Part shown: positions 1-36,327 of the stretch, in pieces
Position numbering within the stretch: position 1 is the first letter of the stretch
How the letters are laid out: each line of letters begins with the position of its first letter
Assembly: GCA_024278985.1 (NCBI GenBank)
Contig: JAJRSC010000020.1
Span: 1-36,327 of the forward strand
DNA from: an archaeon
GTDB lineage: Archaea; AGJL01; Methanococci; Methanococcales; Methanocaldococcaceae
DNA length: 36,327 nucleotides
Direction: 5' to 3'
Notes under the pieces: generated by a model
The model's database searches: none
Seen by the model: the letters and a program-made list of their open reading frames with translations, nothing else
What the model was told of the DNA's origin: nothing
Translations under genes and position numbers: made by a program

Positions 1-285
1 ACTGAAGAAGATGTAAAAACCACCGAAGAACTAAAAAAATTCCTAAAAGAAAAAGGACATCCAGTTATTAAATTGTGGAGTGAAGAAGAAACTAAAATAG
101 AGGAACAAAAAGAAGAGCAAGCTCCTCAAAAGTTAGAAGATAAAGAAAAACCTGATATATCAATTCAGGATTTAGAACTTCCTGGAGAATACTTTGGATT
201 ACCAACAGGAATTAAAATAATTATGCAAAATGTTATAATTAAAGCTGAAAAAATTATAATCACCAAAGAAAAAAGTAAAAAATAA
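1..285 (+). CDS. cdhC: C-terminal end of acetyl-CoA decarbonylase/synthase beta subunit (CdhC), partial
   Basis: The frame is open from the first base (T-E-E-D-V-K-T-T-E-E-L) to a TAA at 283-285, so only the last 94 residues are present; an apparent TTG start at 73 is internal. The stretch LKKFLKEKGHPVIKLW followed by a Glu/Lys/Pro-rich linker and a final GIKIIMQNVIIKAEKIIIT resembles the C-terminus of methanogen CdhC, the subunit that joins CO, a methyl group and CoA at the nickel-iron A-cluster. The metal-binding Cys residues would lie upstream, outside the window. The identification rests on the tail only. No strong hairpin follows; downstream DNA is AT-rich with scattered T-runs. Confidence 0.65.
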   Translation, partial: TEEDVKTTEELKKFLKEKGHPVIKLWSEEETKIEEQKEEQAPQKLEDKEKPDISIQDLELPGEYFGLPTGIKIIMQNVIIKAEKIIITKEKSKK

Positions 286-550
286 TAAAATTAATCACCT
301 ATAAGAATTATTATAAAAGAATATTCCTAACTAAATAATATAATTCCTATTTTTAGGACTTTAAAATAAATATATCATTATTGCTATTTTTGATTATTAT
401 AATTTAATATATTTAAATATGTTAATTTAAGGTCATTAAAAAATCTAAATAGTTATATTTATATTACTAATTTAAAGATTATAATAATTATTATGATTTC
501 TTAAAATAACTATTAAAAACTTTTATAACCTAATATCTCAGGGTGAGAGT
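286..550. other. AT-rich intergenic region between cdhC end and alkaline phosphatase
   Basis: About 265 bases with stops in every frame and no RNA-gene-like GC-rich stems. Two TATA-like stretches face the phosphatase gene: one near 454-464 (see the promoter entry) and a weaker TTTTATAA near 520-527 that lies too close to the start to leave room for the ribosome binding site. I see nothing else in it. Confidence 0.6.
445..464 (+). promoter_or_regulatory. Candidate promoter with a motif shared with pstS
   Basis: CTAAATAGT at 445-453, five bases, then TTATAT at 459-464. The TATA part predicts a start of transcription near 485-490, giving a leader of about 60 nt. The same 9-mer with the same 5-base spacing to TTATAT lies upstream of pstS on the other strand (16541-16560). 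The CTAAATAGT block sits where a BRE or an upstream regulator would bind. That it is a phosphate-response site is inference. Confidence 0.4.
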
Positions 551-2155
551 TTGAAAAATACACATACAAAAGTGGCTATTGGATTAATTATTATAGCAGT
601 AACTCTTTCAGTTTTTACTGCAGGATGTTTTGAAAGTTCAAGTACTACCTCAAAAATAGGTGTAAATGAAATTTCACCAACAAAAACAAATACACAATTA
701 GAAAGTGTCAATGCTAAAGCACCAAAAGCTAAGAATGTCATTATATTTATAGGAGATGGTATGGGAATTAACCAGGAATATTTAGCAAATAGATACTCTG
801 AAGAAGTTTATGGAAAAAATTTAACATTCCCATATATGACAAATAATATAGGATTAATTACAACAAGTTCATTAGGTAATGATGTTACAGATTCAGCTGC
901 TGCAGCAGTAGCCTTATTTTCAGGTTACAAAACAAAAAATAGAATGTTAAATATGCTCCCAAATGGAACAATACCTAAAAAAATTATATCAGAAATATTT
1001 AAAGAAGAAGGAAAATCTGTTGGAATTGTTACAACAACAAGAATAACCCACGCTACACCAGCAGCAATGTATGCACATATTAGAGATAGAGGAGAAGAGG
1101 ATATTATTGCCTTACAAATGTTAAAATTTGAACCTACTGTTGCTCTTGGTGGAGGAGCTGAATATTTCTTACCTGAAAATGAAGGAGGAAAAAGAAAAGA
1201 TGGAATAAATCTATTTGAAGAATTTAAGAAAAAAGGTTATGTTGTTGTTAGAAATAGAGAAGAGCTTCTAAAAGTAGATCCTTCAAAAACTGATAAATTA
1301 CTTGGAATATTTTCATACTCACATATGGCTTATGAAATTGATAGAGAAAATATTCCAGAATATCAAAATCAACCATCATTAGCTGAGATGACAGAAAAAG
1401 CTTTAGAAATTTTAAGTAAAAATCCAAAAGGATTTATTTTAATGGTTGAGGGAGGAAGAATAGATCATGGATATCATACTCATGATATAAAAGCGGCAGT
1501 TGTTGATGTTAAAGCATTTGACGATGCTATTAAAGTAGCCTTAGAATTCCAGAAAAAGCATCCAGATACTTTAATTATTGTAACAGCAGACCATGAAACT
1601 GGAGGTTTATCTATAGGTAGAGGAACATGTTCATATGCAGATAGTTCATCAGGAAATGTTAAAAGTTATAAAGAAAATGTTAAGGCTGTAAAGAATATAA
1701 AATGTAGTGTAAAATATTTAGTTAATAAAATTATAGAAGAAAACTTAAGTAAAGAAGAAGCTGTTAAATTAATTGAGAAAATGTGGGGAACAAAATTAAC
1801 TGATGACGAAAAACAGTTATTATTTAAATATCCATTAGATTCAAAGATAACCGATAAAACCATCCTTGACTACTATCCAAGAGTAAATGAATATTTAAGC
1901 AACTGGGGAGAATATGCTTTAACAAAAATTGAAAGTGATAGAGCGAGAGTTTATTGGACAGCTTATGGACATACACAAAATCCTGTAGCTGTTTGGGCTA
2001 AGGGTCCTGGAGATGTATTATTTAGAGGGTACTATGATAATACAGATATATATACAAAAATCCTTGAAGCTTCAAAAGGAGAATATCATAACACATCATG
2101 TACAGAATGTACTGGAACATGTATTACAGCTCCTGTAGCTGCTGCCACTCACTAA
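551..2155 (+). CDS. Alkaline phosphatase, secreted lipoprotein type
   Basis: PhoA-family phosphomonoesterase, 534 aa, starting at TTG behind GGTGAG (542-547). Residues 1-26 form a signal sequence with the lipobox-like VFTAGC, so it is probably lipid-anchored at Cys26 outside the membrane. Family landmarks are all present: IGDG with Asp69; DVTDSAAAA with catalytic Ser115; His167 in RITHAT; Glu300 and GGRIDHGYH with Asp305/His309; TADHETGG with Asp347/His348; and the last zinc-ligand type His474 in AYGHTQ. The protein ends with an unusual short tail containing Cys517, Cys520 and Cys524, not part of the usual fold. It releases phosphate from organic phosphate esters. It stands alone on this strand; pstS, a likely functional partner, lies 13 kb away. 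Confidence 0.93.
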   Translation: MKNTHTKVAIGLIIIAVTLSVFTAGCFESSSTTSKIGVNEISPTKTNTQLESVNAKAPKAKNVIIFIGDGMGINQEYLANRYSEEVYGKNLTFPYMTNNIGLITTSSLGNDVTDSAAAAVALFSGYKTKNRMLNMLPNGTIPKKIISEIFKEEGKSVGIVTTTRITHATPAAMYAHIRDRGEEDIIALQMLKFEPTVALGGGAEYFLPENEGGKRKDGINLFEEFKKKGYVVVRNREELLKVDPSKTDKLLGIFSYSHMAYEIDRENIPEYQNQPSLAEMTEKALEILSKNPKGFILMVEGGRIDHGYHTHDIKAAVVDVKAFDDAIKVALEFQKKHPDTLIIVTADHETGGLSIGRGTCSYADSSSGNVKSYKENVKAVKNIKCSVKYLVNKIIEENLSKEEAVKLIEKMWGTKLTDDEKQLLFKYPLDSKITDKTILDYYPRVNEYLSNWGEYALTKIESDRARVYWTAYGHTQNPVAVWAKGPGDVLFRGYYDNTDIYTKILEASKGEYHNTSCTECTGTCITAPVAAATH

Positions 2156-2163
2156 ATAAAACC

Positions 2164-2189
2164 TTATTTTATTTACAAATTTTTTTATT
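2164..2189 (+). terminator. Poly-T terminator after alkaline phosphatase
   Basis: Two T-rich tracts (TTATTTTATTT and ATTTTTTTATT) follow the stop codon by 8 bases. Archaeal termination uses such U-tracts without a hairpin. Placement fits, but the AT-rich background makes chance runs common. Confidence 0.4.
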
Positions 2190-2191
2190 AA

Positions 2192-2281
2192 ATTACTAAG
2201 GAAGTAGTTGAAGATTTAGATTTAAAAGTTAAGGATGGAAGTTATAATACTTATAAAATCTACTTTAGTCCAAAGAGAACT
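2192..2281 (+). pseudogene. Possible coding remnant, start-less
   Basis: The plus strand reads TKEVVEDLDLKVKD, then GSYNTYKIYFSPKRTK, from about 2195 up to and into the stop of the opposite-strand gene. The residues look like real protein (alternating hydrophobic pattern, codon use like neighbours), but a stop lies just upstream at 2189-2191 and there is no start codon or ribosome binding site. I read it as a leftover end of a deleted gene. I do not recognise the family. Chance is the alternative. Confidence 0.3.
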
Positions 2282-3071
2282 AAATTTTTTCAAATTCTTC
2301 AATCTCTTTTAATGTTTTTGTATCTTTGTTTTTTAATGCAATATCTTTAATTTTCTTTAATATTTTTGGTTTATAATTTGTAAGTTTATATACTTCTCTA
2401 CAGTAGTTTAAAATGTCTTTATAATGCTTCTCAAATATCTTTTCATTATATTTTGATAGTTCATAGGCCAATAAACCTTTAATTACATCCTTATTTGAAA
2501 ATATATATACTGGATGTATCCAAATTATAACCTTATTTTCATCTTCTTCAATGTAGTTATCTACTGAACTCTCATTCATAAAAACATCCATATATACATA
2601 AATATCTTTTTTTATATCTTTATTAATATCCGTTAAAATCTCATCAGCCATTTTATCGAAGTCAATAACCTTTTTATCCATTTCTTCTTCACTTAATTCC
2701 ATCCATTTTAAAATTCTTTCTCTAAATTCCCAGCTTTCTGGTTTTTTAGGATTGTAAATTTTATATTCCTTTTTTAAAAATTTATAGTCTTTACTATCTT
2801 TTGATGATAATGATATAATTAAAATTCCTCTATCTAAATCTTTTAAGTTTATGCTTTTAATCCAATATTCCCTATTTTTAACATCAAAGTCTTCTAAATT
2901 ATCAACATCTTCCAAATTTTTAATATATTTTTTTTCTCCTTTTAATCCTTTTAAATAAAATCCTTTAAATTCAATATCAACATGCTCACATCTTATAACA
3001 TCTTTACAATATTCATCTAAATTTTTATAAATATCCTGAAGAACTTTATATGCTAATTCTTTTGCTTTCAT
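2280..3071 (-). CDS. Conserved-looking hypothetical protein, last gene of cofD operon
   Basis: 263 aa, acidic and lysine-rich, with no signal peptide or membrane segment. I do not recognise it. Residues about 180-215 (VIIWIHPVYIFSNKD, then VIKGLLAYELSKYNE) resemble the layout around the HExxH helix of small zinc proteases, but the first His is Tyr and the second is Lys, so it cannot bind zinc there. The C-terminus is a run of charged helices. It starts 3 bases after the stop of the PUA-domain gene, so it is almost surely co-transcribed and perhaps translationally coupled. Confidence 0.7.
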   Translation of the reverse strand: MKAKELAYKVLQDIYKNLDEYCKDVIRCEHVDIEFKGFYLKGLKGEKKYIKNLEDVDNLEDFDVKNREYWIKSINLKDLDRGILIISLSSKDSKDYKFLKKEYKIYNPKKPESWEFRERILKWMELSEEEMDKKVIDFDKMADEILTDINKDIKKDIYVYMDVFMNESSVDNYIEEDENKVIIWIHPVYIFSNKDVIKGLLAYELSKYNEKIFEKHYKDILNYCREVYKLTNYKPKILKKIKDIALKNKDTKTLKEIEEFEKI

Positions 3072-3074
3072 AAT

Positions 3075-3557
3075 TTAACCACCTTTTCTTAAATACCAAC
3101 CTTTATCTTTAATATTCTTTATCATTTTTCCATCAAAATATCCAATTCCTAAAAAATCTCTATTTTTATTAAAAACAGCTATTCTTCCAGAGCCATTAAT
3201 ATATACAATAGAATTGTTAAATATGTCCCTTCCATATAAAAATAGTGTCTCTCCTTTTTCATTTATGATAGCATAGTTTTTATTAATATAGTTTGATATT
3301 ATTGTGAATCCTTCTAAACTTAATTTAAATTTATTATTTTTTATTTCTCCAAAAACATTACCTACAGTATAGATTTCATCAAAAAACTTTAATTTTTTTT
3401 TAGCATCATAAGATAAATAACAAACTGTTAGCCATTTATTTTTTAAAATAACTAATCTATCAAAATTAAAAGTTTCAAAAAAATTTTTTGGTGTATATCT
3501 TAATATCTCTTTTTCTATTAATTTTTTTTCATAATCCTTTAAATCTCTAAATTTCAT
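3075..3557 (-). CDS. PUA-domain protein, NIP7/UPF0113-like
   Basis: 160 aa. The C-terminal half ([20 protein letters not shown], then [15 protein letters not shown]) is a PUA RNA-binding domain, and the N-terminal half ([21 protein letters not shown]) is the helical start typical of NIP7-type proteins. NIP7 relatives bind RNA and act in ribosome assembly in eukaryotes; a role in archaeal rRNA maturation or RNA modification is inference. Its ATG overlaps the cofD stop (TAATG, one shared base), so translation is coupled to cofD. Confidence 0.75.
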
Positions 3558-4462
3558 TATTTCACTAATTCTAAAACTTCCTTAGCCAATCTTATTTTAT
3601 CCTCTTTATTTTTCATTATTATATTTGTAGAATAAATTTCACAATCAACTTTAATATTATTATCAGTGTTATGAACAACAAAAATGTCTATAATATCCTC
3701 ATAAAATTTATATACTCCATAAGGAGAGGATTCATAACCTTTTGCCTTCATTAATTTATCAGCTGGTCCAGAGATTGGAGAAGTTCCAACAATTGGAGAA
3801 ATTACTATAACCTTTTTCTTTTTTAATATCTCTCTATACCCAACTGATAATATTGGGCCTATAGAAGTTATAGGGTTGGATGGTCCTATTATAATAGCCT
3901 TACTTTTTTTAATATCTTCAACTGCATTATTTAAAGGTTTTGAATATATAGAATTTTCATATATAACATCTAAAACATCTACATTTCCCTTTCTTTTTAT
4001 CCAAAAGTCATGGAACTTTAATAAATCTATTTTTCCATTAATATTTACTAATATTTTTGTTTCTACTTTATCATCGGTCATAGGATAAACTTTTTGTTTA
4101 ATATTTAGTAACCTTCTTTCTATATCAACAATTTCAGATAGCTTATATCCTTTCTTTAATAATAATGCTTTATGTATTTTTAAAGCTCTATCTCTATCTC
4201 CTATTCTTAAAAATTCATCAACACCATATTTTTTTAACATCTCATGAGTTATAAAACTATCTCCTCTTATCCCATACCAACATTCCTCATTTATTAAATC
4301 AGACAAAGTATAAAGAACTGTATCTACATCAGGAGAAACATATAAATCATTTAACCATAAATCTTCCCCAGTATTAACAATAACTGAAAAATTTTCTTCT
4401 ACTTCCTTTAATCCCTGCAAAAATTTAGGAGTTCCAGTTCCACCAGATAAGATGACTAACAT
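3557..4462 (-). CDS. cofD: 2-phospho-L-lactate transferase CofD (coenzyme F420 synthesis)
   Basis: 301 aa. CofD transfers a lactyl-phosphate group (2-phospholactate or enolpyruvyl form) from its GDP-activated donor to Fo, giving F420-0, the core of the hydride carrier of methanogenesis. The N-terminal [15 protein letters not shown] (residues 4-18), NTGED (30-34), [12 protein letters not shown] (42-53) and the late [11 protein letters not shown] are all family hallmarks. Start ATG with GGAGTT upstream. It follows the glycosyltransferase gene by 11 bases and shares a base with the next gene, in an operon headed by a membrane regulator. Confidence 0.95.
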
Positions 4463-4473
4463 ATTAAACTCCT

Positions 4474-5589
4474 TTATATAATTTTTAACTTAAATTTATA
4501 TTTTCCAGAAGTTTCAATTTTATTAGTAAAGTTATTTATTATCTCTCTAATTTTTTTCTTTCCATTGTATATTTTATATAGACTTCTCATTTTTTTAGCT
4601 TTTTTTCTACAAGTCTTAGCTTTCTCTATAGCATCCATTAAGTTATCAAGATTCTTATAGTTGAGATAAACTCCACAACCTAACTCATGAACTTTCTTAG
4701 CATTGTTATTTTGCTCTGGATGGTCTAAATCAGGAATAACAACTAATGGTTTTCCAAAACATAATGATTCCATAATTGTAGAATGTCCTCCATGAGAGAC
4801 TATAATAGATGCATATCTCATTAATTCATCCATTTTTGTAGTAAATGGAATAATCTCAACATTTTCATGTTTTACTACTTCCAACTTTTTGGCTACTTCA
4901 TAACTACCACAAACTAATTTAACATTAAAATTATATTCAATAGCCAAATCTCTTAACTTCTCTAAAATCTTATATCTATACTCAAAACCACCTATAACAC
5001 TTAAAATATAACCATCATTACCAACATTATTAACATTGTATCTAATTAATGGCCCAATAAATTCCATATTTTTTAAAGGTTTTATATTATATTCACAGAT
5101 AGTATAAGGTAAAGGAAAATCAGGAATAATAACTTTTTCACATCTTTTATTTATAAAGTTTAAAAATTTCATAGTTGGATAAACAACAATATCTGTTTTA
5201 AATTTATATTTGGTATAATTTTGGTTTGTTATGCAAAAAACAGGTTTTTTTAAGAACTTGGCAACAACAACAGAACTATATTTACAATCAGATATAACTA
5301 AATCAGGATTATAATATTTAATAACTTTATATTCTCTTTTTATAGCTTTTTGTGGATTATGTTCTTTATTAAATATTGTAGATTTTAAATCAAATTTTCC
5401 ATCTTTTCCTTTTAATTTAATCTCTGGATATGTCTCAATAACCTCATATCCATATTTTTCAATGAATTCCTTACTTTTACCATAGGCCAAAAATAAGATA
5501 TCATACTCATCTTTTATTGCTTCAGCTAAGGCTATGCATCTTGTAGTATGCCCAAATCCTTCTCCACATACAGATATAACTATCTTCAT
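4474..5589 (-). CDS. MurG-like (family 28-type) glycosyltransferase
   Basis: 371 aa with a GT-B layout. The N-terminal glycine-rich loop GEGFGHTTR (residues 9-17) is followed by a Rossmann-like domain; the C-terminal nucleotide-sugar site carries SHGGHST (265-271), GKPLVVIP (279-286) and DHPEQ (289-293). It probably transfers a sugar from a UDP-sugar. The acceptor is unknown; Methanococcales have no murein, so a glycolipid or surface glycan is more likely. No signal sequence. Start ATG overlaps the stop of the upstream regulator gene (ATGA) with GGAGTT before it. It resembles a gene that I recall next to cofD in M. jannaschii. Confidence 0.85.
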
Positions 5590-6878
5590 AATAACTCCTC
5601 ACTTTCTTCTGTTAATCTTAACTTATTAATTCTTCCTATCTTCTCCTTTTTAATAATTTTCCTATCTTCCAACTCAGTTACTATTCTTGAAACTTTAGGC
5701 TTACTCATATTAGTAATCTCACATATCTCTTTCTGAGTTATAGATCCATGTTCTTTAATTAACTCAATAATTCTCTTTTCATCATCTGTTAAGAACTGCC
5801 AAAGTATTCCTTTTTTATAATCTTTAAGTTCATCTAATTTTTTCTTTAATTCAGAGATCTCATATTTTAGTTTTTCATTCTCCTTAGATAAAAAACTATT
5901 TAACTCTCTCAATTTACTTATTTCAATATTTTGATTGCTAATTTTTTCAGTTAATTCTGTAATTTTTGCTTCATACTTGGCAATTTTCTCAGATAAATCT
6001 TTTATATATTCCTCCTTTTCTATCAAATAATTTTTATACTCTTCACATTCATTTTTTAATTTTTCAATTAGTTCCATCAAATTTATGTTATTTTTTTCTT
6101 TCTCTTCTAATGATTTTTTTAAACTTTTAATTTCTTTTTTATATTTTTTCCTTTTAGAAAATTCTACGAATAAAAAAGATATTGAAGATATACTTACTAA
6201 CAATAAAATTCCAATAATTATAATATATTTTAAATTTATTTGGCTATTATTTGTTAGCTGAGAAATGTTTTCAATAGTTCCTGATTTAGGAAATGATACA
6301 AAAGAATATTTTACATTTATAGTTAGAATATAGTTTTTATTATCTTTGATAGTCCATTCAATAATTTGATGCCTACCATCAGTTTTTATTACATATCCTC
6401 CAGGTGTTATGTATAGATTTTTTTCATCAGATAAAATAACTGCTCCGGGAGGTAGGATAATTTTAATATTTGTTATTTTTGATATTATAGGAATGTTTAA
6501 TACCAACTGTTTATTTGTATATCCCCATATTGCATTATATACAATTCCATTGTAAGATATAATTACTTTTTTATCTGGTTCTACTGGCTTATTCAACTTA
6601 ACCATTATTTTTGTACTTGCTTCATAATATTTAATTTCCAAACCTTCAATACCATTACTTGAATTTATGGTTATATTTCCAAGATTTTGAGGGATTAGAA
6701 TAGAAAACTCTTTAATAAGTTCATTTTCATTATTATAAATTGTTAAATTTATTGTTTCATTTATTAGATTGTTGGGTAATATCTTACAGATAAATGTTGA
6801 ATTTTCAATAACATAGCCATTTATAGAACCTATCAGTAAAAATAATAAAATAATTAAAATTTTTTTTATATCTATCAC
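5586..6878 (-). CDS. Membrane-anchored coiled-coil protein with C-terminal winged helix
   Basis: 430 aa with four parts: a signal sequence (1-23); an extracytoplasmic beta-rich domain (about 25-200) of the kind found outside archaeal one-pass regulators; a transmembrane helix (218-240); and a cytoplasmic part with a long coiled coil (244-355) ending in a winged helix (362-430; [21 protein letters not shown] is the recognition region). This architecture suggests an outside signal passed to a DNA-binding domain. It heads the glycosyltransferase-cofD operon, so it may control it. The start is uncertain: GTG at 6878 lies inside the only GGTGA, so true initiation may be slightly downstream. Confidence 0.75.
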
Positions 6879-6939
6879 CCAACATATTAAAATTCCAAAA
6901 GGTATTTATGGGAATATTATATATATTATTATGTTTTTG

Positions 6940-6949
6940 TTATAAATAC
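6940..6949 (+). promoter_or_regulatory. TATA box of lon
   Basis: TTATAAATAC lies about 47 bases before the GTG at 6992 and predicts transcription from about 6970, with a leader near 22 nt that contains GGTGAG. It lies downstream of the first in-frame ATG (6908), so that ATG cannot be the start if this promoter is used. Confidence 0.5.
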
Positions 6950-6991
6950 TATTTTAAATATTTTAAAATTTTTTATTTTTTGGTGAGAATT

Positions 6992-8905
6992 GTGTTTTCA
7001 GTAAAATTTAAAACTACTGAAGAGCTTCCAGAGCCATCTCCAAGGTTAATTGACCAAGTTATTGGACAGGATGAAGCTGTTAAGATAGTACTATCTGCTG
7101 TAAAAAATAAAAGAAATGTTATTTTATTGGGAGAGCCAGGAGTAGGAAAATCAATGATAGTTAAAGCTGTTGGTGAAATTTTACAAGATTTTGGAGAATT
7201 TACACCTTACTATATAATAGCTAAACCAAATTTAAAAAATATGGAAAAACCAATTGTTGAGGTTATTGATGGAGAATATAAAGAGAAAGAAAAGGAAATA
7301 CCTAAAGTTAGTTTTAGAGGAAATAGCCCTTTAACTTTACTTTTACTAATGATTGGTGCTATTTTATTATCTCAATATATTATTGGGAAATTACCAACTG
7401 AACATTTATTAGCTGCTGTAACAACAACATCATTAATTGTTTTAATATTTGGATTTATAATAATACTCTCAACTTTATTAGGAACATCAAGAGGAGCAAT
7501 GTCTAATCAGTTATCCCCCTCTGATTTAAAACCAGTTCTTTTATATGAATGTAAAAAAAGGCCTTTAGTTAAAGCAAGTGCTTACAATGTAACAAGACTA
7601 TTAGGAGATATAAAGCATTGTCCTCTTGGTGGAAGACCTCCTTTAGGAACTCCACCACATAAAAGAATAATACTTGGAGCTATACATGAAGCTCATAGAG
7701 GGATTTTATATGTTGATGAAATTAAAACTATGCCCTTAGAAGTTCAGGACTATATATTAACAGCTTTACAAGATAAAAAACTACCTATAAGTGGTAGAAA
7801 TCCTAATTCATCTGGAGCAACTGTTGAAACTAATCCTATACCATGTGACTTTATTTTAATTATGTCTGGAAATATGGATGATGTTTATAACTTAAGAGCT
7901 CCACTACTTGATAGAATTGATTATAAAATTGTTTTAAAGGATAAAATGGAAAATACTTTAGAAAATAGGGATAAACTTTTACAGTTTATTGTCCAAGAAA
8001 TTAAAAATAACAATTTAAATCATATGACTTATGATGCATGTTGTGAGATTGTTAGAATAGCTCAATATATAGCTGGTTCTAAAGATAGATTAACACTTAG
8101 ATTAAGGTTATTGGCAAATATTATTAAAATGGCCAACGATTTAGCTTTAGGAAAAGAGATAGAGGAAATTTTAAAAAATAGTAACGAGAAAGATTATACT
8201 CCATCTGGAAAAAAACAGGGGATTTATATTAAAGCAGAACATGTAAGAACTATCTTTGAGACAGGAATATATAGTATGGAAAAACAAGTTGCTATAAACT
8301 ACATAAAGAACTTTAAAAGATATAAACATATAGTCCCAAATGATGAGCCAAAAATTGGGGTTATATATGGTTTAGCTGTATTAGGAACTGGAGGAATAGG
8401 TGATGTTACTAAAATTATAGTCCAAATATTAGAATCCAAAAATCCAGGAACTCATCTTTTAAATATTTCTGGAGATATAGCTAAGCATTCTATCACATTA
8501 GCATCAGCTTTATCTAAAAAACTAATAAGTGAAGGTAAATTACCACTTCCTAAAAAGGATATTGACTTAAACAATAAGGAAATATATATTCAATTTAGTC
8601 AATCTTATTCAAAAATAGATGGTGATTCTGCTACAGCAGCCGTTTGTTTAGCGACAATATCAGCACTATTAGAGATTCCTTTAAAACAGGACTTTGCTAT
8701 AACAGGAAGTTTAGATTTAAGTGGTAATGTCTTGGCCATAGGTGGAGTAAATGAAAAAATTGAAGCTGCTAAAAGATATGGATTTAAGAGAGTTATAATT
8801 CCTGAGGCAAATATGATTGATGTTATTAATAGTGAGGGTATTGAAATTATTCCTGCTAAGACAATTGAGGATATAATACCATTAGTTTTTGAAATAAATA
8901 AATGA
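6992..8905 (+). CDS. lonB: Archaeal membrane-anchored Lon protease (LonB)
   Basis: 637 aa from GTG 6992, chosen because GGTGAG (6982-6987) precedes it at the spacing used by its neighbours; a longer frame from ATG 6908 would add an odd aromatic-rich stretch. Order of parts: Walker A GEPGVGKS (47-54); two membrane helices (about 113-132 and 140-164) inserted in the AAA+ domain, the mark of archaeal LonB; Walker B with Asp242/Glu243 in ILYVDE; and the protease domain with Ser546 in IDGDSATAA and Lys589 in GGVNEKIEAA, the Ser-Lys dyad. An ATP-driven protease on the inner face of the membrane that degrades unfolded and membrane proteins. No intein. Confidence 0.96.
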   Translation: MFSVKFKTTEELPEPSPRLIDQVIGQDEAVKIVLSAVKNKRNVILLGEPGVGKSMIVKAVGEILQDFGEFTPYYIIAKPNLKNMEKPIVEVIDGEYKEKEKEIPKVSFRGNSPLTLLLLMIGAILLSQYIIGKLPTEHLLAAVTTTSLIVLIFGFIIILSTLLGTSRGAMSNQLSPSDLKPVLLYECKKRPLVKASAYNVTRLLGDIKHCPLGGRPPLGTPPHKRIILGAIHEAHRGILYVDEIKTMPLEVQDYILTALQDKKLPISGRNPNSSGATVETNPIPCDFILIMSGNMDDVYNLRAPLLDRIDYKIVLKDKMENTLENRDKLLQFIVQEIKNNNLNHMTYDACCEIVRIAQYIAGSKDRLTLRLRLLANIIKMANDLALGKEIEEILKNSNEKDYTPSGKKQGIYIKAEHVRTIFETGIYSMEKQVAINYIKNFKRYKHIVPNDEPKIGVIYGLAVLGTGGIGDVTKIIVQILESKNPGTHLLNISGDIAKHSITLASALSKKLISEGKLPLPKKDIDLNNKEIYIQFSQSYSKIDGDSATAAVCLATISALLEIPLKQDFAITGSLDLSGNVLAIGGVNEKIEAAKRYGFKRVIIPEANMIDVINSEGIEIIPAKTIEDIIPLVFEINK

Positions 8906-8912
8906 TGATAGT

Positions 8913-9188
8913 ATGGATGATGATATTAGGGAGAGATTAGAAGTATTAAGTAAAAAAATTCTTGAAATTGACAAAAAAGTAGATTTGAAACTACAAAATA
9001 ATGAAAAAAAAATTCTTGAATATACTAAAAATTATTTATATAAAATGTCCAAAAATGAAGAAAACAAGTTTAAAATTTTAGTTAGATATGTTAAGTTCTT
9101 GAGAGTATTAATATTAATTTTAAGTTTTTTAGTTATTTTTTTGTATATTGTAACTATTTTAATATTAATTAAATTAATCTATAGTTAA
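8913..9188 (+). CDS. Small coiled-coil protein with C-terminal membrane anchor
   Basis: 91 aa. Residues 1-58 are charged with heptad-like repeats ([18 protein letters not shown]) and 62-90 form one hydrophobic helix ([16 protein letters not shown]), so a tail-anchored coiled coil facing the cytoplasm is likely. No recognised family. It begins 7 bases after lonB, so it may be co-transcribed and could act with the membrane protease; that is inference. No good ribosome binding site, suggesting coupling to lonB translation. Its last 20 bases overlap the end of convergent gatD. Confidence 0.6.
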
Positions 9189-10401
9189 TTTCACCAACTA
9201 AATTTTTATTTATTAATTCTTTAACTTTTTCATCATCATAGTTCCCCAAGAGATACATTAATTTTACATAAGCAACTTCTGGAATTATATCCTCACAAGG
9301 AATTACTCCAAGTTTTTGAAGTTCCCTACCATTTGAATATACATTCATATTAACTCTTCCATATATTGTTTGGGTAGTCATAACTACTATAGTACCATTA
9401 TCTATTGCATACTTAATATTTTCAAATATATATTCAGGAGCATGTCCTAATCCAGTCCCTTCTAATACAATCCCTTTATAACCTTTATCAACATAAAAAT
9501 TAATTATTTCTCCATCCATTCCAGGATAAACCTTTATTAAAGCTACTTTTTTCTCTAAGTTAGTATTTATTTCTATTTTTTTCTCATTGTATCTATCTAC
9601 ATCCTTCAAAAATTTAATTTTTTTATCTAATGGATATATCTTAGCTATTGGTTCATCATTGACTGTTTGAAAGGCATCTCTTCTTGAGGAATGATTTTTT
9701 CTAACTTTAACACCTTTATGCAGATAACAAAATTTATCATCAATAGTTCCATGCATAACTACATAAACTCCTCCAATGTTCTCTTTGGCAGCTAAAACAG
9801 AGCTTATTAAATTTAGATATGCATCAGAAGATGGTCTGTCACTACTTCTCTGAGCACCTACTAAAATTATTGGAAATGTAGATTTGACCATAAATGAAAG
9901 GGCAGCTGCTGTATAGGATAATGTATCAGTTCCATGGGCTATAACAATACCATCTGCTTCTTTACTTTCTTTTTTTATTTCTTCAGCTATATTTATCCAA
10001 TATTCTGGCTTCATATTTTCGCTGAGAATGTTCAATATTGGTTTTCCTCTTATATTGGCAATATCCATAAGTTCAGGCACAGCCCTAATTAAATCATCTG
10101 CTGTAAATGATGGATGTACTGCTCCAGTTCTATAATCAACTTTTGAGGCAACAGTTCCACCAGTTGAAAGTATAGATATAGTTTTATCATGTTTTTTTTC
10201 TAAGTTTAAGGGAGGATATTTATATTCTATTTTTTTACCCTTTTCAATTATTTCATAGTTAATAATATTCTCTCTCAATATTCCAACATTATAACCATTT
10301 TTTAGCTTTAAGGTTATAACATCCTTATTTATAGAAGGTAATATAACTCCCTCAAATTCTCCAGTATTTGTTTTTATTTTTACAACATCTCCAACTTCCA
10401 T
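9169..10401 (-). CDS. gatD: Glu-tRNA(Gln) amidotransferase subunit D
   Basis: 410 aa. GatD is the asparaginase-like half of the archaeal GatDE enzyme, which frees ammonia from glutamine so GatE can turn Glu-tRNA(Gln) into Gln-tRNA(Gln). An N-terminal small beta domain (1-70) is followed by the asparaginase core with [14 protein letters not shown] (78-90; nucleophile Thr83) and [16 protein letters not shown] (second Thr with Asp and Lys partners downstream). GatD distinguishes archaea from the bacterial GatCAB system. Start ATG with GAGGA upstream. Last gene of the cbiG-to-gatD run; gatE is not in the window. Confidence 0.95.
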
Positions 10402-10410
10402 AGTAATTCC

Positions 10411-10980
10411 TCATTTCTTTGTTATTAATAAAACATAAAGTTCTTCAAAAGGTATTTTTTCTTTTTCTATTATTCTTACCTTAAAACCTTTATTTTTAAA
10501 CATTTGTGTAACATCTTCTAAGTTAGTTAATGAGCTTATAACAATTAATATTTTTCCATCTTCTTTTAAATACTTATCAACCTTTTCAATAAATCTTTTT
10601 AAAACATCTTTTCCTTCAGGTCCTCCATCAAAAGCATAATTTATATATCCATCTATTCTATCATTTTCATCAGTTGGTAAATAAGGAGGATTAAATAAAA
10701 TAAAATCAAATTTTTTATTTACTTTTTCAAATAAATCACTTTCTACAACATCAATATTAACATTGTATAACTTAGCATTTTCTTTTGCCAACTTTACGGC
10801 TTTAGGATTTATATCTGTTGCTAAAACTCTTCCTCCTTTTTTTGCTACCTCAATAGCAATAATTCCTGTTCCTGTCCCAATCTCTAAAACTTCCTTATCT
10901 TTAAAATCAAAATGTTTTAATGCCCTAATTAGTAAATAACTATCTTCTGCTGGTTCATAAACATCTTTATCTAACTTCAT
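10411..10980 (-). CDS. HemK/PrmC-like class I methyltransferase
   Basis: 189 aa. S-adenosylmethionine site: VLEIGTGTGIIAIEVA (31-46) and acidic Asp56 in ATDINP; catalytic NPPY at 97-100, the mark of enzymes methylating glutamine amides or N-atoms. Size and lack of an N-terminal helical domain match the archaeal/eukaryotic Mtq2 (HemK2) type, which methylates the GGQ glutamine of the class I release factor with a Trm112 partner; this target is inferred. ATG overlaps the hemC stop (ATGA). Confidence 0.85.
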   Translation of the reverse strand: MKLDKDVYEPAEDSYLLIRALKHFDFKDKEVLEIGTGTGIIAIEVAKKGGRVLATDINPKAVKLAKENAKLYNVNIDVVESDLFEKVNKKFDFILFNPPYLPTDENDRIDGYINYAFDGGPEGKDVLKRFIEKVDKYLKEDGKILIVISSLTNLEDVTQMFKNKGFKVRIIEKEKIPFEELYVLLITKK

Positions 10981-11828
10981 TCTCTCAACATCTCTCCTAA
11001 TCTTCTTCCTAACTCCTTAGCTTTATTTATATCATCTAAGGAGCACTTTATTTTATCTTCTAATTCTTTATATTCATCATTAGCAACACCAACCTTTAAA
11101 TGTAAATATCCATCTCTATATTCTCCATAAGCACCAAAAGGAACAGAACATCCAGAACCAAAAACATTTAAAGCAGTTCTTTCAGCTAAACATTCTAAAT
11201 ATGTTTTTTTATGGTTTATTTTTTGAAGAATATTTTTTATTGTTTGATTATCTTTTTTGTAGGCAATGGCAATAACTCCCTGAGCAGGTGCAGGAAGTAT
11301 TGGGAGAGGTATATAATCAAAATCTAACTCTATATTTAGCCTTTTAATACTTACTTCAGATAATACAATTGCATCATATTCCCCTGATTTTAATTTTTTT
11401 AGTCTTGTATCTACATTTCCTCTTAGTAATTTAAATTTTGCATTAGGATAGATTAATTTTAAAAAAGCTCTTCTTCTAATACTTGATGTTCCTATGGTTA
11501 AATTATCTTTTATTTCTCTATATATCAATAAATCTTTATATCCATCTCTTTTTAGAACCACATAATCTAAATTTTTATTCCAAATTGTAGGAATATCTTT
11601 TAAACTATGAACAGCAATATCGATATTATTATTTAAAAGAGCTATATCTAACTCTTTAGTAAAAACTCCAATTCCTATATCCGATATTTTTTTATTTTGA
11701 ACTTTATCTCCTGTTGTTTTAATTATTTTTATCTTACTTTCAATACCTATCTTTTTTAATTCTTCAGCAACTTTTTCGGCTTGATATAAAGCTAATTTAC
11801 TCCCTCTTGTTCCAATAGTTATTTCCAT
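10977..11828 (-). CDS. hemC: Porphobilinogen deaminase (hydroxymethylbilane synthase)
   Basis: 283 aa. Joins four porphobilinogens into hydroxymethylbilane, the open-chain precursor of cobamides, siroheme and F430. Visible features: GTRGSKLALYQAE (7-19), catalytic Asp78 in HSLKD, the SSIRRRAFL substrate-binding stretch (115-123), RGNVDTRL (136-143) and the dipyrromethane cofactor Cys227 in GSGCSVPFGAY. Full length for the archaeal form. It lies 2 bases after the PUA gene and downstream of cbiG, so a tetrapyrrole/cobamide operon is suggested. Confidence 0.97.
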   Translation of the reverse strand: MEITIGTRGSKLALYQAEKVAEELKKIGIESKIKIIKTTGDKVQNKKISDIGIGVFTKELDIALLNNNIDIAVHSLKDIPTIWNKNLDYVVLKRDGYKDLLIYREIKDNLTIGTSSIRRRAFLKLIYPNAKFKLLRGNVDTRLKKLKSGEYDAIVLSEVSIKRLNIELDFDYIPLPILPAPAQGVIAIAYKKDNQTIKNILQKINHKKTYLECLAERTALNVFGSGCSVPFGAYGEYRDGYLHLKVGVANDEYKELEDKIKCSLDDINKAKELGRRLGEMLRE

Positions 11829-11830
11829 TA

Positions 11831-12316
11831 TTATCCCTTAAAGTTCCAAATTTCATCTCCAACATAATGAATATTTTTTATAGCCTTTCCCTTATCTTTT
11901 TCAACCATATCCTTCCCAGAAATTAAGGCTATCCCTACACATATTGGTTTATTATGTTTTTCATCAACAACTACAACAACATCACCCTCCTCTATATTTT
12001 CATCCGCATTAACAATTCCAGGGGCCATAACATCAGCACCATTTATTAAATACTTTATTGCCCCCATATCTACTACTACCTTTTTAAAATTGGCTGGAAA
12101 TTTTGTTAAAAGGTTAATAGTTGGAAATACTTTATCCTCCATAATAATAGCAATTGGTATTTTATCAACTAATAAAAGAACTTTATTTTCTGTTATAACC
12201 TTTTCAATACCCTTTTTTGGAATAATTTTATTAATATCTTCAAATATATGACTTAGCTGATTTTTAATTTCTTTTATTTCTTTCTTACTTAGGAAGTATC
12301 TCTTTTTTATCTTCAT
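11831..12316 (-). CDS. MCT-1-like PUA-domain protein
   Basis: 161 aa from ATG 12316. I prefer this ATG over TTG 12334 because AGGTGG (12320-12325) lies just before it. The N-terminal helix-rich domain (KKRYFLSKKEIKEIK) and C-terminal PUA domain (KYLINGADVMAPGIV, EGDVVVVVDEKHNKPICVG) give the architecture of archaeal relatives of MCT-1/ligatin, RNA-binding proteins tied to translation re-initiation or tRNA release in eukaryotes. Exact role here is unknown. It overlaps the end of cbiG by 32 bases. Confidence 0.8.
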   Translation of the reverse strand: MKIKKRYFLSKKEIKEIKNQLSHIFEDINKIIPKKGIEKVITENKVLLLVDKIPIAIIMEDKVFPTINLLTKFPANFKKVVVDMGAIKYLINGADVMAPGIVNADENIEEGDVVVVVDEKHNKPICVGIALISGKDMVEKDKGKAIKNIHYVGDEIWNFKG

Positions 12317-13262
12317 ACTCCACCTCTTTAGCAATACTTACTGAAACTCCTTTTTTAGTTATCTTATTTAAAAGAAGTTCTCCTCTATTTTTAGAAAGTT
12401 TTTCCACACCTAACAAAGCAACTGGCTCTGAGACCCCATAACAACCTATTGACCTATAAACAAACTCAGATTTTTTTAGATTGTATCTATTAAAAATATT
12501 ATTAATTTCTTCACAACTAAAAAATAATAACTTTTTATTAAATTTTTCATTGATAACTTTTAATAAATTTTTTTCATCTTTTTTTAACTCCACTGTTGCA
12601 AAGGCATTAACTCTCCATAAATATAAATTTCTTAAAAATAAGGCCTTTTTAATAAGCCAATATATATTATAACTCTTCTCTCCTTTTCTACATCCAACAC
12701 CAACGACAATTTTTAAAGGTTTTAACTTAATATTATCAACTTTAACATAATCTTTATCATGGTAGTTTATATTATAACCATTAATTTTTATATTCCAACC
12801 TTTTGGGAGATATAAATCAATATTTTCATATAAAATTTTTTTGTTAATTCTTAGAATATCTTTTCTTTTAGGTTTCTCTAAAAAAAGTATGTTGGTTAGT
12901 ACATCTAACCCTATTTTATTATAAACATCTGTTGCAGTTGTATATATGACAGTCCCATTTAAAAATCTTGCTAAAAGATTGGCAAAATAAGTTCCACCAC
13001 CTAAATGACTTGACAATAAAGGAATAATTTCCATTTGTCTATTTACAACAATAACAAAAGGGTCCTTATATTTATCATTGATAATTTCATTTATATATTT
13101 CCTTAAAAAAATCCCTGTAGCACCAATAAAAATATATCCTCTGTCATTTTCTAATTTAAAATCTTTTATATGTTCTATTTTAGAAGGATAGTGAAAAAAG
13201 TCTAAAATCTTTTTTATCTTTTCTGCAATGTCTTTATCAACTATATATATAATCTTAATCAT
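12285..13262 (-). CDS. cbiG: Cobalt-precorrin-5A hydrolase CbiG
   Basis: 325 aa. Opens the delta-lactone of cobalt-precorrin-5A with loss of a C2 unit in the anaerobic cobamide pathway. The N-terminal domain has GATGIFLRKY and LSSHLGGGTYFANLLA; the linker region is less conserved; the C-terminal domain carries GVGCRKG and SIGCYGVSEPVALLG, both typical. Start ATG 13262 has no clear ribosome binding site, and a TATA-like ACATATATTA (13281-13290) is centred about 24 bases upstream, so the message is probably leaderless. Confidence 0.92.
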   Translation of the reverse strand: MIKIIYIVDKDIAEKIKKILDFFHYPSKIEHIKDFKLENDRGYIFIGATGIFLRKYINEIINDKYKDPFVIVVNRQMEIIPLLSSHLGGGTYFANLLARFLNGTVIYTTATDVYNKIGLDVLTNILFLEKPKRKDILRINKKILYENIDLYLPKGWNIKINGYNINYHDKDYVKVDNIKLKPLKIVVGVGCRKGEKSYNIYWLIKKALFLRNLYLWRVNAFATVELKKDEKNLLKVINEKFNKKLLFFSCEEINNIFNRYNLKKSEFVYRSIGCYGVSEPVALLGVEKLSKNRGELLLNKITKKGVSVSIAKEVEYEDKKEILPK

Positions 13263-13280
13263 CCTATCATTTAAATTTTT

Positions 13281-13290
13281 TAATATATGT
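13281..13290 (-). promoter_or_regulatory. TATA box of cbiG, leaderless arrangement
   Basis: Minus-strand ACATATATTA centred 24 bases before the ATG puts transcription start at or within a few bases of the start codon. This agrees with the missing GGTGA and suggests that the cbiG-hemC-gatD run has its own promoter, separate from the tRNA genes upstream. Confidence 0.45.
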
Positions 13291-13306
13291 TGTAATTAAA
13301 AAATAA

Positions 13307-13381
13307 TGCTCCGGCCGGGATTTGAACCCGGGTCGCGGGCTCGAAAGGCCCGCATGATTGGCCGGGCTACACCACCGGAGC
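13307..13381 (-). tRNA. tRNA-Glu (anticodon TTC)
   Basis: Acceptor stem GCTCCGG/CCGGAGC with discriminator A, T-stem ACCCGGG/CCCGG with TTCAAAT loop, and anticodon stem CGGGC/GCCCG with loop CTTTCGA, giving TTC. CCA is not encoded (ATT follows the stem). In archaea this tRNA (or its Gln relative) is charged with Glu; gatD lies nearby but has its own operon. Fourth and last tRNA of the cluster. Confidence 0.95.
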
Positions 13382-13392
13382 ATAAAAAATAG

Positions 13393-13467
13393 TGGGCCCG
13401 AAGGGATTTGAACCCTTGACCACTCGGTTATGAGCCGAGCGCTCTGACCAGGCTGAGCTACGGGCCC
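13393..13467 (-). tRNA. tRNA with CAT anticodon (elongator Met or Ile2)
   Basis: Acceptor GGGCCCG/CGGGCCC, discriminator A, anticodon stem CTCGG/CCGAG with loop CTCATAA, so anticodon CAT; T-loop TTCAAAT. It lacks the three G-C pairs under the anticodon loop that mark the initiator, so it is elongator Met or the AUA-reading Ile2 whose C34 is changed to agmatidine. The GGGCCCG acceptor stem looks more isoleucine-like to me. CCA is not encoded. Confidence 0.9.
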
Positions 13468-13490
13468 AAAAAAATAAAAAAGTAAAAAAT

Positions 13491-13566
13491 TGGCGCCCCC
13501 AGCAGGACTCGAACCTGCGACCTACGGATTAACAGTCCGTCGCTCTACCAACTGAGCTATGGGGGC
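13491..13566 (-). tRNA. tRNA-Asn (anticodon GTT), CCA encoded
   Basis: Acceptor GCCCCCA/TGGGGGC, discriminator G, anticodon stem ACGGA/TCCGT with loop CTGTTAA, so GTT; T-arm GCAGG-TTCGAGT-CCTGC. The template reads TGG at 13491-13493, so the 3' CCA is encoded, unlike the two tRNAs downstream. Confidence 0.95.
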
Positions 13567-13573
13567 ACGTAAT

Positions 13574-13650
13574 TGGTGCCGCGGGGGTGATTTGAACACC
13601 CGACAACGGGATCTTCAGTCCCGCGTTCTCCCAGGCTGAACTACCGCGGC
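13574..13650 (-). tRNA. tRNA-Phe (anticodon GAA), CCA encoded
   Basis: Acceptor GCCGCGG/CCGCGGC with discriminator A, anticodon stem CGGGA/TCCCG with loop CTGAAGA, so GAA; T-arm GGGTG-TTCAAAT-CACCC. CCA is encoded at 13574-13576. First gene of the tRNA cluster, directly after the TATA box. Confidence 0.95.
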
Positions 13651-13679
13651 ACAAGCAATAAATTAAAATAGTAGAAGAG

Positions 13680-13690
13680 ATATATATACT
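13680..13690 (-). promoter_or_regulatory. Promoter of the tRNA cluster
   Basis: Minus-strand AGTATATATAT preceded by A-rich bases, centred about 34 bases before the 5' end of mature tRNA-Phe. The predicted start leaves a short 5' leader to be cut by RNase P. One promoter is likely to drive all four tRNAs (spacers 7, 23 and 11 bases). Confidence 0.6.
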
Positions 13691-13713
13691 TTTCGATAAT
13701 TCATTAATTTAAA

Positions 13714-14472
13714 TTATTCATTTTTATTTTTTTTCTCTTTATTAGATTCCAACTCTTTTTTTGCCTTATCAACTAACTCTAAAATCTTTTTAATATCTAC
13801 TTTCTTAAACTGTTGAGTTTTAGTATCTATAATACATGCATCAATATTTTCTGCTTTAATTTCTTCATTTGCTTTAACTAATGATTTTATAGCAAGATAT
13901 AATGCATCATCTAAAGTAAGGTTATCATTATACTCTTTTTCTAAAAGTTCCATAACTACTGGCCTACCACTACCTATTGCAGTTGCCTTATATTCTATCA
14001 ATGCTCCACTTGGGTCAGTTTCAAATAATCTTGAAGTATTTTTATCTAATCCAGCAATTAATAAAGAGACACCAAAAGGTCTAACTCCTCCATGTTGTGT
14101 ATATGCCTGTTTAATATCACAGATTTTTTTAGCTAACAACTCTATAGGTATCTCTTCTCCGTATGATAATCTATATATTTGTGCTTCTAATCTTGCTCTA
14201 TCAATTAATACTCTTGCATCAGCAACAAGTCCAGAAGTTGCTGCAGCAACATGGTCATCTATTTGGAAAATTTTTTCTATTGACTCTATTTTTACCAATC
14301 TACTTGTAACTCTTCTATCAACTGCCAAGACTACTCCTTCTTTACATGTTATACCTACTGCAGTTGTACCTCTTCTAACAGCTTCTCTTGCATATTCAAC
14401 TTGATATAATCTACCTTCAGGACTAAATACAGTTATTGCTCTATCATAAGCTGTTGGAGGAACCATTTGCAT
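13714..14472 (-). CDS. psmA: 20S proteasome alpha subunit
   Basis: 252 aa. Forms the outer rings of the archaeal proteasome, gating entry to the beta rings. The alpha signature [20 protein letters not shown] (residues 9-28) is complete, followed by the Ntn-hydrolase fold with [20 protein letters not shown]. There is no propeptide and no active Thr, as expected for alpha. The acidic-basic C-terminus ([14 protein letters not shown]) is usual in this group. Start ATG 14472 with GGTGAT (14476-14481). Single gene with its own promoter; RNA exosome or SBDS genes often found beside it are not here. Confidence 0.97.
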
Positions 14473-14709
14473 TATATCACCATTAATTAATTTTTTATTA
14501 TATTAAGAGTTTTTTAGTATTAAATACTTTATCTAAACTAATATTTTGTATTCCTTAAACATATTTCCAAGTTTATATATAATGTTTAAATTTAATGTTT
14601 CTAATTATATGCTTATGTATATTATTGACACTAAAATACACAAAACAGAAAATTATATATATTTTATCACATATGTGATATAATTGAAAAAAATAAAGAG
14701 GTGAAAAAT
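14473..14709. promoter_or_regulatory. Divergent control region psmA / DUF5320-like operon
   Basis: It holds the psmA upstream region, a TTTATATATAAT at about 14573-14584 that could serve either strand, a second TATA (AATTATATATAT, 14651-14662) for the rightward operon, and the palindrome listed separately. No tRNA-like or C/D-box structure was seen. Confidence 0.5.
14665..14680. promoter_or_regulatory. Perfect 16-bp palindrome, candidate operator
   Basis: TATCACATATGTGATA reads the same on both strands. It lies just after the TATA box AATTATATATAT and covers or abuts the predicted transcription start (about 14680), ahead of the GGTGA at 14699-14703. A dimeric repressor bound here would block initiation. 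The protein that binds it is unknown. Confidence 0.6.
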
Positions 14710-15021
14710 ATGTTTGGATGGGGAAGAAGTTTTGGTAGAGGTAGAGGATTTTGGAGATACTTCCCAGTTGCAACAGTAGGAGGCAGATACAGATATGTAG
14801 GTCCATGTAGATGTGGTTTTGGACCACATGCATTTTATGTTGATGAAAGAACTGGAGCTTTAGTTCATGCATGGGATATATATAGAGGAGCTCCAGATGT
14901 TTATATAGATGAAAAAAGATATTTAGAAGAGACTATAAAAGAATTAGAAGAAGAAAAAAGAATGTTAGAGGAAGAATTAGCAAGAATTAAAAAAAGATTA
15001 GAAGAACTAAAAAAAGATTAA
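14710..15021 (+). CDS. DUF5320-like Gly/Arg/aromatic-rich protein with coiled-coil tail
   Basis: 103 aa from ATG 14710 (GGTGA then five bases; GTG 14701 is inside that site). The N-terminus MFGWGRSFGRGRGFWR is rich in Gly, Arg and aromatics; a PCRCGFGPHAFY segment with two Cys and a His could bind metal; residues 70-103 are a Glu/Lys coiled coil. This is the layout of small DUF5320-type proteins, often found near NifX/NafY-like iron-sulfur or metal-cofactor genes. Function unknown. It is followed 8 bases later by a zinc-ribbon gene and sits behind a palindromic operator. Confidence 0.7.
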   Translation: MFGWGRSFGRGRGFWRYFPVATVGGRYRYVGPCRCGFGPHAFYVDERTGALVHAWDIYRGAPDVYIDEKRYLEETIKELEEEKRMLEEELARIKKRLEELKKD

Positions 15022-15029
15022 GTGGTAAA

Positions 15030-15227
15030 ATGGATATGAAAAAATTTTTATGTGCAAAATGTCAAAAGGTTATTGAAGTTCCTTATGGAGTTCCAAAACC
15101 AGAAGTTTGTCCCTACTGTGGAGCACCAGAAACATTTATCCATAGAATAGATGCTGGTGGTAGAGGTTTAGGAAAAGGGAGAGGTAGAAGATGTGGAATG
15201 AGAATGATGCATGATTTTAGAGAATAA
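15030..15227 (+). CDS. Small zinc-ribbon protein with Gly/Arg-rich tail
   Basis: 65 aa. CAKC (residues 8-11) and CPYCG (27-31) form a zinc ribbon; the C-terminus GGRGLGKGRGRRCGMRMMHDF is Gly/Arg/Met-rich with another Cys and His, echoing the start of the preceding protein. Same operon, 8 bases apart. A second ATG lies two codons in. Likely a metal- or nucleic-acid-binding partner of the upstream protein (inference). Confidence 0.7.
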   Translation: MDMKKFLCAKCQKVIEVPYGVPKPEVCPYCGAPETFIHRIDAGGRGLGKGRGRRCGMRMMHDFRE

Positions 15228-15230
15228 CTC

Positions 15231-15255
15231 CCCATTTTTTTCTTTTTTATTTTTT
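15231..15255 (+). terminator. Poly-T terminator between convergent zinc-ribbon gene and pstS
   Basis: CCCCATTTTTTTC and TTTTTTATTTTTT follow the zinc-ribbon stop within 30 bases. On the other strand, T-runs at about 15283-15314 follow the pstS stop, so the 90-base gap looks like back-to-back archaeal terminators. Confidence 0.55.
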
Positions 15256-15317
15256 AAAATCATAAAAATATCCTTTTTTAAATTATAAAGAAAAAAATAA
15301 AAAGAGAATAAAAAAAT

Positions 15318-16481
15318 TTATTCTTTAATCATATCAACAGCTTTTAATCCAATTTCAGCAACATCTTTTGGTAATCCAACATATCCAGGAGCTAAGTATT
15401 CTGGTTTTTGACCTTCTGTTAAAATCCATTTTAAGAAGTCTTTAATAGCTTTAGCTTTTTCTGGAGTATAGTGCTTACCATTTTTATTTTCCCAAACTAA
15501 CAAGTGGGTAAATGCAACAATTGGATAGGAATCTTTTCCTGGAGCATCTAACATTTGTTTTAAATCTTCTTTATATCCTTCTGTTGGGTCTGGAATATTT
15601 GCTTTAACAGCTGAAACAGCTGCCTTTATACTTTTATCATTAGGAACTACATAGTTTCCTTCTTTATTTTCTAAAGCAGCAACTGGTAATTTATCATTAA
15701 TAGCATAAGATAATTCTGTATAGGCAATTGAATATGGAGTTGATTTTAATATTGCAACAACTCCTGTATTTCCTTTTCCAGCAAGCCCTCTTCCCATTTT
15801 GTCTACTGGCCAATTAACTAATTTTCCAGCTCCAACTTTTTCAGCCCATTCTTTGGATATTAAACTTAAGTATGTGGTAAATATTGCTGTTGTACCACTT
15901 GCATCACTTCTATGGATAACAATAATTTTTTTATGAGGTAATTTATCTGCAACATCTGGATTTAATTTTTTAATTCTTTCATCATCCCAGTACTCTATCT
16001 TTCCTAAGAATATATCTGCTAAGACATCTCTACTTAATTTTAAAGTTTTATCTCCTAATTCTGGAACATTGTAAGTTACAACAACAGCACCAACAATTTC
16101 AGGGAATTGTAATGGTTGGTCTCCTGTAGCTAAGAATTTTTTCCACATACTTTCTTTTACAGGTGGGTCAGTTCTTCCAATATCAGTTAATCCTTTTAAG
16201 AATGCTTCTTGTCCGTGTCCTGAACCTCCACCTTCATATTCTATCTTAACATTAGGGTTTATTTTTTGATACTCTTCAATCCATTTTTGAATTTGATATT
16301 TTGGAAATGTAGCTCCTGTAGTTCTAATAACTATAACTTTACTTTGTTCTTGACCTTGAGTTTGAGGTTGATTTACTTCAGAATTTTGACTTTGAGACTG
16401 GCTACCACCAACACATCCAGCTAAAGTTATTATCGGAACAATCATAACTAGGGCCAACACAATTGCAAGAATTTTTTTCAT
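15318..16481 (-). CDS. pstS: Phosphate ABC transporter substrate-binding lipoprotein PstS
   Basis: 387 aa. Signal peptide with lipobox-like LAGC (20-23), then a Ser/Gln-rich spacer (27-48), then a periplasmic-type binding fold: RTTGATFPKYQIQKW, GGGSGHGQEAFLKGLTDIGR and HRSDASGTTAIFTTYLS are the phosphate-contacting segments of PstS. It captures phosphate outside the membrane for an ABC importer. The PstCAB/PhoU genes are not beside it, so the transporter is split or the gene is an extra copy. GGTGATTTA precedes the ATG. It shares a promoter motif with the alkaline phosphatase. Confidence 0.93.
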   Translation of the reverse strand: MKKILAIVLALVMIVPIITLAGCVGGSQSQSQNSEVNQPQTQGQEQSKVIVIRTTGATFPKYQIQKWIEEYQKINPNVKIEYEGGGSGHGQEAFLKGLTDIGRTDPPVKESMWKKFLATGDQPLQFPEIVGAVVVTYNVPELGDKTLKLSRDVLADIFLGKIEYWDDERIKKLNPDVADKLPHKKIIVIHRSDASGTTAIFTTYLSLISKEWAEKVGAGKLVNWPVDKMGRGLAGKGNTGVVAILKSTPYSIAYTELSYAINDKLPVAALENKEGNYVVPNDKSIKAAVSAVKANIPDPTEGYKEDLKQMLDAPGKDSYPIVAFTHLLVWENKNGKHYTPEKAKAIKDFLKWILTEGQKPEYLAPGYVGLPKDVAEIGLKAVDMIKE

Positions 16482-16540
16482 TAAATCACCTAAATAATTC
16501 TAATTATATGAACAATAATAATTTAAATAGAAACTGAAGT

Positions 16541-16560
16541 ATATAAAATTTACTATTTAG
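16541..16560 (-). promoter_or_regulatory. pstS promoter with motif shared with alkaline phosphatase
   Basis: On the minus strand: CTAAATAGT (16560-16552), five bases, TTATAT (16546-16541). The TATA predicts transcription from about 16518 and a leader of roughly 37 nt. The match to 445-464 in sequence and spacing is exact for 15 of 20 positions. Confidence 0.45.
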
Positions 16561-16661
16561 GATTAAATTTCATATTTTATGAACTACAAATAAAATATAA
16601 GAAAGATTATTATTTATTTAAACTATTAAATTATTAAGTATAACATTATGAGGTTTAAATT

Positions 16662-16871
16662 ATGAAAATATTAGCTAAAAGAGGACAAATTAGTATGGAG
16701 TTTGCCATTTTGTTAGCAGCAGTTGTTGCAGCAGTTTCACTATTAGGATTTTACTATTTAAAATCAATAACTACAACAGCAAAAACTACTCAAGAAACAC
16801 AAACAAATACATCTTTAATTGTCCAAAATAAATATTTAGAAATATCTGAAAAAGCAAAAGAGGTTACTTAA
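16662..16871 (+). CDS. Class III signal peptide (type IV pilin-like) protein
   Basis: 69 aa. MKILAKRGQISMEF is a class III signal peptide: basic residues, Gly8 before the cut, Gln9 at +1, Glu13 at +5, followed by a hydrophobic helix (14-35). Prepilin peptidase (EppA type in Methanococcales) would remove residues 1-8. The mature part is only 61 residues, rich in Thr/Gln/Lys, smaller than most structural pilins, so it may be a minor pilin or an adaptor. GAGGT upstream. It is 3 bases before the archaeosortase-like gene, implying joint function. Confidence 0.85.
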   Translation: MKILAKRGQISMEFAILLAAVVAAVSLLGFYYLKSITTTAKTTQETQTNTSLIVQNKYLEISEKAKEVT

Positions 16872-16874
16872 TAA

Positions 16875-17336
16875 ATGAGATTAGATGAAAAAAAATATTT
16901 AATTAACTTTATTATCCTCTTTTTTATAATTTATTTAATATTAAAAGTCTTTGAAAATTATATTTCCATAATTATATCAAAAATTGTCTCTTTTTTATTA
17001 AACATCTCTTATAAAGGTAGTATATTATACTACAATAGTACAATATTTTATATTTCATCTGCATGTACTTGTACATTTGAGATATCTTTATTTTTAGCTT
17101 ATATCTTTGCTACACCAAAAGTTAATTTAAAATTTAAAATCATCTATTCAATATTTGGTTTAGGTCTTATAAATCTTGCAAATATTATAAGAATAATTTT
17201 GATTATAAAGTATAGCCAGATATTTAACTATTGGTTTGTTCATGATACTATAAGTTTTATAATATTTGTTGTTGCTATATTTCTTAATCTTGGTTGGGTT
17301 ATAACTTTAAAAAAGTTAGGAGTAGTAAAGGGATAA
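16875..17336 (+). CDS. Archaeosortase/exosortase-family membrane protein
   Basis: 153 aa, with about five membrane helices. The family's catalytic triad is visible: Cys64 in SACTCTF (Cys66 is a second candidate), Arg106 in NLANIIRIIL and His123 in WFVHDTIS. Such enzymes are transpeptidase-like and cut C-terminal sorting tags of surface proteins, transferring them to a lipid or glycan anchor. The protein is short, close to the minimal core. Its neighbour is an N-terminally processed pilin-like protein with no visible C-terminal tag, so the substrate is not obvious. ATG directly after a double stop of the pilin gene. Confidence 0.8.
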   Translation: MRLDEKKYLINFIILFFIIYLILKVFENYISIIISKIVSFLLNISYKGSILYYNSTIFYISSACTCTFEISLFLAYIFATPKVNLKFKIIYSIFGLGLINLANIIRIILIIKYSQIFNYWFVHDTISFIIFVVAIFLNLGWVITLKKLGVVKG

Positions 17337-17338
17337 AT

Positions 17339-18502
17339 ATGATTATTGAAAAAGAAAAAAAATATCATTTACAGGTTTATAAAAGATATCCTGTTGTATT
17401 TGTTAAGGGTAAAGGAGTTAAATTGTATAATATAAATAATAAGGAATATATTGATTTCTTGGCGGGGATAGGGGTAGTTAATGCAGGACACTGTAATGAA
17501 AAAATTAATGAAGCAATAAAAAATCAGTTAGATAAATTAATTCATGTGTCTAATTTATTCTACACCATTCCACAAATAGATTTAGCTGAAAAGTTAGTTA
17601 ATTTAAGTGGTTTAGATAAAGCATTTTTTTGTAATTCAGGGACTGAGGCAAATGAAGGAGCTATAAAATTTATTAGAAAATATGGTAAAAAAAATAACAA
17701 AGAGAAAATCATAAGTTTTTATAATGCATTCCATGGAAGAACTTATGGTTCATTATCAGCAACTCCAAAAAAAAGTATTAGAGAAGGTTTTGAGCCATTT
17801 CTTCAAAATTTTGAGTTTCTACCGTATAACGATGTAGAGGCAGTTAAAAATCTTGATAATAATGTGGCTGGAGTTATTGTTGAAGTTATCCAGGGAGAGG
17901 GAGGAGTTAATGTTGCAACTGAGGAATTTATTAAAACATTAAGAGATATATGTGAAGATAAAAATATTTTATTAGCTATAGATGAAGTTCAAACAGGAAT
18001 TGGTAGAACAGGCAAATTTTTTGGATTTGAGCATTATAATATTGAGCCAGACATTATTACATTGGCTAAAGCATTGGGTAATGGACTACCAATAGGAGCA
18101 ATACTTTTAAAGGAAGAGATAGAGAAGTATATTAATTATGGAGACCATGGAACAACTTTTGGGGGGAATCCCTTAGTTTGCTCAGCTGCTTTGTCAACTA
18201 TAGAGGTAATTAGTGAAATTATAAAAAATAACAAGGTTATAGATAAGGGTAAATACTTTATAAAAAAATTAAATACTTTAAACTATGATTTTATAAAAGA
18301 TATTAGAGGAAAAGGATTAATGATAGGTATTGAGTTGAATTTTGAAGGTAATGGGATAGTTAATGAAATGCTAAAGAGAGGTTTTATTATTAACTGTACT
18401 GCTGAGAAAGTTTTAAGATTTTTACCTCCATTAATAATTGAAAAAGAAGAAATTAATAAACTGGTTAATAATCTAAATGAGGTATTTGAGGGTTTAAAAT
18501 GA
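17339..18502 (+). CDS. argD: Acetylornithine aminotransferase ArgD
   Basis: 387 aa from ATG 17339 (AAGGGATAAAT before it); an upstream start at 17294 would overlap the archaeosortase gene. Class III PLP aminotransferase of arginine synthesis, possibly also serving lysine synthesis. Motifs: GIGVVNAGHCN, FFCNSGTEANEGAIKFIRK, FHGRTYGSLSAT, DEVQTGIGRTGKFFGFEHY and the PLP lysine in TLAKALGNGLPIGA. It follows the pilin/archaeosortase pair by 2 bases and overlaps the translin gene by 4, so it is expressed in one transcript with unrelated functions. Confidence 0.93.
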   Translation: MIIEKEKKYHLQVYKRYPVVFVKGKGVKLYNINNKEYIDFLAGIGVVNAGHCNEKINEAIKNQLDKLIHVSNLFYTIPQIDLAEKLVNLSGLDKAFFCNSGTEANEGAIKFIRKYGKKNNKEKIISFYNAFHGRTYGSLSATPKKSIREGFEPFLQNFEFLPYNDVEAVKNLDNNVAGVIVEVIQGEGGVNVATEEFIKTLRDICEDKNILLAIDEVQTGIGRTGKFFGFEHYNIEPDIITLAKALGNGLPIGAILLKEEIEKYINYGDHGTTFGGNPLVCSAALSTIEVISEIIKNNKVIDKGKYFIKKLNTLNYDFIKDIRGKGLMIGIELNFEGNGIVNEMLKRGFIINCTAEKVLRFLPPLIIEKEEINKLVNNLNEVFEGLK

Positions 18503-19101
18503 TTGAGTATTTAGTTGAATTTTTAAAAAAGAAGGATGAGACAAGAGAGGAGATGATTAAATTAGCAAGAGAAATAAATAAGGATTGTGCATTATTAATA
18601 AGGCATATCCATAAATATAATAATAAGGAAGATTTCAAAAATAAACTGGAAGAAATATCTAAAAAAATAAAACAACTTAACAGCTTAGCAAGATATCCAG
18701 AATTTGTGAAATACTTAGAAACTCCTCAACAGGAGTTTATTGAGGCATATACATTATATAAAATAAAATTTTTTAATGAGATTCCTAAATTTGAAGAATT
18801 TGATTTTATTAGGGAAGAAAACTATATTTTAGGACTGGCAGATGTTGTTGGAGAATTAAGAAGAGAAGTTTTAGAGGCTATGAAAGAGGATAATGTTAAA
18901 GAAGTAGAAAGATACTACAAATTTATGGAAGACATTTATGATTTTTTAATGAACTTTGACTATTATCATGTTGTTGATAATTTAAGAAGGAAACAAGATA
19001 TTTGTAGGGGAATATTAGAAAAAACTCATGGAGATATTGTTAATTTCCTTGAAAATTTAAAGCTTAGAGAAGAGTTAAGATTCTATAGAAAATCTCAATA
19101 A
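18499..19101 (+). CDS. Translin-family (TRAX-like) protein
   Basis: 200 aa, all-helical. The conserved block ILGLADVVGELRREVLEA followed by VVDNLRRKQDICRGILEKTHG matches translin/TRAX proteins, which form ring-shaped single-strand RNA/DNA-binding complexes; TRAX-type members are Mg-dependent RNases using clustered Glu/Asp, and acidic residues sit in the right helices here. Archaeal members have been reported as RNases acting on tRNA-size RNA; activity here is inferred. ATGA overlap with argD; its 3' end overlaps convergent pelA by 27 bases. Confidence 0.85.
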   Translation: MIEYLVEFLKKKDETREEMIKLAREINKDCALLIRHIHKYNNKEDFKNKLEEISKKIKQLNSLARYPEFVKYLETPQQEFIEAYTLYKIKFFNEIPKFEEFDFIREENYILGLADVVGELRREVLEAMKEDNVKEVERYYKFMEDIYDFLMNFDYYHVVDNLRRKQDICRGILEKTHGDIVNFLENLKLREELRFYRKSQ

Positions 19102-20112
19102 TCCTGCTATTCCTCCCAAAGCCTTTAACTGTTTTCCAGCATCATGTTCAGAAGAGACAATAACAACCTTTCCACCAACCTCCTCAGTTTTGTCAATAAT
19201 TTCTTCAATTTCTTTATTTCTTATTAAACTATCAGAAACTAATAAAACTGATATAGCTGCATAATCAATTGCTTTTTTTACATCATCTAAACCATAAACT
19301 GCTAAACCATCCTTAGCTATCTCTTCTAAAACCTTTTCAATTAACTGTGTTTCTTTTGCTACTCTTGAATTTGCATATATCCTATTTATAATTCCTCTTT
19401 TTAGTACTTCATTTATTCCAGCCCTTGAAGTTGTAGAAATACTTTCTGTTATGGATTTTTTCTTTAATTCTGGATAGTTATCTAAAAATTTGTAAAAATT
19501 ATTTTTTGCAAATCCAGGACCTGCAATTAAAATACTATCTCCAGAATAATCTTTAAGAACTTTAGCTATTTCATGATAATATTCTTTTTTTAATTCTTCA
19601 TTTGCTTTATTATCTAACCTTTTAGATGAATGTGATTTTATAGAACAAATTTCTTTAATTTTATAGTCCATAACTTCATAAATATCAGCTTCTTCATCAT
19701 CCATAACTACAACTAAAACCTTTGGTTTCCTAGATGAGTCTATAGCTTCCTTAATTCTATCAATTTGCCAATTTTTCCAATTTTTTTCAATTGTTAGTTC
19801 ATCAAAAGGTTTTATTTCTAAAGTATGATAACTCCCTAATGGAACCAAATCAGGACCTTTAATAATCTTTCCTAATATTCTTAATCTCTTTGTATTTTCA
19901 TCAAACTCAGTATTTTCTACTTCAACTCCAAGAAACATTTTTATTTTACTACCTCTATCTGCTCTTATAACATCTCCCTTATCTTGTAATCTTCTCTCTG
20001 AAAGGGCATATACTTTGTCCCCTTTTTCTATTATATTGTAAAGAACCCATAAATCATCTAAATTCTCAGGCATTAATTTTAATTTATTTTTTTCCTCTTC
20101 TATAATTTTCAT
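19075..20112 (-). CDS. pelA: mRNA surveillance protein Pelota (Dom34 homologue)
   Basis: 345 aa from ATG 20112; GTG 20121 lies inside the GGTGA that serves this ATG. Recognises ribosomes stalled on broken mRNA, together with aEF-1alpha and ABCE1. N-terminal Sm-like domain (KLMPENLDDLWVLYNIIEKGD), central domain (PKVLVVVMDDEEADIYEV, DSILIAGPGFAKNNFYKFL) and C-terminal domain (AVYGLDDVKKAIDYAAISVLLVSDSL, ending GGIAGLLRF) are all present. Full length for archaea, no break seen. Confidence 0.96.
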   Translation of the reverse strand: MKIIEEEKNKLKLMPENLDDLWVLYNIIEKGDKVYALSERRLQDKGDVIRADRGSKIKMFLGVEVENTEFDENTKRLRILGKIIKGPDLVPLGSYHTLEIKPFDELTIEKNWKNWQIDRIKEAIDSSRKPKVLVVVMDDEEADIYEVMDYKIKEICSIKSHSSKRLDNKANEELKKEYYHEIAKVLKDYSGDSILIAGPGFAKNNFYKFLDNYPELKKKSITESISTTSRAGINEVLKRGIINRIYANSRVAKETQLIEKVLEEIAKDGLAVYGLDDVKKAIDYAAISVLLVSDSLIRNKEIEEIIDKTEEVGGKVVIVSSEHDAGKQLKALGGIAGLLRFSIES

Positions 20113-20150
20113 AATATTCACCTTTAAAATATGTGGGATAATACCATAAA

Positions 20151-20160
20151 CTATATATAA
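20151..20160. promoter_or_regulatory. Shared TATA element between pelA and Nudix genes
   Basis: CTATATATAA is nearly symmetrical. For the rightward Nudix gene it predicts transcription from about 20181, only a few bases before the ATG; for leftward pelA it predicts a leader near 18 nt that includes the GGTGA. A single TATA may serve both directions. Confidence 0.4.
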
Positions 20161-20187
20161 TATTTTAAAAATTGTTTATTGGAGACC

Positions 20188-20691
20188 ATGAAATGCTTAG
20201 CTATTACTGGAAAAATTATTGCCAAAAATTTATTTGGAAAAAGATATTCTAAAAAATTTATTAATAAGAAAGATTTAAAAAGATATAAATTATATCTCAT
20301 TCCTTCCTTAGCAGTGGATGGTATTTTAGTTGAGGATAATAAAATTCTACTAATAAAAAGAAAAAACCCTCCTTTTAAAGATTACTATGCACTCCCTGGA
20401 GGATTTGTTGAGTGTGGAGAAACTACTGAAGAGGCAATAATTAGAGAGTTTAAGGAGGAGACAGGTTTAGATGTAGAGATTGTTAAACTTTTTAATGTAT
20501 ATTCTTCACCCAATAGAGACCCAAGGGGGCATGTTGTTAGTATAGTATATATTTTAAGAAGAGTTGGAGGAACATTTAAAGCAGATACTGATGCAAAAGA
20601 TGTTAAATTTTTTGATATAAACAATCTTCCAAATTTAGCATTTGACCATAAAAAAATTATAAATGACTTTTTAGGTGAGAATAATGGTTAA
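20188..20691 (+). CDS. Nudix hydrolase, ADP-ribose pyrophosphatase type
   Basis: 167 aa from ATG 20188 (TTG 20179 is also in frame but lies before the predicted transcript start). The Nudix box GFVECGETTEEAIIREF plus KEETGL fits Gx5Ex7REUxEExGU. The N-terminal 35 residues are basic. It probably splits a nucleoside diphosphate linked to X, such as ADP-ribose; substrate not shown by sequence. It overlaps the TFS gene by 8 bases, an order I recall from M. jannaschii. Confidence 0.88.
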   Translation: MKCLAITGKIIAKNLFGKRYSKKFINKKDLKRYKLYLIPSLAVDGILVEDNKILLIKRKNPPFKDYYALPGGFVECGETTEEAIIREFKEETGLDVEIVKLFNVYSSPNRDPRGHVVSIVYILRRVGGTFKADTDAKDVKFFDINNLPNLAFDHKKIINDFLGENNG

Positions 20692-21001
20692 GTTTTGTCC
20701 TAAATGTAACAATCTCTTAATCCCTTCAGGCGATAATTTAAAATGTGCAGTTTGTGGATATGAAGAAAATGCTGAAAGTAAAGAAGGATATGAGTATAAG
20801 GAGAGTATTGAAAAGAAAGAGAAAATAAAAGTTATTGAAAAAACTGAAATAGAAACTCATCCAACTACAAGAATAGAATGTCCAAAGTGTGGCCATAATG
20901 AAGCATACTGGTGGTTAGAACAAACAAGATGCGCAGATGAACCAGAAACCAGATTTTTCAGATGTAAAAAATGTGGATATACCTGGAGAGAATACGATTA
21001 A
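20684..21001 (+). CDS. tfs: Transcription factor S (TFIIS-like RNA cleavage factor)
   Basis: 105 aa from ATG 20684, with GGTGA five bases before it. Two zinc ribbons: CPKC...CAVCGY at the N-terminus and CPKCGHNEAYWWLEQTRCADE with CKKCGY at the C-terminus. The C-terminal loop contains the DE pair (ADEPE) that makes RNA polymerase cut backtracked RNA, so this is an active TFS rather than an inhibitory paralogue. Overlaps the Nudix gene and, at its stop, the convergent nadC by 4 bases. Confidence 0.95.
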   Translation: MVKFCPKCNNLLIPSGDNLKCAVCGYEENAESKEGYEYKESIEKKEKIKVIEKTEIETHPTTRIECPKCGHNEAYWWLEQTRCADEPETRFFRCKKCGYTWREYD

Positions 21002-21819
21002 ATAACATTTAAAGAAAAATCTATGGCTTTAACAGAATGAGTTAAACAGCCAAGAGATATAACATCTATATCATATTTTGCATATTCTAAAATGTTATCT
21101 TCGTTTATTCCTCCACTTACTTCTATAATTGGTTTATAATCATAGTTTTTAATTATATTTAAAGCTCTACATACATCATTAGGTTTAAAGTTGTCAAGCA
21201 TAATAATATCTACCTTTTCCTCCAAAGCTATTTTTAACTCTAAAAAGTTTTTAACTTCTACCTCTATCTTTTTAGTAAAACTTATTTTTTCTTTTACTTT
21301 TCTTATTGCCTCTCTCAAGCCAATAGCTTTAATATAGTTATCTTTTATCATTACACAATCATCCAATCTAAACCTATGAGTATCTCCACCCCCTACATAA
21401 ATGGCATACTTCTGTAGAGGAGATAGTAAGGGAAGAGTTTTCCTTGTTCCAGCTATTTTAACCTTTTTATTTACTTTTCTTACTTTTTGAATAATATTGT
21501 ATGTTTTTGTAGATATTCCTGATAAGTGCATTAATAAATTTAAAGCTGTTCTTTCAAGCATTAAAATCTTTTTTAGTTCTCCTTCAACTCTTAAAACTAC
21601 ACCATAAGCAGAATCTCCATCATTGTATAATCTTTCAGTTTTTAAATCATAAAATTTAAAAAATTCATCAATAAATTCAATTCCACATAAAATACATTCT
21701 TCTTTAGCTACTATTTCAGCAGTTCCATATCCTTCAATTATTTCAAGAGAGATATCAAAAAAACCAATATCTTGCTCTAATGATTTATTTAATATTTTTA
21801 GAGCATATTTATTTAACAA
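20998..21819 (-). CDS. nadC: Nicotinate-nucleotide pyrophosphorylase (quinolinate phosphoribosyltransferase)
   Basis: 273 aa. Turns quinolinate and PRPP into nicotinate mononucleotide, CO2 and PPi in NAD synthesis. Motifs: ERTALNLLMHLSGIST, AGTRKTLPLLSPLQKYA, GGGDTHRFRLDDCVMIKDNY, IEVEVKN and IMLDNFKP, plus ISLGCLTHS near the end. It lies 1 base after the preceding gene, in an operon with a TPP enzyme and a zinc-finger protein. nadA/nadB are not in the window. Confidence 0.96.
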   Translation of the reverse strand: MLNKYALKILNKSLEQDIGFFDISLEIIEGYGTAEIVAKEECILCGIEFIDEFFKFYDLKTERLYNDGDSAYGVVLRVEGELKKILMLERTALNLLMHLSGISTKTYNIIQKVRKVNKKVKIAGTRKTLPLLSPLQKYAIYVGGGDTHRFRLDDCVMIKDNYIKAIGLREAIRKVKEKISFTKKIEVEVKNFLELKIALEEKVDIIMLDNFKPNDVCRALNIIKNYDYKPIIEVSGGINEDNILEYAKYDIDVISLGCLTHSVKAIDFSLNVI

Positions 21820-21820
21820 T

Positions 21821-22717
21821 TTAATTCACCTTTTTGGGAAACCTTCTATATAAACATTTTGGATAATTTGGACATCCTAAAAATTCTCCTTTTTTACTTT
21901 TAACAATTCTTAGCTTAGCTCCACACCATGGACAAGTATTTTCATCTATCTTTATGTCTATTAAAGCAGGTTTTTTGGTACATAGTCTTTCTTTATTATA
22001 GATAATTTTATTATTTTTTGTATCTACATATATGAGATAATGTTGAAACAATTGACAATTTTCTAAGTCAATTATAACATTATCCTTATCTACAATTAAC
22101 CCAGGAGTAATTTCTAAGTTAGTTTTTAGAGGAATTAAATAATACCCCTCTCCAGAATATTGGAATGTTTTGGCATAATATTTTATTCTTCCAATAAGCC
22201 AATTATAATCTCTATTAGCAATATACTTAATTGCTTCTTCTATATCTTCGAGCATATTCTCTTCCATTACATGCTCAATTGCCTTTTTAACAAAATCATC
22301 CTTTTCATAATGTTCTGTTAATACTTCTATAGCCCTGTTTATAAAATAATCTTTATCTATTTTTATAGCTAATAATAACCCATTAAAAGCATTTGCTACA
22401 ACATATTTCTCTTTTTCTAATAGGTCTTTTCTATTAAATAAATAAAAAATTCTAAAAAATATTAAATTTTGTCCTTTAACACTTTTAATTTTCTTAAATC
22501 CAGAATATTCTTTATAATTATCAGTTAAACCAAAATAAAATACAGGTTTTTTTGCATTTTCTAATCCAATTATTGAAATAAACCCTTCTGGAACTTTCCA
22601 ATTTTGATTAAAATTTTCTTTACTTAACTTAGAAACATTAAAATGTAAATCTTTAGATAGTATATTAAATAAATTATCTAAAATATTTTCTTTTTTGTTT
22701 ATTGTAATTACTTCCAA
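21821..22717 (-). CDS. Unknown protein with C-terminal topoisomerase-type zinc finger
   Basis: 298 aa from TTG 22717, chosen because GGTGA (22722-22726) precedes it; a longer in-frame start at 22771 would overlap the upstream gene. The first 240 residues match no family I know. The C-terminus CPWCGAKLRIVKSKKGEFLG followed by CPNYPKC is the four-Cys finger found in type IA topoisomerases (zf-C4_Topoisom), also found in nucleases and helicases. It probably binds single-stranded DNA or RNA. The GGTGA includes the stop codon of the TPP gene, so it is coupled to it. Confidence 0.75.
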   Translation of the reverse strand: MEVITINKKENILDNLFNILSKDLHFNVSKLSKENFNQNWKVPEGFISIIGLENAKKPVFYFGLTDNYKEYSGFKKIKSVKGQNLIFFRIFYLFNRKDLLEKEKYVVANAFNGLLLAIKIDKDYFINRAIEVLTEHYEKDDFVKKAIEHVMEENMLEDIEEAIKYIANRDYNWLIGRIKYYAKTFQYSGEGYYLIPLKTNLEITPGLIVDKDNVIIDLENCQLFQHYLIYVDTKNNKIIYNKERLCTKKPALIDIKIDENTCPWCGAKLRIVKSKKGEFLGCPNYPKCLYRRFPKKVN

Positions 22718-22721
22718 GTTC

Positions 22722-24125
22722 TCACCTGTTTGGTTTTGGTAGTTCTTCATCTTCAACTTCAACAACAGCAAAGATTTGTTTTTTATTTAATTCATTAACT
22801 TCATCTATATCTTTAATATATACTGCATCTAATCCAAAACCTTCAGCAATTTTTATAAAATCAGGATTATTTATTTTACAAAAGTTGGCTAATTTATTGT
22901 TCTTCATAACAGCTATTTTTATTGGAAGATTATAATCTGAAATTACTTCTAATTCTTCAATATTCATTAAAATGCCTCCATCACCAGAGATAACTAAAAC
23001 ATCCTCCTTTATTTTATTATCTATAAGTGCAAACTTTACCCCTATTCCAACAGGTAACCCAAAACCCATACAGCCAAAGGAATGTGAAGAAATTAAAGAT
23101 TTAGGTTTTTTACATATTTTTAATAGTGAAGTAAATACTGTATGCTTACCAGCATCAGTTACAATAATATCTCCATACTTTATAATTTCATTAATTTTTT
23201 TAGAATAGTCACCTTTTGGAGAAAAAAATCTTTTTTTATATGTTAATGAACTTTCTAAGGTAATATTTTTAAAGAAATATTTTAATTCTTTAATATTATT
23301 AGGTGTAAAGTTTATATTTACTGTCTTACTTAAAAGTTTTTCTCTAAGGGTTTCTGGATATGTGTTGTAAGATAAAGAAGAACCTATATTAATAATCTTA
23401 TCAGCAGATAGTAAAACTCTAATATCTCCTCTTCTACCAACTAATCCTATATTTGTCTCTTCATCTATTACTCCTCTTGCTGGATAAGTTGTAGCAATGG
23501 GAAGATTTATTTTATTTAATATTTTTGGAATATCTAATATTTCCCTATAAGTTAAGGACCCAAATACTCCCTGACCTATTAGTAAGAGAACATTTTTATC
23601 TCTAATATTGTTAATTTTATTAAGTTCTCTTTCAATATTGTTATTATATTTAAAGTTATTACAAGTATCATTTAAAATATTTTCCTCAAGAACATCTGTA
23701 GGAATATTTATAAGATAAGGTTTTTTTTCTAATAAACATCTTTTAAAATATTCCTTAAAAATTCCTAAATTTGGATTTTCAAAAAATATTTTTTTTGCAT
23801 TAATATTTATATCCAACTCCTGAAAATAATTTTTCCCTATATATTTTTTATGTACTCTTCCAGATATTGCAAAAACTGAAGAATTGTCTTTATAGGCATT
23901 TGCCAAAGGTGTAGATAAATTACTTATCCCAGGGCCTGCTGTAACTAAACATACTCCAATATTATTTATTCTACCATATCCTTCAGCCATAAAACCTGCT
24001 CCTCTTTCATCCCTAACTAAAACTTTATTATCTAACTCATAATATAACTTTGAAATCTGTTCCCCTGGATATGAGAAGACTCTATAATCTTCTAAAAACT
24101 CAGCTATTCCTTCATAAAATCTCAT
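22722..24125 (-). CDS. Thiamine-diphosphate enzyme, acetolactate-synthase-like
   Basis: 467 aa, shorter than true acetohydroxyacid synthase (about 550-600). ThDP-activating Glu in MAEGYGRINNIGVCLVTAGP; middle domain with LLIGQGVFGSL and GLVGRRGDIRVLLSADKIINIG; C-terminal ThDP/Mg motif SGDGGILMNIEELEVISD with KNNKL. The SGDGG-to-N spacing is right for metal binding. The missing length is spread out, so a diverged 2-oxoacid enzyme of unknown substrate is more likely than a leucine/valine enzyme; no small subunit gene is nearby. It heads the nadC operon. Confidence 0.8.
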   Translation of the reverse strand: MRFYEGIAEFLEDYRVFSYPGEQISKLYYELDNKVLVRDERGAGFMAEGYGRINNIGVCLVTAGPGISNLSTPLANAYKDNSSVFAISGRVHKKYIGKNYFQELDININAKKIFFENPNLGIFKEYFKRCLLEKKPYLINIPTDVLEENILNDTCNNFKYNNNIERELNKINNIRDKNVLLLIGQGVFGSLTYREILDIPKILNKINLPIATTYPARGVIDEETNIGLVGRRGDIRVLLSADKIINIGSSLSYNTYPETLREKLLSKTVNINFTPNNIKELKYFFKNITLESSLTYKKRFFSPKGDYSKKINEIIKYGDIIVTDAGKHTVFTSLLKICKKPKSLISSHSFGCMGFGLPVGIGVKFALIDNKIKEDVLVISGDGGILMNIEELEVISDYNLPIKIAVMKNNKLANFCKINNPDFIKIAEGFGLDAVYIKDIDEVNELNKKQIFAVVEVEDEELPKPNR

Positions 24126-24160
24126 AATATCTCACATAACAAAATTTTGGAGGTTTGATT

Positions 24161-24832
24161 ATGGATAAAAATATTTTAGTTAGATTACTTCTTTATCCAA
24201 TAACTTATATTATGTGGGGGGGTTATATGTGGTATTCTCAGATAATAACCCCCTACAATTTTACACATCTTGTTTTGTTACTTCCTCTCCATAATGCTGA
24301 ATTTTATAGTATAATACAAAATTTAAATCCTGTTATAATTGAATTCTTCAAAATAATTTATTTGTATGGCTTTTCTTCAGCTATAATTTTTGGAGTTGGT
24401 TATTATTTATTTATAAAAAAAGATTTTTTAAAAAGTGATATTATTGTTGTTGATTTAGCAATAGGTTGGTTTTTTGCAGGTTTAATATACTGTATAGCAA
24501 TTATATACTCCCCTTTTCAGGTTGGTATAGCAAAAAATCTTATTAATTTTTCATATTTTTGGATATTTACAAAGCCAACATATGAAGTTCCATCATTACA
24601 TACAGCCTATACTTTTCTTTTAGCTTTACACTATAAAGATGAGTATCCTATAAATATAATCTTTTATATTTTATCTATATTAATTCCAATTGCAACTCTT
24701 ATAATGGGTATGCATTGGGTAATTGATGTAATAACCGGTTATATTTTTGGGTATCTAATATATAAGTTTCCAAAAAATATACATTTAAAGGTTAATAAAG
24801 TTCTTAATTATATTGCCAATGAAATTATTTAA
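24161..24832 (+). CDS. PAP2-superfamily membrane phosphatase
   Basis: 223 aa from ATG 24161 behind GGAGGT (24149-24154). About six membrane helices. The catalytic pieces are PSLHTAY (His of motif 2) and GMHWVIDVITG (His/Asp of motif 3); motif 1 (KxxxxxxRP) is not clear, as in inositol-phosphoceramide-synthase-like members. It may dephosphorylate a polyprenyl or other lipid phosphate or transfer a head group. Faces away from the TPP gene with 35 bases between. Confidence 0.82.
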   Translation: MDKNILVRLLLYPITYIMWGGYMWYSQIITPYNFTHLVLLLPLHNAEFYSIIQNLNPVIIEFFKIIYLYGFSSAIIFGVGYYLFIKKDFLKSDIIVVDLAIGWFFAGLIYCIAIIYSPFQVGIAKNLINFSYFWIFTKPTYEVPSLHTAYTFLLALHYKDEYPINIIFYILSILIPIATLIMGMHWVIDVITGYIFGYLIYKFPKNIHLKVNKVLNYIANEII

Positions 24833-24837
24833 AAAAT

Positions 24838-24981
24838 CTATCCTCTTGGTTCTTTTGCCTTAGGTCTTAATTTTGTATAGCCACATTTTCTACATTTTTC
24901 AGCTTTCCAAGGATTTCTTGCATTACATCTTAAACATATTTTTTTCATAAATATTCTTTTTATTGCTTCTTCAAATGGCAT
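24838..24981 (-). CDS. rpl40e: Ribosomal protein L40e
   Basis: 47 aa, too short for many gene finders. Reads [19 protein letters not shown], then [19 protein letters not shown], then RPKAKEPRG: four cysteines at 16, 19, 30 and 33 form the zinc site of archaeal L40e. ATG 24981 with GGTGA whose last three bases are the stop of the upstream tsr3 gene, so the two are translationally coupled. Its end comes within 5 bases of convergent PAP2. Confidence 0.95.
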
Positions 24982-24987
24982 ATGTTT

Positions 24988-25491
24988 TCACCTCTTTATA
25001 TATTCTTTTTGTATTTCTATAACTTCTGCAGAATTTTTAGCATTACTATATCTTTCTAACAATTCATAATTAACCTTTATAAATGTTTCTCCCCATTTAA
25101 AACATCTTGCCAAATCATAAGCTTTATCTTTAAATCCAGTTATATATAAAGTTGCTATAAATGCCTCTAATGTAGATAGTTGAAATGGTTTTCCATAATT
25201 TATAGGATTGGCAGCTATTAAAAATGGTAATGCTCTACCATTTTTAAACTTAAATCTTTTAATTTTCTCAAGCTCCTTCCATGAGCAATCTAATCCTGTT
25301 ATACCAAATCTTTCAACAATTTCTCTATCTTCTGGTGAAACAGCTTTCTCTGAAAATGGTGTTAAAACTAATGAATTTTTAGGTATTTTATAAGGATTTT
25401 TTAATAGAATTGCCTTATTTAACTTAATCATTTTCAAAGCTGTACATTTTTTAGGATTACAATCATTTGCATGATATATAAAGAGTTTCAT
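24988..25491 (-). CDS. tsr3: 16S rRNA aminocarboxypropyltransferase Tsr3 (DUF367)
   Basis: 167 aa. Transfers the 3-amino-3-carboxypropyl group of S-adenosylmethionine to a modified uridine near the decoding site of small-subunit rRNA. Typical parts: HANDCNPKKCTALKMIKL near the N-terminus, VLTPFSEKAVSPEDRE, ITGLDCSWKELEK, RALPFLIAANPINYGKP and LSTLEAFIATLYITGF. Full length. Coupled to L40e, a translation-linked pair; head-to-head with the MATE gene only 21 bases away. Confidence 0.94.
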   Translation of the reverse strand: MKLFIYHANDCNPKKCTALKMIKLNKAILLKNPYKIPKNSLVLTPFSEKAVSPEDREIVERFGITGLDCSWKELEKIKRFKFKNGRALPFLIAANPINYGKPFQLSTLEAFIATLYITGFKDKAYDLARCFKWGETFIKVNYELLERYSNAKNSAEVIEIQKEYIKR

Positions 25492-25512
25492 AACAATCCT
25501 TTGGGTGAAATA

Positions 25513-26802
25513 TTGGATTATTTAGAACCAAAGACAGCAATTTTAAAAGTATCTAAGCCAATAATTATAGCTACTTTTTTTGAATTTTTATATAGTTTTG
25601 TTGATAGTTTTTGGGTTTCTGGGTTAGGAAAGGATGCCTTAGCATCAATTGGTGCAAGTTTTCCAATACTAATAACTTTCTTTGCATTGGCTTGGGGATT
25701 AGATTTAGCAGTTAGTTCAGCAATAGCAAGAAGTGTTGGAGAAAAAAATTTAAAAAAGGCTGGTAGGGTTATTTATAATGGGATTATATTGGGTGTTATA
25801 TATTCTATCATATATATAATGCTTTTCTATCCAACCATTGATTTAATCTTTAAATTAATGAATGTTAATCTTATTCATGCTATAAATTATTCAAAAATTT
25901 TAATTTTAGGGACATTAATATTAAATATTACTGATGTATTTTATGGTGTTTTTAGAGGTTTAGGAAAGGGAGATGTTATTTTAAAGGCAGTTGTTGTTGG
26001 TTCTATCTCAAACATTATATTAGACCCTATTTTTATATACTACTTAAATTTAAAAGTTCCTGGGGCTGCTCTAGCATCAGTGATATCTATATTTTTTAGC
26101 TTACTCTATCTAACTTATGCCTTAAAACATTATAAGATTAAAATTTATAAAAAATTAGATTTTCATATAGTTAAAGATTTAGTTAGAGTATCTATTCCAT
26201 CAGCCATGAATGATATAACTGTTGCTGTTACATTTTTTATTTTAACAACTTTAATAATGATTTATGGGAGTGATTTAGATTTAGCAGCATTTACAGGGGC
26301 AATAAGAATAACAGAACTTGGATTTATTCCTATACTTGGTCTAACAAGTGGAGCAATATCTGTAATGGGTGCATGTTATGGAGCTAAAAGATATGATAAA
26401 CTAAGAGAAGCATATTATTGGACTATAAAATATGGTGTAATGTTAGAGATATTTATTTTTTTAATAATATATTTATTTTCTCCATATTTGGCAGAAATTT
26501 TTAGTTATGGAGACTCTAATTTAAAGGAGCCAATTGCCAACATATTAAAAATATTAAGTATATATCTTTTATTTATTCCATTTACTTTTTCAACATCTTC
26601 CTTATTCCAATCTATTGGAAAGGGAGAGGGAGCATTTATTATAGCTATATTAAGAGAAAGTTTTCATATTCTATCATCTTATACCTTATCTTTAATTTTG
26701 GGTGTTGTTGGAATTTATTTAGGTTGGAGTATTGGAGACGTCTTTGCAGGAATAGTTTCTTTATTAATTGGAATTTATACAATCAAAATTTTAGTAAAAT
26801 GA
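25513..26802 (+). CDS. MATE-family multidrug/organic cation efflux protein
   Basis: 429 aa from TTG 25513 (GGTGA at 25504-25508, four bases away); ATG 25471 would run into the divergent tsr3 start. About twelve membrane helices in two related halves; SKPIIIATFFEFLYSFVDSF at the start and GASFPILITFFALAWGLDLA are MATE-like. Exchanges Na+ or H+ for organic compounds. Only 21 bases separate it from divergent tsr3, so the promoters overlap coding sequence or each other. Confidence 0.88.
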   Translation: MDYLEPKTAILKVSKPIIIATFFEFLYSFVDSFWVSGLGKDALASIGASFPILITFFALAWGLDLAVSSAIARSVGEKNLKKAGRVIYNGIILGVIYSIIYIMLFYPTIDLIFKLMNVNLIHAINYSKILILGTLILNITDVFYGVFRGLGKGDVILKAVVVGSISNIILDPIFIYYLNLKVPGAALASVISIFFSLLYLTYALKHYKIKIYKKLDFHIVKDLVRVSIPSAMNDITVAVTFFILTTLIMIYGSDLDLAAFTGAIRITELGFIPILGLTSGAISVMGACYGAKRYDKLREAYYWTIKYGVMLEIFIFLIIYLFSPYLAEIFSYGDSNLKEPIANILKILSIYLLFIPFTFSTSSLFQSIGKGEGAFIIAILRESFHILSSYTLSLILGVVGIYLGWSIGDVFAGIVSLLIGIYTIKILVK

Positions 26803-26869
26803 AAATAAATAAAAATTTTAAATATTCTAAACCATATTTAAGAATAAAACAGTTATTGATGTGATATTT

Positions 26870-27975
26870 ATGAATTTTTTAGGAACAACAAAATATATTA
26901 TTCATGCAGAACTTATTGCTGATGGTTGTGTTGAAAAAAATGATATTATTGGAGCAATATTTGGACAAACTGAGGGGTTGCTTGGAGATGAGTTAGATTT
27001 AAGAGAATTACAAAAAGTGGTAGAATTGGAAGAATTGATGTTGAAGTGAAATATATAAATGGTAAGACTATTGCCAACTTACAAATTCCTTCCAGTTTGG
27101 ACAGAGTAGAAACTTCAATAATTGCAGCAACTCTTGAAACTGTAGATAAGGTTGGTCCATGTATAGCTACATTAAAAGTTATTAAAATAGAGGATATTAG
27201 AGAAAGAAAGAGAAAATACATAGTTGATAGAGCAAAAGAAATTTTAAAAGATATGACTAAGACAATAGATATAAATGCCTTAATAGAAGAGGTTAAAGAA
27301 AGCGTTAGAATGAGTGAAATTATTGAATATGGTGATGAAAAACTTCCTGCTGGACCATTAATAGACGAAACAGATGAAATAATAATTGTAGAAGGTAAGG
27401 CAGATGTCTTAAATCTTTTAAGATATGGAATAAAAAATGCTATAGCAGTAGAAGGAACTTCAGTACCTAAAACAATAATAGACCTTAGTAAGAAAAAAAT
27501 AACTACTGTCTTTACAGATGGAGATAGAGGGGGAGAATTATTATTAAAAGAACTTTTACAAGTTTGTGACATTGATTATATTGCCAGAGCTCCTCAAGGG
27601 AGAGAAGTTGAGGAACTAACAAGGAAGGAAATTATAAAATGTTTAAAAAATAGAGATCCTATAAACAATAAACCTGCTGAGGATTATGAAGATACTGAAG
27701 AGGATGAAGTTTTAAAAACTTTTAGGGAGATAAATACTTTAGAAAATAAAGCAATTATAATTAAAGATGGAGAGGAGTTTATTGTTGATGAGGATAAAAT
27801 AATTGATAAAATTAATGAGCTTGGTTTTGTAGATGTATTAAAACTAAATACTTTAACTCAGAAAATTCTTGATAATATTTATGACAAGGTAAAAATTATT
27901 TATTGTAAGAATGCCAAAATAATTAAAAAACCAATAAATGTTTCTATTTTTGGTGGTTTTAATGCAAAAGGATGA
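26870..27975 (+). pseudogene. dnaG: DnaG-type primase (archaeal, Toprim) with frameshift
   Basis: Read as one gene, it starts at ATG 26870 ([19 protein letters not shown]), reaches ELDLRELQK, then shifts. In the start frame the text becomes [10 protein letters not shown] and ends at 27049; in the -1 frame from 27016 it reads [18 protein letters not shown], the expected archaeal DnaG sequence, and continues to TAA 27975. One A is missing from the run of five at 27012-27016. Toprim motifs are intact (IIIVEGKADVLNLL, VFTDGDRGGE). Archaeal DnaG has primase-like activity and is a subunit of the RNA exosome. It could be a real mutation, a sequencing slip in the A-run, or -1 slippage on AAA. Restored length is about 368 codons, shorter than the roughly 400-plus I recall. 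Confidence 0.88.
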
Positions 27976-28270
27976 ACTTATTCAATTACATCAACTTCTT
28001 GTTTATTTAAAAAAATATGTTGAACTAAAATATAACTGTAAAGATGAATTTAAAGAATATGAAGAACTAAATATTTACCCTTATCATATTCATAGAACTA
28101 AAGCAGAGCATGCATATGCAATTTTTATATTATCAAGTATTATTGCTAAAATTTTATCTGAGAATGGTAAAAATATTCCAAGAAGTGTATCATATCTTTT
28201 AAGAGATTGTAGTGATAAGATAAAAAAAGATATTCAAAGAAAAAAATTAGCAATTAAAGGGGTAAAATGA
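27962..28270 (+). CDS. UPF0058 family protein
   Basis: 102 aa from ATG 27962 (GGTGG then five bases); an earlier start at 27938 lies within dna[22 protein letters not shown], then [20 protein letters not shown], is the signature of the small all-helical UPF0058 family, kept in many euryarchaea with no known function. It overlaps dnaG by 14 bases and hisG by 4 (ATGA), so the three are one operon. Confidence 0.88.
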
Positions 28271-29133
28271 TACTTTTTGCTTTACCAAATAAAGGAAGAA
28301 TTTCTGAACCAGTTATGAAGATTTTAGAAAAAGCAGGTTTAAAAATAACTGTCCAAGGTAGAAGTTTATTTGCCAATACTGTAGATAAAGATATTAAGGT
28401 TATGTTTGCAAGAGCTAGAGATATTCCTGAATTTGTAGCTGATGGTGTTGCAGATATTGGAATAACAGGATATGATTTAATATTAGAGAGAGGTGTTGAA
28501 GATAAAATAGAATTTTTATTAGACTTTAATTTTGGATTTGCAAGGTTAGTATTGGCAGCTCCAGAAGATTCAAATATTAGGAAAATAGAGGATTTATATG
28601 ATGGAATAAGAGTAGCAACAGAATTTCCAAATCTAACAAAAAAATTTTTTGATAAACTAAATATAAAAGCAGATATAATTGAGCTATCAGGGGCAACAGA
28701 AATAGCACCTTTTATAGGTGTTGCTGATATAATATCTGATTTAACATCTACAGGAACTACATTAAAATTAAACAAACTTAGAGAAATTGCTGAAATTGTT
28801 AGTTCAACTACAAGACTAATAGCTAATAAAGACTCTCTAAAAAATCCAAAAAAGAGAGAAAAAATAAATCAGATAGTTATTTCAATAAAAAGTGCATTAT
28901 ATGCTGAGAAAAAAAGATTAATTATGATGAATGCCCCAGAGGATAAAGTGGAGGAGATTAAAAAAATAATTCCTGGAATGTCTGGGCCTACAATTGCTAA
29001 GGTTTTATCTGATAATGGTATGGTTGCTATTCATGTTGTTGTTGATGAAAATGAGATATTTTCACTGGTGCCAAAGCTTCATAACCTTGGAGCAAGAGAT
29101 ATATTAATACTACCAATAGAAAGAATTTTATAA
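28267..29133 (+). CDS. hisG: ATP phosphoribosyltransferase HisG (long form)
   Basis: 288 aa. First step of histidine synthesis, joining ATP and [22 protein letters not shown] at the start, [12 protein letters not shown] and [11 protein letters not shown] in the catalytic domains, [14 protein letters not shown] for phosphate binding, and a C-terminal ACT-like domain (about 215-288) that binds histidine for feedback inhibition, so no HisZ partner is needed. Other his genes are not nearby. Its end overlaps convergent moaB by 6 bases. Confidence 0.96.
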
Positions 29134-29613
29134 AATATGTCCTAAAATATGCCCACATTCTTCTTTTATTATTTTGACTCCAACTTTACAGGCATTTATT
29201 GAGCCAGGAAGAGAAAAAATAACTTTTTTTCTATATATTCCAGCAAAAGCTCTTGATAATAAACACCTAAATCCAACTTCTTCATAACTCAAAATTTGGA
29301 AAATAATTTTAAATCCTTCTATTTCTTTTTCAATAATCTCCTTTAATGCTTCAACAGTTACATCTTTTTTATCTATTCCAGTTCCTCCAGTTAAAACAAT
29401 TGCATCAACATCATAATTATCTATTAAAAAATTTATTGCTCCAATAATCATATTTTTATCATCAGGGATTATAATTTTTATGTTTGCATTTAGTTCCTTT
29501 TTTAAAAATTCTCCAGATTTATCATCTACCTCCTTACCCTCTATTAAATTTTTATACCTACTATCACTAACTGTTATTATAGCATATCTTATATTTTCTA
29601 TTCTTCTATGCAT
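29128..29613 (-). CDS. moaB: Molybdopterin adenylyltransferase-type protein MoaB
   Basis: 161 aa from ATG 29613, preceded by AAAGGGA; an earlier frame start at 29649 lies inside the upstream gene. MoCF-binding fold: [48 protein letters not shown]. It adenylylates molybdopterin before metal insertion, for tungsten/molybdenum enzymes such as formylmethanofuran dehydrogenase. Overlaps the HTH gene by 8 bases. Confidence 0.92.
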
Positions 29614-29980
29614 TTTTTCCCTTTTTAAGTTTATAATAGTGATACTCAACTGTCTTAATATTTAGACCTGTCTTTTTAGCTATTTCCTCAGGTTTTAAAT
29701 GAAGATACTTTTTAATAATTTTATCTACATTTGTAGGTCTTCCAGTTTTAGGTTTAACTGCTTTTATCTTAATCCCAACACCTTCAAGAGCTTTTAATAT
29801 CCTTTTTGATGTTCTTTTATATTTTGATATGGGAATATATATTATTTTTGGCTCAATATTATCTAAAAGAGATATTGCTATGTCCCTATCAATTTCTTTA
29901 TTAATATAAACCTCTTCATCTGGTTCAGATTCTTCAATTTTTTTTAATATTTCTTCTTTTTTTCCTCTAAGAATTAGCAT
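29606..29980 (-). CDS. DUF1699-like protein with C-terminal helix-turn-helix
   Basis: 124 aa. The first 75 residues (VYINKEIDRDIAISLLDNIE, then IIYIPISKYKRTSKRILKAL) have the repeating pattern I associate with DUF1699 of methanogens. Residues 95-118 (LKPEEIAKKTGLNIKTVEYHY) form a helix-turn-helix, so a DNA-binding regulator is plausible. It starts on the last base of nob1 and overlaps moaB, in a run of five genes. Confidence 0.65.
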   Translation of the reverse strand: MLILRGKKEEILKKIEESEPDEEVYINKEIDRDIAISLLDNIEPKIIYIPISKYKRTSKRILKALEGVGIKIKAVKPKTGRPTNVDKIIKKYLHLKPEEIAKKTGLNIKTVEYHYYKLKKGKNA

Positions 29981-30486
29981 TATTTTTTCACATTTATAGC
30001 TTTTCTTTTAACCTCAGAGCCACATACTTCACATTCTCCTTCATAATCAATAGGATATTTCTTTTTACAACCAATACAAACCTTCCTCCAAATAATTTTT
30101 TTATCTGTATTATAGTATATCCCTCTAACCTTTACATTCAACTTTTTAGATACATTATGAATTCCAAAATCATCAGAGATTACTTCTCCATCTAACTCCA
30201 AAGCTAAGGCAATAGTTTTAATATCTGCCTCAGATAACTCTTCACCAAGGTCTTTAACAGTTTTAATTACTTTATCAATAAATTCCTTTTTTGGAGATTT
30301 TATTTTAACCTTTCCTATATTAATTGCCTGGTCAATAATTATTTTATTTGTCTCTATCTCTTCCAAAACTTCTGGAGTTATATAATAATCATCATTATAA
30401 AAAAGAGGATTATATCCATGTATTATTGCAGATGCATCTAAAATTTTAATCTTTTTCTCTGTTTTGTCTGCTGGTGAGAAGAACAA
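29980..30486 (-). CDS. nob1: rRNA maturation endonuclease Nob1
   Basis: 168 aa from TTG 30486, five bases after a GGTGA (30492-30496); a GTG start at 30498 lies within that site. PIN domain with the first active Asp in [24 protein letters not shown] and ISDDFGIHN supplying the other acidic residues, then a zinc ribbon CIGC...CEVCG. Cuts the 3' end of 16S rRNA precursor. It overlaps the end of the MCP-like gene by 41 bases, an unexpected coupling. Confidence 0.93.
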
Positions 30487-31201
30487 GAAGCTCACCAAGG
30501 TCTTTATTAAACTTTTTTTGTAAGTTATTTAATTCCTCTAAGGCAATTGATATCCCAGATAATCCTTTAATATCATGAACAATCTCTTCCTGTTCTTGAG
30601 ATATAGAATCTAATAACTTACTTATTTCAGTAATTTTTTGAATATCAGTTCCTAATAGTTCAGTTCCTTCTTTAACCTTATCAATTACATTTACAACCTC
30701 TCTTAACTGGTTTAATTCTTCCATTATCTCTTCATTAAATTTTCTAATTTTTTTAGTAAGTTCCATTGTTTGATTTGCCATTTTTCTAATTTCATCAGCA
30801 ACAACAGCAAACCCTCTTCCATATTCTTTAGCTCTCTCTGCTTCAATTGAGGCATTTAATGCAACTAAATTGGTATGTTTAGCAACTTTATTAATTTCTT
30901 CACTAATTTCAGAAATATATTTTAGGTTTTCTACAAGCTTGTTAAATTCTTTAGAAAATATTTCTAACTTTTCAAAAAATGGTAAAAAATCATTTCTAAA
31001 TTTTTCAAGTTCATCAACAATTTGAGAAAGTCTTTCAATATTTTGAAGTATAATTTCATTATTTTCTAAGAATTTTTCAGAAATACTTATAGCTAATTCA
31101 TTAATAATTTTAGAAGTTTCCTTATTACCTGCTTCTAATCTAACAGCTCCAGATAATACTTCAGAAGCTTTTATAATTTCTTTTGAAGTATCTGTTTTCA
31201 T
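30446..31201 (-). CDS. Soluble methyl-accepting-chemotaxis-like signalling protein
   Basis: 251 aa with no membrane helix and no recognisable sensor domain. The central [20 protein letters not shown] then [16 protein letters not shown] (residues 106-140) is the conserved hairpin tip of chemoreceptors, where CheA and CheW bind; the flanks are long antiparallel coiled coils (25-105 and 140-240). No methylation helix consensus was found. It lies 12 bases after the ODP-like diiron gene, so a shared signal path is likely. No CheA, CheW or CheY gene is in the window. Confidence 0.88.
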
Positions 31202-31213
31202 AAATATCTACCT

Positions 31214-31978
31214 TTAGAGCATTATATCAATTCCACATTTTAAATTTTCTAAAAATGTAAAAAATCTATTAACATATTTTCTTGGGATTATTGAACCATG
31301 TTGAGGAACAATAGCCTCAATATCAAAATGTCTAACTCTACTCACCCAATTTTTTAATGCTAAGTTACTTGCCATTAGTCTTTCATGTAAGGTTTTCATA
31401 CATTCTATATGTTTGTCCATATCATCAACTACTAATTGTGGCTTTTCAAGAAAGGCAATTCCTATATCTCCAGTAAATAAAAACTTACTTTTTCTATCAT
31501 ATATAGTAAAATGTCCCGGACTGTGTAAAAAATGAGCTGGAATAAATTCTAATACTGTATTTCCAAATTTTATGGATTCTCCTTCATCTGGAAGAGGATG
31601 AGCAACAGTATCAACATCCTCAAATCCAAAATGTGGTAAAAATCTAATCCATAACCAGCTTGTTACAACTTTTGCATCAGTAATTGCTCTCCAGAGTGGA
31701 ATACTTCCAGCTACATCAGGGTCTTGATGACACATATAAATATATTTTATATTTTTTGGATTTATATATTTTGAAATATTGGATATAACTTTAGGAAATA
31801 TTTTATATCCTCCTGGGTCTAATAAAAAACCTTCCCTCTTGCTAATAATTAAATAACTATTTACATCAACATCTCCAGCTCCAATATAAGTTCCTAAATA
31901 AACAACTTTATAATCCTTATCCTCAAATAAAACATGGTCTTTTCTTGCATCTAACTCAGGGCTTAAATTATATTTCAT
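31214..31978 (-). CDS. ODP-like diiron metallo-beta-lactamase-fold protein
   Basis: 254 aa, one domain, related to the diiron half of flavodiiron proteins (FprA) but with no flavodoxin domain. Likely metal ligands: His84, Asp86 and Asp88 in [10 protein letters not shown], His152 in AHFLHSPGH, Asp171 in FTGDIG and His227 in VPQHGSI. Compared with the FprA HxExDH motif, Glu is replaced by Asp and the final His by Val89. This pattern and the partner gene match the oxygen-binding diiron proteins (ODP) linked to chemoreceptors. Sensing of O2 or iron is inferred. First gene of the ODP-MCP-nob1-moaB run. Confidence 0.85.
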
Positions 31979-32030
31979 ATTTCCAACCCCACACAGTTCT
32001 TTAATTTATTACATAATATCTTAAAATAAT

Positions 32031-32042
32031 AAAGTATATAAC
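32031..32042. promoter_or_regulatory. TATA element between ODP-like gene and mfnE
   Basis: AAAGTATATAAC has a BRE-like AAAG start and a good TATA. Rightward it predicts transcription from about 32063 and a leader near 32 nt for mfnE. The only clear TATA in this 116-base divergent gap; its reverse could also serve the leftward ODP gene. Confidence 0.5.
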
Positions 32043-32094
32043 ATTTGTTAATGGTATTAAATATTTTTAAGTTAAATATTTTTTTAGTGAAATT

Positions 32095-32742
32095 ATGATA
32101 CTTATAAAAATCGGTGGTTCATTATTATATAATTCAAAAACATTATTAAAAAAACTTAAAGATTTTGCTATTAACTATAATAAAAAAATTGTTATAGTTC
32201 CAGGAGGAGGAATATTTGCAGATGTTGTTAGAGAAGTAGATAAAAATCTTAGGTTATCTCCATCTCTCTCTCATAAATTGGCTATAAAAAGTATGGATTT
32301 TGTTGGGGAGATATACTCAGAATTGGGAAATATAAAAAGTTACTCTACATTGTTTGACTTAAAAAGAGAAATACCTAATGAAAAGATTGGAATTATACTA
32401 CCATCTAAAATTTTGTTGTCTATAGACCTTGCTGAACATAGTTGGAATATAACCTCAGATTCATTAAGTTTATATATAGGGAAGTTATTAAATGTTAAGG
32501 ACATAATTATAGCTACCAATGTAGATGGTATATATAAAAACAATAACCTTTTAAAAGAAGTTAATGCTTCAGAAATTGATGAATGGACATCTGTAGATAT
32601 TGCTTTTCCAAAATTATTAAAAAAGTTTAAAATGAATGCATATATTGTTAATGGTAAATATCCAGAGAGAGTTATTGACATTATAAACAATAAAAACACA
32701 ATATGCACAAAGGTGATAGGTTGGCAAAATATATCTGTATAA
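32095..32742 (+). CDS. mfnE: Amino-acid-kinase-fold enzyme, MfnE-like (methanofuran synthesis)
   Basis: 215 aa. [12 protein letters not shown] (nucleotide-binding start), [13 protein letters not shown], and [11 protein letters not shown] place it in the amino acid kinase family. Its size, divergence from uridylate kinase and position just before aEF-1beta match the methanogen MfnE, which phosphorylates 5-(aminomethyl)furan-3-yl methyl phosphate to the diphosphate used to join the furan with tyramine. The family is sure; the exact substrate is by recall of the methanogen gene order. Its end overlaps the zinc-finger gene by 22 bases. Confidence 0.8.
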
Positions 32743-32888
32743 GTTGTAATGCTGAAATTGCTCCAAGAGAAAAAGCAACAAGATTTTTATGTCCAAATTG
32801 TGGAGAACAGGAAATAGTTAGATGTGAAAAATGTAGAAAACTTAACAACCCATACAAATGTCCAAAATGTGGATTTGAAGGACCATAA
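32721..32888 (+). CDS. Small two-zinc-finger protein (HVO_2753-like)
   Basis: 55 aa from TTG 32721 ([15 protein letters not shown]), because GGTGA (32712-32716) precedes it; ATG 32703 would give six extra residues. Four Cys pairs: CISC, CPNCG, CEKC, CPKCGF, i.e. two zinc fingers, ending GFEGP as in the HVO_2753-type archaeal micro-zinc-finger proteins. It precedes aEF-1beta by 14 bases; a role in translation or RNA binding is suggested by context. Confidence 0.85.
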
Positions 32889-32902
32889 AAAAGGTGAAAA
32901 AA

Positions 32903-33172
32903 ATGGCAGATGTATTAGTTAAATTAAAAGTTATGCCTGTAAGTCCAGAAGTAAATAAAGAAGAATTAAAAGAAAAAGTAAAAAAAGTTTTAGAAGAACA
33001 AGATGTTAAAGTTAGAGGTATATTTGATGAACCTTTAGCATTTGGATTATATACAGTTTATGTTGTTGTTGAAATGGAAGAAAGAGAAGGGGGTACTGAA
33101 CCTTTAGAAAATGCTATTTCTGAATTAAAAGAAGTTGAAAGTGTTGAGACTGTTGAAGTATCTTTAGCATAA
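32903..33172 (+). CDS. ef1b: Translation elongation factor 1-beta
   Basis: 89 aa from ATG 32903 (GGTGA plus five A; GTG 32894 is inside the site). Guanine nucleotide exchange factor for aEF-1alpha. KLKVMPVSPEVNKEELKEKV, FGLYTVYVVVEMEE and the closing VESVETVEVSLA are characteristic. Full length for archaea. Confidence 0.96.
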   Translation: MADVLVKLKVMPVSPEVNKEELKEKVKKVLEEQDVKVRGIFDEPLAFGLYTVYVVVEMEEREGGTEPLENAISELKEVESVETVEVSLA

Positions 33173-33192
33173 AAATTTAAGGTGAGTGAAAC

Positions 33193-33669
33193 ATGGGAAA
33201 ATTAAAATACAAAGTTGAGGCCTCTGAAAGAAGTGCCAAGGCCATGAAAAGAAACGTTCCTATTTCAAGAAAACATGCAAGAGAAATATGTAGAGCAATA
33301 AATGGTATGGATTTAGAAAAAGCAATAGAATATTTAAATGATGTTATTGCATTAAAAAAACCTGTACTATTTAGAAAACACCATGGAAAAGTAGGACATA
33401 GAAAAGGAAAACTTGGATTTTATGCAGGAAGATTTCCAGTTAAAGCAAGTAAGGCAATATTAGAAGTTTTAGAAAATGCTAAAGCAAATGCTGAATATAA
33501 AGGATTAGATGTTTCAAAGTTGTTTATAAAACACATATCAGTTAATAAAGGAATTGTTATTAAAAGATACATGCCAAGAGCTTACGGTAGAGCAACCCCT
33601 AAATTTCAGGAAACAGTTCATATTCAGGTTATTTTAGAAGAAAAAACTGAAGATAGGGGGGAAGAATGA
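33193..33669 (+). CDS. rpl22: Ribosomal protein L22 (uL22)
   Basis: 158 aa. [20 protein letters not shown], the loop [13 protein letters not shown], and the C-terminal [13 protein letters not shown] are the conserved archaeal uL22 features; the long hairpin lines the peptide exit tunnel. GGTGA upstream. ATGA overlap with the S3 gene. Confidence 0.98.
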
Positions 33670-34307
33670 TTGAGAGAAAATTTATAAATGAAAATGTTAA
33701 AAGAATGTTAATAGATGAATATTTCCAGAAGGAATTGGTAAAAGCAGGTTATAGTCACTGTGAAATAAGAAAAACACCTGTTGGGACTAAAATAACAATA
33801 TATGCAGAAAGACCAGGTTTAGTTATTGGTAGAAGAGGAGCTAAAATAAGAGAATTAACTGAAATTTTAAAAAAGGAGTTTAATGTTGAAAAACCACAAA
33901 TTGATGTTAAACCAGTTGAAAATCCTGACTTAGACGCTCAAGTTGTTGCTGAAAGAATTGCAAGATTATTAGAAAGAGGTCAGCACTTTAGAAGAGTTGG
34001 ACATACAGCTGTTAGAAGAGTTATGGCTGCTGGAGCTAAGGGGGTTGTTGTTATAATCTCAGGAAAATTAACAGGAGAAAGAGCAAGAACAGAGAAATTT
34101 ATGGCTGGATATATGAAACACTGTGGAGAACCTGCTGAGGAGTTAGTTGATAAAGGTAGAGCTATAGCAATGACAAAACCAGGAATTATTGGAGTTACTG
34201 TAAAAATTATGAGACCTGATGTTCTATTACCTGATGAAGTTATTATAAAAGATGAAGTAGAGCATGTTATAGAGGAGGGAGAAAATGGCAATACTCAGAG
34301 CGAATGA
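33666..34307 (+). CDS. rps3: Ribosomal protein S3 (uS3)
   Basis: 213 aa. Type II KH domain with [18 protein letters not shown] (GXXG loop at the RNA site) and a C-terminal domain with [20 protein letters not shown]. Part of the mRNA entry channel. GGGGGAAGA acts as ribosome binding site within the L22 gene end. The acidic C-terminus overlaps the L29 start by 23 bases. Confidence 0.98.
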
Positions 34308-34497
34308 AATTAGAGAGATGACTATAGATGAGATGAAAAAAAAATTAGTAGAATTAAAAAGAGAACTCTTAAAAGAGAGGGCTCATAAGGCATCAGCAGG
34401 AGCTCCAATGAACCCTGGAAGAATGAGAGAGTTAAGAAGGACTATAGCAAGAATATTAACCATAATGAATGAGAAGAAGAGAGAGAGCAAAGTTTAA
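34285..34497 (+). CDS. rpl29: Ribosomal protein L29 (uL29)
   Basis: 70 aa. [20 protein letters not shown] and [20 protein letters not shown] are typical of archaeal uL29, at the tunnel exit where SRP binds. GGAGGGAGAAA precedes the ATG inside the S3 gene. Intact. Confidence 0.97.
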
Positions 34498-34562
34498 ATA
34501 TGTCTCCTAATAATTTTATTAATCAATAACTATAACAATTCTTACAACTAAGAGGTGCAGTA

Positions 34563-34871
34563 ATGCCAGAGATTTGTCCAAGATGTGGATTACCTAAAGA
34601 TTTATGTGTTTGTGAAGAAATAGCAAAAGAATAACAAAAAATAAAAATATACGTTACAAAAAGAAGATTTGGTAAATTAATGACAATACTCGAAGGATTT
34701 GATACAAGTGTTATCGATTTAAAAGAGTTGGCTAAAAAATTAAAAGATATGTGTGCCTGTGGTGGAACAGTTAAAGGAAACACTATTGAACTTCAAGGAG
34801 ACCACAGAAAAAAAGTTGTTGATATACTTGTAAATATGGGCTTTTCAAGAGATTCTATAGAAGTTAGATAA
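34563..34871 (+). pseudogene. Translation factor aSUI1 (eIF1-like) interrupted by in-frame TAA
   Basis: ATG 34563 behind GAGGTGC begins [20 protein letters not shown], an N-terminal four-Cys zinc knuckle, and reaches AKE before a TAA at codon 24 (34632-34634). The same frame continues [20 protein letters not shown] and a full SUI1 domain to TAA 34869. Without that stop the product would be 102 aa, the usual length. A GAA-to-TAA change explains it; nothing is shifted. The domain part could restart only at ATG 34680, inside the fold and without a ribosome binding site. The factor guides start-codon choice. TAA is not known to be recoded in this group. Confidence 0.9.
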
Positions 34872-34898
34872 GTTCTCTATTTTTATCTTATGAATAAT

Positions 34899-34937
34899 TG
34901 GGAATGGGATGCCTTTTTTGGGCACACCCCATTCCCA
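34899..34937 (+). other. GC-rich hairpin between aSUI1 and rnp1
   Basis: TGGGAATGGG (34899-34908) pairs with CCCATTCCCA (34928-34937); inside it TGCC (34910-34913) pairs with GGCA (34921-34924), with an A/CAC internal bulge and a T-rich loop of seven. Its G+C is far above the surroundings. It lies within the transcript just before the GAGGAT of rnp1. It might be a protein-binding or attenuating RNA element; no U-tract follows, so it is not a simple terminator. Confidence 0.55.
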
Positions 34938-34954
34938 GATATGAGGATAAAACA

Positions 34955-35239
34955 ATGAATCCAAGAGATATATTAAGGCATGAACTTATTGGACTATTTG
35001 TTGAAGTTGTAGATGCAAAAAATCCCTATTTAAAAGGAATTAAAGGAAGAGTAATAGATGAAACAAGAAATCTTTTAATTGTTGAAAAGGAAAATGGAAA
35101 AATTGTTAAAATTCCAAAAGATATATGTGTTTTCATATTTCACCTTGATAAATGTAAAGTTAAAGTTTTAGGAGAACTTTTAATAGGAAGACCTGAAGAA
35201 AGATTAAAAAAGAAGTTTAAAATTATATATCCCTATTAG
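34955..35239 (+). CDS. rnp1: Ribonuclease P protein component 1 (Rpp29/Pop4)
   Basis: 94 aa from ATG 34955 (GAGGAT upstream); the longer frame start at 34898 would run through the hairpin. ILRHELIGLFVEVVDAKNPY and KGRVIDETRNLLIVE form the Sm-like barrel of archaeal Rpp29; ending GRPEERLKKK. Binds Rpp21 and the RNase P RNA specificity domain. Its place between aSUI1 and S17 is standard for archaea. Confidence 0.95.
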   Translation: MNPRDILRHELIGLFVEVVDAKNPYLKGIKGRVIDETRNLLIVEKENGKIVKIPKDICVFIFHLDKCKVKVLGELLIGRPEERLKKKFKIIYPY

Positions 35240-35241
35240 TA

Positions 35242-35253
35242 AAGTATATATAA
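35242..35253 (+). promoter_or_regulatory. Internal promoter before S17
   Basis: AAGTATATATAA in the 59-base gap after rnp1 predicts transcription near 35273, about 25 bases before the S17 ATG and just upstream of its GGAGGT (35285-35290). It suggests that S17-L14-L24 can be transcribed separately from the upstream cluster. Confidence 0.55.
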
Positions 35254-35298
35254 CCTTTTCTATTTATTTTTATAGCCAAAATTTGGAGGTAGATAAAT

Positions 35299-35649
35299 AT
35301 GGCAAAAAATATTGGAATAAATGTAAAAGCTCCAGAAAATGAATGTAATGATAAAAATTGTCCTTTCCATGGAAATCTTCCAGTTAGAGGACAAAGTTTT
35401 ATTGGAGTTGTAGTTAGTGATAAAGCCTCTAAAACTGTAATCATAAAAAGAGAAATCATAAAGTATCTTAAAAAATATGAAAGATATGAAAGAAGAAGCT
35501 CAAAATTAGCAGCTCATAATCCTCCATGTATTCATGCAAGAGTTGGGGATATTGTAAGAGTTATGGAATGTAGACCTATAAGTAAAACAAAATCTTTCGT
35601 TGTTGTTGAAAAACTTGGTAGAATAGATGAAATTAAAGGAGAGGAATAG
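35299..35649 (+). CDS. rps17: Ribosomal protein S17 (uS17)
   Basis: 116 aa. [20 protein letters not shown] gives the archaeal N-terminal extension with a CPFHG segment; the OB-fold core contains [20 protein letters not shown] and [20 protein letters not shown]. Binds 16S helices early in assembly. Start supported by GGAGGT nine bases upstream. Confidence 0.97.
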
Positions 35650-35658
35650 GTGGAGTAA

Positions 35659-36057
35659 ATGAAAGCTATAGCATCAAAACCATCAAGAGGTCTTCCTGTT
35701 GGGGCAAGATGTGTCTGTGCAGATAACACAGGAGCTAAAGAAGTTCAAATTATTGCAGTTAAAACATACAAAGGAGTAGCAAGTAGATTACCATCTGCTG
35801 GAGTTGGGGATATGGTTATAGTTACAGTAAAAAAAGGAACTCCAGAAATGAGAAAACAAGTACTTCCAGCAGTTATTATTAGACAAAGAAAAGAAATAAA
35901 AAGACCTGATGGAACAAGAGTTAAGTTTTATGATAATGCTGTTGTTATAGTAACTCCAGATGGAAATCCAAAAGGTTCTGATATTAAAGGACATGTTGCA
36001 AAAGAAGCTGCTGAAAGATGGCCTGGTATTGCAAGAATTGCTAAAATAATAGTATAA
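35659..36057 (+). CDS. rpl14: Ribosomal protein L14 (uL14)
   Basis: 132 aa. [40 protein letters not shown] and ITGN-equivalent [20 protein letters not shown] are typical archaeal uL14. GGTGGAGTA precedes the ATG (GGTGG at 35649-35653, overlapping the S17 stop). Intact. Confidence 0.97.
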
Positions 36058-36067
36058 GGTGGAAATT

Positions 36068-36327
36068 ATGGCATTTACTAAATCAAAACAACCAAGAAAA
36101 CAGAGAAAGGCATTATTTAATGCTCCTCAGCATTTAAGAAAAAAAGTTATGAGAGCAATGCTTTCAAAGGAATTAAAAGAAAAATTAGGAAAAAATGCTA
36201 TAACTGTTAGAAAGGGAGATGTTGTTAGAATAATGAGAGGAGATTTTAAAGGATTAGAAGGAGAGGTAATAAAAGTTGATTATAAAAGATATAGAATTTT
36301 TGTAGAAGGAGCAAACAACAAAAAACA
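36068..36327 (+). CDS. rpl24: Ribosomal protein L24 (uL24), 3' end cut by window
   Basis: ATG 36068 begins [20 protein letters not shown], then [20 protein letters not shown] and the KOW motif [20 protein letters not shown]. 86 codons are visible, open to the last base. It initiates assembly of the large subunit. GGTGGAAATT lies before the ATG. Confidence 0.96.

Follow-up and report, generated by a model that had tools for sequence, protein, structure and literature searches.

Archaeosortases are usually treated as general enzymes of surface-protein anchoring. Archaeosortase A (ArtA), which serves the PGF-CTERM system of Haloferax volcanii, takes part in S-layer glycoprotein processing and lipid anchoring, and we know of no dedicated pilin partner for it. 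Archaeosortase D (ArtD; TIGR04175) belongs to the same enzyme superfamily and goes with the same kind of C-terminal tag, PIP-CTERM (TIGR04173). A third family, TIGR04205 (classIII_w_PIP), is annotated in NCBIfam as a class III signal peptide protein, “archaeosortase D/PIP-CTERM system-associated”. ArtD, PIP-CTERM and the pilin are thus already known as associated families, and the pairing described below is catalogued in NCBIfam, since both of its proteins match families named for the system.

A further member of the superfamily, archaeosortase E (ArtE; TIGR04124), has been linked to natural transformation. Deletion of artE abolished transformation in Methanococcus maripaludis, like loss of the epd pilus genes, and a transformation-defect screen recovered insertions in five of the six genes MMJJ_08190-08240 (PMC10133366). 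The epd locus specifies a clade 1 archaeal type IV pilus; judged from gene order, MMJJ_08190-08240 would be the M. maripaludis version of the Methanococcus-type locus considered here. No paper connecting ArtD to epd was found, nor any in searches for PIP-CTERM or for archaeosortase together with pilin and PKD; the literature search is incomplete, and the founding archaeosortase paper may discuss some of these points. To our knowledge, what is added here is the exact 1:1:1 count of enzyme, target and pilin across the order, the place of this module inside an epd pilus locus, an operon that has become dispersed, and a signature at the helix end of the partner pilin.

The pilin and ArtD of the window

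The window, a stretch of 36,327 nucleotides, is an entire contig (C22) of a genome that is 86% complete and whose nearest named relatives are Methanocaldococcus. It encodes, on the plus strand, a pilin-like class III signal peptide protein of 69 aa (16662-16871) and, after a spacer of 3 bases between stop and start, the 153-aa multi-spanning membrane protein ArtD (16875-17336). This arrangement had been read from the open reading frames in an earlier note, and family matches now bear it out. An acetylornithine/ornithine aminotransferase-like gene (argD-like; 17339-18502, plus strand) starts 2 bases past ArtD and, because so little separates the two, may share its transcript. Relatives carry other genes at that spot, which places the argD-like gene outside the ArtD system as far as gene order can tell. 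By the same token the divergent gene on the other side, for a PstS-like phosphate-binding lipoprotein (15318-16481, minus strand), is taken as a mere neighbour outside the system, as it does not adjoin ArtD in the relatives examined. Both flanking genes come from the open reading frame table and were named by reading their sequences.

The short protein scores 67.5 bits against TIGR04205 (cut-off 65, E 7e-19) and 37.4 bits against the class III signal peptide family PF04021 (cut-off 23.7). Its signal peptide reads AKRG|QISMEF, which predicts cleavage by the prepilin peptidase EppA between Gly8 and Gln9 (RG|QISMEF, 16683-16688, plus strand), and it shows the conserved Glu at +5 (Glu13) and the hydrophobic helix of a class III prepilin. 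An EppA homologue is encoded elsewhere in the genome, on contig C17. When the window protein was aligned with 13 partners of other ArtD proteins, Gln9, Glu13, Ala15, Phe30, Tyr31, Tyr32 and Lys34 proved invariant; one partner (L023) carries a QIT variant. Four of these residues fall in a helix-end motif, Phe30-Tyr31-Tyr32-Leu33-Lys34 (16749-16763, plus strand), which sets Lys at the predicted membrane exit and whose F, Y, Y and K are kept in 14/14. Beyond the helix comes a short and hydrophilic C-terminus, which varies among the partners and lacks a motif, a helix or a basic tail. From these sequence features, the protein is most likely an EppA-processed pilin or docking subunit.

ArtD matches TIGR04175 over residues 5-152 of 153 with 174.1 bits (cut-off 125, E 2e-51). 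Its weak cross-match to the ArtE model TIGR04124 (51 bits, cut-off 95) excludes it from that family. An AlphaFold2 model (mean pLDDT 90.3) is helical, with helices at residues 3-25, 27-42, 67-78, 85-112, 119-127 and 129-147, as expected of a multi-spanning membrane protein. Solved structures, searched both by sequence and by fold, gave no usable match to ArtD. A contig search with the single ArtD sequence returned no matches, and one with the ArtD alignment returned three loci, two of them of Methanocaldococcus. The predicted catalytic residues Cys64 (17064-17066, the putative nucleophile), Arg106 (17190-17192) and His123 (17241-17243), all on the plus strand, stand where they had first been placed and do not vary across the 14 ArtD proteins aligned. 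The enzyme had also been called minimal, a description that does not hold: other ArtD proteins are 149-168 aa long, and its size is ordinary for the family.

A second cysteine beside the nucleophile, Cys66 (17070-17072, plus strand) of the sequence ACTC, had likewise seemed unusual. It is a feature of the ArtD clade, with CTC in 13/14 aligned proteins; the exception (L053) has Gly instead, which gives the canonical CSG. At nearly all ArtE loci where the motif was found it reads CTG, unlike the CTC of ArtD, with CTS as one variant. Cys66 is therefore a clade feature that is non-essential, and the idea that it is a special catalytic residue of the window was rejected.

One pilin and one tagged protein for each ArtD

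Above-cut-off ArtD occurs in 15/61 genomes, 13 of them of the window's genus and two of a sister family in the same order, and in all 15 the pilin gene lies directly 5′ of ArtD. Chance association of the two genes was rejected on these 15/15 pairs. The pilin is as restricted as the enzyme: above-cut-off TIGR04205 proteins are confined to the same 15 of the 36 genomes of the phylum, with scores dropping from 67 to 46 bits across the gap. The PIP-CTERM model in turn finds exactly one protein in each ArtD genome, above cut-off in 13 and below it in G002 and the window's genome, while the 21 other Methanococcales genomes have neither a PIP-CTERM match nor an above-cut-off pilin. With 13 from one genus and two others from the order, these 15 genomes are close relatives and do not count as independent observations. 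The only genome of the window's genus that lacks ArtD (G004) is 81% complete in 270 contigs and is also missing the other genes of the operon; the absence may therefore reflect incompleteness of the assembly. From co-occurrence alone it does not follow that ArtD needs the pilin to be active. Both genes evolve with dN below dS in all genome pairs compared (for G007-G001, 0.105 vs 0.62 for the pilin and 0.066 vs 0.525 for ArtD), but the window's own copies could be set only against distant relatives, at which dS is near saturation, so that for them the functional case is built on intact frames and on residues that are conserved.

The PIP-CTERM proteins of ArtD genomes are large (777-1045 aa), and PKD domains were found in both members scanned. 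In the 14 that were read, the C-terminal end consists of [VI]P[IV]P, a hydrophobic helix and, mostly, a basic tail. The member from the window's genome is encoded on another contig (G000:C3:7052-10105, minus strand) and ends in SVPVPLYIHILTIVITIISIRLIFKK. Its tag scores 23.6 bits (E 9e-5), below the PIP-CTERM cut-off of 30, so its recognition relies on the conserved motif SVPVPLYIHIL and on homology to above-cut-off members; it is 47% identical to the G007 protein over about 1050 columns. All three components of the ArtD/PIP-CTERM system are thus present, with both window proteins above their cut-offs and in the same order as in the other 14 genomes. The genome departs from the catalogued system in two points, the sub-threshold tag and a PKD gene that is not directly upstream. 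Further tagged proteins could be missing, because the genome is 86% complete. The contig with the PKD gene also carries a recurring repeat (L045:1489-3482) that looks like a CRISPR array; its two strands translate as KIRPLRYGN and FPYRNGLILT.

On this evidence from the tag, ArtD has an ordinary C-terminally tagged target, a predicted PKD surface protein. The earlier note had offered two readings of the pair, the pilin as a helper or an enzyme that handles N-terminally anchored pilins in place of C-terminal tags. The second is no longer needed to explain the pair, since a conventional tagged target exists, and the helper or partner branch survives. It had also reasoned that tagged targets elsewhere, joined to a lack of conservation of the pilin, would refute a dedicated pair; such a target does lie elsewhere, but no loss of pilin conservation was seen. 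In principle the pilin could itself be trimmed or modified by ArtD despite having no C-terminal tag, and the adjacency and order of the two genes, which never vary, would fit. We consider this very unlikely. Every ArtD genome has a conventional tagged target, which led us to reject the pilin as sole substrate; the class III site of the pilin points to EppA, of which the genome encodes a homologue; and its C-terminus offers nothing resembling a tag.

The epd pilus locus and its dispersal

In other ArtD genomes the usual gene order is SVDF - PKD - pilin - ArtD - FTYEA - IGTAIL - QNAII, where SVDF, FTYEA, IGTAIL and QNAII are labels coined here from sequence motifs. The PKD gene lies directly 5′ of the pilin in 14/15 ArtD genomes, usually with overlapping stop and start. 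The four labelled genes are homologous to epd genes of Methanococcus-type genomes (SVDF, E 1e-32; FTYEA, 4e-17; IGTAIL, 7e-25; QNAII, 3e-12), so that in relatives of the window's genome the PKD-pilin-ArtD module is flanked by epd homologues. In G024 the PKD-pilin-ArtD triplet is part of an epd locus, with SVDF on one side, FTYEA on the other and EpdC nearby. In the representative, FTYEA and QNAII contain DUF2341, a domain that Makarova and co-workers placed in proposed pilus-tip adhesins of this archaeal pilus clade (PMC4858521). The likeness has its limits, as Methanococcus-type (g4) genomes are without ArtD and its pilin.

Unlike these loci, that of the window's genome is dispersed. All operon members are present but are spread over five contigs, none at a contig end. 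SVDF, recovered by a model match, is on C17 (61198-61590), which also carries homologues of EppA, EpdC and other epd genes; PKD is on C3, pilin-ArtD on C22, FTYEA and IGTAIL together on C2, and QNAII beside metE on C16. The QNAII protein (L109:10706-11749) has 347 aa vs about 500-540 in most relatives; both ends are kept and the middle, including part of DUF2341, is gone. Two of six ancestral adjacencies survive, pilin-ArtD and FTYEA-IGTAIL. Rearrangement has also occurred in G002, where PKD-pilin-ArtD is intact in an otherwise changed order, and in G010, where SVDF is found elsewhere.

These rearrangements bear on one alternative, that pilin and ArtD are merely operon neighbours that serve the same pilus without touching one another. 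In most genomes the pair is embedded in a long pilus operon, and there adjacency calls for no direct link. In the window's genome, however, the two genes stayed adjacent although the operon lies on five contigs, G002 and G010 keep them together while other members moved, and the pilin family occurs only in ArtD genomes. Neighbourhood without contact appears unlikely, though likelier than the other alternatives considered here. As far as gene order can speak, the retained adjacency argues for a close connection of the pilin with ArtD; since FTYEA-IGTAIL also stayed together, it is by itself weak proof of direct contact. The coupling proposed from the window alone therefore holds up, in that the genes are adjacent in 15/15 ArtD genomes and together here despite the scattered operon.

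About 2.2 kb from the pilin-ArtD pair, the window encodes a proteasome alpha subunit (13714-14472). In G024 and in Methanococcus-type genomes, too, a few kb separate the epd locus from the proteasome alpha gene. The proximity in the window is possibly a trace of an old location, or chance.

A proposed sortase module for a type IV pilus

Taken together, the ArtD/PIP-CTERM system of Methanocaldococcus-type archaea, which are heat-loving methanogens, probably serves an epd-type type IV pilus as a sortase module. In this model, the large PKD-repeat protein would be exported and then stay in the membrane through its C-terminal PIP-CTERM helix. ArtD, acting through Cys64, Arg106 and His123, would cut it at [VI]P[IV]P on the outer face and hand it over to a new anchor. 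EppA, rather than ArtD, would cut the small class III protein at Gly8|Gln9; as a pilin or docking subunit, this protein may bring adhesin and ArtD together at the pilus.

The helix-end motif of the pilin raises a more specific version of this partnership. Gram-positive sortase-built pili provide a model in which the pilin is the acceptor, and ArtD could by analogy be a transpeptidase that, once the PKD adhesin has been cleaved at the PIP motif, links its C-terminus covalently to the pilin. The site of attachment might be the invariant Lys34, which becomes Lys26 after pilin maturation and would lie just outside the membrane. The strict 1:1:1 relation, with one target and one pilin for each enzyme, would suit such a reaction, as would the persistence of the pilin beside ArtD when the operon broke up. 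The motif F-Y-Y-x-K at the membrane exit is also distinctive: the helix-end Lys occurs in 14/14 ArtD partners vs 8/25 other short class III pilins of the order, and the Phe in 14/14 vs 2/25 (Fisher p = 2e-5 and 8e-9, values computed without regard to relatedness, which should not be read literally). Nevertheless, Lys stands at the same place in pilins that have no ArtD partner, the invariance can be explained by shared ancestry, which such tests overlook by treating related sequences as independent, and for ArtA, the relative that has been studied, the known outcome is lipid anchoring. We regard transfer to the pilin as improbable on balance. If true, this would be an archaeal counterpart of sortase-built pili, with ArtD dedicated to one adhesin and one pilin.

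The sortase-module reading ties a single enzyme, with a single target and a single pilin, to a type IV pilus locus. The Methanococcus counterpart of this locus is needed for DNA uptake, as is the sister enzyme ArtE. These ties make it testable whether archaeosortases build or decorate archaeal pili.

ArtE loci show a partly different arrangement. Among the ArtE loci scanned, none showed a class III pilin within 1.5 kb. Four ArtE-bearing Methanococcus-type epd loci (L110:11827-12357, L111:7108-7605, L112:11921-12451 and L115:11795-12301) have, between SVDF and FTYEA, a secreted protein of 165-176 aa whose C-terminus follows the pattern LP[IV]..-helix-basic. It is missing from that position in three genomes of the same genus without ArtE, and its tag-like end makes it a candidate ArtE target. 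No ArtE match was obtained in the window's genome. In G002, a relative with a small genome, the ArtE gene is broken by in-frame stops (one TGA and two TAA) in the ArtD-model match (G002:C1:603867-604312, L105).

Follow-up and report, generated by a model that had tools for sequence, protein, structure and literature searches.

Oxygen-binding diiron proteins in chemotaxis

The closest described relatives of the gene pair considered here are the oxygen-binding diiron proteins (ODPs) of bacterial chemotaxis, where ODP and receptor are known as a pair by experiment. In Treponema denticola, the ODP is an oxygen sensor and is genetically coupled to TDE2496, a receptor that modulates CheA and has neither a membrane nor a sensing module (PMC7666581). 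A review describes the direct binding of both iron and oxygen by ODP, along with its interaction with its receptor (PMC6978683). Where the TREND paper summarises Muok et al. 2019, it states that signalling in both bacteria and archaea has recruited ODPs, two groups of which share operons with MCP genes, in two gene orders (PMC7319448). The archaeal occurrence of ODPs is already in the literature, in which we found no biochemistry on any archaeal ODP. The present analysis adds the near-adjacent linkage of ODP and receptor genes in Methanococcales and in the Thermococcus phylum, the restriction of the ODP to Che-positive genomes, and the features of the receptor at its tip and its distal end.

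The ODP protein and its iron-ligand residues

The window, meaning the whole stretch of 36,327 nucleotides analysed, comes from a thermophilic, methanogenic archaeon and encodes the following ODP gene and ligand positions:

31214..31978, minus strand: odp, 254 aa, ATG start; predicted ODP-family diiron sensor protein of metallo-beta-lactamase fold (PF19583, phmmer, Foldseek)
31712..31729, minus strand: first iron-ligand segment, H84-Q-D86-P-D88-V89 (HQDPDV), the same in both solved ODPs
31523..31534, minus strand: H149-F-L-H152, from the alignment to flavodiiron 4dik; invariant in ODP alignment A4
31466..31468, minus strand: D171, putative bridging-Asp position (TGDIG); invariant in the alignments
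31298..31300, minus strand: H227, putative last His ligand position (PQHG); invariant in the alignments

The protein is an archaeal member of the ODP family of chemotaxis oxygen-binding diiron proteins. It matches the Pfam 'ODP family' (PF19583) at 244.7 bits (E 9.4e-73; cut-off 27.2 bits), and ODP and Lactamase_B are its only Pfam matches, with no flavodoxin domain among them, which makes it a stand-alone diiron domain of the usual size of about 250 residues. This agrees with the preliminary description, which had presented a flavodiiron-like protein of this length without flavodoxin. Searched against the PDB with phmmer, the sequence retrieves two entries described as 'oxygen-binding diiron protein' (6qrq, E 2e-64; 6qnm, E 2e-63). 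The AlphaFold model (pLDDT 85, pTM 0.87) superposes in Foldseek on the T. maritima ODP 6qwo with a TMq of 0.88 and 43% identity; for 6r9n, an ODP structure in the peroxy-diiron state, the TMq is 0.82. Taken together, the solved chemotaxis ODPs of Thermotoga maritima and T. denticola match the model with a TM of about 0.85 and 41-43% identity, and flavodiiron proteins give a clearly weaker fold match (TMq about 0.7).

The preliminary description had also singled out HQDPDV as standing in place of the HxExDH motif. The motif is indeed there, but it is no oddity, since both solved ODPs and every one of the 34 intact ODP-receptor pairs read carry it unchanged; the idea of a damaged iron site was thus rejected, as HQDPDV is the normal ODP motif. 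Among the remaining ligand positions, H152 aligns with a flavodiiron His ligand in 4dik, and H152, D171 and H227 are conserved in the solved ODPs, in alignment A4 and in the 34 pairs. H149 is an extra His, invariant within the clade of the window ODP. By analogy to flavodiiron proteins, D171 would serve as the bridging Asp and H227 as the last His ligand. As a member of the ODP family, the protein would be expected to bind two irons and O2 and to form a stable peroxy species.

The cytoplasmic receptor

Immediately downstream lies a chemoreceptor gene, with these features:

31202..31213, minus strand: intergenic gap AGGTAGATATTT, 12 bp; contains AGGT, resembling a Shine-Dalgarno sequence, 8 bp ahead of the MCP start
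30446..31201, minus strand: odp-linked cytoplasmic chemoreceptor, 251 aa, ATG start; bare signalling hairpin (PF00015)
30782..30862, minus strand: hairpin tip A114-K140, within the PF00015 match; conserved CheA/CheW contact region of MCPs
30554..30580, minus strand: return-arm motif V208-HDIKGLSG-216, conserved in receptor alignment A3

PF00015 (94 bits, E 1.1e-26) is the only Pfam domain in this protein, and the structure model consists of two helices, spanning residues 5-123 and 125-250. The highest 19-residue hydropathy is 0.63, compared to 2.2-3.3 in 17 of the 18 other MCPs of these genomes. Neither a membrane segment nor a sensor domain was detected by hydropathy, Pfam or predicted structure, and the protein is thus a cytoplasmic MCP without a sensor domain. 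The soluble hairpin 12 bases on, lacking sensor and membrane parts, had been described from the outset and is borne out by the coordinates, Pfam, hydropathy and the two-helix model.

The tip segment A114-K140 corresponds to the established CheA/CheW contact region of MCPs, and its residues Glu120, Arg123, Glu126 and Glu137 are invariant among 11 receptor homologues. The tip reads IEAERAKE in the Methanocaldococcus-group receptors (L010-L013) and IEAARAGE in the Methanothermococcus-group, Thermococcus and Aquificota pairs. At the opposite, tip-distal end the receptor bears segments whose conservation is clade-specific, namely residues about 27-40 and a return motif V-H-D-I-K-x-L-x-G, in which H209-K212 and G216 are invariant in alignment A3 and which lies roughly facing residues 30-40. 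On sequence conservation, one may speculate that these distal segments form a docking site for the ODP. The last 53 bp of the receptor gene are shared with an open reading frame for a PIN-domain (Nob1-like) protein (window 29980-30498), and a PIN-domain-type gene likewise comes after the receptor in one relative (L012).

Linkage of the two genes

The short gap and its AGGT suggest that odp and the receptor gene are co-transcribed and translationally coupled. Of 14 genomes in the window's family, 4 have the short ODP, as do 9 of 36 in its phylum, and in every case the MCP gene follows it. Among 115 genomes of the phylum to which a Thermococcus MAG belongs, 30 carry the close form of the ODP, and an MCP follows it directly in each of the 25 loci fetched, its frame being broken in one of these (L089); one Aquificota MAG (L068) holds the same pair. 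Across all loci examined, from Methanococcales, the Thermococcus phylum and the single Aquificota genome, the receptor gene follows odp on the same strand (35/35), at a spacing of -17 to +22 bp in 34 of them, the locus with the broken frame being left out. The scan of named genomes relied on strict peptide patterns and gave four loci, a figure that is not a census. The order Methanococcales was assigned through two Methanothermococcus MAG loci (L065, L066), which correspond to G027 and G026, genomes belonging to that order. The genes flanking the pair vary among the Methanococcales loci, and therefore it is the pair itself that is conserved rather than its neighbourhood; chance adjacency was rejected on the invariable linkage and the varying neighbours. 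The preliminary description had named a lack of co-occurrence in relatives as what would speak against a sensing pair. The genes instead proved linked throughout, and this linkage, together with the conserved ligand residues, supports the proposal that ODP and cytoplasmic MCP form such a pair. Evolutionary distances of the two proteins correlate at 0.93, a value with no species-tree correction that is not taken as a sign of interaction.

Genomes of the Thermococcus phylum also carry a second, more diverged ODP that retains HQDPDV (L108-L114). In the seven loci read, no MCP was seen beside it, and in all seven it is immediately preceded, in the same orientation, by an uncharacterised gene of about 260 codons; a CoxG-like Pfam match to this gene product, below threshold, appears in one locus only. 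The diverged form possibly represents another ODP output.

Chemotaxis machinery and the archaellum

The preliminary description held that M. jannaschii has no Che system and considered that CheA and CheW might be missing here as well. The first point is correct, since M. jannaschii lacks Che genes (PMC2666748) and is absent among the CheW-positive control genomes, and this explains how the idea of a Che-less genome arose. The idea itself fails: the assembly, at 85.8% completeness, encodes CheW, CheB, CheA and CheD in a row (L003). A further locus (L064) encodes CheF, CheY and a phosphatase resembling CheX/CheC, and its contig has archaellins at its start. One in-frame TAA interrupts cheA (L003:10929-10931; G000 contig C4) at a position occupied by Leu in two relatives (L054, L055), dividing an N-terminal part (Hpt, P2) from a C-terminal part (P2, dimerisation, kinase, CheW-like). 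This stop codon could reflect an error in the MAG, a polymorphism or a genuinely split gene and, unless it is an assembly error, may impair signal output in this organism.

CheW was found in 21 and was absent in 15 of the 36 genomes of the phylum, and the short ODP is confined to the Che-positive ones (9/21 against 0/15; hypergeometric p 0.003, with the relatedness of the genomes ignored). The two genomes outside the phylum that were reached by name (L067, L068) likewise encode CheW-domain proteins.

Proposed function and alternatives

The window pair is very probably an archaeal ODP and cytoplasmic-MCP module, in which a sensor of oxygen or iron feeds CheA, CheY, CheF and the archaellum. In such a scheme, the ODP would carry its diiron centre in the cytoplasm and report oxygen, or alternatively Fe2+ or redox state, by acting on its cognate soluble hairpin, the product of the gene that follows. 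The receptor tip would join CheW and CheA, altering CheA autophosphorylation and hence the level of CheY~P, which through CheF would alter archaellum switching; in an obligate anaerobe the outcome would be oxygen avoidance. We infer a direct contact between ODP and receptor, as well as the sign of the response, and modulation of CheA by the ODP through its receptor is expected by analogy with the bacterial system. Because the Che machinery and archaellins are present in this genome, the ordinary route of swimming control is the most likely one, and on the best reading a new signalling output is not needed to explain the pair.

The cue may differ while anatomy and output stay as proposed, the pair responding mainly to Fe2+ or another redox signal and not to oxygen, which we regard as unlikely. 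Vent habitats are rich in iron, a point in favour of an iron cue. Also in its favour, the title of Muok 2019, a paper cited by both PMC7666581 and PMC7319448, calls the bacterial protein a sensor of Fe(II) and oxygen.

Much less probable is an enzyme that detoxifies O2 or NO and has an MCP as an incidental neighbour. The ODP does share its fold with flavodiiron O2/NO reductases, but it has neither the HxExDH ligand motif nor the C-terminal flavodoxin of those proteins, the genome encodes a separate flavodiiron protein carrying HSEKDH, and the invariable linkage to an MCP would be left unexplained; motif, domain make-up and linkage thus all disfavour this reading.

Least credible is the output that the preliminary description deduced for a genome lacking CheA/CheW, in which the hairpin would signal to some different partner and so provide a new output: the slightly different IEAERAKE tips and the interrupted cheA lend it some colour, but CheA and CheW are encoded here, the CheA-contact positions Glu120, Arg123 and Glu137 are conserved, the ODP is missing from every one of the phylum's 15 genomes without CheW, and modulation of CheA is known for the T. 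denticola homologue (PMC7666581), so that 'no CheA/CheW, hence new output' was rejected. It is similarly improbable that the Methanocaldococcus-group receptor, bearing the IEAERAKE tip, has an output that is altered or in part bypasses CheA in a genome whose CheA is split into phosphotransfer and kinase halves.

As an oxygen or iron sensor signalling through the Che system, the pair would provide a strict anaerobe with a concrete candidate for steering its archaellum. The hyperthermophilic, near-adjacent genes with their many homologues also offer material for structures of signalling from a diiron protein to a hairpin, a resource that includes the candidate docking region on the receptor.

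Comparison with known systems

Flavodiiron proteins (FprA/ROO, TM0755) share the diiron metallo-beta-lactamase fold with the window ODP (TMq about 0.7), but possess the flavodoxin domain and HxExDH motif that it lacks. The membrane chemoreceptors of the same genome have the MCPsignal tip in common with the window receptor, whereas they are membrane-bound proteins of 395-567 aa with a different tip sequence and the window receptor is soluble. Among solved structures, the ODP of T. maritima (6qrq, 6qwo) resembles the window ODP at 43% identity and a TM of about 0.88, and the soluble chemoreceptor 3g6b/3g67, which we take to be from T. maritima as well, is the best match of the window receptor. 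The T. denticola ODP (TDE2498) shares the fold, HQDPDV and the other ligand residues with the window ODP at 41-42% identity, and its partner TDE2496, like the window receptor, is gene-linked and lacks membrane and sensing modules (PMC7666581). The two pairs differ in that the archaeal sequences are those of a hyperthermophile, with the MCP gene coming directly after odp, and in that the T. denticola pair acts on bacterial flagella, whereas the window pair would be expected to act on the archaellum via CheF.
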